DNA of 64,000 nt from Leptothermofonsia sichuanensis E412. Lineage in GTDB: Bacteria; Cyanobacteriota; Cyanobacteriia; Leptolyngbyales; Leptolyngbyaceae. The notes beneath the pieces are model-generated. The model saw only the letters and a program-made list of their open reading frames with translations. It had not been told where the DNA came from and ran no database searches. The stretch lies in assembly GCF_019891175.1 (NCBI RefSeq), contig NZ_CP072600.1, positions 6,324,001-6,388,000 on the forward strand. Reading direction: 5' to 3'. Positions within the stretch are counted from its first letter, which is position 1, and every line of letters starts with the position of its first letter. A program made the translations under genes and the position numbers. Of this stretch, positions 1 to 64,000 are shown piece by piece.

Positions 1-215
1 AAAAATGAACAGGTCAAAATCCTTGTCAATTCGACCCCACAGTTTATCGGGGCTATCTTCTGGGAGTAAATAGGCTCCCCGGTGGAGATAATGAAAGATA
101 TCAGGGTTAGTCAACAGCACTTCTGATTGGCTGGTGCGAGTGGCGATCGCAGATCCTTTCCTGAGTCCTTGGTAATGTTCTAGGTTTGTTGTTTTCCTTA
201 CGAAGAACTGGTTAG

Positions 216-536
216 ATGGAGAAGTCAGTAGTTGCGGGAACTCAAGTTATGGTATTAGAACCAATTCACTGCCCTGTGTGTGATGGGATTGAGGTGATCA
301 AACACGGCACAACACCAGACGGCAAACAGCGCTACTTTTGTCAAAACTCAGGATGCCATCGGCGCACCTTTATTTTGCAATACACCTATCAAGGGTATCT
401 GCCTGAAGTCAAGCAACAAATCAGCGATATGGCAATGAATGGGAGTGGGATTCGAGACACTGCCCGTGTCCTTCACATTAGTCCAACGACGGTGATTGAG
501 GAATTAAAAAAAAAGATCGTCAACTCAAAGCCGTGA
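216..536 (+). CDS. insA: IS1 InsA, N-terminal DNA-binding protein
   Basis: The 106-residue protein has a zinc-finger-like N-terminus: CPVC at about residues 19-22, then C42 and C47 in the FCQNSGCHRRTF block. A helix-turn-helix follows (GIRDTARVLHISPTTVIEEL). This matches InsA of IS1 elements, which binds the inverted repeats. The last codons overlap insB by 4 bp and run through an A9 tract near 506-514. In IS1 a -1 slip there joins the frames to give the InsAB' transposase. Identical to the protein at 44156-44476. Confidence 0.93.
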   Translation: MEKSVVAGTQVMVLEPIHCPVCDGIEVIKHGTTPDGKQRYFCQNSGCHRRTFILQYTYQGYLPEVKQQISDMAMNGSGIRDTARVLHISPTTVIEELKKKIVNSKP

Positions 537-1000
537 ATGAACTCAAACTGGCTGAGTTGGAACCCGCTCAAAGCATCGTAAAGCTTTGCCAGGGGGAAGA
601 TACAGAGGCAGAAGCCGATGAAATGTGGAGTTTTGTCCAGTCTAAAGCCCAGCAACGTTGGTTATGGCATGCAATTGACCATCACAGTGGAAAAATATTA
701 GCTTATGTGTTGGCGACGCATCAAGATGAAGCATTCCTCCAACTCAAAGCGTTATTAGAACCGTTTGGAATTATGCAGTTTTACACAGATGGTTGGGGAA
801 CCTATGAGCGGCAGCTTGACCCAAGTCTTCATACCGTTGGCAAACAGAACACGCAGAAGATTGAGCGTAAGCATTTGACTTTACGCACGCGCTTGAAGCG
901 ATTAGCTCGCAAAACTATTTGCTTTTCTAAGTCCATTCTGATGCATGACATTGTGATTGGGCTATTTATTAACCGTTATGAGTTTGGTTTTGCTATCTAA
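533..1000 (+). CDS. insB: IS1 InsB, catalytic part of transposase
   Basis: The 155-residue frame holds the IS1 catalytic domain. EADEMWSFV and KAQQRWLWHAIDH form the first part, with the first catalytic Asp in the DEMW block. YTDGWGTYE has the second Asp, and KIERKHLTLRTRLKRLARKT has the Glu-containing signature of the IS1 DDE nuclease. It is translated as a fusion with InsA after frameshifting, so the annotated ATG overlapping the insA stop may not be used on its own. No frameshift or stop breaks the frame, so the element should be active. Identical to the protein at 44473-44940. Confidence 0.93.
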   Translation: MNELKLAELEPAQSIVKLCQGEDTEAEADEMWSFVQSKAQQRWLWHAIDHHSGKILAYVLATHQDEAFLQLKALLEPFGIMQFYTDGWGTYERQLDPSLHTVGKQNTQKIERKHLTLRTRLKRLARKTICFSKSILMHDIVIGLFINRYEFGFAI

Positions 1001-1406
1001 CCTAAAACAACAAGTCTAGAACACGACCGAGTCCTTCACTTTCGGCATAAATTTCCAATTCTGCACCGCTCAATCGAGCCACACGCGGATTATGGATCGG
1101 CTTAAATTTAGCAATGTAATCTTTTATTTGAGCTTCCTGATCCCGTGCCAATTCATTGGTTGGATACAGCCCAATCGCGGAACCTTCTCCTTGTAACAGG
1201 TGCAAATAAGCTGCCAGGCTCTTCCCATCTCCTGTCATGGCTACGTTGAATACTACATCCACGGCAGGATCGCGCAGTGCCTTCAATGTTTCCGCTTGAT
1301 GCCAGGAAAGTCTCCATCCTTCTGGTATCTGGATGCCCTCTGGAATGCCATCAACCGGAGATGAATAAACTGGCTTGAGCGTAATGGGATAGTTCGTCAT
1401 CGCCAT

Positions 1407-1485
1407 GATGTGTACGTGACTACTTGCAATACTCCCATACTATTCCCCATACTGAAGATAGTCAAGTTCAAAGTGTACGTACAAA
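1407..1485. promoter_or_regulatory. Divergent promoter region between cas3' and WYL gene with repeated TGTACGT sites
   Basis: The 79-bp spacer separates two divergent genes. It has TGTACGTG at 1411-1418 and the perfect palindrome TGTACGTACA at 1474-1483, the latter only two bases before the WYL start codon. A repeated palindromic word in a divergent spacer next to a regulator suggests its operator and autoregulation. This is inference; no binding data can be read from sequence. Confidence 0.45.
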
Positions 1486-2355
1486 ATGGGTCGTCGTGGT
1501 CAGTCCATCACACTATCAGTCTCAGAATCAGACAAAGCCCAACTTGAGGCGCTTGCCCTGGAATTTGGGATGACCTGGGGCGATCGCCCGAATATCTCCA
1601 GGCTGGTAGAAGCGATCGCCCGGCGTCAGTTAGTGATTGCCCCCAATCACGATTGGACGAAGGGGCGGGTTCAGGCACTCAACCGTGCTCGGATTGCCTT
1701 AATTGATGCAGGAGAGATTGAGCAGGCAGTGGCGATCGCTCAGTTGCTGCTTGAACGCAGCGAGATCTCCCTTCCCCTGCGAGCCGAACTGGAGCAGTTT
1801 ATTGCCAGACCTGCCCTGCCCTGGCGCATCGAGGTTGAGCGGTACATTCACCGCCAACAACCGTTTCAGTTGTCCTATCAGGATGCTGCCGAACGGGTCT
1901 GGCAATTCACAATTCGCTATGCCGAAATTGTGGTCCATGAAGACCGTCAATATCTGGACTGTTGGTGTGAAGAAACGGAGGGCAATCAGGATATCTCAGA
2001 ATTAGTACATAACTGGTGTCTGCGGATAGATCGGATTATGGATGCAGCGGTTACTCCGGTCAACGGTCAGTGGCATTCTGGATTGGCCAGTGTTGCGGTC
2101 GAAATGCATTTATTCAGGGGACTTGCCTTTGCCTATCGCAGTAAGACACCGAAGGATGAAGTGAACGAATGGCTGGCGGATTCTCCTCCCGTGCGGCGAG
2201 TGGTACGCGAGGTGTCAAGTACATTCTGGTTGATACGAGAAGTTCTGAGATATGGACAGGATTGCGAAATCATTTCCCCACAGGTTGTGCGCGATCGGGT
2301 TCAGCGGGAAGTTCAAACGCTTTACGAACGTTATTACCCACCAACTAAACCCTGA
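1486..2355 (+). CDS. WYL-domain transcriptional regulator of the type I-D CRISPR locus
   Basis: The 289-residue protein starts with a short DNA-binding segment (residues about 7-50, ITLSVSESDKAQLEALALEF then PNISRLVEAIARRQL) that looks like a ribbon-helix-helix or short HTH. A linker follows, then a WYL-type domain at about 120-205 (FQLSYQDAAERVWQFTIRYAEIV, then HEDRQYLDCWC, then WCLRIDRI). WYL proteins sense nucleotides or nucleic acids and often repress CRISPR or other defence genes; a WYL protein beside the type I-D genes of Synechocystis is a known negative regulator. The gene is intact although its neighbour is broken by IS1, so it may now lack its main target. The ATG sits directly after the TGTACGTACA palindrome. 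Confidence 0.85.
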   Translation: MGRRGQSITLSVSESDKAQLEALALEFGMTWGDRPNISRLVEAIARRQLVIAPNHDWTKGRVQALNRARIALIDAGEIEQAVAIAQLLLERSEISLPLRAELEQFIARPALPWRIEVERYIHRQQPFQLSYQDAAERVWQFTIRYAEIVVHEDRQYLDCWCEETEGNQDISELVHNWCLRIDRIMDAAVTPVNGQWHSGLASVAVEMHLFRGLAFAYRSKTPKDEVNEWLADSPPVRRVVREVSSTFWLIREVLRYGQDCEIISPQVVRDRVQREVQTLYERYYPPTKP

Positions 2356-2371
2356 CTATCCTTCTAAAGGT

Positions 2372-2487
2372 GAATGGCACTACGTAAGGGGGTTAAAGAT
2401 CTCCAACTTCTTCGAGAAGTTGGAGATCTGAGCGAAGATCTGAGCGGAGATCTGAGCGATCGCATTTGGCTTAATTCAGTGCCATTC
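2372..2487. repeat. MITE family 1, copy A (116 bp)
   Basis: The ends are inverted repeats, GAATGGCACT and AGTGCCATTC. Inside is a long hairpin built on CTCCAACTTC / GAAGTTGGAG around TTCGA, followed by several reiterations of agatctgagc. It carries no ORF. Related copies lie at 16062-16154 and 17858-17950. Copy A differs by the extra agatctgagc units, which make it longer. The rest of the 2356-2678 gap shows nothing I can name. Confidence 0.8.
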
Positions 2488-2678
2488 AATTAAAGGTTGT
2501 ATGAGGTGAAGACGTTCAATTCCTGTTCCTGTTGAGCAATATCCCTTCTACCCTCACCTGGAAGTCCCTATTCCCAGGCAATGAATGGCGCGTTAATGTT
2601 CAAATCGAGCGGCTTAAGGGGCGATCGCCTGGTAGTTGGACTATCGTAAGGACAGACGGCTAACCCTGCATCAACACT

Positions 2679-3386
2679 ATGCCTCCTCTCTTTTTTCGCC
2701 CTCCCTTAAGTACCCGGCGACACTGGCACAGTTTCCACAATGCCTGGTCAACTTACCTGGCAGATGAATTGAACCAGAGGTTGCCGGAAGGCTACTTTGC
2801 TGAACCTAATGCTCAATTTGGCATTGAGATTGATGTGGCAACGTATAGTGAACCAATTTTGGGTCATCGACCGTATCAGAATGGGGAATCCCTTGAATGG
2901 ATGCCACAATCACCAACCGCAACACTCCCGTTTCAGCCCATCAGCGAGGTCGTTGAAGTACAAATCTTCAGTGTTCAAGCAGGTCCTACACTGGTAGGAG
3001 CGATCAAATTGGTGAGTCTTGCCAATAAGGACCGCCCGACTCATCGGGATGGGTTTACCGCCAAATGTCAAACCTGCCTGCAACAGGGAATTGGGTTAAT
3101 GATTGTAGATGTGGTGACAACGCTTTCAGGGAATTTACACAATGAATTGATGCAACGCCTGAAGTTACCGATCGAACCCATGCAGGCTGAACTGTATGCG
3201 ATCGCCTATCGCGTTGCGGAAGTGCATGAAAGACCGCACCTGGAGATCTGGCAAGAATCCTTCACCGTTGGCAGTCAGCTTCCAATGCTGCCGCTTTATC
3301 TCAAAGGAGGGCTTTATCTGCCGATCAATTTGGAGAAAACTTACCATTACACCTGCATTCGACAACGGATTCCCGAATCGGTGTGA
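2679..3386 (+). CDS. DUF4058 family protein
   Basis: The 235-residue soluble protein resembles the DUF4058 family common in cyanobacteria and planctomycetes. Visible family features are the N-terminal WHSFHNAWSTYLADELNQRL block, the acidic EVVEVQIFSVQAGPTLVGAIKLVSLANKDRP core, and a C-terminal region with LPLYLKGGLYLPINLEKTYHYTC. The EVVEVQI...IKLVSLANK stretch has the look of a restriction-endonuclease-like fold (acidic residue then a Lys), but that is only an impression. No signal peptide or membrane segment is seen. It stands alone after a MITE, and its biochemical role is unknown to me. Confidence 0.75.
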   Translation: MPPLFFRPPLSTRRHWHSFHNAWSTYLADELNQRLPEGYFAEPNAQFGIEIDVATYSEPILGHRPYQNGESLEWMPQSPTATLPFQPISEVVEVQIFSVQAGPTLVGAIKLVSLANKDRPTHRDGFTAKCQTCLQQGIGLMIVDVVTTLSGNLHNELMQRLKLPIEPMQAELYAIAYRVAEVHERPHLEIWQESFTVGSQLPMLPLYLKGGLYLPINLEKTYHYTCIRQRIPESV

Positions 3387-3410
3387 TCATCCTTTTACAG
3401 GACTAACCCT

Positions 3411-4388
3411 TTACAGGTCCAGAACGGCAATGACGTCTTCTATGCTTAAACTGGAAGGTGTATTCCAGGGAGAGCCGCCAACGGTACGGCGTCCGCCCCA
3501 GGAACCGGATGTAGGATTTCTGGCTTGTTCTGCCTGGGTCAGGCGCTCGAAGATCCCCTGGGTGTAATCCAGCAACCGTTGTTTGGGATGGAGAGGGATG
3601 CTCCCCAGAGTGTACTGATTACCCCCCAATCGGTGATCGCGAATTGTAATGGCTTCTGGGCGCAGGGTGTGAGCGTGAGGCTGGATAGCGTGATAAAAGG
3701 AACGTGGATCCACTGAATGGCCAATCCCGCGTACATCACAAACCGCGATCGCTCCCTGGTTGGTTTTGATCATCTGAATCCGGTGTTCATTCGCCAGCAT
3801 CCGGGCATCGGCTTCAACCTGTTGCCAGTAATCGTCTGCTTCACCCCGTTCTCCAGGATAGGGGCGATCGCCCTGCGCGGCTGCAATTAACCACTCGGTG
3901 CCCCGCCGAAATGCCTCAGATGAATAGGCTTCCCAGTGGGCTTCTGTCCACTCCTTGCGCTCATGGGGTAAACCCAACTCGGCAGCAATACCCTCGCTGG
4001 ATTTTTTTAAGGCAGCATCAGCTTTGGCAGCAAATTCAGCATAGGAGGCCAGTTCGGGGGGAACCATGAGGTGGTCACAGTCCCAGGCGATCGCTTTCAG
4101 CCGGGCGATCGTTTCGGAGGTCAGCACTTTACGGGGCAACTGCACCCAGGCAGCGGCACAGCAGGCATCGGCATCAACCATTGTGGTGACGAAGCAGAGG
4201 GGAAGCGTGGAGAAGAGGGACGTTGGGAGGGGAATCTCATCAATCTGGATATCGGCACCACCTGGACGGTGATGGTCCCAATGCAGATCACCTGGTTTAG
4301 GGTTCCAGCCAGGTACGGTGCCATCCACCATGATGATCTGGTGGTCTGGAGGGAGGCGATCGACATTGGTCGTGACGAGATAGCGCAT
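3411..4388 (-). CDS. Conserved hypothetical protein with a DHH-like motif
   Basis: I recognise no named family in this 325-residue protein. The N-terminus (residues 1-50) has a beta-rich segment then HWDHHRPGG, with D38-H39-H40 resembling the DHH metal motif of DHH phosphoesterases, and a second acidic block TMVDADACCAAAW near residue 69. These fit a metal-binding active site, but the usual later DHH motifs were not found, so function stays open. The middle is helical and charged; the C-terminus is GSWGGRRTVGGSPW followed by a short helix. No signal peptide or membrane segment. It is convergent with the DUF4058 gene, with only 24 bp between the stops. Confidence 0.6.
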   Translation of the reverse strand: MRYLVTTNVDRLPPDHQIIMVDGTVPGWNPKPGDLHWDHHRPGGADIQIDEIPLPTSLFSTLPLCFVTTMVDADACCAAAWVQLPRKVLTSETIARLKAIAWDCDHLMVPPELASYAEFAAKADAALKKSSEGIAAELGLPHERKEWTEAHWEAYSSEAFRRGTEWLIAAAQGDRPYPGERGEADDYWQQVEADARMLANEHRIQMIKTNQGAIAVCDVRGIGHSVDPRSFYHAIQPHAHTLRPEAITIRDHRLGGNQYTLGSIPLHPKQRLLDYTQGIFERLTQAEQARNPTSGSWGGRRTVGGSPWNTPSSLSIEDVIAVLDL

Positions 4389-4828
4389 CGGGAAAGCAGG
4401 AGAAGAGAGATCCGGAGAAGAAACGGAGGGAATATTTTAAGTTTAGGGGTAAGAGGCTGAGAATTCCTTTCAGCTGATTCCTGATTAGCTCACATCCTAC
4501 CAGTTTCAATCCTCTCCCAGGGATGAGGTGGGCAATAGGAGTAATGCTGAAGTGCACTGATCAGCCCATAATCATTGGTGTTGGGCATGGCACCGATAGG
4601 TACTCAGCCTACTCCCCAAGGGATTCTGGTTGTTTAATGGCTTCAAATTCAACCCTGTTGTAGATTTCCTGAAGGGCGATCGCCCCCCCCTCAGCAATTC
4701 TCGCCAATACTCAACTATCTGTTACCAGGTTAATTCTGCTCAAAACAGACGCATCGTCCCTCAAAAGAGGATGCAAGCAGGCAGTTTCTACAAAGAGTTA
4801 CATTTCCTCCTGAAGATGGGAATACTAA
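4389..4828. other. Non-coding gap, 440 bp
   Basis: No convincing gene. A 68-codon frame at 4630-4836 lacks a ribosome binding site and a protein-like composition and overlaps the next gene. The stretch must contain promoters for the minus-strand DHH-like gene and for the kinase operon, but no clear -35/-10 pair stands out. One HIP1 site lies near 4678 beside a C8 run. Confidence 0.5.
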
Positions 4829-6544
4829 GTGAATGAGCCTAAGAGGCACAGTAACAACAACCCTGTTTCGTATAACTTCTGTCAACTAATGATCAAACCA
4901 TTGCAATTTTCAATAAATATTCTGAATACTCCTCTATCTGATGCTCTAGTTAGCTGGGGACCTAAACTCTCAACAAAATTGATTGTTCTGGTAACGATCG
5001 CTGCTGCGTCCGCGAGTGCCACAGTTATTTATAGTTTGAACCAGATGGCAGAGCGCAGCAATCAATCCCGCTTGTTATTAATTCGTGTGAAAGAGCAAGT
5101 CAGCCGACTCAATGCTTTGGAATGGGAGGGGATCTCCAAGGGTAAAATTGATGAAGACTTAACGGAAGAGCTACAAGAAAATCAGGAAAGTAGTGATGAG
5201 ATTTTGAAACGGCTTCAGCAGCTTGATAGGGTGAATAATTTGAGTTTGGAAAAGCTATTTGCCTCCTGGGAAAGCTATAGAAAGGAAATTGATCACGTGT
5301 TGAAGCTGATCGAACAAGGAAACGTGAAGGAAGCGATGAAAGTCGATGCGGATGGCATTGACGAAATCTACGATGAACTCTATGCCGAAGTTTCAAGATT
5401 AGAAGAGTTTTATGTTGAGAAAAATAGAACAACAAGACAAATTGCTGATATCGGAACGGCTTCCTCTTTAATTTTGGCTGCGGCCAGCATCAGTATTTTG
5501 TTCCATGAGTTTAGCAAAAAACTATGGGATAAAAATCAGGCTTTAGAAGTAGCCTTTCACGATCTCCAACAAGCTCAAAATCAACTCATCCAACAACAGA
5601 AAATGGCAGCTCTGGGGCAACTCATTGCTGGAGTTGCCCATGAAATTAATAATCCTTTAGGTGCTATTAAAGCATCGGCTAGTAATACTCATAAAGCCTT
5701 GTATGAGGCTCTGCTAGATCTGGAGCAATTCCATCAGCGCTTAAGTCCGGAGGAGCAAGCAAGCTTTTTCAAATTAATTACATATGCAATCAATACTCAG
5801 CCCCTTGTTATTTCTCATGAAAGTCGTACTTTGAAACGTAAAATTGCAGCCCAGCTTCAAGCCTATGGTATTGAAGAAGCTAAATATATGGCAGATCTTT
5901 TAATGGACATGGGAATTCATGAAGAATTAGAATTTCTGTTACCACTCTTAAAGAGTGAAGATCGAGAATGGGCAATTCAACTTGCCTATAACTTAACGTG
6001 TTCTTTCGCTAATAATCAAATGATCTTACGAGCAGTTGAGCGCTCTTCAAAAATTGTTTTTGCACTCAAGAGCTACGCCCGGTTTGATCAAAGTGGCAAA
6101 AAGGAATTACTCAAAGTATCCAATGGCCTGGAGAATGTGCTTGAAATTTATCATAATCAGCTCAAGCGTAACATTGAACTCATTCGTGATTATCAGGATG
6201 TGCCGGATATTTTGGGTTACCCAGATGAACTCATTCAAGTTTGGACAAATTTGATTCACAATTCTATTCAGTCTATGGAAGCTGGAGGAAAACTAAATGT
6301 AAGAGTTTGTCAACAAGGAAATGGTATTGAAGTGTGTATCGCGGATACAGGCACTGGCATTCCTGCAGAAATTCAGGAGAAAATGTTTGATGCTTTCTTT
6401 ACAACTAAACCCGCTGGAGAAGGAAGTGGGTTAGGGTTATATATCAGCAAAAAGATTGTTGATAAACATAACGGCTGTATAAAAGTAGAAAGCCGCCCTG
6501 GATATACTCAGTTTAAGGTTTGGTTACCAGTAGAAGCCACTTAA
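4829..6544 (+). CDS. Membrane-bound sensor histidine kinase
   Basis: Full length 571 residues from GTG; an ATG at 4889 (residue 21) is an alternative start, since neither has a strong ribosome site. A transmembrane helix at about 49-69 and another at about 206-225 flank a helical periplasmic domain (four-helix-bundle-like, no Cys). A coiled coil leads to the H-box ALGQLIAGVAHEINNPLGAI with His271 as phospho-acceptor. An insert of about 100 residues separates this from the catalytic domain, which has the N-box NLIHNSIQSM, DTGTGIP and GSGLGLYI. It phosphorylates a partner Asp after sensing an unknown signal. Two response regulators follow with gaps of 24 and 3 bp, so this is a three-gene signalling operon and they are its likely partners. 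Confidence 0.9.
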   Translation: MNEPKRHSNNNPVSYNFCQLMIKPLQFSINILNTPLSDALVSWGPKLSTKLIVLVTIAAASASATVIYSLNQMAERSNQSRLLLIRVKEQVSRLNALEWEGISKGKIDEDLTEELQENQESSDEILKRLQQLDRVNNLSLEKLFASWESYRKEIDHVLKLIEQGNVKEAMKVDADGIDEIYDELYAEVSRLEEFYVEKNRTTRQIADIGTASSLILAAASISILFHEFSKKLWDKNQALEVAFHDLQQAQNQLIQQQKMAALGQLIAGVAHEINNPLGAIKASASNTHKALYEALLDLEQFHQRLSPEEQASFFKLITYAINTQPLVISHESRTLKRKIAAQLQAYGIEEAKYMADLLMDMGIHEELEFLLPLLKSEDREWAIQLAYNLTCSFANNQMILRAVERSSKIVFALKSYARFDQSGKKELLKVSNGLENVLEIYHNQLKRNIELIRDYQDVPDILGYPDELIQVWTNLIHNSIQSMEAGGKLNVRVCQQGNGIEVCIADTGTGIPAEIQEKMFDAFFTTKPAGEGSGLGLYISKKIVDKHNGCIKVESRPGYTQFKVWLPVEAT

Positions 6545-6568
6545 AAGTCGCTCAGGAGAAAATCAATC

Positions 6569-6961
6569 ATGTCTGATGCTGCGATCCTTTGTGTCGATGA
6601 TGAGTCTGTAGTACTCATGGCTTTGAAAACACAACTCCAGCGACTATTTGGTCGTCGCTATGTGTATGAGATGGCCTGTAGTGCGGAGGAAGCCTGGACA
6701 GTCATCAATGAGTTAGAAGAGGAAAAAGTCAAGATTCTGATTATTGTCTCTGATTGGCTAATGCCTAATGTCAAAGGAGATGAATTTTTGATGCAAGTTC
6801 ACCAACGCTTTCCTGAAATTATTACTGTGATGATTACTGGGCAGGCTGATGAAGCGGCGATCCAGCGCGCAAGGCAAGAGGCTAATTTATATGCTTGCCT
6901 CCATAAGCCCTGGACCGAAGAGGATTTGCAACAAGTAATTAGTACGGCTTTGAATTCATAA
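6569..6961 (+). CDS. Single-domain response regulator
   Basis: The 130 residues form one receiver domain: the acidic pair D10-D11, the phospho-acceptor D62 in SDWLMPN, Thr90 in VMITGQAD, and Lys113 in LHKPW. No output domain is present, so it acts as a phosphate relay or by protein contact, as CheY-like proteins do. The TGQAD and KPW signatures are shared with the receiver domain of the next gene, which suggests both are targets of the upstream kinase. A ribosome site (caggag) lies 11-16 bases upstream of the ATG. The next gene begins 3 bp after the stop. Confidence 0.9.
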   Translation: MSDAAILCVDDESVVLMALKTQLQRLFGRRYVYEMACSAEEAWTVINELEEEKVKILIIVSDWLMPNVKGDEFLMQVHQRFPEIITVMITGQADEAAIQRARQEANLYACLHKPWTEEDLQQVISTALNS

Positions 6962-6964
6962 ACA

Positions 6965-8329
6965 ATGCGATCATCTATTATTTGCGTTGATGATGAGTGG
7001 CCTATTCTCAAAAGTCTGGGAGAACAACTCAAACGTAATTTTGGTAAGAATTATGATGTTGAGCTTGCTAACAGCGGAGATGAGGCTATTTTACTTTGTG
7101 CAGAGATAAGTGCGGCAAGCCATGATATTCCTCTTATCATTTCTGACCATAGAATGTCAGGGATGGGAGGAGATGCTTTGTTGATTCAACTGCATACACT
7201 TTATCCCAAGACGCTGAAAATTATGTTGACAGGTCAGGCTGATGCGGACTCTGTTGGCAATGTTGTTAATCAAGCAGCTTTATATCGTTACATTCGCAAG
7301 CCTTGGGATGAAACAGATCTGATTTTGACGGTTACGGAAGCTTTACGTCGGTTTCAACAAGAACAGCAGTTGGCTGAACAAAAACAGCAGTTGGCTGAGC
7401 AAAATAAATTGCTTAAGCAAATGAACACGAAGTTGAAAAGCTCTTTGTCATTACTTTTGGCAGCTTTAGATGCGACGGCTGATGGCATTCTGGCGCTAGA
7501 TAATTCTGGAAAGGTCATTAGCTTTAATCGAAAATTTACGCATATCTGGGGTATTTCTGAGTCAGATCTCATAATTTATGAGGAAAATTTAATCAATTTT
7601 GTCTTGCATCAACTGACTGAATCGGATGCTGCCCGTTTTCAGGAACTGCTGAAACAAGCTAATATCGAGAAGCATGAGTTCTTGAACTTGAAAAATGGTT
7701 GTGTGATTGAATATTATTTACGACCTCAATATCTAGAAGGTAGAGCTGTTGGCAGAGTTTTGAGTTGCCGGGATGTAACACAGGAAAAGCAAAGGGAAGC
7801 TGTCATTCAACATCAAGCGTTGCATGATGCTCTCACAAATCTTCCAAATCGTACTTTATTTAGCCAAAAACTCGCTGCTTTGCTCGATGTTGGTGGTTCA
7901 CAGCTTTTTGCTGTGATGTTTCTAGACTTAGATCGGTTCAAAGAAGTAAACGATACATTGGGACATGTAATTGGCGATCGCCTGTTGCAGGATGTCGTTC
8001 AGCGTTTTACGGGTTGCCTCAGGAAAGAAGATATGCTTGCTCGTTGGGGTGGAGATGAGTTTGTTTTACTTCTATCTCAGGTAAATTGTCGAGAAGATAT
8101 CGGTGAAATTGCCCGCAGGTTGATCAAATCTCTTCAGACGGAGTTTTTTGTAGAGGGCTTTCGCTTGAAGGTATCCGTTAGTGTTGGAATCGCTATCTAT
8201 CCTCAGGACGGTTTTCATGGCCGTGAACTGCTGCAAAATGCGGATGCTGCTTTATACCAGGCGAAGAAGGAGGGGCGTAATACTTATCGGTACTATAAGC
8301 CAAGTCCCATGCCAGAGCAACTTGACTGA
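6965..8329 (+). CDS. Response regulator with REC, PAS and GGDEF domains (diguanylate cyclase)
   Basis: Domains in order over 454 residues: receiver domain 1-125 with D61 in SDHRMSGMGGD and K112 in RKPW; a Gln-rich coiled coil 130-160 with the repeat QQLAEQ; a PAS domain about 163-275; and a GGDEF domain about 283-445. The active-site motif is GGDEF at 362-366. The product-inhibition site RxxD is present as R353-K-E-D356, exactly five residues before GGDEF. It should make cyclic di-GMP when phosphorylated, with feedback inhibition. No EAL domain follows. As the last gene of the kinase operon it is probably the output of the pathway. Confidence 0.9.
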   Translation: MRSSIICVDDEWPILKSLGEQLKRNFGKNYDVELANSGDEAILLCAEISAASHDIPLIISDHRMSGMGGDALLIQLHTLYPKTLKIMLTGQADADSVGNVVNQAALYRYIRKPWDETDLILTVTEALRRFQQEQQLAEQKQQLAEQNKLLKQMNTKLKSSLSLLLAALDATADGILALDNSGKVISFNRKFTHIWGISESDLIIYEENLINFVLHQLTESDAARFQELLKQANIEKHEFLNLKNGCVIEYYLRPQYLEGRAVGRVLSCRDVTQEKQREAVIQHQALHDALTNLPNRTLFSQKLAALLDVGGSQLFAVMFLDLDRFKEVNDTLGHVIGDRLLQDVVQRFTGCLRKEDMLARWGGDEFVLLLSQVNCREDIGEIARRLIKSLQTEFFVEGFRLKVSVSVGIAIYPQDGFHGRELLQNADAALYQAKKEGRNTYRYYKPSPMPEQLD

Positions 8330-8403
8330 GTTCATGTTAATGATTTTTGTGAACACAGATAAACTCTGCCCTGCACAACAATACCCCTTCCTCCTTTCTG
8401 CCC

Positions 8404-11280
8404 ATGCCAACTCCCCATTCCCTGTTTGATACGCTTCAAGAATTTTCTACGGGTACAGGACAGACCGCCCACTTCTATTCCCTGCCCCAGCTTGAACGGG
8501 CAGGGGTGGGGGCGATCGCCCAACTCCCGGTCAGTCTGCGCATCGTGCTGGAGTCGGTGTTGCGTCACCACGATGGCAGACGCATTACCGAATCTGATAT
8601 TCGCACCCTGGCTAACTGGCAACCCCAGGCAGAACGCACAACAGAAATTCCCTTTATCGTTGCCCGGATTCTGCTGCAAGACTTTACCGGGGTGCCCGTG
8701 CTGGTGGATCTGGCAGCGATGCGATCAGCCGCTGCCCGCATGGGCTATGACCCGGCTATTGTGGAACCGCTGGTGCCGGTTGATCTGGTTGTGGATCACT
8801 CCATACAGGTAGACTTCAGCGCCATCCCCAATGCTCTGCAACTGAATATGGAGATGGAGTTTCGCCGCAACGAAGCCCGCTATCGCTTTTTGAAGTGGGG
8901 GATGCAGGCATTTAATGGATTTGCGATCGTCCCCCCCGGCATTGGAATTGTGCATCAGGTGAATCTGGAATACCTGGCACGGGGAGTGCTGGAATCAGAG
9001 GGCATTTATTACCCGGATTCACTGGTGGGAACCGATTCCCACACCACGATGATCAATGGACTGGGGATTGTGGGCTGGGGGGTGGGAGGCATTGAGGCAG
9101 AAGCCGGAATGCTGGGGCAACCTGTCTATTTTCTGACACCGGATGTGGTGGGGGTGCATTTATCCGGCGCCCTGCAACCAGGGGTGACGGCAACCGATCT
9201 CGTGTTGCGCCTGACAGAGCTTTTGCGTCAGGCAGGGGTGGTGGGCAAGTTTGTTGAGTTTTATGGGGAAGGAGCCGCCAGCCTGTCTGTTCCCGATCGC
9301 GCCACGATCAGCAATATGTCACCGGAGTATGGCGCGACCATGGGTTTCTTTCCCGTGGATGAAGAATCCTGCCGCTACCTGCGGGCAACCGGGCGCAGCC
9401 AGACCCGGGTGGATACTTTTCGGGCATACTTCCAGGCCCAGGGACTGTTTGGCATGCCCCAACCTGGAGAGATTCAGTATTCCCAAACCCTGGAACTGGA
9501 TCTGGCAACTGTGGCTCCCAGTGTTGCCGGTCCCAAACGCCCCCAGGACCGGATTCCCCTTGCCCAACTTAAACAAACCTTCCAGGATCTGTTGCAAAGG
9601 TCTGTGCAGGAGAATGGCTACCAGAAAACGCCAGCCGAACAGCAGCAAACTGTAACCGTGACAATGGGCAATTCCTCCCATCCCCTGCCGGGAGGGGGAG
9701 CGCAAGACCCGGAGCGCGTACCATCTGGGGATGCCCTGCGCAGCGATCGCGACACTGCGGTGCTGACAGAAGTTGAAATGATCCAAAACCGGCCAACGCC
9801 TGACCCTGTAGCCGAATTGCCCAGGGGGGCATTTCCCCAGACTCAGGTGACGCTGGGGCACGGCAGGGTGGTGATTGCTGCCATCACATCCTGCACGAAC
9901 ACATCGAATCCAACCGTGATGCTGGCAGCCGGGTTGCTGGCAAAGAAAGCGGTGGAGCGGGGCATGACCCTGCCTGCCTATGTCAAAACCTCGCTGGCTC
10001 CCGGTTCTCGCGTTGTCACCGACTATCTCACCCGGACAGGATTGCAGTCCTATCTGGATCAGTTGGGGTTTCAAACCGTAGGCTATGGCTGCACCACCTG
10101 CATTGGCAACAGTGGTCCCCTGGAACCCCACCTGGAGGCGGCCATTACGAACCATGACCTGGTCGTTGCCAGTGTTCTGAGTGGCAACCGCAATTTCGAG
10201 GCGAGGGTGCATCAGAGTGTCAAGGCAAACTTTTTGATGAGTCCGCCCCTGGTAATTGCCTTTGCTCTGGCGGGACGGGTAGATATTGACCTGACTCAGG
10301 AACCCCTGGGTACAGACCGGCAGGGAAAGGCAGTCTATCTGCGGGATCTGTGGCCCACCTCGGAGGAAATTAGCCACCTGTTGTCTGCGGCGCTGGACCC
10401 TGCCACCTTTCAACGACTCTATGCCAGCTTTACAGAGCAAAACCCTCTCTGGGCAGAAATCCCCAGTCGTAGCGGGAAGGTGTATGAGTGGGATGCCAGT
10501 TCCACCTACATCCAGGAACCCCCTTACTTTGAAGGGTTTTCCACGGAACTGGAGCCAGTCAGGGAGATTCGGGGGGCACGGGCGATCGCCCTGTTTGGTG
10601 ATTCCGTCACCACTGACCACATCAGTCCAGCCGGGGCGATTAAACCTTCCTCCCCAGCAGGGTTGTACCTGCAAGCCCAGGGGGTTGCCCCCGCCGACTT
10701 CAACTCCTATGGTTCTCGTCGGGGCAACCATCAGGTCATGGTGCGGGGCACCTTTGCCAATGTGCAGATTAAAAATTGGATGGTGCCGGGAGTCGAAGGG
10801 GGGTTCACTCTGCATCAACCCGGTGGTGAACCAATGACCATCTATGATGCCGCTCTTCGCTATCAGTCAGAGGGGACGCCCCTGCTGATCTTTGCAGGGC
10901 AGGAGTATGGTACAGGCAGTAGCCGCGACTGGGCCGCCAAAGGCACTAAACTGCTGGGTATTCGGGCGGTAATTGCCCAGAGCTTTGAGCGGATTCACCG
11001 TTCCAACCTGGTTGGTATGGGGGTTGTGCCCTGCCAGTTTCTGCCCGGTACTTCCTGGCAGTCCCTCGCAATTGACGGCACCGAACAATTTGACCTGATG
11101 GGATTGGAACAGGGAATGACTCCCCTCCAGACAGTATCCCTGGTGATTCACCGTGCCACGGGGGAGAGCCAGACCGTTCCCCTGATCCTGCGCATTGACA
11201 CCACCACCGAGGTTGATTACTTCCGGCATGGGGGGATTTTGCCCTATGTCCTGGGTCAGCTTTTGCAATCAACTCACTGA
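8404..11280 (+). CDS. acnA: Aconitate hydratase, AcnA/IRP1 type
   Basis: The 958-residue enzyme interconverts citrate and isocitrate with a 4Fe-4S cluster. Cluster ligands are visible as Cys497 in SCTNTSNP and Cys563 and Cys566 in [11 protein letters not shown]. Substrate-binding signatures include [33 protein letters not shown] and the C-terminal swivelling domain with [14 protein letters not shown]. The protein is about 65 residues longer than typical AcnA because of a Pro/Gly-rich insert at roughly 413-470 ([21 protein letters not shown]). Many cyanobacteria use the unrelated-order AcnB instead, so an AcnA type is noteworthy; AcnD of the methylcitrate pathway is a close relative, but no prp genes are adjacent. 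It starts 74 bp after the signalling operon and is probably transcribed separately. Confidence 0.93.
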
Positions 11281-11718
11281 ATGGATTGCCACAGATAATA
11301 TCGTCACAAGTCGAAGTTAAGAATCTGACCGGAAGAGGTAAGGTATGAGAAGGATGTCCTGAAGCAGATCAGAACCTGTTTGTAAACCAGGGTTAAATCC
11401 ATCCAGGCGCTTGGAGCTCAAAGGGTTCAGGAACAGATCATTTGTTCTATAAAACCTTGAGTTCCTTGCTGCTCAGAGCGTTTATATTTTTTATATTTTT
11501 ATATTTTATATTCATTTACAAACAGGTTCTCAGGCGGATTTCACAGATGCTTTATTTTCTTTTCACGGTTACTGAACGTAACGAAGGTGAAGAAAAGCCA
11601 TGCTGGACACGATAAAGAATCTGGCGTTGCTGAAAAGCAGGATGAATTGAAACGAATTTTCAAGCATCCAGCACTTTTTCATTTCCCACTTCAGCAACAT
11701 CAAGAATTCAATAGATGA
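11281..11718. other. Non-coding gap, 438 bp, containing an AT-rich run and a small palindromic repeat
   Basis: After acnA there is a stretch with an AT-rich run near 11485-11515 (repeats of tatatttt) and then a copy of MITE family 2 at 11623-11701. No ORF with coding character is present. No T-tailed hairpin terminator was recognised directly after acnA. Confidence 0.5.
11623..11701. repeat. MITE family 2, copy A
   Basis: The left end ggcgttgctgaaaagcaggatgaatt and the right end ...acttcagcaac form an imperfect inverted repeat of the type GGCGTTGCTGAA / TTCAGCAACGCC. Related ends occur at 30117-30196 and 57627-57708, and a single end at 28808-28830. It is under 100 bp and has no coding capacity, so it looks like a non-autonomous element. 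Confidence 0.6.
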
Positions 11719-12300
11719 GTGGTGTCTGTGGGAATCCTAAGTGTCGTTGAGAGAAAGCTGCATGTGATGATTGACTCCTTTATCCCAACTGAACTGGCAG
11801 TGGCTCCAAACCCCCTGGGGCTGGCACCCCACCTGAAACTGACCACAATTCCAATTGATGCCCAAACCTGTTTTGAGCTGTGGATGCCAGCAACCCGTTC
11901 GACTCTTTTGCCAGAGGAGGCGATGCTGCTCAGGGGGGATCGATCGCGGCTGGAGGAAATTTGCGCCAGACTCACCTGGTTTCTGGGTGCTCGCCTGCTC
12001 CGGTGTGAAACAGAAACCTGCGATAGCTTGATTTATAATTGGCGAGAGGTGCAACGTCTGTTGCACCAGTCTGGGGTAGACTTTCATGGGCTTGGAGTGA
12101 GCTATAACCCCCAGGCAATTTACCCGGATGAAACGATGAGAGCCTGGACCTTTCGTCCGGCAAGCTGGCAAATATCATTGCTGATTCTGAAATCGATTGA
12201 AACTGGATATGCAGTTGAGCTATCTCCTGTGAGTTTGTCGATTTCATTGGGAGAAAGTGTGACCCGCTATGAACAAAGCATGGCTCTTACAGCCGAATAA
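11719..12300 (+). CDS. Conserved hypothetical protein
   Basis: The 193-residue soluble protein matches no family I recognise. It opens at a GTG; an ATG at 11767 (residue 17, MIDSFIPTEL) is equally possible. The sequence is mixed alpha/beta with RGDRSRLEEICARLTWFLGARLLRCETETCDSLIYNWREVQRLL in the middle and a hydrophobic stretch near 152-160 (WQISLLILKSI) that is too short for a membrane span. No catalytic motif is evident. It stands alone, flanked by non-coding stretches. Confidence 0.55.
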   Translation: MVSVGILSVVERKLHVMIDSFIPTELAVAPNPLGLAPHLKLTTIPIDAQTCFELWMPATRSTLLPEEAMLLRGDRSRLEEICARLTWFLGARLLRCETETCDSLIYNWREVQRLLHQSGVDFHGLGVSYNPQAIYPDETMRAWTFRPASWQISLLILKSIETGYAVELSPVSLSISLGESVTRYEQSMALTAE

Positions 12301-12521
12301 CGGGATGTGCAACTCGCCAACCAGGATCCCCGGTTCTCGTGGATCTCGATCGAGAATTGGGCTGGCTAACCTCCCTGGCTAACCTCCCCAGAGGGGTGCT
12401 AAATAGCTGTATGAGTTGGAACGAAGTTTCAATTCATACTCGAAATCAGCAACGCATCTCCCCAGACACCGGGGATCTGAAGGTTGGCGCACTTCCCGTG
12501 AAAGTTATTTCTACACAATTT

Positions 12522-13397
12522 CTACAAACGTTCGACGCTTAAATTAAAGAACGTTTCCAGGCTGGCTCCAGGTTCCAGGTGAAGCAAATGCTCGCCGGTA
12601 TTGAGTGCATTGCGGGGAGCGGTCCAGGGTTCCAGGCAGTAATAGTCTTTGCCTTTGACGGTCCAGAAGACCAGCGTTGAAAACAGGTTGCTGTAGTCCA
12701 ACTGGAGTTGGAGAGCCTGACTGCGATCGCGCACAGTCGCAGTCTGCCGGGATACCCCAATGAACGCCACATCGATTTCATCCTGATCAAAGTCAAAATT
12801 ACCGTTGAACGGATGAACGGTTTTGGTGATCTGGTCAAGGAACCGGGTCGCCGGGATGTCAAACTCCAGTTTAGTTTTGTCCGATACCTGAAAATAGGGG
12901 TGGAATCCTGCTGAAAACGGCATTGGAACGGCAGAGCAGTTTGTATAGCACTGGTGGGTGCCCAGGGCGCGATCGCTCAGCATATAAGTAAACGTCAACT
13001 CAAACTCAAACGGGTAAACCGCACGGGTCTGATGATTGCTGGTTAGCCTCAGTGTCAGGCTGCCCTGGTTTTGGGTTACCTGGTCAGTCACCTCCCAGGG
13101 CAAATTGCGGGCAAACCCATGCTGCTTCAGAGTGTAGGGTTGCCCCTCCCAGGTGTAAGTGTTGTCTGGCAGGTTGCCGCAGATGGGAAACAGGATAGGA
13201 ATTCCACCCCGCACAGACAGGGCTGGGTTGGCAAACCGCTCGGCATCCAGATAAAGCACATCCTGCCCGTTCACCTGCCAGCGCGTGACCATTCCTCCCC
13301 GCTCTGGAACAACTTCCAGGCTTGCCCCGGTCTCGGAATTGGAGAGGACGTAGGTTTTGAAGGGATCTGACTTGAGCGTAAGCACAAACATGGGCAT
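12522..13397 (-). CDS. Aldose 1-epimerase-like protein (GalM superfamily)
   Basis: The 291-residue protein shows the galactose-mutarotase-like beta-sandwich signatures: an N-terminal ASLEVVPERGGMVTRWQVNGQDVLY, then RGGIPILFPICGNLPDNTY, then LKQHGFARNLPWEV with a catalytic-type His, and FHPYF near residue 164, the second His block. It ends with WTAPRNALNTGEHLLHLEPGASLE, where the family carries its catalytic Glu. The superfamily interconverts anomers of free or phosphorylated aldoses; the HGFAR context is closest to the glucose-6-phosphate 1-epimerase branch, but the substrate is not settled by sequence. The stop of the upstream CapA-like gene abuts this start, so the two are probably cotranscribed. 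Confidence 0.85.
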   Translation of the reverse strand: MPMFVLTLKSDPFKTYVLSNSETGASLEVVPERGGMVTRWQVNGQDVLYLDAERFANPALSVRGGIPILFPICGNLPDNTYTWEGQPYTLKQHGFARNLPWEVTDQVTQNQGSLTLRLTSNHQTRAVYPFEFELTFTYMLSDRALGTHQCYTNCSAVPMPFSAGFHPYFQVSDKTKLEFDIPATRFLDQITKTVHPFNGNFDFDQDEIDVAFIGVSRQTATVRDRSQALQLQLDYSNLFSTLVFWTVKGKDYYCLEPWTAPRNALNTGEHLLHLEPGASLETFFNLSVERL

Positions 13398-15974
13398 TTA
13401 CCAAATGGCGGCTGCCATTAATGCTACCGCAGACTCTGGTTCCATCTCTGTCTCGACAACAGGAGAAATCCACTTTGATGCTGGATCCCCCTGAAACTGT
13501 CCCTGAAACGGGGGCGCCAGTTCCCGTGAATTCGATAGATAATACAACGCAATTTTCTCAGCTTCCTGGGTTGGTTCCGCAGATTCCCATCCCAAAGCTT
13601 GGTCAATCGGGTTAGCCGTTGGCGATGCATGACTCTGGTGCTCAGGCGGTTGGCTGAAGTCAACAGGATCCGGGGATGCAGAAGAATCCGTCGCCCCGGC
13701 ATCATAGTGCTCCAGATTGTGGTCAGCCGGATGGATTGGATCTGCCGGACCCCCGATCGCGCCAGCAGGGTGCAGGGTCTCTGAGGGCGGCAGATCCTGC
13801 TCTAATATGCGCTCAGCTTCCCTCAACAGCCGCTCAGCTTCAGCGGGATCGGTCAAGGAATCGCCTGTATCCCCGTGCCTGCCTTCTCCCTCTATCACCG
13901 TTTCCCCTGGATAGGAAGGATGGTTAGCCGCCGGATTAGGGGTAGACGCCTCGGAGTCAATTGGGCCAGGAGGGGTAGAGTGATCCCAGGTTTCAGGCTG
14001 ATGAGAAGCTGAACCTGACTCGCTGGCAGTCGCAGGGGAACTGGAGGTATCAGCTGCATCTGCTGGCAGGTTAGCATCGGGAGATGCCATATCCTGGGGA
14101 ATGGCGGGCTCTGTTGGGGGTGGGGTGACGCTGCTGGGGGCAGATTCAGGGTCAGATGGTGTGCCATCCATAGCAGGTTTTGGCGTGGGTACCCCTCCCT
14201 CAACCGGGAATGAATCTGAAGTTCCAGTGGGCGATGGTTCTACCGTTGGGGTGACCGCAGAAGGAGTTGACGGTGTCGGGGCCGGTGAAGTGTTATCGGT
14301 TGGAGGCTGCGGTTTAGTGAAAGGGGTGGAGGTTCCGGCTGGGTTGGAAGGTTGACTGTCTGGAGCCGATGGGGATGGCTCCAGTTTGGGTACCAGTGGG
14401 GCATCCAAAACAGCCGCCGATCGCATGGGTTGGGTAAAGCTCGTGGACAAATCAGCGATATGCTTCAAGATCTGGGCAGCGCGATCGCCCACCACCACCT
14501 GCGGCTGATAGTTTCTCACTTCCACAGGCAAAAATTCAACTTTCATCTGCCGATCTTTCAGGGCCACCTTCAGCACCGCGGTGTCGTAATCTTTGCGGGC
14601 ATTCCCTCCAAAGATGAAATTGCCCAGAGAGTAAGCGATCGGTCGTCCTTTATAAATCTCTGCCCCTTGCAGGACATGGGGGTGGTGACCCACAATCAGG
14701 TCGGCACCCTGGTCAATCGTGAAGTGTGCCAGATCCACCTGCCACTCCGCTGGATAATTTGCCAGTTCCTCACCCCAATGAAAGTTCACAATCACCCAGT
14801 CCACCTGGTCTCGAATGGACTTAATATCGGCAGCGATCCGGGCTTCATCGGCAAAGTTGGTGCCTGCTTTTTTGTCCGTAGCGGCATGAAAGTCAGCCCC
14901 GTAGTACCCCAGGTAAGCAACTCGCTGCCCCTTCACTTCGACAATTTGGGGACGACGAGCTGCCGTTTCATTGCGCCCGGCACCGACATGCAAAATACCT
15001 GCTTTGTCCAGGGTTTCCACCGTTTCAACCAGACCCGCTTCCTGGAAATCCATCGTATGGTTATTGGCCAGGTTTACCAGATCAACCCCACCTTTCTGTA
15101 ACACTCTGACCGATTCGGGATCGGATTTGAAATTGAACTGCTTGTTGGGCAGGGGAATGGTGGCTTTCGTGAGCGGGTTTTCCAGATTCACCATGGCCAG
15201 ATCCGCCTCTCGATACTCCGGCATGGCGGCAAAGGCATGATCGTAATCCTTCCCGATCGTTGCTTCAAATTCCTCTGCCAGAGTCACGTCACCCGAAAAC
15301 ATGAGGGTCACTTTGGGGTCATGGGGATTCATCACCCGATCATGCTTTACCACAGGGACCACTTCTAAGGCTGCCTGCACGGTATCGGGGCGATCGCCTC
15401 CCTGCTCACCACGTTCTGCCTGAGGGCGGCCAGTGTCTGGCTGGGAGGAAGCAACCGCATTGGTCTGCTCTACGGGAGCTTTGGAAAAGCCCAGAATGCA
15501 CCCAAACAGAAAGGCAAACACCGGAGCACCGCTGACCAGAAAAGCGCGGAATGCTTTCATCTGCGCTTTCTGCTGGTTCATCTGGTGCACCTGGGTTTGA
15601 AGCTGCTTTGACTGCTGCTGACGCAATCGCCGGGCTGGCGACACCACCCGCACTGACTGGGTCCACAAAATCTGGGACTCGCCAGCAAACCGGGCAGCAA
15701 TTTGCACCCCTTCAATCACCGCCGAGTTCAAATGCCAGATGCGGTGGCAGATGTAGCGCACCAGATAGTCACGTCGGTCTTCAGGTAATTTCCCAGATTC
15801 AATCCAGGGCAACTCAACCAGAACCTTCAGGCACCCAGGACGGGCAGCCCCCACCCAGGCTTCCATGCCATAGGGCTTGAGATATTGATTGATCCAATGG
15901 GCGATCGCCTGAAAATTACCGGCCTTCGCCAATTCCATAATTGGCGGTTGACACAATCCGTCCGTATAAACCAT
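13398..15974 (-). CDS. CapA-family metallophosphoesterase with a long Pro/Ser/Thr-rich tail
   Basis: I place the start at the ATG at 15974 because GGGAGG lies about ten bases upstream; a frame extending to 16022 lacks such a site. An N-terminal cytoplasmic domain of about 130 residues precedes one membrane span (AFLVSGAPVFAFLFGCILGF). The CapA/PgsA-type domain then has the metal-ligand blocks FSGDVTLAEEF, DLAMVNLENPLT, LANNHTMDF, FHWGEE and GHHPHVLQGAEIYKG. CapA proteins work in poly-gamma-glutamate synthesis, but no capBC genes are near, so that substrate is not implied here. The last 320 or so residues are low-complexity (PSPSAPDSQPSNPAG style) and probably disordered outside the membrane. 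Its stop is directly next to the epimerase gene. Confidence 0.85.
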   Translation of the reverse strand: MVYTDGLCQPPIMELAKAGNFQAIAHWINQYLKPYGMEAWVGAARPGCLKVLVELPWIESGKLPEDRRDYLVRYICHRIWHLNSAVIEGVQIAARFAGESQILWTQSVRVVSPARRLRQQQSKQLQTQVHQMNQQKAQMKAFRAFLVSGAPVFAFLFGCILGFSKAPVEQTNAVASSQPDTGRPQAERGEQGGDRPDTVQAALEVVPVVKHDRVMNPHDPKVTLMFSGDVTLAEEFEATIGKDYDHAFAAMPEYREADLAMVNLENPLTKATIPLPNKQFNFKSDPESVRVLQKGGVDLVNLANNHTMDFQEAGLVETVETLDKAGILHVGAGRNETAARRPQIVEVKGQRVAYLGYYGADFHAATDKKAGTNFADEARIAADIKSIRDQVDWVIVNFHWGEELANYPAEWQVDLAHFTIDQGADLIVGHHPHVLQGAEIYKGRPIAYSLGNFIFGGNARKDYDTAVLKVALKDRQMKVEFLPVEVRNYQPQVVVGDRAAQILKHIADLSTSFTQPMRSAAVLDAPLVPKLEPSPSAPDSQPSNPAGTSTPFTKPQPPTDNTSPAPTPSTPSAVTPTVEPSPTGTSDSFPVEGGVPTPKPAMDGTPSDPESAPSSVTPPPTEPAIPQDMASPDANLPADAADTSSSPATASESGSASHQPETWDHSTPPGPIDSEASTPNPAANHPSYPGETVIEGEGRHGDTGDSLTDPAEAERLLREAERILEQDLPPSETLHPAGAIGGPADPIHPADHNLEHYDAGATDSSASPDPVDFSQPPEHQSHASPTANPIDQALGWESAEPTQEAEKIALYYLSNSRELAPPFQGQFQGDPASKWISPVVETEMEPESAVALMAAAIW

Positions 15975-16061
15975 TGATGCTAATCCTCCCTGGTCGCCAC
16001 ACCGCTCCTCAAAGAGCACCACTCCCTCATGTTCCAGGGCATCACTTTGCCCCTATTAGTT

Positions 16062-16154
16062 GAATGGCACTGACGTAAGGGTTTAAAGATTCTCCAATTT
16101 CTTCGAGAAGTCCGAGATCTGAGCGATAGTACCTAGTTGAATTGAGTGCCATTC
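16062..16154. repeat. MITE family 1, copy B (93 bp)
   Basis: The ends GAATGGCACTGACGTAAG and AGTGCCATTC are inverted and the interior carries the ttcttcgagaag hairpin core. The length equals copy C at 17858-17950. It lies in the divergent spacer between the CapA-like gene and the M16 peptidase gene. Confidence 0.8.
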
Positions 16155-16283
16155 TCCTAATTAGTTCATTAATACTCGATAACCGTCTAAAGTTTCAAAA
16201 AAAATTTGGGCTAATCTATAGTGGACACCGGCAACTTCGTTTTAATTCATTTGACCGACTTTTTATCTGACGTTTCAGCCGCC

Positions 16284-17855
16284 ATGCTCTTCCTCAAGCC
16301 ATGCCGCCGCCTCAAACCCCTGAGAGTAGCCGCCCTGTTTCTGACCGCCCTTCTTCTGGTATGGAGCAACAGCCCCCTACCGGCACTGGCACAGGCCCAA
16401 TCTCCAGCGATGTCCCAAACAGTCCAGTCAATTCAGCCTTATCTGGATCGGGTCATCCAGCAGGTGACTGAATTTAAGCTGGACAATGGCATGAAATTTA
16501 TTGTGCTGGAGCGGCACCAGGCTCCGGTCGTCTCCTTCCTCACCTATGCCGATGTAGGGGGCGCAGATGAACCAGATGGCAAAACTGGTGTGGCACACTT
16601 CCTGGAACACCTGGCATTCAAAGGCACCACCCGCATTGGCACCGTAGACTATGGGGCTGAAAAGCCTTTACTGGAACGACTGGATCAGCTTTCAGAGCAA
16701 ATTCGAGCAGCGACCCAGACAGGCCAAAAGGAAAAAGAAAAACAACTGCGGGCAGAGTTTGCCAAGGTCGAGGCGCAGGCAAATCAGTTGGTGAAGCAGA
16801 ACGAAATGGGACGCACTGTGGAGCAGGCAGGCGGGGTCGGGTTAAACGCCACCACCTCTGCCGATGCCACTCGCTACTTCTTTAGCTTCCCGTCTAACAA
16901 GCTGGAACTGTGGATGTCGCTGGAATCGGAACGATTCTTAGATCCTGTATTCCGAGAGTTTTATAAGGAACAGGATGTCATTCTGGAGGAACGGCGGCTG
17001 CGCACAGATAACTCACCCATCGGGCAGATGGTGGAGGCATTTTTGGATACAGCCTTCCAGGTACACCCCTACCGGCGTCCAGTGATTGGGTACGATCAGG
17101 ATATCCGGGGCTTAACCCGGCAGGATGTGCAGGAGTTTTTTGAAACCCACTACACGCCCAATAATTTGACGATCGCGATTGTCGGTGATGTCAATCCTGC
17201 TGAAGTGAAACGGCTGGCCCAAATCTACTTTGGTCGCTATCAGGCAAAACCTGCCCCGCCAGAGGTACTGGCAACCGAACCACCCCAGACGGCAACTCGC
17301 GAAGTGACTCTCACCCTGAAAAGTCAGCCCTGGTACCTGGAGGGCTATCATCGTCCTGCCTTGAGCCACGCTGACAATGCTGTTTACGAAATGATCACCA
17401 GTATCCTCAGTAATGGTCGCACCTCTCGCCTCTACCGTTCTCTGATTCAAAACCAGCGCCTGGCTTTAACTGCCCAGGGGTCTAATGGCTTCCCTGGCAA
17501 CAAATTTCCGAACCTGATGCTGTTCTATGCCATGACCGCTCCCGGTCATAGTGTGGATGAAGTTGCAAAAGCTCTCAGGGTAGAAATTGATCGCCTCAAA
17601 ACCGAACCCGTCTCTGAGGTGGAACTCGACCGGGTCAAAACCCAGGCACGGGCAGGACTGTTGCGTTCCCTTGACTCTAATTCCGGCATGGCCCAATTAC
17701 TGCTGGAATACGAGGTTAAAACTGGAGACTGGCGCAATCTGTTCCAGGAAATTGACCGAATTGCAGCCGTCACCCAGGCAGACATTCAACGGGTTGCTCA
17801 GGCAACCTTCACTCCCCAAAACCGCACCATCGGCAAACTGCTATCTAAAGGTTAG
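16284..17855 (+). CDS. M16-family zinc metallopeptidase, exported
   Basis: From the ATG at 16284 the protein has 523 residues and a typical signal peptide (MLFLKPCRRLKPL, then a hydrophobic core, then PALAQA cleavage). A GTG at 16221 would add 21 residues before the signal and is less likely. The inverted zinc motif HxxEH is present as H105-F-L-E108-H109 in VAHFLEHLAFKGT. A charged helical insert (QTGQKEKEKQLRAEF) follows, then ESERFLDPVFREFYKEQDVILEERRLRTD and the inactive-type second half with FFETHYTPNNLTIAIVGDV. M16 peptidases act as clamshells on short peptides; in cyanobacteria such exported forms are widespread. It is flanked on both sides by MITE family 1 copies, B upstream and C three bases after the stop. 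Confidence 0.9.
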   Translation: MLFLKPCRRLKPLRVAALFLTALLLVWSNSPLPALAQAQSPAMSQTVQSIQPYLDRVIQQVTEFKLDNGMKFIVLERHQAPVVSFLTYADVGGADEPDGKTGVAHFLEHLAFKGTTRIGTVDYGAEKPLLERLDQLSEQIRAATQTGQKEKEKQLRAEFAKVEAQANQLVKQNEMGRTVEQAGGVGLNATTSADATRYFFSFPSNKLELWMSLESERFLDPVFREFYKEQDVILEERRLRTDNSPIGQMVEAFLDTAFQVHPYRRPVIGYDQDIRGLTRQDVQEFFETHYTPNNLTIAIVGDVNPAEVKRLAQIYFGRYQAKPAPPEVLATEPPQTATREVTLTLKSQPWYLEGYHRPALSHADNAVYEMITSILSNGRTSRLYRSLIQNQRLALTAQGSNGFPGNKFPNLMLFYAMTAPGHSVDEVAKALRVEIDRLKTEPVSEVELDRVKTQARAGLLRSLDSNSGMAQLLLEYEVKTGDWRNLFQEIDRIAAVTQADIQRVAQATFTPQNRTIGKLLSKG

Positions 17856-17857
17856 TT

Positions 17858-17950
17858 GAATGGCACTGACGTAAGAAATTAAAGATCTCCAACTTCTTCG
17901 AGAAGTTAGAGATCTGAAGCAATCGTATTTGACTTAATTCAGTGCCATTT
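17858..17950. repeat. MITE family 1, copy C (93 bp)
   Basis: The ends GAATGGCACTGACGTAAG and CAGTGCCATT are inverted, with the internal hairpin CTCCAACTTC/GAAGTTAGAG around TTCGA. It lies between the stops of two convergent genes, where its hairpin could also act as a transcription barrier; that role is speculative. Confidence 0.8.
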
Positions 17951-17961
17951 TCTCAAGACGC

Positions 17962-19479
17962 TCAGGAATCTCGTTTCAACAGGCTCAATACCCAGTTCCA
18001 GAGAATACTGATTCCTTTTTCTAACCAGAGCAGGAAACGATCTACCCATCTCAGAACCAGTTCCAGTGGACTCAAAACATAATCCATGGAAATCACATCA
18101 GTTTCCAGATAATCTGGGAGTCCACTTTCCAGTGAGGATGGGGAGGATGGGGAGTTCACCGGGGACAGAATGCCCGATTGAACGGGTAAGGAAATAGAGG
18201 TTGGAAATGCGGATTGCAGCAATTCCAGCTCTGAGCCAGGGGCAAAGGATTGAGCCGTTAAACGGTCAGAATCAGGCAGACTTAAATCTGAATGGGGTAC
18301 CCGTAAAGCTTGAATTGCGGAGGTTAATAAATTTCTAATCCGCTGAGCGGCATCGGAAACTGATAGAGCAGAGAAAGGACTGAAGGGGAAGGCAGGGGTG
18401 CGGGCTGAGGCGAACATCTCTCCAGAAGATACCGCTTTAAGCACCCGAACCAGTGGATTGTAAGACGGCAGGACAGGCAAGGAAAGCGCCGGAACCTGGA
18501 ACCTGGCCGGGAGAGAAGCAAATGGCTGTGTTCCTGTAAGGGCTGGCAAAGAAGATTCCTGGAAAAGATTGGCAGCGATCGCCAGAGGACTGGTCTGCAC
18601 CCATCCCATCAACCGGCGGAAAAGGCGCACAGGTAATAGCAGGTGAGGATTTTCCGATGCCAGGCGAGACCGCAATGCCTGCCGGGTTGCCTGCCGCAAC
18701 CGAAGATAGCGCCCATAGTGAGCAGTTTCCCAGGCAATTCGCTGGCGTAACTGAATTTGCTGCTCAATGGTAAGAACATCAAGAACCTGATTCTGATTGG
18801 TGATCAGCACCAGGGTTTTTGTTTCCACCAGGCTGGCAATTCCCCGCACAAACACTTTTGCACAGCTAAGCTGTCCAGCCTGGGGTTGGGGGCGTTGCCC
18901 CCCAGAAGCAGGTGCCAGTTCCGTAGACTCCACCGTAGAGAGACCTGTCTGCTCCGCTGGCTGTGGCTTTCTGACCAGTCTCTGTACCCAGGTGCGCAGG
19001 GTCGAAACCACCAGCTCCCGGAAGGAACGAAGGGTAAATTCAGGAGCAGAGTGGTCTGCGGTGTAATGATCTGCGGTGGAAATCGTTTCTGGAGGGACTG
19101 TCTGATCGAGCAAAACCGGCAAATCAATTGACAGCGAAAAACGCTGAACCGTAAGCATCGCCTGCTGAATTGGAGTATCAGCCGTCAGAGAGTCCACTGC
19201 TCCTGACAGTGTTTGTTTAACGCCCTGGGTAGTAATATCCTGGGCGATCGCCTGCAACGCTGGTAACCCTAACCCCACTGCCTGGCGAACCTGCGCCCCT
19301 GCCAATCGGACGGTCTGAAAAACAACATAGACGGGAAAAAGCACCAGTTGAGCCGCCCAATCTGCTGTGTTCCTTAATTGGCGTAGGGCAATATTGATCT
19401 GGTCAGCCCACTGCCTGACTTGCCGTACAACACCACGCAGAACTCGACTTTGATAGGGACCCGGCTGTGAAACAGACAT
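17962..19479 (-). CDS. Conserved hypothetical protein, probably membrane-associated
   Basis: I do not recognise a family in this 505-residue protein. The N-terminal 110 residues are amphipathic and hydrophobic (AAQLVLFPVYVVFQTVRLAGAQ). A central region contains VETKTLVLITNQNQVLDVLTIEQQIQLRQRIAWETAHY, which looks like a small structured domain. Long Ser/Pro-rich linkers make up most of the rest, and the C-terminus is hydrophobic and Trp-rich (LELVLRWVDRFLLWLEKGISILWNWVLSLL), probably a membrane-binding helix. No signal peptide. It is convergent with the M16 peptidase gene. Confidence 0.55.
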   Translation of the reverse strand: MSVSQPGPYQSRVLRGVVRQVRQWADQINIALRQLRNTADWAAQLVLFPVYVVFQTVRLAGAQVRQAVGLGLPALQAIAQDITTQGVKQTLSGAVDSLTADTPIQQAMLTVQRFSLSIDLPVLLDQTVPPETISTADHYTADHSAPEFTLRSFRELVVSTLRTWVQRLVRKPQPAEQTGLSTVESTELAPASGGQRPQPQAGQLSCAKVFVRGIASLVETKTLVLITNQNQVLDVLTIEQQIQLRQRIAWETAHYGRYLRLRQATRQALRSRLASENPHLLLPVRLFRRLMGWVQTSPLAIAANLFQESSLPALTGTQPFASLPARFQVPALSLPVLPSYNPLVRVLKAVSSGEMFASARTPAFPFSPFSALSVSDAAQRIRNLLTSAIQALRVPHSDLSLPDSDRLTAQSFAPGSELELLQSAFPTSISLPVQSGILSPVNSPSSPSSLESGLPDYLETDVISMDYVLSPLELVLRWVDRFLLWLEKGISILWNWVLSLLKRDS

Positions 19480-19626
19480 GGCAATTTGAGGGATAAAAGG
19501 AACCTGGGATCATTTTACAGGGGATGAGGAGCAGCGGAGTAGGGGGAGGAGGAAGTCAGGCAGGAGAGGGCCCCCCCGTCCCCTGTCCTTTGCCATAACA
19601 GCTAATACCCTCTTTTTACCCCCCGC

Positions 19627-19656
19627 CCCTCACTCCTCACTCCTCACTCCTCACTT
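19627..19656. repeat. Tandem CTCACTCCT-type short repeat
   Basis: Reiterations of cactcct in the spacer between two divergent genes. The same word is repeated at 27310-27358 and 32190-32240, each in or next to an intergenic gap, so it is a genome-wide short tandem repeat type and not a local accident. Confidence 0.6.
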
Positions 19657-19736
19657 CTATTCTCTTCCTTCCGTTCCTAGCCACTACACCCCATGAAAGC
19701 GTATACTGTTTAAGCTTTTCAGCAGAAACATTCATC

Positions 19737-20375
19737 TTGGGTATTGATCTTCGTAGTTACGTATACATTGATCGGCTACAGCCACAGCATGCTGCCTACC
19801 TGGGCACTGTGGCGATCGGTTTTTTGCCTTTACCAGGGGATGCTTCCCTCTGGGTAGAAGTTTCTCCTGGGATTGAGATCAATCGCATTACAGATGTTGC
19901 CTTAAAGTCAGCCGTGGTGCGCCCTGGCGTTCTGGTAGTGGAGCGGCTTTATGGCTTACTCGAAATCCATTCCAGTAATCAGGGGGAAACTCAAGCCGCT
20001 GGGAGAGCCATTCTGGCTGCCTTGGGTGTGCGTCGTCAAGACTGCCGTAAGCCGAGAGTCCTCTCCAGTCAGATCATTCGGAACATTGATCCCCACCACA
20101 CCCAAATGATTAACCGCAACCGGCGGGGGCAAATGATTCTGTCAGGGCAGACCCTGTATGTGTTTGAGGTGGAACCGGCTGCCTATGCGGCTCTGGCAGC
20201 CAACGAAGCAGAGAAGGCGGCTTTGATTAATATTCTTCAGATTTCCGCCGTTGGTAGTTTTGGGCGGCTTTACCTGGGTGGAGAAGAACGGGACATCATC
20301 GCCGCTTCCAAAGCTGTGCTGGAAACGATGGAAATGGCTCCCGGTCGAGAACAAATCGATCTCCGAAAGGAGTGA
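19737..20375 (+). CDS. ccmP: Carboxysome shell protein CcmP (tandem BMC domains)
   Basis: The 212-residue protein has two BMC-type domains in tandem, residues about 1-100 and 105-205, and closely resembles the cyanobacterial CcmP I know: an opening [23 protein letters not shown], then [49 protein letters not shown], and the [15 protein letters not shown] block. CcmP forms double-layered pseudohexameric trimers in the beta-carboxysome shell, with a gated pore thought to pass 3-phosphoglycerate or RuBP. The start is a TTG giving the expected GIDLRS N-terminus. The pentapeptide-repeat gene starts 4 bp after the stop and is probably cotranscribed. Confidence 0.93.
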
Positions 20376-20379
20376 GACA

Positions 20380-21270
20380 ATGGCAAATCCAGAGCATCTT
20401 GCAAGATTACAGCAGGGTGCCCTTCGCTGGAAAGAATGGCGCTCTGCAAATCCGCACACAATACCTGACCTGAGCGGAGCCGATTTCTGTCGGATCGATC
20501 TGTCGGGATTTGATCTGAGCAATTCTAATTTGCAAGGCACGAACTTCTGGGAAGCCAGACTTGAGAGTGCAGACCTGACAGGGGCAATTCTCCATCAGGC
20601 AGATTTCAGCCATGCTGATTTGTCCAACGCCATTTTCAATCAAGCGCAACTTGTCCATGCAACCCTGACCTGGACTGACTTGACAGAGGCAGAACTCTGT
20701 GATGCTAACCTGGTGGGTGCCGATCTACGCTATGCCAATCTGCGGGGAACAAATCTTTGCCGGGCCAATTTAATTGGCACTGAAATTTGGGGCGTGAATT
20801 TGCAAGCCGCGAGCCTGTGTGGAGCTGATTTACAGAGAACGAACCTGACTGGAGTGGTTCTGATTGGGGCAAATTTGAACGATGCCAACCTCGATCGCGC
20901 CAACCTTTCCCAGGCAGAACTCAGTCAGGCTTACCTCTACCGCACCAGTTTGCATGGGGCTAACTTGCAAGAAGCCATCTGCACGGGAGCCTACCTGTTA
21001 AATGCCAACCTGGGTGAAGCCATTCTGACCAATGCAACGCTGACCTGGGCAACTCTAAGTCTGGCAAACCTTGGACAGGCAGACTTGAGTGGTGCCAACC
21101 TGCGCGGTGCAAAACTGAACCGGGCAAATCTCAGCTATGCCAACCTCAGCCATGCTAACTTGCGGGGGGCAGACCTGAGCAAAGCTAACCTGACTGGCGT
21201 CAATTTTTCCAGTGCAGAGTTGAGGGAGGCTAATCTAAAACACGCCAAAAACCTGGAGCACCAGAGTTAA
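20380..21270 (+). CDS. Pentapeptide-repeat protein
   Basis: The 296-residue protein is almost entirely A(D/N)LxX pentapeptide repeats from about residue 32 to the end (examples: LSGADFCRIDLSGFDLSN, ANLRGTNLCRANLIGTEI). Such repeats fold into a right-handed quadrilateral beta-helix. The first 30 residues are a short charged cap with no signal peptide, so it should be cytoplasmic. The ATG at 20380 has aaaggag 8-14 bases upstream; an in-frame ORF reaches back to 20251 inside ccmP but that start is not credible. Function is unknown; proximity to ccmP suggests a possible link to carboxysomes, which is inference. Confidence 0.88.
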   Translation: MANPEHLARLQQGALRWKEWRSANPHTIPDLSGADFCRIDLSGFDLSNSNLQGTNFWEARLESADLTGAILHQADFSHADLSNAIFNQAQLVHATLTWTDLTEAELCDANLVGADLRYANLRGTNLCRANLIGTEIWGVNLQAASLCGADLQRTNLTGVVLIGANLNDANLDRANLSQAELSQAYLYRTSLHGANLQEAICTGAYLLNANLGEAILTNATLTWATLSLANLGQADLSGANLRGAKLNRANLSYANLSHANLRGADLSKANLTGVNFSSAELREANLKHAKNLEHQS

Positions 21271-21389
21271 CGCAGGTTCACCTGCCAGCCTTTTCTTCGG
21301 GGCTGAACCATTAGAGATGTGCAAGATTTGAGAAAAGTTGGCTATCTCTGCTTAAAATTCAACTGCTTCAGAACCGTTGTAATCGGTTA

Positions 21390-22355
21390 TAGCTACAGAC
21401 AACACAGTTAGGACACGGCATCTTTGAGAACAGCCTCCATCGCTTCTCGTAAAGAACTAAAGCGAGACAAGCTTTGGCGAATGCGGCTTTTCAGCCAAGC
21501 CCAACACGTTTCAATCCGATTGAAATCTGGAGAATAAGCCGGTAGATACAACAAGCGACATCCCGCAGCCTCAACCAGTTGGGCAATTCGCCCCCCATGA
21601 TGAAACGTCGCGTTATCTAGAATCAAAACCTTTCCGGGTTTGAGGGTTGGCAGTAAACAGGTTTCAAGCCAGGTTTCAAACACGCCTCGATTACAAGCAC
21701 CATCGACGGTAAAAGCCGCACTCAACGGGTGCTCAGCCTAAGCGGCGATCATATTGATGCGTTCACCTCGCCGCCCCGACTTGAACGCTTCAAAGCGCAC
21801 CCCTGGTTCGCACCAACCATACCCATAATCGTCTCGTTCATCCATACCTGATTCATCGAGATACACTCGGTCACAAACCGGCACTTGGGCGAGTTCTTCT
21901 AGGAAGGCGGCACGTTTATCCTCATCTCGTTCGCGATAGCCATACGTCTTTTTTTTCGACTCAAACCCAGCTTCTCTAACGCCCGGGCGATCGTCCGGGC
22001 GCTGATGGGCTCGTCCCACAACTGAGCCATCTGCTTTTGGGTTTTGCCCCCAGGCTGCTTTGCAAACTCGGCAACCCTATCCCAATCGGTAATTTTGCTG
22101 TGCGTCTGATGCGGACGAGTCGATTTGGCTTGATAATCTCCCGTTGCCTCCTGCCGCTTGAGCCACAAGTCGATGGTGTTGCGACTGATCCCAAACATTT
22201 GGGCAGCTTCAATCTTCTTCATGCCGTCTAATTGGATCGCGTTGATCACCTTTTGTCGCAAGTCATAACTGTAGGCTTTTGCCATAAACACTTTAGGGGT
22301 TTCTAGAGGGGTACTTACCTCTCAGTCTACGTCCTAATTGTCTTGACGGCAGCTA
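21390..22355 (-). mobile_element. IS630-family insertion sequence A (degenerate)
   Basis: Both ends read tatagct inward and are bordered by TA at 21388-21389 and 22356-22357, the expected IS630/Tc1 target. The left end tatagctacagacaacac and the right end (reverse) tatagctgccgtcaagac share an imperfect inverted repeat that continues to ttaggac. The transposase gene inside needs a frameshift and contains one amber codon, so the copy is probably dead. Confidence 0.85.
21408..22291 (-). pseudogene. IS630-family transposase with frameshift and in-frame amber codon
   Basis: Three pieces of one transposase. The N-part (22291 to about 21955) has the Tc1/IS630 helix-turn-helix: MAKAYSYDLRQKVINAI, then AAQMFGISRNTIDLWLKRQEA. 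The frame changes at an A8 tract near 21952-21959, typical of programmed frameshifting in this family. The catalytic part contains VYLDESGMDE (first Asp), LILDNATFHHGG (second Asp) and YSPDFNRIETCWAWLK (Glu in the DE position). A TAG at 21738-21740 interrupts it between MIAA and AEHPLSAAF, and this is not part of normal family architecture. The copy would need nonsense suppression to be active. Confidence 0.88.
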
Positions 22356-22408
22356 TAAATCAATATTTTGTCTGAGCATAGGGGTATTTCACTCCCTGCC
22401 ACTTCTCC

Positions 22409-22999
22409 ATGCAAAACTCTCACCCCCAGGCTGGACCCATTACCCTGGTCATTTCCGAAGTTGTAGAACCCCGGCATATTCAGGAGTACGAAGCCTGGAC
22501 CAGAGGGATTAACCAGGCAGCTCAAAAATTTGAAGGCTTTCTGGGGGTTGAAATCATTCGCCCCCGTGATCACATTTATCCTGAATATGTCGTGATCGTG
22601 AAATTTGACAACTACGCCCATTTCAGGGAGTGGACTGCCTCACGAACTTATCTGGACTGGATGGAAAAGTCTATAGATCTGGTGGTTGAGCGATCGCGCC
22701 AGCAACTACCCAATGGGATGGAAATGTGGTTTACTCTGCCGAAGAGGATTCCCCATCGGACTTCGCAACCGGCTTATTACAAGAAAGTGATTCTGGGTGT
22801 CCTGGCGGTCTATCCTTTGATCTTGCTGGCAAATTGGTTACTCGATCCATTTTTGAACGGATTCCACCCATTGATTAGTTTATTTATTTCAGTCCTGTTT
22901 GTATCTGCTTTATTGACCTACCCTGTGATGCCCTGGTTAACCAGGCTGCTCAATTTCTGGCTCTACCCTTCAGTCAAGCGACGCCCCCAACGAAATTGA
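22409..22999 (+). CDS. ABM-domain (antibiotic biosynthesis monooxygenase-like) membrane protein
   Basis: The 196-residue protein starts with an ABM-type ferredoxin-like domain (residues about 10-100): ITLVISEVVEPRHIQEYEAWTRGINQ, then FEGFLGVEIIRP, then YVVIVKFDNYAHFREWTASR. Two membrane helices follow at about 127-147 (VILGVLAVYPLILLANWLL) and 154-175 (LISLFISVLFVSALLTYPVM), ending in a basic tail. This fusion of a small heme- or quinone-type monooxygenase domain with a two-helix anchor is common in bacteria but functionally undefined. It sits just after the IS630 copy A with 53 bp between. Confidence 0.8.
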   Translation: MQNSHPQAGPITLVISEVVEPRHIQEYEAWTRGINQAAQKFEGFLGVEIIRPRDHIYPEYVVIVKFDNYAHFREWTASRTYLDWMEKSIDLVVERSRQQLPNGMEMWFTLPKRIPHRTSQPAYYKKVILGVLAVYPLILLANWLLDPFLNGFHPLISLFISVLFVSALLTYPVMPWLTRLLNFWLYPSVKRRPQRN

Positions 23000-23010
23000 T
23001 TGAAGGATTG

Positions 23011-24150
23011 TCAACTTAATTGACTGCGAAACTTGTGGACACTAATGCTCATCAGGATGATCGCAAACCCTGACAGTGCCAGGGCGTGCATCCAGAGAAC
23101 CTCCAGCCCCACCCCTTTCAGCAAAATCCCCCGAATGATGGCAATGTAATGACGTAGCGGATTGAACAGCGCCAGAATTTGAAAAAACAGGGGCATGGTT
23201 TCGATCGGAGCGATCGCCCCAGAGGTTTGAATCAGGGGCAGGTTAATAAAAAATGCAGTCAGAACTACCTGCTGTTGGGATTTGGAAATAGTTGCCAGCA
23301 TAATTCCAACACTGATTCCGACAAACAGATACAGCCCTGAAAGCACCATAAACAGCAAAAAACTGCCCCGAAACGGAACTCCAAACACTGCCCGCCCAAT
23401 GATCAATGCCAGCAATACATCGCCCATCATCAGCACAAATAGGGGGACAATTTTTGCCAGCAAAATTTCCCAGGGTTCCGCCGGGGTCATGAGCAACTGC
23501 TCCAGGGTGCCTGTGTCCTTTTCCTTCACCACCGTTATGGCGGATACCAGCGTTCCAATTAAGGTGATCACCAGTCCCATGACCCCTGGCACAAAAAACC
23601 AGCTACTCGTCAACCCTGGATTGTAGAGAAACGTCACCTGGGGAATCACTGGCTGCGGCACCGGACTGAGCGCAAGACTCCGATTGTATTGTTGAATAAT
23701 CTGGTTCATATAACCACTGGCAATCCCGGCAGTGTTGGCATCAACACCATCAATAAAGACCTGCACCTCCGCTGTTTTTCCACCAGCGATATGGCGAGAA
23801 AACTCCGGTGGAATGACCAGACCAGCGGTCAGTTTCCCCTCTTCTACCTGTTGTGCCAGTTCCCGTTCACTGGTGGGGTAAGTTTCGGCAATAAAAATTC
23901 TATTTTCAGTCAAGGCCGCAATCAGTTCTCGACTGGTCGCCACATTGGCATAGTCCACCACCCCCAACCGTAAAAAGTGTACATCCGGGTTGAGGGCAAA
24001 GCCATAGATCAGCAGTTGCACCGTGGGTGGAATCGTGAGCAGCACCAGCAACTGTTTGGTGTGGAAGATCTGGTTTACTTCTTTGCGTACCAGTGCCCAG
24101 AAGCGGCTATCAAAGAAGCCTTTTAAGGAGAGGAGAAAAGATTTCATCAT
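23011..24150 (-). CDS. ABC-2 type exporter permease (second permease)
   Basis: The 379-residue protein has the ABC-2 layout of one N-terminal span (LLVLLTIPPTVQLLIYGFAL), a large extracytoplasmic domain of about 140 residues (LGVVDYANVATSRELIAAL, then FIDGVDANTAGIASGYMNQII), and five C-terminal spans. VVKEKDTGTLEQLLMTP is the conserved cytoplasmic loop before the second span. It overlaps the neighbouring permease by one base and is the last gene of the exporter operon. The two permeases should form a heterodimer powered by the tandem ATPase; the closest known layout is YbhGFSR/YhiHI-type multidrug or cation exporters. Confidence 0.88.
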   Translation of the reverse strand: MMKSFLLSLKGFFDSRFWALVRKEVNQIFHTKQLLVLLTIPPTVQLLIYGFALNPDVHFLRLGVVDYANVATSRELIAALTENRIFIAETYPTSERELAQQVEEGKLTAGLVIPPEFSRHIAGGKTAEVQVFIDGVDANTAGIASGYMNQIIQQYNRSLALSPVPQPVIPQVTFLYNPGLTSSWFFVPGVMGLVITLIGTLVSAITVVKEKDTGTLEQLLMTPAEPWEILLAKIVPLFVLMMGDVLLALIIGRAVFGVPFRGSFLLFMVLSGLYLFVGISVGIMLATISKSQQQVVLTAFFINLPLIQTSGAIAPIETMPLFFQILALFNPLRHYIAIIRGILLKGVGLEVLWMHALALSGFAIILMSISVHKFRSQLS

Positions 24151-25256
24151 CAGTAGGATAACTGCATTTTCTTCAGTAATTGACGGGAAATCGTGAACAG
24201 AGCCAGACCGATCGCAAAAATCATCAGGACATCAAACCAGACACCAGCCCAGCCAATTCCCCGTACAAAAGCATCACGAGTGATCACAATAAAATAGCGG
24301 GCAGGAACGATATTGGAAATCAGCGATAGAGGAAACGGAATGTTACTCAGGGGATAAATAAATCCAGAAAGGAGAAAGGCTGTCAGAAATCCGATCAGGG
24401 CGACTCCCTGAACCGCAGAATTTTGATTGTTGCTCCGCACGCCCAGAAATAGCCCAAACATGATCGCTGCTCCGAGATAAATTGGGGTGCCAATCAAGAG
24501 CGGGGTCGGATCACCGGCAAATCCCACTCGAAAGATCAGCCCACCCAGACCCATGACCACAATCGTCTCACAGAGTCCAACGAGGACATAGGCTAACCCC
24601 TTACCCAGCAACAGTTCTGAAGCGGTCAGGCTGGAAGCATAGACCTGTAAAATGGTTCCTTTTTCCTTCTCGCGTACCATTGCGATCGCAGCCAGCAAGG
24701 AGGGGAAAATCCACAGCACGACCGCGTAAACTCCCGGCAAAATGTAAAGGGATTCTTTGCGACCAGGGTTAAACCAGAGGCGAATTCTGGCTCTCACGCG
24801 CTCCATCTGGTTGACCAGCCCATCATTGGTGAGAAAAAAATTGGTGGTTGCCCTGATGCTGTTTTGAATCACCCGCGCATTGTTGGCATCGGTGCCATCC
24901 ACTAAAACCTGCACGGCACTCGCTTTCCCGGCCTTAATTCGACGACTAAAGTCAGGTGGAATGATCAGAGCGGCTTTGGCAACCCCCTGATCCAAGGCTT
25001 TATCCACCGGACTGTTTCCCGACCAGAGCACCGGTTGAAACTGATTCGTTGCAAACAACCGTTCAATATACGTCTGACTCAAATGGCTGCGGTCAAAGTC
25101 TTGAATTACCAATGGAATATTTTTGGACTCTAAGCGAATGGCAAAACCAAAAATGAACAGACTCAGTAATGGCAACAAAAAAGCAAGTCCTAAGGTAATG
25201 CGATCGCGCCGAAACTGCGAAAGCTCTTTGATACACTGACTCAAGATACGCTGCAT
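24150..25256 (-). CDS. ABC-2 type exporter permease (first permease)
   Basis: The 368-residue protein matches the second permease in layout: a first span FLLPLLSLFIFGFAI, the periplasmic domain with IPLVIQDFDRSHLSQTYI and LVDGTDANNARVIQNSIR, then AMVREKEKGTILQVYASSLTASELLLGKGLAYVLVG and further spans. The start overlaps the end of the ATPase gene by 16 bp, which suggests translational coupling. The shared VDGTDANNA / IDGVDANTA blocks show the two permeases are paralogues. Confidence 0.88.
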   Translation of the reverse strand: MQRILSQCIKELSQFRRDRITLGLAFLLPLLSLFIFGFAIRLESKNIPLVIQDFDRSHLSQTYIERLFATNQFQPVLWSGNSPVDKALDQGVAKAALIIPPDFSRRIKAGKASAVQVLVDGTDANNARVIQNSIRATTNFFLTNDGLVNQMERVRARIRLWFNPGRKESLYILPGVYAVVLWIFPSLLAAIAMVREKEKGTILQVYASSLTASELLLGKGLAYVLVGLCETIVVMGLGGLIFRVGFAGDPTPLLIGTPIYLGAAIMFGLFLGVRSNNQNSAVQGVALIGFLTAFLLSGFIYPLSNIPFPLSLISNIVPARYFIVITRDAFVRGIGWAGVWFDVLMIFAIGLALFTISRQLLKKMQLSY

Positions 25257-27226
25257 AATTTTTCTGCCGCCCGCTGGACTACACCAATAAACGCATCCTC
25301 CAGAGAGTAGGGGATGGGTCGTAGAGATTGGATATGAATGTTACCGGATTGAAGAATTGACTCAAGTTCAGGAATATCACGGTCTGGATTGTCTACGACA
25401 ACGTGGAGGCGATCGGCAAAGATCGAGACTCGCCAGGGTTCTAAGGTTTGTTTGAGTAAATTGGAGGCTGCCTGGTTATGGTCGGGTTTAATTTCAATCA
25501 ATTTGCCAGGTTGGGCTGCTTTAATCTGACTGGGAGAGCCTTCAATGACCGTTTCGCCTGCTACCAGGAAACTCATGCGGTTACATTGCTCTGCCTCTTC
25601 CAGGTAGTGGGTGGTGACAAGAATGGCAGTACCGCGACGGGCAAAGTCATTAATCAATCGCCAGAACTGCCTGCGTGCCAGGGGGTCTACCCCTGACGTG
25701 GGTTCATCCAGAAACAGGATATCCGGTTCATGCATGACTGACGCACCAAAGGCAACCCGCTGTTTCCAACCACCGGGAAGTTGTCCGGTCACCAGGTTTT
25801 CCTGCCCTTCCAAACCACAGGTGGTAATCACCCAGTCAATTTTGTCCCGCTGTAAATGACGCGGGATCCCGTAAACCCCCGCATAGAATTGCAGGTTTTG
25901 CAGAATCGTCAGATCGTCGTAGAGGGTAAACTTCTGACTCATGTAGCCAATCCGCCGCCGCAGGGTTTGACTCCGCAGGTTGCCCGTTTCACCACCGAGG
26001 GAAATATCTCCCGAACTGGTTTCCAGCAAGCCGCACAGCATTTTGATGGTGGTGGTCTTTCCGGCTCCATTGGCACCCAGTAACCCAAAAATCTCACCGT
26101 ACTGAACGGACACATTTACATTTTTGACCGCCTGAAAACTTCCAAACAGGCGATTTAAATTGCGGGCATAAATGGCAGGAGTGTTTCCCATCCGGTGAGT
26201 TGACACCTGACGGGTTGGAGGAAAGGGAATGAAGGGAGGCGCAGACCCCTGCTGGCGCAACCGGGCAACAAAAACGTTTTCCAGGGTAGGCTGGGTCCGC
26301 TCAATCTGCTCAATCGGCAAGTTGTGCTCCTGTAATCGCTGACGCACCTGGGTTTCTCCCACATCAGGATCGCAAACCAGCACATCGAGGCGATCGCCAA
26401 ATGTCTGCACATCAACAATCTCAGAAGTTGGAGGTTGGAAGTTAAAGGTTTTCCCGTTTTTCTTCCCGTCTTCCCCTTCGCTTCTCCTCTGACCCTCTCC
26501 TTCCAGCAACACCCGCTCTGCTATCTGCAACTGGCTGGTTCGCACCTCCAACCGATGCAGTCCCAGGCTGTTCTTCAGTTCTGATGGTGTACCAATTTGC
26601 TGAATTTGCCCACCGTAGATCAGCCCAACTCGATGGCAGCGTTCAGCTTCGTCCAGGTAGGGAGTTGCCACCACAATCGTCACCCCTTCATCCGCCAGGG
26701 CTGCCAGGACATCCCAAAACTCTCGCCGGGAAACCGGATCAACTCCGGTCGTGGGTTCATCCAACAACAGTATTTCCGGCTTATAGATCAGGGAACAACA
26801 GAGTGCCAGTTTTTGTTTCATGCCACCAGAGAGCTGACTCGCCAGGCGGTTCCCAAACGACTCCAGATTCATCAGCCGCAGATACTTATCGCGGCGTTCC
26901 CAAAAAAGGTGATCGGGAACATTCCGTAACCCGGCGATGTAGCGCAAATTTTCATCGATGCTGAGATCCGGATAGAGAGAAAACTGCTGGGTCAGATAGC
27001 CAATTCCCAGCCGGGCATCGCGGGGTTTCTGCCCCAATACGCGAACCGTTCCCATTGTGGCTTCCATCACCCCACCCAGAATGTGAAAGGTGGTGGTTTT
27101 GCCAGCCCCATCGGGACCAATCAGCCCAAAGACTTCGCCCCTCTGAACCGAGAAACTGATGCCCTGGAGCGCTGCCAGCCTGCCATAGCGTTTGTGCAGG
27201 GCTTCGACGTGGATAATCAGCACCAC
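25241..27226 (-). CDS. Tandem ABC ATPase of an ABC-2 exporter
   Basis: The 661-residue protein holds two complete ATPase domains. Domain 1 (about 5-310): Walker A GPDGAGKTT, signature LSGGMKQKLAL, Walker B EILLLDEPTTGVDP. Domain 2 (about 350-655): Walker A GANGAGKTT, variant signature LPGGWKQRVAFG, Walker B DILFLDEPTSGVDP. The linker at about 250-275 is basic and low in complexity (EGEGQRRSEGEDGKKNGK). A fused pair of ATPases with a HlyD protein and two ABC-2 permeases is the YbhF/YhiH arrangement. The signature in domain 2 has Pro in place of the usual Ser, so that half may have altered hydrolysis. Confidence 0.9.
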   Translation of the reverse strand: MVLIIHVEALHKRYGRLAALQGISFSVQRGEVFGLIGPDGAGKTTTFHILGGVMEATMGTVRVLGQKPRDARLGIGYLTQQFSLYPDLSIDENLRYIAGLRNVPDHLFWERRDKYLRLMNLESFGNRLASQLSGGMKQKLALCCSLIYKPEILLLDEPTTGVDPVSRREFWDVLAALADEGVTIVVATPYLDEAERCHRVGLIYGGQIQQIGTPSELKNSLGLHRLEVRTSQLQIAERVLLEGEGQRRSEGEDGKKNGKTFNFQPPTSEIVDVQTFGDRLDVLVCDPDVGETQVRQRLQEHNLPIEQIERTQPTLENVFVARLRQQGSAPPFIPFPPTRQVSTHRMGNTPAIYARNLNRLFGSFQAVKNVNVSVQYGEIFGLLGANGAGKTTTIKMLCGLLETSSGDISLGGETGNLRSQTLRRRIGYMSQKFTLYDDLTILQNLQFYAGVYGIPRHLQRDKIDWVITTCGLEGQENLVTGQLPGGWKQRVAFGASVMHEPDILFLDEPTSGVDPLARRQFWRLINDFARRGTAILVTTHYLEEAEQCNRMSFLVAGETVIEGSPSQIKAAQPGKLIEIKPDHNQAASNLLKQTLEPWRVSIFADRLHVVVDNPDRDIPELESILQSGNIHIQSLRPIPYSLEDAFIGVVQRAAEKLCSVS

Positions 27227-27309
27227 CCCACTTCACCTCTATCCCTCAAACCATAGAAAACCCTACTGTAGGGCTTCCCACCCGACCCTGCGAGAACCCC
27301 AAAAGGCGA

Positions 27310-27358
27310 ACACTCCTCACTTCTCACTCCTCACTTCTCACTCCTCACTCCTCACTTC
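27310..27358. repeat. Tandem CTCACTCCT-type short repeat
   Basis: About six reiterations of cactcct / cacttct between the ATPase gene and the hlyD-like gene, extending to the stop of the latter. Same word as at 19627-19656 and 32190-32240. Confidence 0.6.
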
Positions 27359-28572
27359 CCATCCAGCACAATTTCTGCATCTGCGGGCATTCCTGGCTTG
27401 GCATAGCCCCCCGGCTGGTCGATCGCCAGTTTGATGCCAAACACCTGCCTGACCCGGTCTTTCCGGAAGTAAATATTTTCGGGTGTGAAGGAGGCTTGCG
27501 AGTCAACCGCCGCAACGCGGGCACTCAGCGGTCGTGTCGGATCGGAATCAAGAAACACCCTTGCTGGTTGACCAATACGAACCTTACCGATGTCCCCCCC
27601 AGGGATGAACCCCCTCATGTAGACAGTGTTCAGGTCAATGACACTGAGCAGAGTTCTGCCGCTGGTCACCACGGCTCCCGGTTCAACGGTACGGGCAGTG
27701 ACGACTCCAGCAATCGGGCTGGTGACATTGAGGAACGCAATTTGCGCCTGAATCTGTTGCTGGGCAGCGATCGCATTCTTTACCTCTGCCTGGGCAGCTT
27801 GCAGGGCCGCGATCGCCCGTTTCCGCTGTTCCCCCAGAGCCGCAAGTTGGGCAGTGCGAATGGCAGGATTCAGACTGGATGACTCTGCCAGTGCCAGCCC
27901 TCCCCTGGCAGCTTCAACCTGCTTTTTGACGGCTTCTACCTTTGCCTGGGCAGTTTCGTAAGCGGTCTGTGCCTGGTCAAACTGTTGGGCAGCTACCGCT
28001 CCCGTCTGGACCAGTTGGGCGTAGCGATCGCGGTTGACCTTTGCCAGGGCTAACTGGGATTGGGCTTCCTTTAACTGGGCGGCTGCCGTTGCAATATTAG
28101 ACTGTGCCTGGTAAACCCGCCCCTGGGTGTCTTGCTGGGCCTGGACAACGTTGAGTTGGGACTCGCGCATCTGGCTTTCTACCACATCAATTTGCAGACG
28201 CGCCTGCTGCTCCTGCTGACGGGCAGCGGCCACCCTTGCCTCAGCCCCCCGCAGTTGAGCCTGAATCTCATCATCATTAATCCGCAGAATCAGTTGCCCT
28301 TTCTGAACCTCATCCCCCTCTCGCACGGCAACATAGTCCACTCGCCCACCAATCTTTGCGCCCACATCTGTTTCGTAGCCTTCAATCCGCCCACTCAACC
28401 TCAATCCGGTGTCGATCGGACGGGACAGATAGTACCAGATGGAGCCGGTAACTGCGGCGATCGCCACAAGCCCAACTGGAATCAAAACCCTGGGGGGAAA
28501 TTTCCGCTGTTTAGCTGGTAACGGCTCAGCAGCCTCTGGGGAAGTGGTTGGCAGGGAAACAGTCTGACGCAT
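27352..28572 (-). CDS. HlyD-family membrane fusion protein of the exporter
   Basis: The 406-residue adaptor has one N-terminal membrane span (about 30-48, VLIPVGLVAIAAVTGSIWYYL). A barrel-lipoyl half follows (GRIEGYETDVGAKIGGRVDYVAVREGDEVQKGQLILRI), then a long Ala/Gln-rich coiled-coil hairpin (about 110-270), and the return lipoyl/barrel part (SPIAGVVTARTVEPGAVVTSG, then SVIDLNTVYMRGFIPGGD). Such proteins bridge inner-membrane pumps to an outer-membrane channel. It is the first gene of the four-gene exporter operon, with a perfect 25-bp palindrome 40 bases upstream of its start. Confidence 0.92.
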   Translation of the reverse strand: MRQTVSLPTTSPEAAEPLPAKQRKFPPRVLIPVGLVAIAAVTGSIWYYLSRPIDTGLRLSGRIEGYETDVGAKIGGRVDYVAVREGDEVQKGQLILRINDDEIQAQLRGAEARVAAARQQEQQARLQIDVVESQMRESQLNVVQAQQDTQGRVYQAQSNIATAAAQLKEAQSQLALAKVNRDRYAQLVQTGAVAAQQFDQAQTAYETAQAKVEAVKKQVEAARGGLALAESSSLNPAIRTAQLAALGEQRKRAIAALQAAQAEVKNAIAAQQQIQAQIAFLNVTSPIAGVVTARTVEPGAVVTSGRTLLSVIDLNTVYMRGFIPGGDIGKVRIGQPARVFLDSDPTRPLSARVAAVDSQASFTPENIYFRKDRVRQVFGIKLAIDQPGGYAKPGMPADAEIVLDGK

Positions 28573-28869
28573 GACCAGGACCAGACACTGAGATTTATAG
28601 AAGAGATGACAATCATACTAGACGGTCTAGTATGATTAGACAATGGGCTTTTGAAAAAGTTAATACCCCTTTGGATTTTGGATTTGTGACTTTAGATTGT
28701 GAGATTGTGGAAACCCTGCGGTGCAAAGCATTCAATCAAGTATCTACTCCATCCCCTGGTTCAGTCGGGATAACCTTCCGGTGCGGACTGGCGTCCTGTC
28801 CCCTGATTGGCGTTGCTGATTGTGGATATGTATTGAATCACCTGCCCCCCTATCTAATCCATTGCGCCT
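28573..28869. other. Divergent spacer between exporter operon and tetR, 297 bp
   Basis: It contains the 25-bp operator at 28612-28636 and, at 28808-28830, one end of MITE family 2 (ggcgttgctgattgtggatatg) without a recognisable partner. No coding frame of its own is convincing. Confidence 0.6.
28612..28636. promoter_or_regulatory. Perfect 25-bp palindromic operator for the divergent TetR regulator
   Basis: The arms ATCATACTAGAC (28612-28623) and GTCTAGTATGAT (28625-28636) are exact complements around a single central G, and flanking A/T bases extend it to 27 bp. It sits 40 bp before hlyD and about 230 bp before the tetR start, the usual position of a TetR operator controlling an exporter. 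ACTAGAC..GTCTAGT resembles known TetR-family half-sites with ACTAGT-like cores. Confidence 0.85.
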
Positions 28870-29532
28870 ATGCTTGAACACTCTACTTCCCCGCCTGAAA
28901 GCGCTTCCGAAAAAGGAGCAGGCGGGATTCACCAAAAACGAGAGCAAATTCTGCAAGGGGCAATGCGAATTTTTCTCACATTGGGCTATGCCAGTACGAG
29001 TATGGATCGGGTGGCGGCTGAGGCAGGAGTCTCAAAACAAACGATTTACAGCCACTTCCAGGATAAGGAAGGGTTGTTTAAGGCGCTCATGGAGCGCGTT
29101 ACAATTGATCGGGTGCGCGATTTGTTTGGTGCGGTAGAAGACCTGTCGGGCGAACCGGAAAGCGTGCTTCCCCGGTTTGCCACCGTCTTGCTGACTGTCA
29201 TGGCGGATGAAGACTATGTTTCGCTGTTACGCCTGATCATTGCCGAGTCGGCTCGTTTCCCTGAACTGGCACAGCTTTACACTCGCACCGTGATTCAACG
29301 AGGGCGACACCTGCTGGCGCACTACTTCAGCTCCAGACCCGAACTGGAAATTGCCGATCCGGAAGCCACCGCCCAGCTCTTCATTGGTTCCCTGGTAGCT
29401 TACGTCCTGGCACAAAAAATTTTGCAGGGAGAGCAGACCATCCCCATTGAGCGCGATCGCATAATTAACAGCCTGGTTGATCTGGTGCTCACGCCTCAGA
29501 ACGCACCTGTTACCAGATCCTTGAACCACTGA
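28870..29532 (+). CDS. TetR/AcrR-family transcriptional regulator
   Basis: The 220-residue protein has an N-terminal HTH at about 22-70 (KREQILQGAMRIFLTLGYASTSMDRVAAEAGVSKQTIYSHFQDKEGLF), a textbook TetR DNA-binding domain. A C-terminal ligand domain follows, resembling the AcrR C-terminal family used by CecR/YbiH-type regulators (RFPELAQLYTRTVIQRG, then IGSLVAYVLAQKIL). It is divergent from the HlyD/ABC-2 exporter, which it most likely represses by binding the palindrome at 28612-28636 until a substrate relieves it. The ligand is unknown. Confidence 0.9.
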   Translation: MLEHSTSPPESASEKGAGGIHQKREQILQGAMRIFLTLGYASTSMDRVAAEAGVSKQTIYSHFQDKEGLFKALMERVTIDRVRDLFGAVEDLSGEPESVLPRFATVLLTVMADEDYVSLLRLIIAESARFPELAQLYTRTVIQRGRHLLAHYFSSRPELEIADPEATAQLFIGSLVAYVLAQKILQGEQTIPIERDRIINSLVDLVLTPQNAPVTRSLNH

Positions 29533-29578
29533 AGGCCTTCTGGTTAAGGCTCAAATCAAGCGGATTTCAACCAGGCAC

Positions 29579-29662
29579 CTATTTCTTGCCACTGACTTCA
29601 GTCACCACTGAGTAGACAAGAAACGCAAGAACAATTCCAGCCAGTATCAATTCAAATGACAT
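29579..29662 (-). CDS. Candidate small single-span membrane protein (27 residues)
   Basis: The frame encodes MSFELILAGIVLAFLVYSVV then TEVSGKK: a single hydrophobic helix with a basic tail, the size and look of KdpF-like or photosystem-type small subunits. The composition is strikingly membrane-like for a random frame, but the ribosome site is poor and no neighbour supports a function. It resembles KdpF in style only; no other kdp gene is in the window. Confidence 0.45.
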   Translation of the reverse strand: MSFELILAGIVLAFLVYSVVTEVSGKK

Positions 29663-30245
29663 GTCGCCGCCCCAAATGATCCTGAAAAATGACTTGTGCT
29701 GAATGTCTACATTTTTCTCCAATCACAACTCGCTATTCACCTGGGGATAACCAGATGATGCCTGGAGAAATTACCCCGCAATTCGCACTGTAACGAGTAT
29801 AGACGCAACTTCGCCCTCCAGTGCCCCCTGCCCAATTGCTCCCTGATTGCACCAGGGCAGATAATCGTGCCATCATTAGTGCAAATGTATTGAGCGATCG
29901 CCTTCATCCCCCGGCACAACTTAATAATTAAACTTAATTGTTAGTTGTAGCTAAAAGAATTCTGCTGCCAACTTATCATTTAGCGGCATTATGGAGTCTG
30001 TCAAGAACCATCCGAAAGGAGTAAAGGATTGTCTCCCCATGGCGAACCTCCCTGTCATCCATTGACCCGACGTGAATTTACCCCCGTCTTTGACCTAACC
30101 CTTTCCTCCTACCTGGGGGTTGCTGATTCTGGATATGAAAAAGGTGCTATATGCTCGAAACTGCGTTTCAATTCAGATTGCTTTTCAGCAGCGCTCCTCC
30201 TATCTGAACCCAACCGTTTTCTAGGCCGATCAGGGACCTCCCGGC
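29663..30245. other. Non-coding gap, 583 bp, with MITE family 2 copy C
   Basis: No other coding frame is convincing. An AT-rich stretch at 29920-29960 (ttaataattaaacttaattg) may hold a promoter. A MITE family 2 copy lies at 30117-30196, just upstream of the YdcF-like gene. Confidence 0.5.
30117..30196. repeat. MITE family 2, copy C
   Basis: The left end ggttgctgattctggatatg and the right end cttttcagcagcgctcc are an imperfect inverted repeat. The internal gcgtttcaattcagat matches the copy at 57627-57708. The left end is also similar to the lone end at 28808. Confidence 0.55.
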
Positions 30246-32180
30246 ATGATTCTACTGCTCACCGATGTATTTCTGCTGTTGACCCAGGTTCTCCTGTGGA
30301 TGGTGGTTGGGCTGGTCGCCTGGTTTGTCTTGCTCAAAGCACTGCCCAGACCATTTTTGAGCCTGCTCGTTCTGCTGCTAATTCTGGTGGTGCTGGCACT
30401 CTCGTTTGTGAGTGGCCCCCCCACAGACGGTAGCGTTTTAGAGATTCTCTGGCGCATCATTTCCTTCCCATTCAGTCCACTGGGACTGGGAATTATTCTG
30501 CTGGCAATTTTGCTTTCACCCAATAAGCTTGGCAAGGTTGTCAAACGCATCATGCTGTTGGGACTCATTATCCTGGCATTGGGCAGTCTTCCGATTGTGG
30601 CGTACTATCTGGTTCAGGAACTGGAATTAGAGGCAATTGAACTGATCTGTCCTGCTCCTGCTCTGGAAGCTGGAGCACGACGAGTTATTGTGCTATTGGG
30701 GCAGGGAACCACCCGTCCTTATCTGAGACCTGCCACAGCGACCACGACCACCACCCAGGAAGGAGCCTGGCTACCCGGAGATGATGCAGAAGTTCCTTCC
30801 CTGAGTGAAGCAGCGTCCAGAATGCTGGCTCAACTGCCCCTGCGATCGCCCACTGCCATTTCCACCCAGGGGACCGGGGACGGGGGACCGGGGACCAGGA
30901 AATTGTCATCGCCCCTGCGATCGCCCACCTCCAGTAACCCCCTCTTTACGGCCTTTCTGTCTCCTGCAACAGCCGTCTCCGGGAGGGAGGATGCCGTTTC
31001 TCCTCCTCGACTCAATTCAATGCAGGGGGAAACCTATCGCCTGGCACAGGCTTCTGCAGGGTCAGGAGAAGTCCAGCCAGTTCAGGGAACACCTGAACTT
31101 CAAAGAGCGCAAGAGTTAGAAAGCCAGGCGGAGGAGATGCGGAGGAGAGCCGAACAGGGTGCCAGCAGGTTGGATGAGTTGAAACAGAGAGCAGACGAAG
31201 GGCAGCAACGAATCAATGAAATGCGGCGGCGGGCAGAGGAAATTGAACGACGTGCCAGTGAACTGAGAAAGCGGGCAGAGGAACGACGCCAGCGCACAAC
31301 TGAACAGCAACAGACGGAAACTCCGGTTGAAAGAGATACCCGTCCTCGACAACCAACCACTCCTCTGGCTCCAGCATCCCCGGCTGCCGCACGACCCAAT
31401 ATTGTCATCACCCGCGATGCCTACGACATTTTGACCAGGCAGCCAGTTCAACTCACGGATCGGGGGAATCGCCTCATCTATGCAGCCCAACTATATCAAC
31501 AAGAGTCAGCCAATAACCCGCTGATTCTGGTCAGCGCTTCAACCCATCCCAGTCGCCGCCAGAAGGAAGGTGAGAGACGGGAAGATATTTCTGAAGCCGC
31601 TGATGTTCAGCGGTTTTTAACCACAACCCTGCGGGTTCCCACGTCAGGTATTCTTGCAGAACACAACAGCCGCTCTATCCAGCGAAGTGCCGTCAATGTC
31701 AGACGGTTACTGGCAGATCAAAATATTAACTTTGGCAATCAACTCACTCTGGTCACGACTGCGATGAATATGAACCGGGCTGCCTGGACGTTCTGGCGAG
31801 CCTTTGACAACAATACAGCCATTGTCGTGCGCCCCACCGATTTCCATACACTCCCCTCCCCTGCCAGTATTGGCAACCTGGCGACAGGAACCAACCTGAT
31901 TGAGCGCCAGATTCAGGCATCCGACTTTTTGCCCAGCGCCGATGCGCTCTATTTGAGTACCCAGGCTGTTGAGGAGTACCTCGCTTCCTTCTACTACTTT
32001 CTGCGCGGCTGGATCAGACCTCTGCGAGATCCCATCTGTCCAACTCCCATTCCCACCCCTACACCCACTCCCACTCCCAACCCCACTCCCATTCCCCAGA
32101 TACCGTCCCGCCCCGGACGCCCCTTCCCCCCTGGTCCCGGTCCTGATGACGGGACACAGGTCACTCCAGGTACCTGGTAA
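30246..32180 (+). CDS. Membrane-anchored YdcF/SanA-like (DUF218) protein with a large internal insert
   Basis: In 644 residues there are four N-terminal membrane spans in the first 122 residues (LLTDVFLLLTQVLLWMVVGLVAWFVLL, LLVLLLILVVLALSF, LGLGIILLAILL, IMLLGLIILALGSLPIVAYYL). The DUF218 fold starts at about 145 with RVIVLLGQGTTRPYL. It is then broken by an insert of about 225 residues: Thr/Ser/Pro-rich, followed at about 280-356 by a charged coiled coil with repeats of the type RRAEEIERRASELRKRAEE. It resumes at about 390 with TDRGNRLIYAAQLY, LILVSAST, SGILAEHNSRSIQRSAVNVRRLL and LTLVTTAMNMNRAAWTFWRA, the usual DUF218 blocks. The last 45 residues are a TPTPTPNPTP tail. DUF218 proteins such as ElyC affect envelope biogenesis; the role here is unproven. 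Confidence 0.75.
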   Translation: MILLLTDVFLLLTQVLLWMVVGLVAWFVLLKALPRPFLSLLVLLLILVVLALSFVSGPPTDGSVLEILWRIISFPFSPLGLGIILLAILLSPNKLGKVVKRIMLLGLIILALGSLPIVAYYLVQELELEAIELICPAPALEAGARRVIVLLGQGTTRPYLRPATATTTTTQEGAWLPGDDAEVPSLSEAASRMLAQLPLRSPTAISTQGTGDGGPGTRKLSSPLRSPTSSNPLFTAFLSPATAVSGREDAVSPPRLNSMQGETYRLAQASAGSGEVQPVQGTPELQRAQELESQAEEMRRRAEQGASRLDELKQRADEGQQRINEMRRRAEEIERRASELRKRAEERRQRTTEQQQTETPVERDTRPRQPTTPLAPASPAAARPNIVITRDAYDILTRQPVQLTDRGNRLIYAAQLYQQESANNPLILVSASTHPSRRQKEGERREDISEAADVQRFLTTTLRVPTSGILAEHNSRSIQRSAVNVRRLLADQNINFGNQLTLVTTAMNMNRAAWTFWRAFDNNTAIVVRPTDFHTLPSPASIGNLATGTNLIERQIQASDFLPSADALYLSTQAVEEYLASFYYFLRGWIRPLRDPICPTPIPTPTPTPTPNPTPIPQIPSRPGRPFPPGPGPDDGTQVTPGTW

Positions 32181-32189
32181 TTTTCCCCC

Positions 32190-32240
32190 TTCACTCCTCA
32201 CCCCTCACTCCTCACTCCTCACCCCTCACCCCTCACTCCC
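32190..32240. repeat. Tandem CTCACTCCT / CACCCCT short repeat
   Basis: About seven units of cactcct or caccсct-type words directly after the YdcF-like gene. Same class as at 19627-19656 and 27310-27358. Confidence 0.6.
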
Positions 32241-32310
32241 CAAAGCCCCCACCTAATCAAGAATTGCTATAGGATCAGAGAGTTTCCGCATTAATTAAGG
32301 TTTGTTCACA

Positions 32311-34074
32311 ATGGCTCAATCCCGACTGCGAAAATTGGGGGCTTACCTCCGCCCCCACTGGAAACAAGCAGTTTTGGGGATAGTTGCCTTGCTCATGACT
32401 AATGCTCTGGGGGTCTACATTCCTCTGGAAATTCGGAATGGGATAGACAAGCTGCGGACTGCCTTCAGTTTCAATCAAATCCTCTACTATGTGGTGCTGG
32501 TGATTGTGCTGGCATCCATCATGTGGGGAGTGCGCATGTTGTCGCGGATCTGCCTGTTTGGGGTAGGTCGCCAGGTCGAGTTTGACCTGAAACAGAAAAT
32601 CTTTACCCACTTGCTGGGGCTGGAACCTGCCTATTTCTCAGCCAATACGGTTGGAGATTTAATTAACCGGGCAACCAGTGATGTTGATAACATTCGCCGG
32701 TTACTGGGCTTTGCGGTCTTGAGTCTGGCAAATACCATCTTTGCTTACAGTCTGACCCTGCCCGTGATGCTGGCGATTGATTGGCAACTGAGTTTACTGT
32801 CGCTGTCAGTCTACCCAGTGATGCTGGTATTGGTCCAGTTGTTTAGCGATCGCCTGCGCCTGGAGCAAATGGCAGTCCAGGAAGAACTTTCCAACATCAG
32901 CGAACTGATCCAGGAAGACATGAGCGGTATTGGGCTGGTCAAGATTTATGCCCAGGAAGAAAACGAACGGCAGGCATTCCACCAGATTAACCAGCAGTTG
33001 ATGAATGCCAACCTGGAACTGGCAAAGACACGCAATACTCTGTTTCCCTTACTGCGAGGGCTGGCCAGTATCAGCTTACTGATTGTCCTGTGGTTTGGTG
33101 GCAGAGCACTGGAAACCGGCAGAATTACGGTCGGGGATTTTATTGCCCTGCTCCTTTATGTGGGGCAACTGGCATTTCCTACGGCACTCTTGGGGTTTAC
33201 CATCACGGCATACCAGCGGGGCGAGGTTAGCATTGACCGGATTGAAACTATTCTGACTGTAGAGCCAAAAATTCGAGATCAGCCCGATGCGATCGCCCTG
33301 CCGCGATCAGCCGTTCAGGGTAAACTCACCGCCCGTGACCTGACCTTCACCTATCCCGCTGTCAATGGCAACGCTCCGGTGCAGCCAGCACTCAACCACG
33401 CCAGTTTTACGATTGAGCCACAGGAAACGGTTGCCATTGTGGGTCCGATTGGCTCTGGTAAGTCAACCCTGGCAAATGCTCTACCCCGTTTGCTGGACAT
33501 TGCTGCTGGTCAATTGTTTGTTGATGACTATGACATTACCCAGATCCGGTTGCAGGATCTGAGGGGGGCGATCGCCTATGTCCCTCAGGACAGTTTTCTG
33601 TTCAGTACATCGATTAAAAATAATATTCGTTACGGCGATCCTGGAGCAGATGAAGAGCAGGTGATTGAAGCCGCCAAACAGGCCCAGATTCACAGCGAAA
33701 TCTTGAACTTTCCCCAGCAGTACAAGACGATCGTCGGTGAACGTGGCATTACTCTCTCCGGCGGGCAACGGCAGCGAACGGCCCTTGCCCGCGCCCTGCT
33801 GGTAGATGCTCCGATTTTGATCCTGGATGATGCCCTGTCCAGTGTAGATAACCAGACGGCTACTCAAATTTTGAAAAACCTGTCGGAAGGCACCAACCGC
33901 AAGACCGTTGTGTTTATCTCCCACCAGCTCTCGGCGGCGGCCAGTGCCGATCGCATTTTTGTCATGGATCAGGGCACCATTGTTCAGATGGGCACCCACG
34001 CTGAACTGGTTGGGCAACCAGGACTGTATCAGTCACTCTGGAACCAGCACAAGCTGGAAGAGATTTTAGAATAA
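32311..34074 (+). CDS. ABC exporter, permease fused to ATPase (MsbA/MdlB type)
   Basis: From the ATG at 32311 the protein has 587 residues (a TTG nine bases earlier is possible; aagg lies upstream of the ATG). A six-span membrane domain occupies about 15-310 (AVLGIVALLMTNALGVYIP; ILYYVVLVIVLASIMWGV; VLSLANTIFAYSLTLPVMLAI). The ATPase domain has Walker A GPIGSGKST, a Q-loop in YVPQDSF, signature LSGGQRQRTALARAL, and Walker B ILILDDALSSVD followed by the switch His in VFISHQLSAA. It is a half-transporter that should dimerise, possibly as a homodimer since no partner is adjacent. The substrate (lipid or drug) is not predictable. It lies about 130 bp after the YdcF-like gene. Confidence 0.92.
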   Translation: MAQSRLRKLGAYLRPHWKQAVLGIVALLMTNALGVYIPLEIRNGIDKLRTAFSFNQILYYVVLVIVLASIMWGVRMLSRICLFGVGRQVEFDLKQKIFTHLLGLEPAYFSANTVGDLINRATSDVDNIRRLLGFAVLSLANTIFAYSLTLPVMLAIDWQLSLLSLSVYPVMLVLVQLFSDRLRLEQMAVQEELSNISELIQEDMSGIGLVKIYAQEENERQAFHQINQQLMNANLELAKTRNTLFPLLRGLASISLLIVLWFGGRALETGRITVGDFIALLLYVGQLAFPTALLGFTITAYQRGEVSIDRIETILTVEPKIRDQPDAIALPRSAVQGKLTARDLTFTYPAVNGNAPVQPALNHASFTIEPQETVAIVGPIGSGKSTLANALPRLLDIAAGQLFVDDYDITQIRLQDLRGAIAYVPQDSFLFSTSIKNNIRYGDPGADEEQVIEAAKQAQIHSEILNFPQQYKTIVGERGITLSGGQRQRTALARALLVDAPILILDDALSSVDNQTATQILKNLSEGTNRKTVVFISHQLSAAASADRIFVMDQGTIVQMGTHAELVGQPGLYQSLWNQHKLEEILE

Positions 34075-34141
34075 TCCACCGTATCCTTAGAAAGGAATTA
34101 GAAAGAGAAAGGAACTAGAAAGGAAGATTTTATAATCTGAA

Positions 34142-34211
34142 ACTTCACCACAGAGACACAAAGGGCACAAAGGAATGGCTCTATATTCTCCGTGCCTCTG
34201 TGGTAGAGGTT
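34142..34211. repeat. Palindromic ACCACAGAGACACA repeat, copy 1
   Basis: The arms ttcaccacagagacacaaag and its counterpart cgtgcctctgtggtagagg form a long imperfect inverted repeat. Similar ones are at 50084-50148 and 62866-62930. This type of palindrome is widespread in bacterial genomes and lacks coding potential. The rest of the 34075-34377 gap contains the possible terminator at 34326-34355. Confidence 0.65.
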
Positions 34212-34325
34212 TAAGCTGTTCAGTTTATTTAAGCCACGCTCCTTATATCACAGGTTTTTGCACCCGGTCCCCTATTCCCGGCTGTAACTCCTGTATTTTT
34301 CATTAATTCTTTGAAGAAAGTTCAA

Positions 34326-34355
34326 CCTCCCTTTAGATAGTGGAAGGTTTTTTTG
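34326..34355 (+). terminator. Possible intrinsic terminator before the TPR gene
   Basis: The arms aacctcc and ggaaggtt with a short loop are followed by a run of seven or eight T. It lies about 250 bp downstream of the ABC exporter gene and 25 bp upstream of the TPR gene, so it could terminate the former or attenuate the latter. One arm has a bulge. Confidence 0.4.
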
Positions 34356-34377
34356 GCAATCCTAGAGATAGGACCTC

Positions 34378-35232
34378 TTGCAGGCGTCAGTTGGACAAGC
34401 CCCTTTGACGCAACAGGTCGAGCAAGACTTCCTTCAAAATCTCATGGATAATAATCTGGACTCTGCTGCCTGGTGCAGCCACGGAAATACTTTGTATCAC
34501 CTGGGGTACTACGATGCCGCGATCGCAGGATACGACAAAGTTTTAGCGGTACAATCAGACCTCTATGACATCTGGAGTTATCGTGGTTATGCGTTGGAGC
34601 AGTTGGGACGCTACCCGGAAGCCGCTGCCAGCTTTGATCAGGCACTCAAAATTCATCCCGAATTTTCCCTGGCATGGCACGGAAAAGGCGTCACGCTGGC
34701 AAAGATGGGGTGTTATGAAGAAGCCCTGATTTGCTTTGACAAAACCTTAAGACTCGATCCCACAGATGTCAAAGCCCGCTATAACCGGGGTAGCGCTCTG
34801 GCACACCTGAACCGGCATCAGGAAGCGCTGGCTTGCTTTCAGCGAGTCCTGGAGATTAATCCCAACGACTACAAAGCCTGGTATAGCCAGAGCAAAGCTC
34901 AATCAAACCTCGGTGATCAAAAAGCAGCCCTGACCAGTGTTGAAAAGGTGCTCATCCTCAAACCCAACTGCTACTATGCCTGGAATTACCGGGGTGTCAT
35001 CTTGACCAAGCTGGAACGCTATGACGAAGCGATCGATAGCTTTGATCGTTCACTCGAATGCAAACCCAATAACCCGGATGCCTGGTATGGCAAAGCCCGT
35101 TGCTATGCCATTCAGGGCGAAACCAGACTTGCACTTAACTTTTTGAAGTATGCCACGAAGCTAAACCCTGATCTCTACCGCAACTTTGCAAAAATTGACT
35201 GTCACTTGAGCCAGGTCTTGAAAAAGTTATAG
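34378..35232 (+). CDS. Tetratricopeptide (TPR) repeat protein 1
   Basis: The 284-residue protein is almost wholly TPR units of 34 residues from about residue 30 to 270 (AWCSHGNTLYHLGYYDAAIAGYDKVLAVQSD and similar; seven units). There is no signal peptide, so it is probably cytoplasmic, binding partners through its groove. The start taken is TTG at 34378 with agga close upstream; an ATG at 34444 (MDNNLDS) is the alternative. It is a paralogue of the next gene, 200 bp downstream, which suggests a local duplication. Confidence 0.85.
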   Translation: MQASVGQAPLTQQVEQDFLQNLMDNNLDSAAWCSHGNTLYHLGYYDAAIAGYDKVLAVQSDLYDIWSYRGYALEQLGRYPEAAASFDQALKIHPEFSLAWHGKGVTLAKMGCYEEALICFDKTLRLDPTDVKARYNRGSALAHLNRHQEALACFQRVLEINPNDYKAWYSQSKAQSNLGDQKAALTSVEKVLILKPNCYYAWNYRGVILTKLERYDEAIDSFDRSLECKPNNPDAWYGKARCYAIQGETRLALNFLKYATKLNPDLYRNFAKIDCHLSQVLKKL

Positions 35233-35436
35233 GTGGCTGACCGTTTCCTGCTCTCTGCTGTCTCACCCCTGATCATCGGCGTTCTTCTATTGGATACCCA
35301 GGTTCCGTTGAAGTTCTCACCAGAAATCCGATTTCTTGAAATTCTGAACCAATGCTCTAACTGTTCTGTTTCCCTGTGTATCCGATACCCATTTTGGGCA
35401 TGTTAACTAAAGCACTGTACTGAGAATCTAGAGTTT

Positions 35437-36273
35437 ATGAGCCACGCTCAAGATATTGAAGTAACCTTTTTCTTTCAGAAAGGTCTGTATCTCAATAAAC
35501 AGAAAGAATACAGCGCTGCTATCGCCAGCTACGATCGCGCCCTGGAACTGCAATCCGACTACCCCGATGCCTGGTATAACCGGGGAAATGCTTTGTATCA
35601 TCTGGGACGGTTTGAGGAGGCGATTGCCAGCTATGACCGTGCGCTTGAGTATGAACCAGGTTTTCCAGAGGCGTGGAACAATCGGGGCAGTGCCCTGGAT
35701 GATCTGTGCCGTTATGAAGAGGCGATCGCCAGCTACGATCAGGCAATCAAGTTTAGACCGAATTATTACTGGGCCTGGTACAACCGGGGAATTTCCCTGC
35801 GAAACCAGGGGCGTTTTGAAGAATCAATTAATAGCTATGACCGGGCCATTGAGTTCAAACCTGATTACTACTGGGCCTGGTACAACCGGGCACTGGCGTT
35901 ACGCAAACTCAATCAGTTAGAGAGAGTGGTTGCCAGCTATAACAAAGCGCTGGAATTCAATCCTTACTTTGAAGAAGCCTGGACAAACCGGGGTAATGCT
36001 CTATACCACCTGGGGCGATTAGAAGCGGCACTTTCCAGTTACGACAGGGCGCTAGAACTGAAACCTAACAATCCCAACGCGCTTTACAATAAAGCATGTT
36101 GCTACGCCCTTCAGGGAGACTTTGACCTGGCATTTGAAAATCTGCAACGAGCAGTCGAAATTAGCCCGGACGAGTATCGTGAAATTGCTAAGACGAACTC
36201 TGACTTTGATGCCCTCCGTGGGGATAAGCGGTTTATGGCACTGTTAAGTGGAAAAGGAAGCGTTGCATCATAA
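35437..36273 (+). CDS. Tetratricopeptide (TPR) repeat protein 2
   Basis: The 278-residue protein carries seven canonical TPR units (for example AWYNRGNALYHLGRFEEAIASYDRALEYEPG) with very regular WYNRG starts, then a short C-terminal segment ending DFDALRGDKRFMALLSG. It is paralogous to the preceding gene but more regular, and has no signal peptide. The function of such all-TPR proteins is scaffolding; partners are unknown. Confidence 0.88.
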   Translation: MSHAQDIEVTFFFQKGLYLNKQKEYSAAIASYDRALELQSDYPDAWYNRGNALYHLGRFEEAIASYDRALEYEPGFPEAWNNRGSALDDLCRYEEAIASYDQAIKFRPNYYWAWYNRGISLRNQGRFEESINSYDRAIEFKPDYYWAWYNRALALRKLNQLERVVASYNKALEFNPYFEEAWTNRGNALYHLGRLEAALSSYDRALELKPNNPNALYNKACCYALQGDFDLAFENLQRAVEISPDEYREIAKTNSDFDALRGDKRFMALLSGKGSVAS

Positions 36274-36314
36274 AGATACGCACTTATAGCGTTTTTCAAT
36301 TGAGTAAAGTACGA

Positions 36315-36433
36315 GAGTGTGAAGTACAGTGGGGTGCGGAGTACCCCACTGTACTTCACACTCTTGAAAAGGGCTATATATGGCGATTCTATCAGGACTG
36401 TGAGAAAGACTTTCGCCGGCAGTCTTTCTCACA
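36315..36433. repeat. Two consecutive strong hairpins in a non-coding gap
   Basis: Hairpin 1 has 21-nt perfect arms at 36315-36335 and 36343-36363 (GAGTGTGAAGTACAGTGGGG outward) around a 7-nt loop. Hairpin 2 has 13-nt perfect arms at 36399-36411 and 36421-36433 (TGTGAGAAAGACT) around ttcgccggc. Neither has a T-tract, so they are not classical terminators. They may be a repeat-element remnant or a structured RNA between the TPR gene and the convergent DUF1993 gene. Confidence 0.7.
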
Positions 36434-36490
36434 CTTCTCACTGCAACAAACCAGGATTTCTCAACAGTCCGCTCCAGCCGGAGTCAGGCT

Positions 36491-37000
36491 TCACGTTCTT
36501 ATTAATGGCACCAAGTGCATCATGTAATCTCGTTTTCCAATTGGCACACCAGCCATACGAAGAATGTTGTAAGCCGTGACCATATGGAAGTAAAAGTTTG
36601 GAATTAAAAATTCATTTACATAGGCATTGCCAGACAACTCGACGTAAAGGCTCTGCCCCAAATCAATGCGCGTCACTTCAGCTAGTTTTGCATCTTCAGT
36701 ATTAATACCTAAAAGAATTTCCTTAGTGGTTGCTATGTGTCCGTATGCCTGTGCAAGAGATGTGACATCTGGATCCAGATTATTCGCAGGCTTACCATCA
36801 CACCAGAGAGCAAAGTTGCGTGGTTGATTGCACGTAAAAGCAATCTGTGTACCGAAGGGAAACATATCAGCCACAATGCGCTTTTGAAGAAACGACTCAT
36901 CATCACAAAAATGAGTTTGAGCTGACTTCAAGAGGTGCTCAAGAGTCTCTAAGCGGCTTTGGAAGAGAGTTCGGATCAAATCTACATTCTGACTTTGCAT
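36491..37000 (-). CDS. DUF1993 family protein
   Basis: From the ATG at 37000 (gaggg upstream) the protein has 169 residues; a TTG five codons earlier is possible. It fits the DUF1993 family (DinB-like four-helix fold): LFQSRLETLEHLLKSAQTHF, KRIVADMFPFGTQI, and the C-terminal FYFHMVTAYNILRMAGVPIGKRDYM block. Helical and soluble. DinB-like proteins often bind metal through His residues, but function is unknown. It is convergent with the TPR gene across the hairpin region. Confidence 0.82.
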   Translation of the reverse strand: MQSQNVDLIRTLFQSRLETLEHLLKSAQTHFCDDESFLQKRIVADMFPFGTQIAFTCNQPRNFALWCDGKPANNLDPDVTSLAQAYGHIATTKEILLGINTEDAKLAEVTRIDLGQSLYVELSGNAYVNEFLIPNFYFHMVTAYNILRMAGVPIGKRDYMMHLVPLIRT

Positions 37001-37121
37001 TTTGCAAGCCCTCAAGACTTACTCCATAAATCCTAGCTGTTTATAGACTGATACTCAGGTAAAAGCTCGTTTTCAGAATTTTTTGTGTGTTCAGAGGGCG
37101 TTTTGCTCATAATCCTCACGC

Positions 37122-37349
37122 TCATGCGAAGCCATTCTCCCTTTGGGGTAATTGCCGATTTCCATCACGCAGTAACTCGTCTGGTTTCGCCTGTTGTTCT
37201 ACAAACTGCCAGAGCACATCTCGGATGAGGGCTTGATATCCCTACTCTCCGGAGATTTTCCGCAATCGCTCCTTTAGTTCCGCTTCTAGTCGGATATTTA
37301 TGACCTGAATTTCCGAAGTGCTAACTTGTTTGGGTGTATTTATAACCAA
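37122..37349 (-). pseudogene. Ribbon-helix-helix (RHH) regulator with an in-frame amber codon
   Basis: Reading leftward from a TTG at 37349 the frame encodes VINTPKQVSTSEIQVINIRL, then EAELKERLRKISGE, then a TAG at 37242-37244, then GYQALIRDVLWQFVEQQ and a charged tail ending at 37122. The two halves are in the same frame and together look like a 75-residue RHH (CopG/MetJ-like) regulator: beta strand IQVINIRL, helix A, turn, helix B YQALIRDVLWQFV. As read it would be truncated to 36 residues. It is too short and too broken to appear as an ordinary ORF. Perfect palindromic sites precede it. Confidence 0.6.
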
Positions 37350-37382
37350 CGCCCTAATTTCTCTGAAAGGGTGGACAAGCCA

Positions 37383-37433
37383 ATACTACAAGTGTAGTAT
37401 GTAGACATTCAGAATTGTAATATAAATACTACA
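37383..37433. promoter_or_regulatory. ATACTACA/TGTAGTAT operator cluster upstream of the RHH gene
   Basis: ATACTACA at 37383-37390 and TGTAGTAT at 37393-37400 form an 18-bp palindrome with a 2-bp spacer, 34 bp upstream of the RHH start. A third half-site ATACTACA lies at 37426-37433. The same octamer occurs twice in the promoter upstream of the tRNA array (38788 and 38809), so one regulator may control both. Confidence 0.6.
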
Positions 37434-37727
37434 GCCTTCCATGATACGTATTCTCACCACCTCAGCCAGCGTCCATGTTCGACCCCAACATTGTTTGGGT
37501 AGAGCAGTGGCGCTGTTTGCGTTCGAGAGGACGTATCGATTTAACGGCGGTAAATCCGTCAGCGAAGGTATTGATAGCAAAGTGGCCGGGTGGCTTAATC
37601 CGGATCAACACACCAGCAGCGGGAGGTGCAGGGCAACCCTGACGCCGACATAGGGAAAAGCATATCTACTTCCCCACCCCCGCTCCTGGCTACCAGAAGC
37701 GGGGGTTATTTTTTGAGGAGAAAACTC
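37434..37727 (+). other. Structured non-coding leader before the HNH gene, with a terminator-like hairpin
   Basis: No protein frame is convincing. Several stem-loops can be drawn: ATCCGG-type pairing at 37580-37606, CAGGG-caa-CCCTG at 37628-37640, and CCCCCGCT / AGCGGGGG (37674-37681 and 37695-37702) followed by ttattttttg. The last is a terminator-like hairpin 26 bases before the HNH start codon, so the leader may work as an attenuator. No known riboswitch consensus (for example a B12 box) was recognised. Confidence 0.45.
37674..37712 (+). terminator. Terminator/attenuator-like hairpin before the HNH gene
   Basis: Eight-base perfect GC-rich arms CCCCCGCT and AGCGGGGG, then TTATTTTTT. The ribosome site gaggag of the HNH gene begins 3 bases later, so readthrough would be needed for HNH expression from any promoter upstream. 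Confidence 0.6.
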
Positions 37728-38258
37728 ATGCAGACCGAGCAGCGACAGAAGATTCCCATACTCCAAAACCAGGTTATGGTCTTCTCTAAGAACTACCTGC
37801 CCCTGGCGCGAATCAACCTTAAACGGGCAATCGTGCTCCTGGTTACTGGACAGGCGGAGACTCTGGAGTTCAGCAGCACCCAGCAATGGGAAGTCCGCTC
37901 TCCCAGCGTCGTACTACAAGTCCCAGATCACATCCGGTTGACCAGTGGTAATCCAGAGCGGCACTGGAAGGTTCCTCCAGTTAATCGTCGGGAAGTCTTT
38001 CGCCGCGACAACCACACCTGTCAGTACTGCGGCAGCACCAGGCATCTGACGCTGGATCACGTGATTCCCCGCTCAAAAGGCGGAACCCACACCTGGGACA
38101 ACGTGGTGACCGCCTGTAAGAAGTGCAATTCATGCAAAGGCGATCGCCTCTTACATGAAACCGGAATGGTACTCAAAACCAAACCCAGAGCACCCGTTCA
38201 CCCTGCCATTGCGTTCGCTGAGCAGTTCTGGAAAGAACAGCAACCTGTTGACCCCTGA
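37728..38258 (+). CDS. HNH endonuclease-family protein linked to the tRNA array
   Basis: From the ATG at 37728 (gaggag 8-13 bases upstream) the protein has 176 residues. The HNH domain covers about 88-141: zinc ligands C98-x2-C101 (TCQYCG) and C130-x2-C133 (CKKCN), the catalytic LDHVIPRSKGG with D110-H111, then HTWDNVVTACKKCNSCKGDR. The N-terminal 80 residues (NQVMVFSKNYLPLARINLKRAIVLLVTGQAE) are typical of the large cyanobacterial/plastid HNH family of unknown role. A frame extending back to 37626 runs through the leader and is not credible. Homing-like HNH genes are found beside some cyanobacterial tRNA arrays. The next gene starts 27 bp on. Confidence 0.9.
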   Translation: MQTEQRQKIPILQNQVMVFSKNYLPLARINLKRAIVLLVTGQAETLEFSSTQQWEVRSPSVVLQVPDHIRLTSGNPERHWKVPPVNRREVFRRDNHTCQYCGSTRHLTLDHVIPRSKGGTHTWDNVVTACKKCNSCKGDRLLHETGMVLKTKPRAPVHPAIAFAEQFWKEQQPVDP

Positions 38259-38285
38259 CCTCAAGCCAGAAAGGAGGCACAATCG

Positions 38286-38696
38286 ATGTTGAAGCTGAAC
38301 TACACCGACGTTGGGCTGTTCATGGAGCGAACCATGACCAACCCCGAACTGTTGATTGCCCAGCGAGTTCTCCTGGCGATGCGGTTAGGGCAAACGCTCC
38401 ATATTGAACCCGGTCGTGCCTCTTTTCTGCTACCTGCTGATATTCCTGAACTGAAAGTGCTGGAGATAGCGTTACAGCAGGAGTACGGCTCAACCGTCAC
38501 CCTCATTGCTATAGATGAGGAGTTTGTGGAAGTTGGACTGAGCGGAATCTGGATTGCCGCGGGCAAGGACGCACACGAGGGGATGTTCTTGGCGGTGCTG
38601 AGCGATTCTCTCTCAGAGACACTTCGTGAACGTACCGAGTTCTTAATCTACAAGTTGTGGCAGATGAGCCAGGTCCACATTTTCTCTCCAGCATAG
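38286..38696 (+). CDS. Small conserved cyanobacterial protein
   Basis: The 136-residue protein has a perfect ribosome site (aaaggagg, 9 bases before the ATG). It resembles a short cyanobacterial family I know only by sequence, opening MLKLxYT and followed by a FMERxxxxPELxIAxRVLLAMRLGQ block, IEPGRASFLLPADIPELKVLE, then VEVGLSGIWIAAG and ETLRERTEFLIYKLW. No signal peptide or membrane segment. Function is unknown. It is in an apparent operon with the HNH gene and directly precedes the array promoter. Confidence 0.7.
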   Translation: MLKLNYTDVGLFMERTMTNPELLIAQRVLLAMRLGQTLHIEPGRASFLLPADIPELKVLEIALQQEYGSTVTLIAIDEEFVEVGLSGIWIAAGKDAHEGMFLAVLSDSLSETLRERTEFLIYKLWQMSQVHIFSPA

Positions 38697-38710
38697 TGGG
38701 CAAATCCAGT

Positions 38711-38753
38711 GGGAGAGAGCGATACAAGTATGTTCTGACAGTCGTTCTCTCCC
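38711..38753. repeat. Hairpin between the small protein gene and the array promoter
   Basis: The arms GGGAGAGAGCGA (38711-38722) and TCGTTCTCTCCC (38742-38753) pair over 12 bases with one G-T wobble. An A-tract, not a T-tract, follows on the + strand, so it is not a canonical terminator for the upstream genes, but it would insulate the promoter that follows. Confidence 0.65.
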
Positions 38754-38767
38754 ATCTCAAAAAAAGT

Positions 38768-38816
38768 TGTAGCACCCCCTTGACATTTGTAGTATATTGT
38801 ATTATGTTTGTAGTAT
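38768..38816 (+). promoter_or_regulatory. Promoter of the tRNA array with TGTAGTAT operator half-sites
   Basis: TTGACA at 38780-38785 is a consensus -35; 17 bases later TATGTT at 38803-38808 serves as -10. TGTAGTAT occurs at 38788-38795 (between the hexamers) and at 38809-38816 (just after the -10), 21 bp apart, with a degenerate TGTAGCAC at 38768. The octamer equals the half-site of the palindrome near the broken RHH gene. A repressor spanning these would block the promoter. Confidence 0.6.
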
Positions 38817-38843
38817 AAGATGAGACACAGAGGAGCTAATCCA

Positions 38844-39038
38844 ATGAACACTCACTCCCTTACTAAAAGCAATGGTCTCTTGAAGTTCTTAGAGTTCTTA
38901 CCCACTCATGTTTCTGGCATTTCCACGCCACTTCAAGATGACTCATCAGATCAGGGAAATTCATCTTTCACTCAGTACAAGCAAAAGCGACAGAACATCC
39001 AGCAAATCTATTACCTGGAACGGCGTTGCTTCTTCTAA
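38844..39038 (+). CDS. Small ORF at the head of the tRNA array transcript
   Basis: The 64-codon frame has a good ribosome site (aggag, 8 bases before the ATG) and lies directly downstream of the array promoter. The product (MNTHSLTKSNGLLKFLEFLP then polar residues, ending YYLERRCFF) matches no family I know. It is the only translated frame between the promoter and the first tRNA, so it may be a leader peptide or a real small protein. Coding status is unproven. Confidence 0.5.
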   Translation: MNTHSLTKSNGLLKFLEFLPTHVSGISTPLQDDSSDQGNSSFTQYKQKRQNIQQIYYLERRCFF

Positions 39039-39091
39039 TTCCTGCTGATTTATCAGCCAGCCTGAACCTTGAAAATTGAATCGCCACCTTT

Positions 39092-39188
39092 GGGGGTGTA
39101 GCTTAGTCCGGCTCAAAGCAGTCGCCTGTCGAGCGAAAGATCGTGGGTACTGCTACGCAGAAGCAAGCTACAAATCCCATCATCCCCG
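39092..39188 (+). tRNA. trnD: tRNA-Asp(GTC), T-loop carries a repeat insertion
   Basis: Acceptor gggggtg pairs with catcccc; D-stem gctt/aagc; anticodon loop ctgtcga gives GTC. The T-stem gtggg/cccat is intact, but its loop holds an extra segment 39149-39171 ending gaagcaagctac (repeat family A). First unit of the array. Confidence 0.8.
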
Positions 39189-39191
39189 TGC

Positions 39192-39284
39192 AGCCTTGTG
39201 GACGTAGCTTGCTTCCCGAAGGGTATAGAGAAGTCGTTCTGGTTCTCAGCCAGAAAGAAGCGGGTGCAACTCCCGTCAAGGCTT
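39192..39284 (+). tRNA. trnE: tRNA-Glu(CTC)-like, D-loop carries a repeat insertion
   Basis: Acceptor agccttg/caaggct is perfect; anticodon stem tctgg/ccaga with loop ttctcag reads CTC. The D-arm gac..gtc is split by the family A repeat in reverse orientation at 39203-39225. The T-loop tgcaact lacks the usual TTC. Confidence 0.55.
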
Positions 39285-39289
39285 CCATT

Positions 39290-39363
39290 GAGGATGTAAC
39301 TCAGATGGACAGAGTGCTTGTTTCCGAGGCAAGTAGTCACAGGTTCGATTCCTGTCATCCTCG
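39290..39363 (+). tRNA. trnR: tRNA-Arg(CCG)
   Basis: Acceptor gaggatg/catcctc; anticodon loop ttccgag reads CCG on stem cttgt/gcaag; T-arm acagg-ttcgatt-cctgt. No insertion. Confidence 0.75.
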
Positions 39364-39368
39364 CTCGT

Positions 39369-39446
39369 GGAAATTGGCATCACTTGCTCCGAAACCAACA
39401 AACGGACGGTTGCAGGATTGGGGTTCAATTCCCCACGTTTCCACCA
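39369..39446 (+). pseudogene. Degenerate tRNA unit, anticodon unclear
   Basis: A normal T-arm (tgggg-ttcaatt-cccca), a cgtttcc acceptor strand and an encoded acca end are present. The 5' acceptor pairs only partly, and the anticodon region (tccg...cgga around aaaccaacaaa) has no T33 and an 11-base loop. It is likely a decayed tRNA; CCA (Trp) is conceivable since Trp is missing elsewhere. Confidence 0.45.
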
Positions 39447-39449
39447 GAT

Positions 39450-39522
39450 CTCCAGGTCGCCAAGTGGGAAGGCGTTGGTCTGCAAAACCGACTATTCGTG
39501 GGTTCGATTCCCACCCTGGAGT
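39450..39522 (+). tRNA. trnC: tRNA-Cys(GCA)
   Basis: Acceptor ctccagg/cctggag; loop ctgcaaa reads GCA; T-arm gtggg-ttcgatt-cccac; CCA encoded. Confidence 0.88.
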
Positions 39523-39531
39523 CCAATCATT

Positions 39532-39603
39532 GCAGCGTCACCTAACGGCTAAGGTACTCGGCTCATAACCGAGGATATGTGGGTTCGACTCCCAACCGCT
39601 GCG
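39532..39603 (+). tRNA. trnM: tRNA-Met(CAT), first of two
   Basis: Acceptor gcagcg pairs with cgctgc; anticodon stem ctcgg/ccgag, loop ctcataa reads CAT. T-arm tggg-ttcgact-ccca. CAT could also be a lysidine-modified Ile tRNA, which sequence alone does not settle. Confidence 0.8.
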
Positions 39604-39609
39604 ACCAAT

Positions 39610-39680
39610 GCACAGATGGTGTAACGGCAGCACGGGAGCTTCCAAACCTCTTTGTCCGGGTTCAAATCCTGGTCTGTGCG
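39610..39680 (+). tRNA. trnG: tRNA-Gly(TCC), first of two
   Basis: Acceptor gcacaga/tctgtgc; D-loop taacggca; TCC in cttccaa. The anticodon stem has one extra A compared with the copy at 42003, so it may be weak. T-arm ccggg-ttcaaat-cctgg. Confidence 0.65.
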
Positions 39681-39835
39681 TTCTACGGTGTGCCCTCATC
39701 CGAGAAGCCTACATACTGGTCACTCGCCTAAACAGCGAAGTAGGTACCCTGCGGGAAGCAAGCTACGACTCCTACAGCCTCCGCCAACCCTGGAGGCTGA
39801 AAAAACAGCTTCTCAAACTTGCACGCTGTAGAAAT
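39681..39835 (+). other. Structured insert 1 in the tRNA array
   Basis: The 155-bp segment is not a tRNA. The outer arms TTCTACGGTGTGC and GCACGCTGTAGAA pair at 11 of 13 positions; the second arms GAGAAGC and GCTTCTC pair perfectly; inside are CCTAC/GTAGG pairs, AGCCTCC/GGAGGCT, and a family A repeat at 39745-39767. The motif AAGCCTACATAC near the start and AAACAGCTT near the end recur in insert 2 at 42507-42586. Confidence 0.6.
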
Positions 39836-39845
39836 CTCAAAGCAT

Positions 39846-39919
39846 GGTGCCGTAGGCAAATTGGTAAAGCCACAGGACTTTCAATCTTGTGTTTGCGGGT
39901 TCAAATCCCGTCGGCACTG
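39846..39919 (+). tRNA. trnE: tRNA-Glu(TTC)
   Basis: Acceptor ggtgccg/cggcact; D-stem ggc/gcc; anticodon loop ctttcaa reads TTC; T-arm gcggg-ttcaaat-cccgt; CCA encoded directly after. Confidence 0.85.
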
Positions 39920-39925
39920 CCAGAT

Positions 39926-40008
39926 GGGTAGGTATGCAAATGGCTGAAGCAGACTGACTGTAAATCAGTTGTCCCTGACCACTGGGGGTTCAAATCCCTC
40001 TCTACCCA
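39926..40008 (+). tRNA. trnY: tRNA-Tyr(GTA)
   Basis: Acceptor gggtagg/tctaccc; loop ctgtaaa on stem ctga/tcag reads GTA; long variable arm (tgtccctgaccactg) as expected for bacterial tRNA-Tyr. Confidence 0.88.
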
Positions 40009-40010
40009 CT

Positions 40011-40084
40011 GTGTCTGAAGCCAAAGCGATCGCGGCGCTGGTTTGTGACTCCAGTAGTAACGGGTTAAAGTCCCGTCAGACACC
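40011..40084 (+). tRNA. trnH: tRNA-His(GTG), first of two
   Basis: Acceptor gtgtctg/cagacac, discriminator C and encoded CCA. Loop ttgtgac reads GTG, with one T-T mismatch at the top of the stem. The D-loop contains a HIP1 octamer gcgatcgc. Confidence 0.75.
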
Positions 40085-40090
40085 CCAAAT

Positions 40091-40217
40091 GGAGAGTAAA
40101 TCGATCAGGCGAGCAACTTCGTTGAGCCTCGCTAACGGCGCTGTTTGCTAAACAGATGGATGAACAATTGTGGTTTCTCCTTCGGAGACGCTACGCGAAC
40201 CAGTCCACTGCTCTCCG
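40091..40217 (+). tRNA. trnS: tRNA-Ser(GCT) with insertions in D- and T-arms
   Basis: Acceptor ggagagt/gctctcc; loop ttgctaa reads GCT. The T-loop contains the family B repeat 40176-40199 (tctcc..ggagacgctacgcgaa). The D-arm is enlarged by a second hairpin (gcgag..ctcgc), making the unit 127 bases long. Confidence 0.7.
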
Positions 40218-40222
40218 CCTTT

Positions 40223-40296
40223 GAGAACGTGGTGTAACTGGATGAACACATCGGTTTACGAAACCGAAGAGTGAAGGTTCAACTCCTTCCGTTCTC
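40223..40296 (+). tRNA. trnR: tRNA-Arg(ACG)
   Basis: Acceptor gagaacg/cgttctc; stem tcggt/accga with loop ttacgaa reads ACG; T-arm gaagg-ttcaact-ccttc; CCA encoded. Confidence 0.88.
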
Positions 40297-40304
40297 GCCA
40301 ATCA

Positions 40305-40393
40305 TGGAGGTTGTCCGGCATGGACGAGGAAAGCGTCTTGAAAACGCCTGCGGGTGAAATAGACCGTCAAGAGTTCGATTCTCTTAGCCTCCG
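40305..40393 (+). tRNA. trnS: tRNA-Ser(TGA)
   Basis: Acceptor ggaggtt/agcctcc; loop cttgaaa on gcgt/acgc reads TGA; long variable arm; T-arm aagag-ttcgatt-ctctt. Confidence 0.85.
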
Positions 40394-40398
40394 TTTGT

Positions 40399-40471
40399 GG
40401 GAATGTAGCTGAGCTGGGTTTAGCGCCAGGTTGAAGCCCTGGAGACACGGGTTCGATTCCTGCCATTCCCA
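40399..40471 (+). tRNA. trnF: tRNA-Phe(GAA)
   Basis: Acceptor gggaatg/cattccc; stem ccagg/cctgg with loop ttgaagc reads GAA; T-arm cggg-ttcgatt-cctg. Confidence 0.85.
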
Positions 40472-40493
40472 TCCTTAACTTAGGGAGTTGTAT

Positions 40494-40565
40494 TGCCCCA
40501 TAGCTCAATGGCGGAGCGGGCGGCTGTTAACCGCACGGTTGCAAGTTCGACTCTTGCTGGGGCAG
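40494..40565 (+). tRNA. trnN: tRNA-Asn(GTT)
   Basis: Acceptor tgcccca/tggggca; loop ctgttaa on gcgg/ccgc reads GTT; T-arm gcaag-ttcgact-cttgc; CCA encoded. Confidence 0.9.
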
Positions 40566-40573
40566 CCATTCAT

Positions 40574-40647
40574 TGCCGAGTGGACGACATGGAAAGTCGC
40601 TGTGACTCTGAATCACGGAGATGCTGGTTCGACCCTAGCCTCGGCAT
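40574..40647 (+). tRNA. trnQ: tRNA-Gln(CTG)
   Basis: Acceptor tgccgag/ctcggca; loop ctctgaa on gtga/tcac reads CTG; CCA encoded. Confidence 0.85.
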
Positions 40648-40684
40648 CCAACCTCGCTCGCTAACGAGCGGCATTCAATCTTAT

Positions 40685-40758
40685 TGGGAAGTACGCAAAC
40701 AGGTAAAGCGACTTGACTTTGAATCAAGTGGTTGAGGGTTCGATTCCTTCCTTCCCAG
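40685..40758 (+). tRNA. trnQ: tRNA-Gln(TTG)
   Basis: Acceptor tgggaag/cttccca; stem cttga/tcaag with loop ctttgaa reads TTG; T-arm gaggg-ttcgatt-ccttc. Confidence 0.88.
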
Positions 40759-40809
40759 TCGGGGGGCATGAGAGATTACTGGGTCAAGTTCTCTATCCTC
40801 CTGTTTCTC

Positions 40810-40908
40810 ACTCCTGTAGCCCAGCGGAAGAGACGGCTGTCTCAAAACCAGTCAATGTGTGGGTTTCTCCTAACGGAGACGCTTCGCGAACAACTCCCGC
40901 CAGGAGTA
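40810..40908 (+). tRNA. trnL: tRNA-Leu(CAA), T-loop carries a repeat insertion
   Basis: Acceptor actcctg/caggagt; loop ctcaaaa reads CAA. Variable loop of about six bases is short for Leu. The family B repeat occupies 40866-40890 within the T-loop, between gtgggtt and caactccc. CCA encoded. Confidence 0.75.
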
Positions 40909-40947
40909 CCAATTGTCAATTCAAAATTTTGGCCAGCCAAAATTTTT

Positions 40948-41046
<99 letters not shown>

Positions 41047-41054
41047 CCAAGCAT

Positions 41055-41130
41055 CGGGATGTAGCTCAGCTTGGTTGAGAGTTACCGCTTTGGAAGCGGA
41101 AGGTCGTAGGTTCAAATCCTACCATCCCGA
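41055..41130 (+). tRNA. trnP: tRNA-Pro(TGG)
   Basis: Acceptor cgggatg/catcccg; loop tttggaa on ccgc/gcgg reads TGG; T-arm gtagg-ttcaaat-cctac; CCA encoded. Confidence 0.92.
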
Positions 41131-41136
41131 CCATTT

Positions 41137-41210
41137 GCCCTTGTGACGGAACTGGCAGACGTGCTGGCTTCAGAGACCAGATTTTGTGGGTTCAAATCCC
41201 ACCAGGGGTA
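41137..41210 (+). tRNA. trnL: tRNA-Leu(CAG), short variable loop
   Basis: Acceptor gcccttg/caggggt with G-T pairs; loop ttcagag reads CAG; variable loop only five bases (atttt) before T-stem gtggg. D-loop aactggcagacg is of Leu type. Confidence 0.78.
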
Positions 41211-41215
41211 CTGAT

Positions 41216-41288
41216 GCTCCTGTGGCGGAAGGGAAGACGCTCTAGACCGAGGATCTAGGTTTTGTGGGTTCGATTCCCACCAGGAGTA
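41216..41288 (+). tRNA. trnL: tRNA-Leu(GAG), short variable loop and C33
   Basis: Acceptor gctcctg/caggagt; perfect stem ctaga/tctag with loop ccgagga reads GAG with C, not T, at position 33; variable loop of five bases; CCA encoded. Confidence 0.7.
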
Positions 41289-41292
41289 CCAA

Positions 41293-41367
41293 GCACCGAA
41301 GGCGGAAGTGATCGACGCACCCACCCGATAAGTGGGCTATTAGCAAGTTTGAGTCTTGCTCGGTGTA
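41293..41367 (+). tRNA. trnI: tRNA-Ile(GAT) with C33
   Basis: Acceptor gcaccga/tcggtgt; perfect stem cccac/gtggg with loop ccgataa reads GAT, C at position 33; T-arm gcaag-tttgagt-cttgc; CCA encoded. Confidence 0.7.
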
Positions 41368-41375
41368 CCAACTAT

Positions 41376-41447
41376 CTGAGTGTGGTGCAGTGGGAGCACG
41401 TCGGTTCGGGGAACTGGAGGTCGTAGGTTCAATCCCTACCACTCAGG
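41376..41447 (+). tRNA. trnP: tRNA-Pro(GGG) with C33
   Basis: Acceptor ctgagtg/cactcag; stem tcggt/actgg with loop tcgggga reads GGG, C at position 33; T-arm gtagg-ttcaatc-cctac; CCA encoded. Confidence 0.75.
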
Positions 41448-41458
41448 CCATTTCATAT

Positions 41459-41530
41459 GGGTCGTTGGCAGAGCGTTTATGCAACCGCCTTTTAAGCGGA
41501 GAGATCCAGGTTCAACCCCTGGGCGACCCA
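41459..41530 (+). tRNA. trnK: tRNA-Lys(TTT)
   Basis: Acceptor gggtcgt/gcgaccc; loop cttttaa on ccgc/gcgg reads TTT; CCA encoded. Confidence 0.9.
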
Positions 41531-41533
41531 CCA

Positions 41534-41608
41534 GAATAATTCGGAATTGATCATTCGGAATTCGGAGTTAAAACATCAATTAGGAATTGCGGATTCCGAA
41601 TTTCTAAC
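41534..41608. other. AT-rich spacer inside the array
   Basis: The longest tRNA-free stretch in the middle of the array besides the structured inserts; it is made of partial repeats of attcggaatt / aggaattgcggattcc and pairs with itself. No tRNA, no ORF. Confidence 0.5.
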
Positions 41609-41681
41609 GGGCTGTTAGCTCAGTTGGCAGAGCAGCCGCCTCTTAAGCGGAAGTGCGTAGGTTCAAAGCCTACACAGCCCA
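41609..41681 (+). tRNA. trnK: tRNA-Lys(CTT)
   Basis: Acceptor gggctgt/acagccc; loop ctcttaa on ccgc/gcgg reads CTT; T-arm gtagg-ttcaaag-cctac; CCA encoded. Confidence 0.9.
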
Positions 41682-41687
41682 CCAAAT

Positions 41688-41761
41688 GCCCCTGTGATGC
41701 AATGGGTAGACATCGCTTGCTTAAAACAAGTGTGTTGCAGGTTCGACTCCTGTCAGGGGTA
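41688..41761 (+). tRNA. trnL: tRNA-Leu(TAA), short variable loop
   Basis: Acceptor gcccctg/caggggt; loop cttaaaa on cttg/caag reads TAA; variable loop about five bases; T-arm gcagg-ttcgact-cctgt. No intron, unlike the group I intron found in many cyanobacterial Leu(TAA) genes. Confidence 0.8.
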
Positions 41762-41763
41762 CT

Positions 41764-41838
41764 CGCGGAGATGGAGCTATGGTGCGCTCTGGGGTCTCAT
41801 AAGCCTTCACGTACCGGGTTCAAATCCCGGCTCCGCAA
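41764..41838 (+). tRNA. trnM: tRNA-Met(CAT), second
   Basis: Acceptor gcggag/ctccgc; stem ggggt/gcctt with two wobbles and loop ctcataa reads CAT; T-arm ccggg-ttcaaat-cccgg; CCA encoded. The first acceptor pair is C-A. Confidence 0.72.
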
Positions 41839-41843
41839 CCAAT

Positions 41844-41915
41844 GCAGACGTGGTGTGACTGGCAACACAGGGGCCTGGTACGCTCCCGATATGGGTTCAA
41901 TCCCCATCGTCTGAT
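41844..41915 (+). tRNA. trnT: tRNA-Thr(GGT)
   Basis: Acceptor cagacg/cgtctg; stem ggggc/gctcc with loop ctggtac reads GGT; T-arm atggg-ttcaatc-cccat; CCA encoded. Confidence 0.8.
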
Positions 41916-41923
41916 CCAGATGT

Positions 41924-41995
41924 GCTGGTGTGGCTCAACGGCAGAGCAACTGTCTTGTAAACAGTCGGTTGCAGGTTCAACTCCTGTCACCAGCC
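41924..41995 (+). tRNA. trnT: tRNA-Thr(TGT)
   Basis: Acceptor gctggtg/caccagc; stem actgt/acagt with loop cttgtaa reads TGT; CCA encoded. Confidence 0.9.
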
Positions 41996-42002
41996 CCAGA
42001 AT

Positions 42003-42073
42003 GTGGACATGGTGTAGCGGTAGCATATGAGGCTTCCAACCTCTTGGTGTGGGTTCGAGTCCCACTGTCCATA
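42003..42073 (+). tRNA. trnG: tRNA-Gly(TCC), second
   Basis: Acceptor gtggaca/tgtccat; loop cttccaa on gagg/cctc reads TCC; T-arm gtggg-ttcgagt-cccac; CCA encoded. Confidence 0.9.
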
Positions 42074-42079
42074 CCAGAC

Positions 42080-42202
42080 GCGATCGTGATGTAGCGGCGA
42101 GCATCTGTTCGCGAAGCGTGTCGCTCTGCGACAAATGCGCCACACTCAGCGCATGGGTATCTCCTTTGGAGACGCTGACGCGAATGAGTCCCATCACTCG
42201 CT
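42080..42202 (+). pseudogene. Disrupted tRNA (Gly-like) with two repeat insertions
   Basis: The D-arm tgatgtagcggcgagcat is close to that of tRNA-Gly(TCC). A family B repeat in reverse orientation (42108-42132, ttcgcgaagcg...) breaks the anticodon region, and another in forward orientation (42160-42184) lies in the T-loop of atggg..cccat. The 5' and 3' acceptor strands pair only partly (gcga/tcgc). A gccac string suggests GCC as the former anticodon, but that is a guess. Confidence 0.5.
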
Positions 42203-42207
42203 CTCGT

Positions 42208-42300
42208 AGTCCTGTAGCTCAACGGTGGAGCATCTGTCTTACAAACAGAGGGTTGCAGGTACCGCTCCGCGGAAGCAAGCTACAAATCCTGTCAGGACTA
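42208..42300 (+). tRNA. trnV: tRNA-Val(TAC), T-loop carries a repeat insertion
   Basis: Acceptor agtcctg/caggact; loop cttacaa on ctgt/acag reads TAC. The T-loop between gcagg and cctgt is extended by the family A repeat 42260-42283. CCA encoded. Confidence 0.8.
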
Positions 42301-42308
42301 CCAATTGT

Positions 42309-42381
42309 GGGAGTGTCGCCTAATGGAAAGGGCATCGATCTTCTAAATCGACTGGTGTAGGTTCAATTCCTACCACTCCTG
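42309..42381 (+). tRNA. trnR: tRNA-Arg(TCT)
   Basis: Acceptor gggagtg/cactcct; loop cttctaa on cgat/atcg reads TCT; T-arm gtagg-ttcaatt-cctac; CCA encoded. Confidence 0.88.
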
Positions 42382-42389
42382 CCATTTAT

Positions 42390-42462
42390 GGGTTCGTAGC
42401 TTAATTGGAAAAGCACCAATCTAGCTGATTGGAAGATATCGGTTCAAATCCGATCGCATCCA
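42390..42462 (+). tRNA. trnA: tRNA-Ala(AGC)-like
   Basis: Stem ccaat/attgg is perfect and loop ctagctg reads AGC, rare in bacteria. Acceptor gggttcg/cgcatcc has one mismatch. T-arm atcgg-ttcaaat-ccgat; CCA encoded. Confidence 0.65.
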
Positions 42463-42471
42463 CCACATTTT

Positions 42472-42638
42472 GGGTCTGTAGCTTGTAAGGACAGAGCACC
42501 TAGATCACTCGTGCCCCTACTGACAAAGCTTACATACAACCTTCTCTGCTAAAGAAGTCTAAACAGCTTTGTGAACTTGTACGAGTTGTGAGTGTAACTC
42601 TCACAGGGAGGCAGTCGGTTCGACTCCGACCAGATCCA
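42472..42638 (+). pseudogene. tRNA split in the anticodon arm by structured insert 2
   Basis: Acceptor gggtctg/cagatcc, D-arm gct..agc and T-arm gtcgg-ttcgact-ccgac with encoded CCA are intact. The anticodon region is replaced by an 80-base insert at 42507-42586 and a following hairpin tgtgag-tgtaact-ctcaca. The residual cctagatc suggests a GAT (Ile) tRNA, with low certainty. Confidence 0.55.
42507..42586 (+). other. Structured insert 2 in the tRNA array
   Basis: The outer arms ACTCGT and ACGAGT and inner arms GACAAAGCT and AGCTTTGTG pair, with a CTTC/GAAG hairpin at the centre. The strings AAGCTTACATAC and TAAACAGCTT match those of insert 1 (39681-39835), so the two are related. It is far too small for a group I intron. 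Confidence 0.6.
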
Positions 42639-42644
42639 CCAAAT

Positions 42645-42718
42645 GGGACCATAGCTCAACTGGCTAGAGCGCCTGTCTTGCAAACAGGAGGTTAGGGGTT
42701 CAAGTCCCCTTGGCTCCA
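42645..42718 (+). tRNA. trnA: tRNA-Ala(TGC)
   Basis: Stem cctgt/acagg with loop cttgcaa reads TGC; D-arm gctcaactggctagagc; T-arm gggg-ttcaagt-cccc. Acceptor gggacca/tggctcc has one A-C mismatch. Confidence 0.82.
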
Positions 42719-42720
42719 CT

Positions 42721-42794
42721 GTGACTGAACCCGAAGTGATGGAGGGGCTGGTTTGTGACACCAGTGTTAGCGAGTTCGACTCTCGTCAGTCACC
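42721..42794 (+). tRNA. trnH: tRNA-His(GTG), second
   Basis: Acceptor gtgactg/cagtcac with discriminator C and encoded CCA; perfect stem ctggt/accag with loop ttgtgac reads GTG. Better preserved than the first His copy. Confidence 0.88.
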
Positions 42795-42800
42795 CCAAAT

Positions 42801-42927
42801 GGAAGCTGCGATCAATGGGCGATAACCTGTCTCGTAGCTTGCTTCCTGTAGGGTAAACAGGCGTGCAGTCATGCTGTAGAGGTTTCTCTTAACGGAGACG
42901 CTACGCGAACGATTCCTCCAGTTTCCG
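42801..42927 (+). tRNA. trnS: tRNA-Ser(CGA)-like with insertions in anticodon loop and T-loop
   Basis: Acceptor ggaagct/agtttcc and stem cctgt/acagg are intact. A reversed family A repeat (42833-42855) sits inside the anticodon loop; taking it out leaves ctcg..aa, suggesting CGA. The T-loop carries a family B repeat at 42885-42909. The long variable arm fits Ser. It cannot decode unless the insert is removed. Confidence 0.55.
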
Positions 42928-42931
42928 CTAT

Positions 42932-42990
42932 GGAAGGTGCAGCTGTGTGGACGGCAACTGGTTTGGAAGACCAGAGGATAGTTTTAACGC
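42932..42990 (+). pseudogene. Truncated tRNA-Ser(GGA) at the broken end of the array
   Basis: The 5' half is normal: acceptor strand ggaaggt, Ser-type D-arm, and perfect stem ctggt/accag with loop ttggaag (GGA). The 3' half is missing; the sequence passes into the IS630 terminal repeat at 42991. Confidence 0.75.
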
Positions 42991-44123
42991 TATACCTTGT
43001 CAGGGTATAGTTTTTACTTGTTTAAAGGACTGAAAACGCAAGGTTAACAGTGAATCTAACTCAGGTTTATACGTCGTATGACACTGGTTGAGACAAGCAG
43101 TAATCGCCTCCTTAAATGCAGAGAAGTCAGCATAATAAATCGAATATAAGCATTGCTTCTTGACAAACTTCCACAAGCGCTCAATCAAGTTGAGATTGGG
43201 AGAATAGACCGTTAGATACAACAACTCAATGTTCAATGATTGAGCCAACTCCATCACAACCGCACACTTCTGATACCGAGCGTTATCCAACACAAGCGTA
43301 ATCGGAATGTCTAATCCCAGAGCTGCCAGTTTGTGCAGTAATTCACAGACACTTTGAGCGTTGATATAAGTCTCATTGGTGACGGTGATTAACGCATGAG
43401 TCACGGCGTTGAGGGCCCCTAAGACATTGAACCGTTGCCTTCCTGCCCCCGACTTGATAAACAAGCGTTCAAAGCACCACAAAAACCCTAAGTAGGCCCC
43501 CAGAACAAAATGGGCAGCATCGACAAAGAAGACGGCTCTCTGACCTGCTTTTGCCTCTTGCAGTCGTGGGTCTAGTTTTTTTGACGAACTCCTCCTGCGC
43601 TTCTACATCAGCTTTGGCGGGCAACATCCCCACTCGCCGACAACGCATCCCCATCGATTTGAGAAACACCCTCACTTGCTCCCGACTACGGACAATACCA
43701 GTCAGTTCTTCGATCTTGGCGCAAGCCTGCGCTAGGGTCTTTGGAGGATTTGCCCGGAAGTATGCTTCCAAAGTCTGTTGATGTTGTTTCAGTTCACTCT
43801 GGGGTCGATAAAAGGTCAATTCTTTGAGATTGCCGATCCCCCCAGTTTCATAATCTCGCAGATAGCTCAACAACGTTGGTTTTGTCACCCGAAGCAACCG
43901 GGTAATTTCCTGATGCGAGTATCCTTGACTTTTGAGATACAACGCTTCCATTTTTTGTTGCACACGCGGATGTGGATGGTGAAAGCGTTCGTAATGTAGT
44001 TGCTCAATCTCTTCGGCACTAAAGCTCAGTTGGATCATTGGGAGGCACCGTGCTCAACACTCAACGGTCTACCTCATTTCTACTTTATCTAGAGGGTAAA
44101 ATCTATACCCCGGCAAAGTATAG
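42991..44123 (-). mobile_element. IS630-family insertion sequence B, intact ends
   Basis: The terminal repeats are ctataccttgtcagggtatag (42990 onward) and, reversed from 44123, ctatactttgccggggtatag, with subterminal ttttac. TA borders fit the family. Transposase is encoded on the minus strand in two frames joined at an A7 tract. The left flank is the cut tRNA-Ser, and the right flank runs directly into the truncated left end of IS1 copy 2. Confidence 0.85.
43000..44038 (-). CDS. IS630-family transposase (two frames, programmed frameshift)
   Basis: Frame 1 from 44038 encodes the HTH part: MIQLSFSAEEIEQLHYERFHHPHPRVQQKMEALYLKSQGYSHQEITRLLRVTKPTLLSYLRDY, then VRSREQVRVFLKSMGMRCRRVGMLPAKADVEAQEEFVKK. 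At the A7 tract near 43577 the reading shifts to the frame VFFVDAAHFVLGAYLGFLW (first Asp), LVLDNARYQKCAVV (second Asp), YSPNLNLIERLWKFVKK (Glu). Frame 1 alone continues for only about 35 codons of unrelated sequence. The frames together give a complete DDE transposase, and IS630-family elements often use such slippage, so it may be functional. Confidence 0.85.
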
Positions 44124-44155
44124 GTTTGTTGTTTTCCTTACGAAGAACTGGTTAG

Positions 44156-44476
44156 ATGGAGAAGTCAGTAGTTGCGGGAACTCAAGTTATGGTATTAGAA
44201 CCAATTCACTGCCCTGTGTGTGATGGGATTGAGGTGATCAAACACGGCACAACACCAGACGGCAAACAGCGCTACTTTTGTCAAAACTCAGGATGCCATC
44301 GGCGCACCTTTATTTTGCAATACACCTATCAAGGGTATCTGCCTGAAGTCAAGCAACAAATCAGCGATATGGCAATGAATGGGAGTGGGATTCGAGACAC
44401 TGCCCGTGTCCTTCACATTAGTCCAACGACGGTGATTGAGGAATTAAAAAAAAAGATCGTCAACTCAAAGCCGTGA
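44156..44476 (+). CDS. insA: IS1 InsA, copy 2
   Basis: Same 106-residue protein as at 216-536, with the CPVC zinc ligands and HTH. It is intact, but with the left terminal repeat damaged it could only act in trans on other copies, such as copy 1 in the CRISPR locus. Confidence 0.92.
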   Translation: MEKSVVAGTQVMVLEPIHCPVCDGIEVIKHGTTPDGKQRYFCQNSGCHRRTFILQYTYQGYLPEVKQQISDMAMNGSGIRDTARVLHISPTTVIEELKKKIVNSKP

Positions 44477-44940
44477 ATGAACTCAAACTGGCTGAGTTGG
44501 AACCCGCTCAAAGCATCGTAAAGCTTTGCCAGGGGGAAGATACAGAGGCAGAAGCCGATGAAATGTGGAGTTTTGTCCAGTCTAAAGCCCAGCAACGTTG
44601 GTTATGGCATGCAATTGACCATCACAGTGGAAAAATATTAGCTTATGTGTTGGCGACGCATCAAGATGAAGCATTCCTCCAACTCAAAGCGTTATTAGAA
44701 CCGTTTGGAATTATGCAGTTTTACACAGATGGTTGGGGAACCTATGAGCGGCAGCTTGACCCAAGTCTTCATACCGTTGGCAAACAGAACACGCAGAAGA
44801 TTGAGCGTAAGCATTTGACTTTACGCACGCGCTTGAAGCGATTAGCTCGCAAAACTATTTGCTTTTCTAAGTCCATTCTGATGCATGACATTGTGATTGG
44901 GCTATTTATTAACCGTTATGAGTTTGGTTTTGCTATCTAA
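44473..44940 (+). CDS. insB: IS1 InsB, copy 2
   Basis: Same 155-residue catalytic frame as at 533-1000, overlapping insA by 4 bp after the A9 tract. Intact DDE signatures (DEMW, YTDGWGTYE, KIERKHLTLRTR). Being identical to copy 1, it dates the array-end rearrangement as recent. Confidence 0.92.
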   Translation: MNELKLAELEPAQSIVKLCQGEDTEAEADEMWSFVQSKAQQRWLWHAIDHHSGKILAYVLATHQDEAFLQLKALLEPFGIMQFYTDGWGTYERQLDPSLHTVGKQNTQKIERKHLTLRTRLKRLARKTICFSKSILMHDIVIGLFINRYEFGFAI

Positions 44941-44968
44941 CCTAAAACAACAAGTCTAGAACACGACC

Positions 44969-45429
44969 CAATCCTGCTTGATATTTTGCGGACGAGCCAC
45001 TTTCAGCTTCGCTTGGAGGCGATAGCGCGTCATTTGGTATACCGCATGATACTCCGCTTCGACACCCAACTCCTCCGCTAACCACTGTTGCACAGCTCCA
45101 TAACTGGCAAATCCATGTTCCGAGTTCTTTAATCGCTTAGCCAGTGCCTCTTCCGCCCATTGTGGAATCTTGCGGACACCGCCAGACGACACTTTACGTT
45201 CCAGCATGGCACTCACCCCACCTTCCCGATACTGCAATAACCATCTCCCTACTGTATTGCGATGTTTCCCGATCGCCTTGGCAATCGCACCAATGCTGGG
45301 TGGCTTTTCCTGTTTGAGCCAGTACAGCACTTGCAGGCGTTCCTTGTCCTTTGGTGTTTCCACTTGTTGCAATTGTTGGATTAGCTCATCGAGACTTTCT
45401 TTGACTTTAACCGAGGTGACTCCAGCCAT
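44969..45429 (-). pseudogene. IS630-family transposase fragment (N-terminal part), cut by IS1 copy 2
   Basis: Reading left from 45429: MAGVTSVKVKESLDELIQQL, then IGAIAKAIGKHRNTVGRWLLQYREGGVSAML (HTH), SEHGFASYGAVQQWLAEELGVEAEYHAVYQMTRYRLQAKLKVARP, then it stops at the IS1 end. It is the DNA-binding half of an IS630 transposase distinct from A and B. The catalytic half is absent on the far side of IS1, so it was lost in the rearrangement. The upstream words ctctcagtctac are shared with IS630 A. Confidence 0.8.
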
Positions 45430-45605
45430 TGCAGAGGGAATCTAAACTACCCTCTCAGTCTACTCTATTTGCCCTATATCCAATTTAAATCGGTATGAGA
45501 CAGAGCCTCTGAACCTCCATTCCAGGCTGGAAGCCTGGAACGAGGGTTGGTTATAAATTTTTCCAGCAGAAGTGACAGAAGAGGGTTAAAAAGACCCGTC
45601 ATTCC

Positions 45606-47174
45606 TTAAGCCTCAGCCAAATGCTGCTGAACAACGGATGATAGTTTTTCTGTCCAAAAATTGACCAGATCAGTAGTGATGGCCTCGACCATGACCCGAA
45701 TGACAGGTTCTGTCCCTGAGGCACGCACCAGAACTCTGCCCTGTTCGCCCATGGCGGATTCTGCCTGAGCAATCGCAGACTGGAGGGGATCGCAATTTGC
45801 CCAATTCAGGCGACGAGTGCGATCGTCAACCCGTACATTCTGCAATCGTTGCGGATAGGTCTGAAAGCTCTGATCCACCAGGTCAGCAAGCCGGATCCCC
45901 GACTGCTGAACTAACGTTGCCAGATGTAAGGCGGTCAGTAGTCCATCGCCACTAACTCCGTAGTGGCGACAGAGAATATGCCCTGATTGTTCGCCACCCA
46001 GCATCGAGCCAGAGCGCATCATTTCAGCATGGACATATTGATCACCCACGGCTGCCCGAATTAGCTTGCCGCCCTGTTTTTCCCAGGCGCGCTCAAAGCC
46101 CAGATTGGACATAACCGTAGCAACAATGGTATTGCCAGGTAACTGCTGCATCTGTCGCAACATCTGTCCCCAGAGGTAGAGAATGTAATCTCCATCGACC
46201 GTGCGATCCTGAGTATCAACGGCTAAAACCCGGTCCGCATCTCCATCAAAGGCAAACCCTAAATCAGCCTGATGTTCTTTAACGGCTGCCTTGAGAGGTG
46301 CAAGATGGGTGGAACCGCAGTTGACGTTGATGCGATCGCCATCGGGCCGGGCATGGAGACAAATCACCTCCGCTCCAAGTGCCTGGAATGCCAGAGGAGC
46401 CAATTTAACAGCCGCTCCCCAGGCTAAGTCGAGTACCACCTTCATACCGCGTAATGGCAGCGTGGTCACTACACTTTCGGGCAGTAAAGGCTGCTGTAAC
46501 GAAGCCAGATAGCTGTCAGTTAATTCAGGGCGGTAATAATGGTGCCCACATTGTCCAACTCCAATCCCTGGAAGCCCTTTAATATTGCCCCGCAGGGCTG
46601 CTTCGATCTGCTCCTGGAGCGCCAGGGAAAGCTTGCTGCCTTCGGGGCCAAAGAATTTAATGCCATTATCTTCTGGTGGGTTATGGCTGGCGGAAATCAT
46701 CACGCCGCCAACTGCCCCGGAAGTGCTGGTGAGATGGGCCACACCAGGAGTTGGGCACAGCCCTAAATCCCACACCTCAAGTCCGGCTGCCGTCAGTCCA
46801 GCAGAGAGTGCCATTGCCAGCATACTGCTGGAGTTTCTGGAATCCTGCCCCAAAATAACAGGTCCAGGAGAAACCGCGTTGGCTTGCAGAACTTGACCGG
46901 CCCAAAAGCCCACCTGCATTGCCAGCGGGGCAGTGAGTAATTCGCCAGCTTTTCCTCGAATTCCATCCGTGCCAAACAGGCGGCTCTCCGGTAAATCCAG
47001 CCCCCCCCAGCCCGACCCAGCCGGTGAGCGATCGGCTGCCGTTATTCCAATAACCGATTTGGCAGGAGAGTCAGAAGGCTGAACAGGAATAGATTGTCTG
47101 GTAGGTAGTACAGAAGTGGCAGGCAGTACAAAACTGGCATCAAGCGTTTCTGTCGAAGCAGGAGACAAAACCAT
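45606..47174 (-). CDS. glmM: Phosphoglucosamine mutase
   Basis: The 522-residue enzyme (from ATG at 47174) converts glucosamine-6-phosphate to glucosamine-1-phosphate for peptidoglycan and LPS precursors. [15 protein letters not shown] opens the fold; the phospho-Ser loop is [18 protein letters not shown], with Ser163 in this numbering; the metal loop is [14 protein letters not shown]; the sugar loop GGEQSGH and the phosphate loop [14 protein letters not shown] follow. The 60 or so residues before FGTDG ([19 protein letters not shown]...) are an extension absent in most bacteria and look disordered. A GTG at 47189 is a possible but poorer start. Confidence 0.93.
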
Positions 47175-47439
47175 AGGTAAACCCCACACAACACACTCAC
47201 AGTGGAGAATAGCACTTTCTTTAGAAAAGAAACTTAATTATTCGTCATTTTCTTGCACCCCACACTTACCAGAGCCACTTGCTCCAATCGAAGTGACTCA
47301 GAAAGATACCTCAAATTTACTGATTTACGTGATATCCTCAATCAACCCTGAGATACAGTAACCTGGCAGTTTCAACGTCAGCCTACTACAGCGGCGGAAG
47401 ATCTGTAGGTGTGATGGCTTCCCTTTAAGAAAGCTTCAT

Positions 47440-47787
47440 TCAGACGCCTGCATTTGCCAGTAATAACTCCATAGTTTCCCAGGTCAACCCCTGTTGCAGA
47501 TACTGAGGCTGGGCTGGATTGTAAGGACCCTGGAGCCGATCAATAGTTAAAATCCTGGCATTCTCAGGCAACACTGGCGTATCTGGGTCTGGCGCTGTTG
47601 AGCGCATCAAGGAACTGGAAAATCCTCTAAAAATGAGGATTTGATCAGACTCGCCACCCACGTCAACCGAAACCAGTAAGACTTCCTGGCGGCATTTCTC
47701 TGTGTATTGCTCTAGCCGGGATAGTTGGCTCACGGCTTCATTGCCCTGTCGCTGATCGTCCCTGTTTACCCAATCGGACCAGAACAA
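47440..47787 (-). CDS. Conserved small cyanobacterial protein
   Basis: The 115-residue soluble protein has RLEQYTEKCRQEVLLVSVDVGGESDQILIFRGFSSSLMRSTAPDPDTPVLPENARILTIDRLQGPYNP and QQGLTWETMELLL, a pattern I know from a conserved family in cyanobacteria and plant plastids without an assigned role. It overlaps the 3' end of the DUF3177 gene by 50 bp in another frame, which suggests coupled translation or a later true start. No signal peptide. Confidence 0.7.
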   Translation of the reverse strand: MFWSDWVNRDDQRQGNEAVSQLSRLEQYTEKCRQEVLLVSVDVGGESDQILIFRGFSSSLMRSTAPDPDTPVLPENARILTIDRLQGPYNPAQPQYLQQGLTWETMELLLANAGV

Positions 47788-48340
47788 AGTAAGCCAGGTA
47801 AATCACATAAATCACCAGCCCAACAAGCCCAATCCCTCCTAAAAACCAGGGTCTTGTGGTGCCGTGGAAAAACTCTCTAAACGCCCAGGGTGCCTGCAAC
47901 CAGAGGTTGCAAAGAGGCGTTTTGAGGAGGTCATCATGGCTCATAAAGGCACAGGACAAAACAGGAAGCTGGGCCAGGATTCCCAGTACACAATAGATTG
48001 AAACTGCCCAGCGCCAGACGGTGAAGGTCAGTTTTAAGGGGCTTTGAGGTTGTTCAGAAATTTCCTCGTTCAGGTCTACCCAAAACCAGAGAGAGATGGG
48101 AATCAGAATGCGGGCAAGCCATCCAGAAATAAACCCCAGCGGTATTGCCGCGATCAAAAGATAAACCGTGATTGCCAGCAGGCTTGCGACCCGCCAATAA
48201 ATAATGAGCAGGGTCTGAATGGCCTCTGCTTTCTTAACAAATGCCCAAATGAGCAGCAAAAGTGGCAGTGCAACCGTAAACAAAATTGCCAGTCGATAAT
48301 CTGTCCAGATCAGGGGTTGTAACCAGGGAGGGGTTGACAT
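47738..48340 (-). CDS. DUF3177 family membrane protein
   Basis: The 200-residue protein has five likely spans: LAILFTVALPLLLLIWAFV, TLLIIYWRVASLLAITVYLLIAAIPLGFI, ARILIPISLWFWV, WAVSIYCVLGILAQLPVL, and GIGLVGLVIYVIYLAYFVLV. It fits DUF3177, conserved in cyanobacteria and chloroplast-bearing eukaryotes. No known reaction. It probably shares a transcript with the overlapping gene downstream. Confidence 0.8.
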   Translation of the reverse strand: MSTPPWLQPLIWTDYRLAILFTVALPLLLLIWAFVKKAEAIQTLLIIYWRVASLLAITVYLLIAAIPLGFISGWLARILIPISLWFWVDLNEEISEQPQSPLKLTFTVWRWAVSIYCVLGILAQLPVLSCAFMSHDDLLKTPLCNLWLQAPWAFREFFHGTTRPWFLGGIGLVGLVIYVIYLAYFVLVRLGKQGRSATGQ

Positions 48341-48611
48341 GGGAACGCAGGGAGAAAGAACCGATCAAATGGTTTCAAAGGTCAATTTATAGAAATGACT
48401 GGCACTCCGCGACATAAGCCAGCAGGTTTGTTCAGAAAGGTAGAACTCTGAGTCCAGGAGTCAGGAATGGTCACGGGATTTACGCCAGGCTCTATTAGCA
48501 GGTATGCCCATTTGCCATGTTGGGAACCGCACAAAACAAAGTAGCCTAAATGCGATCTAGCATTCTAGCTACTAACAAGGATGAAGAATATATGAAGAAT
48601 ATATAAGATAA

Positions 48612-49776
48612 CTCAGTACAGGACAAAACTTGTCAATTGAGGCACACAGAGGGTTGAAAACTTAGGCGGGAAGGGGTTTCCTAGGAATAACAACAAACCA
48701 ACGAAACCCCCATGCAACAGATTACCGAATTTCGCCAAGTTTTGCAGCCCCTCCTCGGTTGGCATGGTGCGCGGCTGGCATTTGTGGCTCAATTTCTGAT
48801 CGCCCTGCTACGAACCCGTACGGTGAATCTGAGCGAATTGGCTGCTAGCTTTTGTGGTTCCGCCCAAATTCCGTCGAACTACAAGCGTCTCCAGCGCTTC
48901 TTTAGCGACTTTGATCTCGATTATGCGGCGATTGCCCGTGCCGTGGTCTGCCTGATGGGGATCCCGCAGCCTTGGGTGCTCGCCATAGACCGCACCGAAT
49001 GGAGCTTTGGCGGTAGCGTTTTCAACATTCTCACCCTGGGCATTTGCCATCAGGGTATTTCCTTTCCGGTGGTGTTTCTGATGCTGGACAACCGCGGCAA
49101 TTCCAACACCCAAGAGCGCATCGATTTGCTCAACGAATTCTTCACGATTTTTGGCGAGGATGTCCGCCTGCGGTGCCTGACGAGCGACCGCGAATTTGTT
49201 GGGCGGGAGTGGATTGGCTATTTGCTCGAAGATGAGCCAATCCCGTTTCGGGGGCGGATTCGCGAAACTGAAACGCTCAGTGATGGCAGCAAAGCCCTGA
49301 ATGGCCGCGTCCTCTTTGCCGATCTCAAAGCGGGTGAAACCAAGATTTTACGCAAACGCCGTCAAGTGTGGGGACATTGGGTGTATGTCGTTGGTCTGCG
49401 GCTTGACACCCAGGAATTACTGATTTTGGTCACCAACCATTCACCCCATTCAGCCCTCAAAGATTACGCCCTGCGGTGGAATTTAGAAACCCTGTTCGGT
49501 GCGTTCAAAACTCGGGGCTTCTGCCTCGAAGCGACCCATTTTATTGATGACTACCGAGTCCGCAAGCTCTTTGCGCTCCTCACATTGGCGTTATGTTGGG
49601 TGATGCGAACGGGGGTGTGGCGGCAGGCGCACAAAACGATTCAACTCAAGTCCCATGGGCGCAAAGCCCAGAGTCTATTCCGATATGGCTTAGATTACTT
49701 GCACAACCTACTCGTTAATCTTGACCATAAATTAGATGAGTTCTTGGACAATCTCAAACTTTTGTCCTGTACTTAG
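48612..49776 (+). mobile_element. IS4-family insertion sequence with 9-bp target duplication
   Basis: The terminal repeats CTCAGTACAGGACAAAA (left) and CTAAGTACAGGACAAAA (read from the right) match at all but one base. The 9-bp direct repeat ATAAGATAA occurs at 48603-48611 and 49777-49785. The transposase stop TAG lies within the right end. The copy looks recent and complete (1165 bp). Confidence 0.95.
48712..49776 (+). CDS. IS4-family transposase
   Basis: The 354-residue DDE transposase has the first Asp in VLAIDRTEWSFGG, the second in LRCLTSDREFVGREW, and the IS4 Y-R-E signature in YALRWNLETLFGAFKTRGFCLE. An N-terminal region of about 60 residues binds the ends. The frame is unbroken and the ATG is 100 bp inside the left end, so the element is likely active. 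It belongs to no neighbouring operon. Confidence 0.93.
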   Translation: MQQITEFRQVLQPLLGWHGARLAFVAQFLIALLRTRTVNLSELAASFCGSAQIPSNYKRLQRFFSDFDLDYAAIARAVVCLMGIPQPWVLAIDRTEWSFGGSVFNILTLGICHQGISFPVVFLMLDNRGNSNTQERIDLLNEFFTIFGEDVRLRCLTSDREFVGREWIGYLLEDEPIPFRGRIRETETLSDGSKALNGRVLFADLKAGETKILRKRRQVWGHWVYVVGLRLDTQELLILVTNHSPHSALKDYALRWNLETLFGAFKTRGFCLEATHFIDDYRVRKLFALLTLALCWVMRTGVWRQAHKTIQLKSHGRKAQSLFRYGLDYLHNLLVNLDHKLDEFLDNLKLLSCT

Positions 49777-49785
49777 ATAAGATAA

Positions 49786-50165
49786 ATATGCTTAAAGCCT
49801 ATCCGAAAACTTCCTGAGACTGGTACCCGCTCTGGCTGCTGGCGGCTTTTTAGATAGGGTAGTCGAGTTGGAGGCTGAATTCAACCATACCTACGAACTT
49901 CATGAAATTCAACAAAAGGGAAGAATCTCACAAGAAGTCTTGGTGAGATCCCTGGATGCTCACTCAGTCCAATCCAGTTAGTCCAATCAATCTGACAGGA
50001 ACCAGGGATCTGAAAGAAGCTACACACTATACATCAGCCATCATGCTAGTGCAGGTTGACAAAAATAACCCGCCAGTTTTAGGTTGAACCACAAAGACAC
50101 AAAGCACACTAAGAAACGCTGTGTCCCTTCGTGCCTTTGTGGTGAAGAACTTCTGCCGCAATGCG
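49786..50165. other. Non-coding gap, 380 bp, with one arm of a long inverted repeat and a palindrome
   Basis: It contains the left arm (49791-49828, cttaaagcctatccgaaaac...) of an inverted repeat whose partner is at 51625-51664, and the palindrome at 50084-50148. No coding frame is convincing. Confidence 0.6.
50084..50148. repeat. Palindromic ACCACAGAGACACA repeat, copy 2
   Basis: The arms gaaccacaaagacacaaagc and cgtgcctttgtggtgaag pair imperfectly. It lies just after the cp12 stop, between it and the IS4 insertion. Confidence 0.65.
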
Positions 50166-50387
50166 CTAGTCATCGTAAATCCGGCACTCAGCAGCTTCAG
50201 GATTCTCATCGCAATAACGTTCTAATGAGTTTTTGGGTTGCACCTGCCGCTGATGGGAAGCTTCAGCTTGCAGTTCCTCGACCGCATCCCAGGCGGCTGC
50301 ACATTCGGGGGATCCGCTCCCACTCGCATCGCAGACAGCGCGGGCTTCTGCCAATTCTTGTTCAATTTTTTCTTTGATATCACTCAT
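50166..50387 (-). CDS. cp12: Calvin cycle protein CP12
   Basis: The 73-residue protein has all CP12 hallmarks: an N-terminal Cys pair (C19 and C29), the central AWDAVEEL motif at 32-39, and a C-terminal Cys pair (C59 and C68) in SLERYCDENPEAAECRIYDD. When oxidised in the dark it forms disulfide loops and ties GAPDH and phosphoribulokinase into an inactive complex, switching off CO2 fixation; thioredoxin reduction releases them. Length and C-terminal YDD match the family exactly. It lies alone between non-coding stretches. Confidence 0.97.
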   Translation of the reverse strand: MSDIKEKIEQELAEARAVCDASGSGSPECAAAWDAVEELQAEASHQRQVQPKNSLERYCDENPEAAECRIYDD

Positions 50388-50708
50388 GGATTGCTATCTC
50401 AGTCACGCTTGTGGTTATGGGCAAAGTTCATTGGTTGAAATGAACTTTCCCGGACAGAACTCTGCCTGCCAGTTCGACGTATCAAGGCATCGAAATGTAC
50501 GTTTCAAATGCACTTTTCTACTATGCGGAGAGCAGTCGAGTTAAAGTGCAATCTCGCCTGAAAATTTAAGATTTGCCATGCCGTTTGTAATGGGATGGAT
50601 TATCTTCAGGCAGAATTCATACATATATCTTAACGCGAAGGTTTGTTTAACAGATCCGTACATCCCTGCTTCGGGTTGACTGATTTCATGCAACACTCAT
50701 CTCAGCCT
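50388..50708. other. Non-coding gap, 321 bp
   Basis: No gene seen. The stretch separates cp12 from the 3' end of a TetR gene on the same strand, so it should contain the cp12 promoter, but no strong -35/-10 pair stands out. Confidence 0.45.
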
Positions 50709-51326
50709 TTATGACTCGCCCTTTGCGAGGACCCCATTCAGGAAAATATCGGCGATTCCTTCCGCCATTTCCTGCATTTCCCTGGCGGAAGTGCCCGGCT
50801 CCATAATCGTACTCTGACTGAATCCGGCAACCGTAAACATTCCCAAAAATACCCGTGCTACCATCCTGGGATCCATAGGGCGATAAATGCCCTGATCCAT
50901 CGCAGTTTGAAAAAACGCTTCTCCCACGTCCGTCATTTTGGCGATCACCTCAGATTGGATGCGATCGCGTAGATCTGGGTGAAACTGCGCCTCCATAAAG
51001 CAAACCCGCAACATATCGGCATTCTGGTGGAGGTGTAGCATCCGCCGCCGCATTACCTGTGCGATCGCCTTATAGCTTCCCATCTCACTGAGTTCTGTCA
51101 ACAGATCCGTCAGGATTTCTACCCAACCCTGGGTTGCTACTTCAACCAAAATTGCTTTTTTATTAGGAAAATGCCGAAACAGAGTCCCTTCTGCGACATC
51201 CGCAGCCTCTGCCAGATCGCGGGTAGTAGTACCATCGTATCCCCGCCGGGCAAACAAACGCAGTGCCGACTTAAGAATGCGGGTGCGTGTTTCAGTTTCG
51301 GCAGTTGGCAATTGCTGGGTTCGCAT
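50709..51326 (-). CDS. TetR/AcrR-family transcriptional regulator 2
   Basis: The 205-residue protein has the TetR HTH at about 15-60 (TRTRILKSALRLFARRGYDGTTTRDLAEAADVAEGTLFRHFPNKKAIL) and a helical ligand domain with MRRRMLHLHQNADMLRVCFMEAQFHPDLRDRIQ. It stands without a divergent target gene; its targets may be elsewhere. Start taken at the ATG at 51326. Confidence 0.9.
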   Translation of the reverse strand: MRTQQLPTAETETRTRILKSALRLFARRGYDGTTTRDLAEAADVAEGTLFRHFPNKKAILVEVATQGWVEILTDLLTELSEMGSYKAIAQVMRRRMLHLHQNADMLRVCFMEAQFHPDLRDRIQSEVIAKMTDVGEAFFQTAMDQGIYRPMDPRMVARVFLGMFTVAGFSQSTIMEPGTSAREMQEMAEGIADIFLNGVLAKGES

Positions 51327-51741
51327 AGGTCAATCCAAACGCTGAAAGATATCTAATTCTCATATGTAGCGCTATTTTCTATTGCAAGTTAGCTAAACCG
51401 GCATAAGCGATACAGATCATTACAGATTTCAAGCCAACAAGTTTGGCGACAAAAGACAAACTTTTTCTGTTCGCAGACTGAAAAGCAGCAGATTCAGAAA
51501 TAGGGCGCGGCTCAAAAATACTTCTGGATGGGCGCTCAGACTTCCGTCTGGTAAATTTATTTACTGGATTATGGATAAACTTAGACTTGACTAAAAACTG
51601 GTCCAAAGACCGCAAATGGCTAAACCAGGTACCAGGATCAGAAAGTTTTCGGATAGGCTTAAATGCGTATCCAGGACTTCCTGGTTGTGATACCGGACTT
51701 CAGGAGTTCAGGCTTTCGGATAGACTTTGGAGGACTTTGCT
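51327..51741. other. Non-coding gap, 415 bp, with the second arm of a long inverted repeat
   Basis: The arm at 51625-51664 is the reverse complement of 49791-49828 with about five differences. A frame at 51379-51615 on the minus strand lacks coding character. A third partial copy (ctttcggatagactttgg) lies at 51713-51730, just before the next gene. Confidence 0.55.
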
Positions 51742-52245
51742 ATGGAAACTTACCTGTTGAAACAGATACCAGCTCTTGAGATCACATCCGATCGCTTCAA
51801 ACCCTATGGTCAGGTTATCGTTCCTTCAGAAGATGGCAAACCCTATGGACCCGATGATGCCCAACTTCACCTGCAAAATGGAGTTCCTCGCTTTTACATC
51901 ATGCGGTTACGCAACCGTGGGCGCAGGTTTCACAAAATTACCCGACATCAACTTTGTACCCAATGTTTGGGGGCATTAGAGGGAAAAAACTGGTGGCTTG
52001 GGGTTGCTCCTCCTACCAGTGCCCCACAGCCTGATTGGGAAGTGATCGAGGTATTTAACATACCCGGCAACTGTTTCATCAAGCTCGAAATCGGCACCTG
52101 GCACGCTGGCCCCTATTTTGAACATTCCAGTGTTGATTTCTATAACCTTGAACTGAAAGATACCAATCTGGTTGATCACGATACGTGCAACTTGCTTGAA
52201 CACTTTGGGGTCGAATTTGAGATTACTGTTGCAGGAGCAAATTAG
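51742..52245 (+). CDS. Ureidoglycolate lyase-like (AllA family) protein
   Basis: From the ATG at 51742 (ggagg upstream) the protein has 167 residues. It has the AllA cupin-like features: LEITSDRFKPYGQVIVPSEDGKPYG at the start, FYIMRLRNRGRRFHKITRHQLCTQCLGAL with His residues, and the GTWHAGPYFEHSSVDFYNLEL block. AllA releases glyoxylate and urea from ureidoglycolate in purine (allantoin) degradation; no other allantoin gene is near, so the true substrate is uncertain. A TTG at 51727 would add five residues. Confidence 0.78.
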   Translation: METYLLKQIPALEITSDRFKPYGQVIVPSEDGKPYGPDDAQLHLQNGVPRFYIMRLRNRGRRFHKITRHQLCTQCLGALEGKNWWLGVAPPTSAPQPDWEVIEVFNIPGNCFIKLEIGTWHAGPYFEHSSVDFYNLELKDTNLVDHDTCNLLEHFGVEFEITVAGAN

Positions 52246-52598
52246 TGCTCACCCACTTGAACTCTATGGTATTCAACATTCCACGTACCGATTACGCTCA
52301 AAGCAACTTCAACCATCTGATCAAGTGTCTGACGGTCAGTCACTCGTCCCGATAAGATGACGACCGCACCCCGTTGAGTGACACTCAACTGCTCAAGATA
52401 CTGAGGTAAAAAGTGCTGACGGAACCTCTGGATAACCCGCTTTGCCAGACCGCTGTGATCATATTCTCCATTCAGGCCAATACGCTCTGGCGGAATCGTT
52501 TTGAAAAAATAGAGCGACGCAGTTGTGGAATCTAACCTGTCTCGCGAATAACCTGCCCCACTCTGCTCCAACCCTGGAGAGCTAACTGATAGGCTCAT
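52242..52598 (-). CDS. Conserved hypothetical protein with a BON-like segment
   Basis: The 118-residue protein ends with RGAVVILSGRVTDRQTLDQMVEVALSVIGTWNVEYHRVQV, which reads like a BON domain (alpha/beta fold, about 60 residues, known for lipid or membrane binding); the first 40 residues are Ser-rich and likely disordered. No signal peptide is present. It overlaps the end of the AllA-like gene by 4 bp on the opposite strand. Confidence 0.6.
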   Translation of the reverse strand: MSLSVSSPGLEQSGAGYSRDRLDSTTASLYFFKTIPPERIGLNGEYDHSGLAKRVIQRFRQHFLPQYLEQLSVTQRGAVVILSGRVTDRQTLDQMVEVALSVIGTWNVEYHRVQVGEH

Positions 52599-52843
52599 AG
52601 ATGCACTATCCTTACAACGACAACTTAACGTAATGATGAAAAATGTGAAGTAAGTATAAATTTATCTCCGTTAATTTATTAAGAACTGTTATGAAGAATA
52701 CTGGATTATCAGATCATTTTCTAGTATCTGGGGTGAAAATCTGCCTGTTTCCTATCTGGCAGGGCTTCACAGTTCTGCAGGAACCCTACCTATAAAATCT
52801 TTAGATTTATTCAGCCACACCATCTTTCCGTTACTTTTCCCCT

Positions 52844-54283
52844 TTATCCTTCATCCTTTAGCTTTCCTCCTTCCCCCCTGGCTGACTTCCCTTCTCCTTG
52901 AAATCCGATGTACCAGAGGGTAGCAGCGGCTTCTGCCCGGGTAACAGGTTTTTTGGGTTGAAAGAGGGTGGTGTAGCCATAGGCGCGGCGAATGTTGGAT
53001 AGATCGCCATTTTGATAATCTGCCAGGACTGCCCTCAAAGCTCTGGGGTCAATTTTGGCGGCATCCTGGAATCCCCAGGTTTGCTTGACAGTTTCAATAT
53101 TGGCCGTGGGCAGCGCCTGACGGGTATCCACCGGCACTTTCCACAGCAGCATACTTTCACGAGTCAGCGGATCGTTGGGACGAAAGGTCGTAATGGTTGG
53201 ATCGCCAGCAAGGGAACTGGGAATGATACCCGCTTCTGCTAACCCCTGAATCGCAGGAAAATCAGGATCTGTGCGAGGGACATCCTTAAAGACTGGCTGC
53301 GCAGAAGTTTGTGCCAGACGAATTTGCTGGGTCGGGCGATCGCTGTACAGTCGATTGTTCGCCGCCATCAACCAGCGGGCATACTCTCGTCGGGTGATCG
53401 TTTTGTTTGGCTCAAACAGGGAACCTCCCTGAGATTGATTCTGCTTCTGCTGAGAAACAGCCTGAGAAAGGATTCCTAGCTTTGCCACATCCTCCACATA
53501 CTGCCGGAGTTCGGCTGGAGTTTTGTTTAAGTCCGTAAATGGAATATCACCCGACACTGGCTGCGACTGAGCGGCACTGGAGTCCCCCGACGCCCCTAAA
53601 GCTGTAGTACCAGAAAAGGGAGAAAGGGTAGAAAGGTCGTTACCGAGTTTTGGAGAAGCGGGCCCTGCGGTGTTCCTGGGCTGAGAGGTATCCCGGCTAT
53701 ATTGAATGACCAGTTCCGTATTGGAAGCTTTTGCGCTGTCAGCAGTTCCTGCTCCAGAGCGAGAGACAGCAACTGGGCTGCCAGGCTGGACACTCACGGT
53801 GACATTCAGGTCATTCTGACGAGCCGTCACCGTTCCGGTTGCACGAGTGCTCTCAGGCTGATTCAGAATTTGCCAGTTGTTTTTCTGAAAGGTTTCGCGA
53901 TAGAAGGACAAAATGCGATCGCCCGCGTCCGAACTGTGCCATCGCGTTTCCACTTTTGGGGCATCCACTGAGGCCCCTTGAGCCGGAACTACAGCCTGTA
54001 GAACCGCCCCTGGATAGCGGGGAATCACTGTAGGGAAATCATCAGGCAGTTGAACAACTGTGGCCTGGCGGGCAGTCTGATTCCCATCGCCAGTCGTTGT
54101 AGAAAGCTGTGACTGAGCTTCTGTCAATTTAGGGTCAGCCGCAAATGATCTTTCCAGGGCTTTCCCTAAAGAACTATTGGAGCACCCAGCCAGCAGTGTG
54201 CAGGTGACAAGGATGAACAGAACAAGCGATCGATGATGACTTAACACAACAAAGCAGGGATTGGAGCGATAGACCAATCCCAC
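52844..54283 (-). CDS. SLH-domain lipoprotein
   Basis: The 479-residue protein has a lipoprotein signal: a hydrophobic core SLVLFILVTCTLLAGC with the lipobox Cys in LLAGC at about residue 34. A domain at about 75-190 (VVQLPDDFPTVIPRYPGAVLQ... WHSSDAGDRILSFYRETFQKNNWQIL) follows, then SLH-type repeats at about 245-475 (FTDLNKTPAELRQYVEDVAKLGIL; FKDVPRTDPDFPAIQGLAEAGII; FRPNDPLTRESM). SLH repeats bind peptidoglycan-linked polysaccharide or pack against the cell wall. It is probably an outer-leaflet envelope protein. Convergent with nothing; the next gene is a glycosyltransferase on the same strand. Confidence 0.85.
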   Translation of the reverse strand: MGLVYRSNPCFVVLSHHRSLVLFILVTCTLLAGCSNSSLGKALERSFAADPKLTEAQSQLSTTTGDGNQTARQATVVQLPDDFPTVIPRYPGAVLQAVVPAQGASVDAPKVETRWHSSDAGDRILSFYRETFQKNNWQILNQPESTRATGTVTARQNDLNVTVSVQPGSPVAVSRSGAGTADSAKASNTELVIQYSRDTSQPRNTAGPASPKLGNDLSTLSPFSGTTALGASGDSSAAQSQPVSGDIPFTDLNKTPAELRQYVEDVAKLGILSQAVSQQKQNQSQGGSLFEPNKTITRREYARWLMAANNRLYSDRPTQQIRLAQTSAQPVFKDVPRTDPDFPAIQGLAEAGIIPSSLAGDPTITTFRPNDPLTRESMLLWKVPVDTRQALPTANIETVKQTWGFQDAAKIDPRALRAVLADYQNGDLSNIRRAYGYTTLFQPKKPVTRAEAAATLWYIGFQGEGKSARGEGGKLKDEG

Positions 54284-54327
54284 ACTAGCGCAGAACTTTT
54301 ATCCACGACCGGGCTGATTTGAGCATT

Positions 54328-55209
54328 TCAGACTCGTGTGGGGGAATGACGACCAGCCAGTTTCGAGATTTCTGGTAAGGTGGGGAGTTCTGCCAATTTT
54401 TCTGGCAAGGCAACAAATGGAGAGGTATACCGTCCCCGCATCTGTTTAAATAAAAGCCACAGAAAGGGTAAATCTTCCAGCAGATAACGTTTCCAGAGGC
54501 GCTTCGGATCCTGAGTGATTCTGAACAACCATTCGATGCCCAGATTACTTACCCATCTGGGTGCTCGTTGAACTGTGCCAGCTTCAAAGTCGATGGTGGC
54601 TCCTATCGCCAGGAAAATCTTGACATTCGTGAGCTGGTCTTTATACTTAAAAATCCATTTTTCCTGCTTAGGAGCGCCCACTCCAATTGCCAGGACGGTT
54701 GCCCCGGATCGATTAATCATGTCAACGATTTCTAGACATTCTTCTTCATTGCGCTCAAACCCATAGGAGGGAGAATAGGAGTCAACCACAATTTCTCGGC
54801 CGGTTCTGCGATTGATTCGCAGTCTAGCCTGATCAGCAACTCCAGGAGCCGCTCCCAGAAGAAAGATAGAAATATCATTATTGGTCTTGTGAAAATTGCA
54901 GAACGCGGGAAAAAAGTCTGATCCTGAAATTTTCTCCCTTAATGGGGTACCCAAAATCCGGGCCGCATACATCAGGACCTGGCTGTCACAGACTCTGTAG
55001 TCGGCGAGCTGGTAAATCTTGAAGAACTCCCTATCGTGCTGCAACTTCATCAAGTGATCAACATTGGGGGTCAGAACAACTCCGCTCTCAAGCTGTTCTA
55101 ACAACTCCTGCATAGTCAGATTATCAATTAGTACATTGAGGATACTAACTTTATCGCCTGTAGTTGACTTCTTTTTAAGAAGAGGTAAACGCGGAAATTT
55201 CTCAGCCAT
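54328..55209 (-). CDS. WecB/TagA/CpsF-family glycosyltransferase
   Basis: The 293-residue enzyme shows the GT26 signatures: VVLTPNVDHLMKLQHD, YRVCDSQVLMYAARILGTPLREKISGSDFF, ISIFLLGAAPGVADQARL, AIGVGAPKQEKWIFKY, and IGATIDFEAGTVQRAPRWVSNLGIEWLFRITQDPKRLWKRYL. The family transfers N-acetylmannosamine or related sugars to lipid-linked GlcNAc in wall teichoic acid, capsule or exopolysaccharide synthesis. No signal peptide; it acts at the inner membrane face. No other polysaccharide gene is adjacent. Confidence 0.92.
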   Translation of the reverse strand: MAEKFPRLPLLKKKSTTGDKVSILNVLIDNLTMQELLEQLESGVVLTPNVDHLMKLQHDREFFKIYQLADYRVCDSQVLMYAARILGTPLREKISGSDFFPAFCNFHKTNNDISIFLLGAAPGVADQARLRINRRTGREIVVDSYSPSYGFERNEEECLEIVDMINRSGATVLAIGVGAPKQEKWIFKYKDQLTNVKIFLAIGATIDFEAGTVQRAPRWVSNLGIEWLFRITQDPKRLWKRYLLEDLPFLWLLFKQMRGRYTSPFVALPEKLAELPTLPEISKLAGRHSPTRV

Positions 55210-56090
55210 TAGTCCTCAGTCAATGAGTTGGTGACAATTTAAACATGATGAATCTCGATGAACTCTGTATACCTATCCTTACGGGGGGATACAGGGGAGC
55301 CTAATAGATAACAGAATTGTGAACCAAAAAGTATAACCGATGCCAGTCAAGCCTTAAGAGGTTGTTTGAAAAGGGAAGGACGGTTAAAACCGTCACTACA
55401 AACCCGAAGTTTTAGGGGGTATGCATCAGGATTTTTCAGCTTGTAGTGATGACTTTAGTCATCGGAATGACTGAACATCAGACTTTGCAAACATCCTTTG
55501 AATAAGGGTTACTGGCAAAAGGACATCGTAGAGCATAAACAAAGCTAGGACTAATATAAGGTTTGGAAAGCAAAGGCGTAAGATATCCTGACGTTCACTT
55601 CATGGAAAAATCATGGGATGTCCAAAAGGATGAATAAATTGCATATCAGGGTGAAGAAATGAATAAGCAGGAAAAGCCCCATCGATAACCTCTTCTTTCC
55701 TGAGAGAATACCCTAAAGGGGTTGTTGCCTTTAAACAAAAGTTCAGATTTTCCTCGATTCTCTTACCCTCTGGAACTTTAAATCATTGGTGAAAAGGAGT
55801 CTGGAAGGTTGCCTGTGCCGTTTGGAACAGGAGGGAGGGAGAAAACCCTAAAGGCATTAATCTCCGACCATCTGTGCTCAAAAATCACTGAAGCTCAGAC
55901 AGTTTTTCTTTGAATTCTTGTAAAAAATTCAGCAACAATTCATCGGTAGAGAAACCATTCATTGGTAGCAAAACCATGCCCAATATTCTTTATTAATGGT
56001 AAATGTTGATAACGGGTTTCGCTATTTTTCTCTGGTTTGCTATGTAGCAATCCTGAATCAGTTGTGAGAGTGAGAGGCTTTACAGGAGCG
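55210..56090. other. Non-coding gap, 881 bp, with a REP-like inverted repeat
   Basis: At 55383-55467 the words gttaaaaccgtcactacaa and ttgtagtgatgactttagtcatc form an imperfect inverted repeat of the REP type. Elsewhere the stretch is AT-rich with no convincing frame or RNA that I recognise; it is the longest featureless stretch of the window. Confidence 0.5.
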
Positions 56091-57386
56091 CTATAGCTGC
56101 CGATTCCACGCTTGAGCAGCATCGTTCATTGCCTGATCTATGGTTTTTTGTCCCAGCATGGCGGCTTGTAAATTGTCATAAACTACTTTTTGAAGCCGCT
56201 TGACGTTTTTCATGGCTGGAATTAAGACTTCTGCACTCTGCATCTGTTGAGCACTCACGACCCTGGCTTTGTCCACTGGAGTAGCATTAGCAGGTTCGCT
56301 GGTGAAATAAGGATCTTGTAGCGCTTTGACCGTTGAGGGCAAGACATTAGCGGCTTTAGCAAAGGCGAGTTGGTTGGCATCATTGGTCACAAACAGCGCA
56401 AACTTGAGGGCGGCATCGGGAACGTCTGTATCTTTTGGAATAACCAGATTCATGACGGCTACATTCTTTTTCCCGGTTTCGCCAGTTACCTGGGGTGCAG
56501 TTGCGGAAGCCTGGGCGATCGTAGGGGCATTTTGGGCGATCGTGTTTAGAAATTCAGCCCCTGACGCCAGAATGGCCGTATCACCCCGCTGGTAAAGGTC
56601 GATGGCGTAGCGATGCCCCTCTGTCAGGGTTTCTTTGGGCATCAGGTTGCTAGTATATAAATCGACCCAGTATTGAAATGCGGCTTTCCCCTGGGGGGTA
56701 TTGAAGGCAGCTTTGCCTTCTCCATCGACCAGTTGCACTCCCATCTGGACAAAAGATTCCAGCACTTCAGCGGAGTCTTCTGGCACCACGGTTGTGAAAA
56801 AGGCGTATTTTCCGGTTTTTTCCTTTAATTGTTTGGCGACCTGAGCCAGTTCAGCAAAGGTTGCCGGCGGAGTACTGATACCTGCTTGCTTAAAGAGTTC
56901 TGTGTTGTAAATGGCAATACGGGTTGTTAAATACCAGGGGATGCCAAAACTTTTGCCGTTGAGAGTGCTGGCTTTCCAGATATTCGGCAGGTATTGTTGC
57001 CGGGTTTCTGCTGATATTTTGTCGTCCAGGTCTAACCAGGCGTTGCGCTGGGCTAACTGGGACGCAAAGTTGGGATTGAGGTTTACCACATCTGGGGCAG
57101 TTTTAGCAGAAACAGCCGTCAGAATCTTGCGCTCCATATCTGCCCAGGGTACATCTACCCAGCGAATTTTGAGCGAGGGATTTTGTTGCTCAAATGTGGC
57201 GATGAGTTGGTTAAAGTAATCGGTGAACTGGGGCTGAAGTTGCATTGTCCAAAATTCAACTTCCTGAGTGCCTGATTGCTGCTGCCCTCTATCCGTAGAG
57301 GGTGAGCTACAGCTAACCACCCAACTCAGCATTAAACCAAATAGGGCAACCAATCCCAGTTGTTTCCAGACACTTTTCCAACTCAT
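56091..57386 (-). CDS. Sugar ABC transporter substrate-binding lipoprotein
   Basis: The 431-residue protein has an N-terminal lipoprotein signal (LVALFGLMLSWVVSC with Cys26), then a type 1 extracellular solute-binding fold: VEFWTMQLQPQFTDYFNQLIATFEQQNPSLKIRWVDVPWADMERKIL, PDVVNLNPNFASQLAQRNAWLDLDD, IPWYLTTRIAIYNTELFKQAG, and ALKFALFVTNDANQLAFAKAANVLPS. It delivers a sugar or polyol to an ABC importer whose permeases are not adjacent. Orphan binding proteins of this kind are common in cyanobacteria. Confidence 0.92.
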   Translation of the reverse strand: MSWKSVWKQLGLVALFGLMLSWVVSCSSPSTDRGQQQSGTQEVEFWTMQLQPQFTDYFNQLIATFEQQNPSLKIRWVDVPWADMERKILTAVSAKTAPDVVNLNPNFASQLAQRNAWLDLDDKISAETRQQYLPNIWKASTLNGKSFGIPWYLTTRIAIYNTELFKQAGISTPPATFAELAQVAKQLKEKTGKYAFFTTVVPEDSAEVLESFVQMGVQLVDGEGKAAFNTPQGKAAFQYWVDLYTSNLMPKETLTEGHRYAIDLYQRGDTAILASGAEFLNTIAQNAPTIAQASATAPQVTGETGKKNVAVMNLVIPKDTDVPDAALKFALFVTNDANQLAFAKAANVLPSTVKALQDPYFTSEPANATPVDKARVVSAQQMQSAEVLIPAMKNVKRLQKVVYDNLQAAMLGQKTIDQAMNDAAQAWNRQL

Positions 57387-57912
57387 TTCGCCACACTTTC
57401 CTGTTCACAGATCAATCTCTATCCTATGCCGAGTGGTCGATTCTTGTGGGAAACAGGGGAGGGGGAAGGAGTTGCTGGTTGCTGGTTGTTGGTTGTTAGT
57501 TCTTAGAGAAGAATGAGAGGGAAAAGGAGAAAAGGGGAACCGTGGGGGGTGGCGGTATGGGTCAGGTACTTCTCTACCGACGAGGGATTTGTATCACCCT
57601 TCCGCACAAAGACAACGAACGGCATCGGGCATTTCTAAATCTGGGGATGAAAAGGGTGCGGGATGAATTGAAACTTCGTTTCAATTCATCCCGCTTTTCA
57701 GCAACGCCAACGGCATCGAGGTCGGTTTGGTAGTCTTTAATACTGTGAGCGTAACCGGATTGAGTGCTGTTTCAAACGCCTGTAACCGTTTCGTTGGATT
57801 GCAACTCGTTATAAGCAGAAGGCTGAAAACTATCTAGCCATGCGGACTATAGCCTCTATCATCATAGGGCTGTAGGTTTAAAACACGACCTAGATTTTAC
57901 CCTTCCCCTTTC
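57387..57912. other. Non-coding gap, 526 bp, with MITE family 2 copy B
   Basis: It contains a low-complexity stretch (ttgctggttgttggttgttag near 57475) and the MITE at 57627-57708. The short string ggtttaaaacacgacc at 57877-57892 resembles an IS1 end but has no element attached. Confidence 0.5.
57627..57708. repeat. MITE family 2, copy B, with a perfect internal hairpin
   Basis: The ends gggcatttctaaat and cttttcagcaacgcc match the family. The interior is a 17-bp perfect inverted repeat GCGGGATGAATTGAAAC (57658-57674) around ttc, the most regular of the copies. Confidence 0.7.
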
Positions 57913-60900
57913 CTAAAACCTCGTCTCATATTCAATAATGGCCCGACTATCCCCAGAAAAGTCAGTTGAAGTTCTCAGCAGGATTTCATTGTTCAGGCGG
58001 TAGCGCAGGTTAAACTGAGCGGGTGCATCAGATGTGAGAATTTTCAGGACGCTGAAGGATAGGGCGCGGGTAATGTCAATCCCTGCTTCCATGGCCAGAT
58101 CTAAATTAGACTCTCGACGGGAATCGCGACTGTCCTGAGTTGGGGTAATCGTGGGGAACAGGCGAAAGTCACTCAACCCCAATGCATTGCCAATGAAACC
58201 CTGGACATTGGTTAAGAGGGCAGAACCAGCGATATTTGCCAGCCCCAATGCACCATTGCCCTGCCCCAACGTAGAGACGAAGCCTCCGCCAATCAAGCTA
58301 ACAATTTCAGATTCGGTGCGAGCAGGGCTACTGGTCAATTCCAGATTTTGATCGAGTTCACTGGCCGGTCCGATGACCCGCGCCTGGACTCGGACACTTT
58401 GAACACTGCCATAGCGCTGAAATCGGGGAGCATCTATCACTTCGTTAGAGAGGGTGGATGTGGGCAGACGGCTGCCTACTACTTCGGGCACCAAAGCAAT
58501 CAAACGAATGTCCAGATTGGGGTTCAGTCCTTGCTGGGGAAGAAATTCAGCGGTTTGAGGATAGCCCCGTGCCAGGGTGAATTGAGTGGTAAACAGGTTA
58601 ACCTGCCCTGCCGTCAGGTTAATCACACCGCTGGGGCGAATCTCGCTCAGAGAACCATTAATGGTGAGTTCACCAGAGGCAACAAAGTTCAGAATCGGGG
58701 CGCTGGTGATCCGGAGGTTTCTGCCCAACTCCAACTTTAAGTTGTTGAACTCTATATTGGATGCTGAGGCGGTTTCAAAATCACGCTTTTCGGTTTCGCT
58801 GGCATTCTTGGCTTGCTCTGCCAGCAACACCTGGCCATTACTGAGCTGAATTGCTCCCCCAAGTAACGGATTCAGGGCAGTCCCCATAATATCCACACTG
58901 CCATCTACAGCACCCTGGTACAGCCCTTTCAGATTGAGCCGAATGTTCTCAAGTTTGACTGCGACTACTTTGCCTGCGTCTGGATCCTCCGGCAGGAAGG
59001 GAGTTGCCAGGGGCAAGGTGCCTGCTGCTGTAATTTGCCCTTTGCTAAATCGCCCAACAATGGCTTCAGTGATGTTGAGGCGATCGCGGTTGAAGGCGAT
59101 CGTGCCATTCACGTCTGTAATAGGTTCAGGGAGTGCTCTGGCTTTAAGCGTAGCCCCTGCTAACTGGATGGTGCCCTGAGCGTCAGGCTGTTCCAGGGTA
59201 CCTCTTACCTTCAATATCACGGAGCCTTGACCATCCACCCACTCAACCTGATTATTGAGGGCATTTAGAACTGCCAGTCCTTCATTTTTAACATTAATAT
59301 CCAGGCTGATCTGGTTGCTGTCAGGGGTCACTGCCCCTGCATAGGGGAGGGGAAAGGGAAGGCTGCCAATAATACTGATGGGTTCAGGTTCTGCAATGAC
59401 AATCCGACTGCCAAAGTTTAAACGGGCATTAGCGTACTGGAAATTGCCCCGCCCTTCCCTGACCGCTGTACCATTGAGGCTGCCGTTAGTCAGGCTAATT
59501 TCGCCGATCGCCTGGGGATTGTTCCAGGTGCCTGCCAGGGTGGCCGTGGCGTTCAAAGTTCCTTCAATCGGCAATGGAGTGTTAACCAGGGGTTGCAGAC
59601 TCTCCACGGAAATGTTTTCCATCCGAAACTGTCCCGATGGCTCTTGACCACCAAGCTGCCCGGAAAAGCTGACAAAGGACTGGTCGGACTGAAACCGCAG
59701 GGGCAGCAAGGTCAGGACACCATTTTCAAAACTCCCAACCGCGACCACCTCTTTGGCAGAATAAGGTCCCCATTTCCACGCCTGCCCGCGCAAATTAAAG
59801 TTGGCATTCAACCCAGCCTTTAAGGAACCAGACACATTCAACTCTCCGTCCAGGCTGCCAACCAATTCCCGCAGTTCAGGAATGGGGGCTTCGGCTCGCT
59901 GCTCTGTTGTTAATTGCAGGAGTGTTTTCACTTCTGAGAGGCGACGAAGTTGAGTCTGGATAGAAGCTTCAGCCAGTTCAACCGGGACAGTATTCAAGTC
60001 ATCTCCTGTACCAAAAACGGGTGGCTGGATTCCCCTTGCCAGATCTTGCAGATCAAAGATTTGTAGCAACTTGAGTACATCCTGGAGATTCCCCTGAGCG
60101 ATCCTGACCTGACCTTTAATAGTGGGGTCATCCCCTTGCAAAACGGCTGTACCATCTATCTGGAAAGTGGTGCCGTCCCGGCGTAGTTTTGCCCCAGAGA
60201 GGGTCGCCGCCCCATCGACAATATGAATTCGCCCATCAAACCGATCGGCCCGGTAGGTGCCAAAGGTGGGGTTGACGATTGCCACCTGCCCCGCGGCACT
60301 CAATTTCCTTAAATCCACCGCCAGGTTGCCACTCAAATCCCCGGAAAATGGGAACAGGGTAGCCACCCCTGGAGATGCCAGCATTCCTACGGGAAAATCT
60401 GTTGCTTCAACCAGCAGCAAGCCACCCTGGGTGCGCCCCTTTGCCACAGCTTTCTCCCGCTGGATAGTGAATGCCAGCAATTGATAATCGGCTCCCAGGG
60501 TAGCTGACAGGCGATCGCGCACTCCTGACACATTCAAATTCACTCCATTCGCAACCCGCAAATTACCCTGCATCAGGGGTTCAAAGGCATACCCATTCAG
60601 GACAAACTGTTTCAGGGCCACGCCTCCAGAAACATTCGGGTTCACCGGAGTTCCTGTCACCCGCCCATTAAAATCTACCCGTCCAGAATAGTCCACCCCC
60701 CCTGGTAGCGGCAGTGACAACGCCTGCAAGCTGTAATCTGTTGTTTGCACAGTCAGATCCAGTCCCGTAATTTCTGGGGCACCCTGACCTTCCAGGCGGG
60801 CAAACACAGCTCCGTTGGCGCTAAATCCAGGAGCAGTTGCCTGCTGCACCACCACTTTTTGCCCATCCCACTGAATCTGAGCGTCCAGGGGTTGCCCAAC

Positions 60901-62733
60901 TACCGAAATCCCTTCAGAAAAGCGAACCTGTCCCTGTCCCCGTACATCCGCTGGTCTGAAGGATGCCACTGAGCCAGTCAGTTGCATCTCCCCACTGAAC
61001 AAACCCCGCAAATCGGCAGAAAAGCGCCTGAGCTGGATGCCAGAACCAACGACCGTTGCCTGCCAGCGATCGCCCACCGACCTCCCCTGAACCGTAGCTG
61101 TCCCCCCTGCAACCTGCAACACTGTATTTCGCAGGGTGGTCACGCCATCTGCAATCAGAATTTCTCCCCTGGCTGGATAGTCGCCCTCCGATGCCTGCCA
61201 GCGAGTCAAAATTTGCAGGGCATCCACCGGTCCCTTCAGTTGCGTCTGGGCATTAATCCGACCAACTCTCACAGGGAGAGGATTGCCATCGTTATAGGGG
61301 CGGGCAAGTGCATCCCCCGGCACCCCCAATGCCTGAAAATTGAGGGCAATCTGCGCTGGCTCTGTCAGATTGATTTCACCGGAACCAGTGACCTGTCCCC
61401 CAGCGGTTGGAGTTGCCTGCACAGTTGAAATGATTACCCGACGATCAGCCGTATCCAGCCGAAATTCGGTCGTGTATTGACTCAAGGCAACTCGATCAAA
61501 CCGTCCAGGTTTGATACTGCGGGCGATGCCTGACAGAACTGGCTGCTGTAATGGTCCCGTCAGCCTCAAGTCTGCACTAATTGCCCCAGCCGTGGAAAAG
61601 GGCGGCGATACCTGTAATGTTTCAAGCACATCTGGCAGAGTTGCCGACTTTACCCTGGCAGCCATATTAAATCCCTGCTCTAGATGAACCGTTCCCTTCA
61701 CCAGAGCAGGAACCTTACCATAAAAGGCATTGGTATTGTCCAGACGAATTTGCTTGCCTTGCAGTTGCAGTGCTCCTGTTGCTCTGGTGAAAGGACGGGG
61801 AACCCCCTGCGCCTGGAGTGTTACCCCTTCAAATTGGGCTGTCCCCCTTAAATCAGGCAGGGTTTCATCCGGTCGTAACTGAATTGCAATTCTCCCATTC
61901 ACCCGTCCCGATGACAGTGTGAGATTCGGGATATTGACCAGTCGGTCAATTTCAGAAACCAGAAAATTTTGTCCCCGAATTTCGAGATTGGTCTGCAAGG
62001 GCAGGTCTCCCGCAGAGGTACCCTTCGAACTAACAGGTTCTGGTTTTTTCAAGCGTCGAGTTTCACCCTGCAAATCCAGACTGCCTCCGGTGTCTGACTT
62101 TCCAGCAACTTTGTAGGTAAACCGCTGGTTGTTATCAAACAGTTCAGCCTGCCCGTTCAGTTGGGACAACATCACAGGAATGCCTTTCTCACCAGTTTTA
62201 GAGCGGGGCACCAGCACAGCCCTGGCATCCTGAAACCGAATTATCCTTAAATCGGTTCTAATTGGACCGGGCTGCTCTTCCGGTTCGATCTGGGTTTCAA
62301 CCCAGGTACCATCCTTTCCCTGCTCCAGGTAGATCTCGGGCCTGATCGCTGTAATATCCAGATTTAAATCGCGGCTAAAAATGAGCCGTAGCGGGTTAAA
62401 GGCCACGTCTACGGCTTGAATGGAAAGATGGTCTGGGTCTGTTGGCGTTGGTGGCAGGGAAGACGGACCAAATCGAATGCTGGAGAGCGTAAAGCGCTCC
62501 ACTCCACCCAACTGGACGGGTCGATTCAAAGATTGACTTAAATTTTTCTCGACCAGAGGCGATAATTCACGATGAATAAAATTCCATCCCCACCAGGTTC
62601 CCCCTGCCACCCCTGCCACGGTTACCCCCACCAGGGGAATCCCAATTCGCTTGAGGGGACGAACCCAGCGGCGATCGCGCCTATCGGGATTCGGCGAGTT
62701 TCCTGGACCTGGCGGATTTGTCATTTCCGACAC
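57913..62733 (-). CDS. tamB: TamB-like (DUF490) envelope translocation protein
   Basis: The 1606-residue protein has one N-terminal membrane span (about 29-50, RIGIPLVGVTVAGVAGGTWWGWNFI), then a very long beta-rich AsmA/TamB-type region (VERFTLSSIRFGP, LSSGRVNGRIAIQL and many similar strands), and the C-terminal DUF490 domain with AGQVNLFTTQFTLARGYPQTAEFLPQQGLNPNLDIRLIA, TSSPARTESEIVSLIGGG, IEYETRF. TamB proteins span the periplasm as a hydrophobic groove, helping outer-membrane assembly or phospholipid transport. Cyanobacterial homologues are usually somewhat longer. No Omp85 gene is adjacent. Confidence 0.92.
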   Translation of the reverse strand: MSEMTNPPGPGNSPNPDRRDRRWVRPLKRIGIPLVGVTVAGVAGGTWWGWNFIHRELSPLVEKNLSQSLNRPVQLGGVERFTLSSIRFGPSSLPPTPTDPDHLSIQAVDVAFNPLRLIFSRDLNLDITAIRPEIYLEQGKDGTWVETQIEPEEQPGPIRTDLRIIRFQDARAVLVPRSKTGEKGIPVMLSQLNGQAELFDNNQRFTYKVAGKSDTGGSLDLQGETRRLKKPEPVSSKGTSAGDLPLQTNLEIRGQNFLVSEIDRLVNIPNLTLSSGRVNGRIAIQLRPDETLPDLRGTAQFEGVTLQAQGVPRPFTRATGALQLQGKQIRLDNTNAFYGKVPALVKGTVHLEQGFNMAARVKSATLPDVLETLQVSPPFSTAGAISADLRLTGPLQQPVLSGIARSIKPGRFDRVALSQYTTEFRLDTADRRVIISTVQATPTAGGQVTGSGEINLTEPAQIALNFQALGVPGDALARPYNDGNPLPVRVGRINAQTQLKGPVDALQILTRWQASEGDYPARGEILIADGVTTLRNTVLQVAGGTATVQGRSVGDRWQATVVGSGIQLRRFSADLRGLFSGEMQLTGSVASFRPADVRGQGQVRFSEGISVVGQPLDAQIQWDGQKVVVQQATAPGFSANGAVFARLEGQGAPEITGLDLTVQTTDYSLQALSLPLPGGVDYSGRVDFNGRVTGTPVNPNVSGGVALKQFVLNGYAFEPLMQGNLRVANGVNLNVSGVRDRLSATLGADYQLLAFTIQREKAVAKGRTQGGLLLVEATDFPVGMLASPGVATLFPFSGDLSGNLAVDLRKLSAAGQVAIVNPTFGTYRADRFDGRIHIVDGAATLSGAKLRRDGTTFQIDGTAVLQGDDPTIKGQVRIAQGNLQDVLKLLQIFDLQDLARGIQPPVFGTGDDLNTVPVELAEASIQTQLRRLSEVKTLLQLTTEQRAEAPIPELRELVGSLDGELNVSGSLKAGLNANFNLRGQAWKWGPYSAKEVVAVGSFENGVLTLLPLRFQSDQSFVSFSGQLGGQEPSGQFRMENISVESLQPLVNTPLPIEGTLNATATLAGTWNNPQAIGEISLTNGSLNGTAVREGRGNFQYANARLNFGSRIVIAEPEPISIIGSLPFPLPYAGAVTPDSNQISLDINVKNEGLAVLNALNNQVEWVDGQGSVILKVRGTLEQPDAQGTIQLAGATLKARALPEPITDVNGTIAFNRDRLNITEAIVGRFSKGQITAAGTLPLATPFLPEDPDAGKVVAVKLENIRLNLKGLYQGAVDGSVDIMGTALNPLLGGAIQLSNGQVLLAEQAKNASETEKRDFETASASNIEFNNLKLELGRNLRITSAPILNFVASGELTINGSLSEIRPSGVINLTAGQVNLFTTQFTLARGYPQTAEFLPQQGLNPNLDIRLIALVPEVVGSRLPTSTLSNEVIDAPRFQRYGSVQSVRVQARVIGPASELDQNLELTSSPARTESEIVSLIGGGFVSTLGQGNGALGLANIAGSALLTNVQGFIGNALGLSDFRLFPTITPTQDSRDSRRESNLDLAMEAGIDITRALSFSVLKILTSDAPAQFNLRYRLNNEILLRTSTDFSGDSRAIIEYETRF

Positions 62734-63105
62734 TCAGAATGATTTGCTCGTCAATTCTTGTAGTCAATATACTCCTTTCAGTTGGCACGTCAATCGTTCC
62801 GATGACAGTTGAAGGGGTGTCAGGTTTAAGAAATTTAAGGATCGAGGATCGAATAACTCGAACTTTCACCACAGAGGCACAGAGAACACTGAGCTATGCC
62901 CCTGTACCCTCTGGGTCTCTGGGGTAAAGCATCAACTTTCTCGGTTGATTTAATCCACGCTCCAGAAAATTTTGAATTATTAGGTTTTGGATTGAATGTT
63001 TTGAATTCAACGTTTTGAGCCAGAAATATTTCCTCCCTCCCTCCCCCTTCCTCCTTCCTCCTTCCCAAATCTGTAGAATAGGAGAAATAGAGATGAGACA
63101 GGTCC
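62734..63105. other. Divergent spacer between tamB and clpP, 372 bp
   Basis: It contains palindrome copy 3 at 62866-62930. Near the clpP start a TAGAAT at 63072-63077 could be a -10. The stretch around 63030-63065 is a pyrimidine run (cctccctccctccccc) that may affect expression. Confidence 0.5.
62866..62930. repeat. Palindromic ACCACAGAGACACA repeat, copy 3
   Basis: The arms ttcaccacagaggcacagag and ctctgggtctctggggtaaag are imperfectly inverted. Compare 34142-34211 and 50084-50148. Confidence 0.6.
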
Positions 63106-63711
63106 ATGATTCCTACCGTTATTGAACAGTCTGGTCGCGGTGAACGCGCCTTTGACATTTACTCGCGGCTACTGCGGGAGCGAATTGTTTTCTTAGGGCA
63201 GGCGATCGATGCGGATGTTGCCAACCTGGTAGTTGCACAACTACTTTTTCTGGATGCTGAAGACCCTGAGAAAGATATCTACGTCTATATCAACTCTCCT
63301 GGTGGTTCGGTTACGGCAGGCATGGGCATCTATGACACCATGAAGCATATCCGCCCTGACGTTTCCACCATTTGTGTTGGTCTGGCAGCCAGTATGGGTG
63401 CTTTTTTGTTAAGTGCTGGAACAAAAGGCAAACGCATCAGCTTACCCCACTCCCGAATTTTGATCCACCAACCCCTAGGGGGTGCCCAGGGACAGGCTAC
63501 TGATATTGAAATTCAGGCAAAAGAAATTCTGTACCACAAGCAACGACTCAACGAACTACTGGCAGACCATACAGGACAGCCCCTTGCGCGCATCCAGGAG
63601 GACACTGAGCGCGATTTCTTCATGTCAGCCGAAGAAGCCAAAGCCTATGGTTTAGTTGATCAGGTCATTGATCGCCGTCCCTCTGCTGTTCGTCCAGCCG
63701 TCGTCAAGTAG
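63106..63711 (+). CDS. clpP: ATP-dependent Clp protease proteolytic subunit
   Basis: The 201-residue serine protease has a complete triad: Ser96 in GLAASMGAF, His121 in [11 protein letters not shown], Asp170 in EDTERDFF. The N-terminal [23 protein letters not shown] matches ClpP family starts, and the [19 protein letters not shown] block is conserved. It forms a tetradecameric chamber fed by ClpC or ClpX; cyanobacteria carry several paralogues and the partner ClpR or ClpX is not next to this copy. A T-tailed hairpin follows about 75 bp after the stop. Confidence 0.96.
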
Positions 63712-63786
63712 TGGATGGAATCTCATAGATTCCAAAAGCCACTCCTGTAGTTACTCCCTAAACTTCCGTAGACACGTTACTTGAAC

Positions 63787-63819
63787 AAGTTCCCTGGGTC
63801 AACCTGGGAACTTTTTTTG
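63787..63819 (+). terminator. Intrinsic terminator after clpP
   Basis: The perfect 8-bp arms AAGTTCCC (63787-63794) and GGGAACTT (63806-63813) are followed by further T residues (seven in a row at 63812-63818). It lies between clpP and the converging partial gene. Confidence 0.85.
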
Positions 63820-63830
63820 AAGCCCTGTCC

Positions 63831-64000
63831 TTACCAGTAGAGGTTGGCATAGATCTGGCTACCGTTCCTGGCACCAGACGTGCTTTGAATGGTTGCTGGA
63901 TTTACGCCCCGGAGTACTAAGTAATTGACGCGAGGACTAGTAGGGCAAATTAAAAGTTCTGCAACATAGGTTGAGTAGAGCGATAGCAAAACCTGACCAT
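63831..64000 (-). CDS. 3' end of an unidentified minus-strand gene (partial)
   Basis: The frame is open from the window edge to a TAA at 63831-63833 and ends PRVNYLVLRGVNPATIQSTS then GARNGSQIYANLYW. The last residues look like an exported or surface protein tail, but 56 codons are too few to name it. The gene converges on clpP. Confidence 0.5.
   Translation of the reverse strand, partial: GQVLLSLYSTYVAELLICPTSPRVNYLVLRGVNPATIQSTSGARNGSQIYANLYW

What the first reader, a model, noticed from the sequence alone, without database searches (positions are those of the whole stretch)
37122..38816. A shared TGTAGTAT operator links a broken RHH regulator to the tRNA array promoter
The octamer forms an 18-bp palindrome plus a third half-site upstream of the RHH gene, and occurs twice, 21 bp apart, across the -35/-10 of the array promoter. 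This suggests the array was a repressible unit whose repressor now carries a TAG, leaving the array possibly derepressed. I know of no description of a dedicated regulator for cyanobacterial tRNA arrays.
Basis: partly seen in the sequence, partly recalled or inferred. Interest (0 to 1): 0.8.

Follow-up and report, generated by a model that had tools for sequence, protein, structure and literature searches.

The report
Decayed array-borne repressor beside tRNA array
A cluster of spare tRNA genes in a cyanobacterium carries the on/off sites of a known stress repressor and, beside it, a worn-out extra copy of that repressor's gene; the main copy elsewhere in the genome looks intact, so the cluster is probably still switched off.

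Summary
TrcR, a ribbon-helix-helix protein of Anabaena, represses the tRNA array by binding TGTAGTAT over the -10 box (PMC10272220). This genome holds an intact chromosomal TrcR gene with the published operator, so "derepressed" is unlikely.

What is new: the broken gene at 37122-37349 belongs to a separate TrcR clade, found in my searches only in Leptolyngbya-like cyanobacteria. Of 25 distinct loci of this clade, 20 sit beside a tRNA array. The usual layout is TrcR-like gene, divergent operator, small ORF, HNH endonuclease, alr0857-family gene, second operator, array. Four of 16 copies read are broken, the window's among them. Fourteen of 14 Nostocales plasmids with a close HNH relative carry an array, with no TrcR gene in the stretch fetched. 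Of 30 arrays chosen by tRNA sequence, 28 have the octamer upstream. Half-sites recur mostly at steps of 10-11 bp, one turn of DNA, which suggests cooperative binding.

Best reading: the array belongs to a mobile, stress-inducible cassette whose own repressor decayed after the resident TrcR took over. TrcR binding here and the paralogue's activity are inferred, not shown.

The parts
37122..37349 (-). pseudogene of an array-linked TrcR paralogue (RHH regulator)
   Evidence: 59% identity over 51 residues to the chromosomal TrcR homologue; among 15 array-paralogue rows split from 64 canonical rows, SH-aLRT 99; lesions
37242..37244 (-). in-frame TAG at the position of an invariant Gln (Q34 of alignment A1, 10 sequences)
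37383..37400 (.). 18-bp palindromic TrcR-type operator
   Evidence: the exact trio of half-sites recurs with the same spacing in 16 of 20 relatives
37416..37433 (.). second half-site pair: TGTAATAT (1 mismatch) and exact octamer 37426-37433
37441..37653 (+). 70-aa ORF, in the position of Anabaena asr0855; weakly constrained, possible leader peptide
   Evidence: open in 16 of 16 family loci, window included, dN/dS 0.44
37676..37706 (+). intrinsic-terminator-like hairpin before the HNH gene
   Evidence: script scan: such a hairpin in 69 of 70 HNH leaders; the scan did not list it
37728..38258 (+). HNH endonuclease gene (array-linked clade)
   Evidence: Pfam HNH; 30 array-linked HNH rows together, SH-aLRT 99; dN/dS 0.07 over 8 loci
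38286..38696 (+). alr0857-family gene
   Evidence: NCBIfam NF045647, 142.8 bits against cut-off 75; dN/dS 0.20 over 7 loci
38780..38816 (+). array promoter with phased TrcR half-sites at 38788, 38798 (1 mismatch) and 38809
38820..39038 (+). 72-aa ORF between promoter and first tRNA; coding status doubtful
   Evidence: dN/dS 0.76 over 8 loci, window included
39092..42794 (+). tRNA gene array
   Evidence: 26 genes by ARAGORN; 28 matches to Rfam RF00005

Best explanation
The window holds a long tRNA array cassette that was built as a self-contained, repressible unit: a TrcR-family RHH repressor gene, a shared divergent operator, an HNH/alr0857 operon, and a second operator across the array promoter. 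TrcR binds TGTAGTAT half-sites spaced about one helical turn apart and blocks transcription; translational stress lowers TrcR and turns the array on. In this strain the cassette's own repressor has decayed, and the resident chromosomal TrcR most likely keeps the array silent. Shown here: the architecture, its recurrence, the lesions, the intact chromosomal trcR and the phasing. Shown by others in Anabaena: TrcR binding to TGTAGTAT, repression of the array, and fall of TrcR protein under translation inhibitors. Inferred: that this genome's TrcR binds these sites, cooperativity, and that the paralogue represses the same targets.
For: Published footprint and derepression in Anabaena with TGTAGTAT (PMC10272220). 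The chromosomal TrcR here is intact, with the published 18-bp motif upstream and with L44 and A72, the residues changed in the published BMAA-resistant mutants. 28 of 30 arrays chosen by tRNA sequence carry the octamer in the same orientation within 600 bp upstream, 0 of 30 within 600 bp downstream; 420 permuted octamers average 0.55, the only tie being TTGTAGTA, which overlaps it. In 49 array promoters (not a blind set) 94 of 119 half-site spacings up to 36 bp are 10-11, 21-22 or 31-33 bp, and 48 of 49 have at least two half-sites. TrcR-paralogue clade of 15 rows, SH-aLRT 99; 20 of 25 such loci beside an array; dN/dS 0.22 in nine copies taken as intact. All 11 paralogue-bearing genomes also have a canonical-type match; for 4 of them (L163, L220, L221, L222) the tree confirms the type. 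rtcB, a published TrcR target, has the octamer about 60 bp upstream in this genome.
Against: No expression or binding data for this organism. The comparison of the broken gene with canonical TrcR rests on 51-53 residues, and Pfam RHH_1 scores it below cut-off (E 0.085). The predicted structure of the paralogue was of low confidence (pLDDT 65) and its fold search gave no match at E 0.001, the best rows being chemokines. Nine of 54 canonical trcR loci lack the octamer, in either orientation, within 150 bp. 8 of 30 arrays also have it in the opposite orientation upstream. Two array-paralogue loci (L074, L149) have no array in reach, and 9 of 54 canonical loci adjoin an array too, so linkage is not the paralogue's alone.
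Confidence: 0.75

Rival explanations
1. The array is constitutively expressed here because its only repressor is broken.
For: The local RHH gene is clearly a pseudogene.
Against: An intact chromosomal TrcR with its operator is present; operators are retained at arrays whose local TrcR is broken (L076, L162) or not found nearby (exact octamer at 13 of 14 plasmid arrays).
Confidence: 0.1
2. The array-borne paralogue does not repress the array: it controls only its own gene and the HNH operon, or something else, and array control has always been the chromosomal TrcR's work.
For: Plasmid arrays do without it (no TrcR match in 14 fetched stretches; in the whole plasmid collection one record, Kovacikia, matched); its middle part differs from canonical TrcR.
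Against: The stretch VTSIR is the same in canonical TrcR and in nine of ten aligned paralogues; divergent and array operators are the same octamer; linkage to the array holds in 20 of 25 loci.
Confidence: 0.2
3. The shared octamers are inherited promoter sequence with no regulatory role, conserved because the whole cassette is young.
For: Many cassettes are close relatives; the octamer includes a -10-like hexamer TAGTAT.
Against: Arrays in several families share the octamer though their promoters differ elsewhere. Direct-repeat pairs exceed the reversed control in the 102 genomes with a TrcR match (95 against 17) and not in the 284 without (23 against 27); hand tally from the rows, in which one genome, G229, gives 10 of the 95. 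Published footprints.
Confidence: 0.04
4. The TAG is a programmed stop read through under stress, so that array tRNAs feed back on the repressor.
For: The stop lies in a gene next to a tRNA array; tRNA-Gln(CTG) is in the array.
Against: None of the other 15 copies read has TAG there, though L162 loses its frame before that point; further lesions in the same gene; ARAGORN lists no tRNA with a CTA anticodon in the window.
Confidence: 0.01

Closest known systems
TrcR (All0854) of Anabaena sp. PCC 7120, RHH repressor of the trn operon (PMC10272220)
   Same: RHH family; binds TGTAGTAT across the array's -10 box; its own gene has a palindrome-like operator; asr0855, alr0856 (HNH) and alr0857 are up in the deletion mutant.
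   Different: In Anabaena trcR is chromosomal and the array is on the delta plasmid. Here a separate TrcR clade is encoded beside the array, and this copy is broken. The main text does not contain words beginning adjacent, cooperativ or paralog; figures and supplements were not seen.
Long tRNA arrays of cyanobacteria, e.g. the Anabaena trn operon (described in the introduction of PMC10272220; the original NAR 2021 paper is recalled, not held)
   Same: More than 20 tRNA genes in one run on one strand; in Anabaena silent until translational stress.
   Different: Chromosomal here; HNH, alr0857-family and TrcR-like genes directly upstream; tRNA-like sequences interrupted by a repeat whose exact pattern occurs nowhere else in this genome.

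Membership tests
TrcR family (RHH repressor of translation genes) | Sequence homology to TrcR | tested here: met
   59% identity over 51 residues to the chromosomal homologue; groups with the array paralogues, on the other side of one branch from 64 canonical rows. Anabaena's own TrcR sequence was not fetched; the link to it is the operator, neighbourhood and residues 44 and 72.
TrcR family (RHH repressor of translation genes) | Operator like ATACTACACTTGTATTAC before the gene | tested here: met
   ATACTACAAGTGTAGTAT (37383-37400) before the pseudogene; the exact published motif before the chromosomal gene
TrcR family (RHH repressor of translation genes) | Intact reading frame of the window copy | tested here: not met
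   TAG, missing ATG, missing C-terminal domain: a pseudogene of this family, not a working member
TrcR family (RHH repressor of translation genes) | RHH fold | tested here: inconclusive
   Pfam RHH_1 E 0.085, below cut-off; NikR at E 0.11; model pLDDT 65 with two adjacent helices, no PDB match at E 0.001
TrcR family (RHH repressor of translation genes) | DNA binding and repression | not testable with these tools
   needs EMSA, footprinting and expression data
TrcR-controlled tRNA array | TGTAGTAT overlapping or next to the array promoter | tested here: met
   38788 and 38809; 28 of 30 arrays chosen by tRNA sequence
TrcR-controlled tRNA array | Silent in normal growth, induced by translation inhibitors | not testable with these tools
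   reported for Anabaena

The most novel reading that the evidence does not exclude
Long tRNA arrays of Leptolyngbya-like cyanobacteria are mobile, self-silencing stress cassettes that travel with their own TrcR-type repressor plus an HNH nuclease and an alr0857-family protein. After arrival the resident TrcR takes over through the same helically phased operators and the travelling repressor is free to decay, as in this window: domestication caught midway.
Probability: 0.5. Interest if true: 0.65.

Novelty: new variant of a known kind. Interest (0 to 1): 0.5.

Why it matters
It extends the one characterised case (TrcR on the Anabaena plasmid array) to a recurring, testable anatomy: half-sites one turn apart, an HNH/alr0857 neighbourhood and, in one lineage, a second repressor gene carried by the array itself. 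That could explain how an array able to disturb translation moves between genomes without harming a new host. It also gives HNH and alr0857-family genes a place in the translational stress response.

Tried and rejected
Rejected: derepression of the array (intact chromosomal TrcR). Rejected: programmed read-through of the TAG (the other copies lack it; further lesions). Rejected: the 55-aa frame at 37475-37642 as a gene (in-frame stops in relatives, dN/dS 0.77); the other frame, 37441-37653, is the open one. Its constraint is weak outside the family too: dN/dS 0.61 in 10 of 11 plasmid leaders examined and 0.69 in 10 canonical leaders chosen out of 35.

Tried without result: viral contigs (patterns matched but no relative confirmed) and phages for array-type TrcR, although the TrcR paper names homologues in two Nodularia phages; Rfam on the HNH leader, nothing in that stretch at E 0.1; structure prediction and fold search, uninformative. 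Antitermination by the AGCGGGAGG block was tested by shuffling: only 14 of 69 leaders reached p 0.02, so it is left as a lead. A first hairpin alignment failed through bad anchoring and was redone, where the stem was chosen for best pairing, so its counts lean towards pairing.

Caveats on counts: the 30 arrays come from my reading of the listed multi-tRNA hits; 34 loci were put in, 4 had no cluster of four or more tRNAs and were dropped (L255, L264, L273, L274); 13 of the loci had been fetched earlier through TrcR or octamer searches, though one search lists each array independently. The 49 promoters are not blind. L328 (117 against 114 bits) was left out of the 25. One search used two short peptide patterns and is not exhaustive. 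L153 has a frameshift before a conserved internal Met and is counted neither as intact nor as broken. Some of the 54 canonical loci are cut short by contig ends, so the counts of neighbours are lower bounds. The trees are quick searches without bootstrap.

Not found in print: a TrcR paralogue beside tRNA arrays, or array-linked HNH (searches; open-licence PubMed Central papers only; listings and abstract openings seen, except PMC10272220).

Full report
WHAT WAS CHECKED. The five octamers are present as described and cluster far beyond chance, although the word itself is common in the genome (59 copies against 82 of the reversed word). The RHH reading frame is 37122-37349 on the minus strand. 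It carries TAG at 37244-37242. Against its relatives it also lacks the ATG (ATA at 37343-37341), the C-terminal domain and two residues of the stretch that in RHH proteins generally contacts DNA (that last point is recalled). It is a pseudogene with several lesions, not a single-base sequencing error.

THE KNOWN SYSTEM. Wang et al. 2023 (PMC10272220; I read the abstract, the introduction, the first of four parts of the Results, two further Results sub-sections, the Discussion and searched passages) show that the RHH protein TrcR of Anabaena represses the plasmid-borne trn array. A sequence TGTAGTAT overlaps the -10 box and is protected in footprints. TrcR is autoregulated through ATACTACACTTGTATTAC. 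Genes raised in the deletion mutant include rtcB, two HNH endonuclease genes (all8564, alr0856), asr0855 and alr0857.

THIS GENOME. The genome is one contig of 6.43 Mb. A search with the read-through RHH protein finds four matches at E 1: the window copy, an intact homologue at C1:4842820 (59% identity) and two weak ones. The intact homologue has the exact published motif before it and Leu44 and Ala72, the residues changed in the published BMAA-resistant mutants; loss of DNA binding was shown for L44P. Other octamer sites here lie about 60 bp before rtcB and, as a perfect palindrome, at a locus with an alr0857-family homologue (L080). About half of the genome's octamers lie inside long ORFs, so most sites are probably not operators. 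A working TrcR regulon is likely present, and the array is likely repressed.

RECURRENCE. In 386 genomes of the phylum, 102 have a TrcR match. In the family, 41 of 42 do. In that family a second, diverged TrcR type occurs; I read 16 copies including the window: 11 that look intact, 4 broken (window, L076, L154, L162) and one uncertain (L153). Fifteen of them stand apart from 64 canonical rows in the tree (SH-aLRT 99; L162 was too short to enter). Twelve of the 16 adjoin a tRNA array. A scan of genome contigs gave 27 loci: 20 clearly of this type, one ambiguous, six canonical; 16 of the 20 and none of the six adjoin an array. Without duplicates that is 20 of 25. Of the rest, L148, L154 and L315 run into contig ends on the array side (L315 with two tRNAs), and L074 and L149 (Kovacikia minuta plasmid pA) have no array in reach. 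The exact operator trio has the same spacing in 16 of the 20. In L155 the trio and the array remain although no TrcR, HNH or alr0857 match was found.

CANONICAL LOCI AND PLASMIDS. In 54 genera outside the family, one genome per genus, the canonical trcR has the octamer (either orientation) within 150 bp in 45, an HNH match nearby in 31, an alr0857-family match in 40, and an array of four or more tRNAs within about 9.5 kb, or up to the contig end, in 9. On plasmids, 113 records match the HNH protein. The 14 Nostocales records at 78.7-84.3% identity were fetched. All 14 have an array directly downstream, 13 have the exact octamer before it, and none of the fetched stretches has a TrcR match. Array-linked HNH genes, plasmid and family together, form one group of 30 rows (99).

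OPERATOR GEOMETRY. In an array sample found by tRNA sequence, 28 of 30 have the octamer in the same orientation within 600 bp upstream and none within 600 bp downstream; 8 also have it in the opposite orientation upstream; 420 permuted octamers average 0.55. The two misses are L256 (a copy in the opposite orientation only) and L261 (327 bp to the contig end). Across 49 array promoters 94 of 119 half-site spacings up to 36 bp are 10-11, 21-22 or 31-33 bp; four permuted words gave 0, 0, 0 and 1 pairs. That places the sites on one face of the helix. The window's pair 21 bp apart has a one-mismatch half-site between them. Cooperative binding is inferred from this.

ORIGIN. A repeat, GGAGACGCTNCGCGAAC, occurs four times in the whole genome, all inside or just past the array, and by my reading interrupts tRNA-like sequences there. 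In five related genomes all nine copies lie in or within 300 bp of arrays, while it is common in some genomes of Nostoc's family (e.g. G153 83, G338 22, G042 20; these were chosen because they had matched). Exceptions: G422 has 21 copies and none in its array locus, G413 has an array and no copy, and the single copy of G289 was not looked at. This suggests, without proving, that array DNA moved between lineages.

CONCLUSION. The finding is real and is a variant of a published system. The new part is an array-borne TrcR clade and its cassette; in this window the local repressor is dead and the resident one probably acts.

Noticed in passing
window 37560-37710: Between operator and HNH gene there is a leader: an asr0855-like ORF that ends in a hairpin (its fourth pair is A-T in 29, G-C in 16 and G-T in 5 of 50 distinct leaders, with the stem picked for pairing), then a terminator-like hairpin in 69 of 70 loci. 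It may be an attenuator that senses translation.
   Followed up: partly
window 40184, 40875, 41013, 42894: The only four exact copies in the genome of the repeat GGAGACGCTNCGCGAAC, all in or just past the tRNA array, some inside tRNA-like sequences.
   Followed up: partly
L116, L132, L133: TrcR-type direct repeats lie upstream of ORFs that I recognise, from recall and without a family search, as RNA 2'-phosphotransferase (L116) and RtcB (L132, L133), RNA repair genes.
   Followed up: no
L027 (own genome C1:3018151-3018167): A tandem octamer pair, pointing the other way, lies about 67 bp before the first start codon of a class I aminoacyl-tRNA synthetase ORF.
   Followed up: no
window 38820-39038: A 72-aa ORF between array promoter and first tRNA, found in 8 loci, window included, but weakly constrained (dN/dS 0.76).
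   Followed up: partly
L155 7438-7860: An array in G060 keeps both operators although no match to the TrcR-like, HNH or alr0857 proteins lies between them.
   Followed up: no
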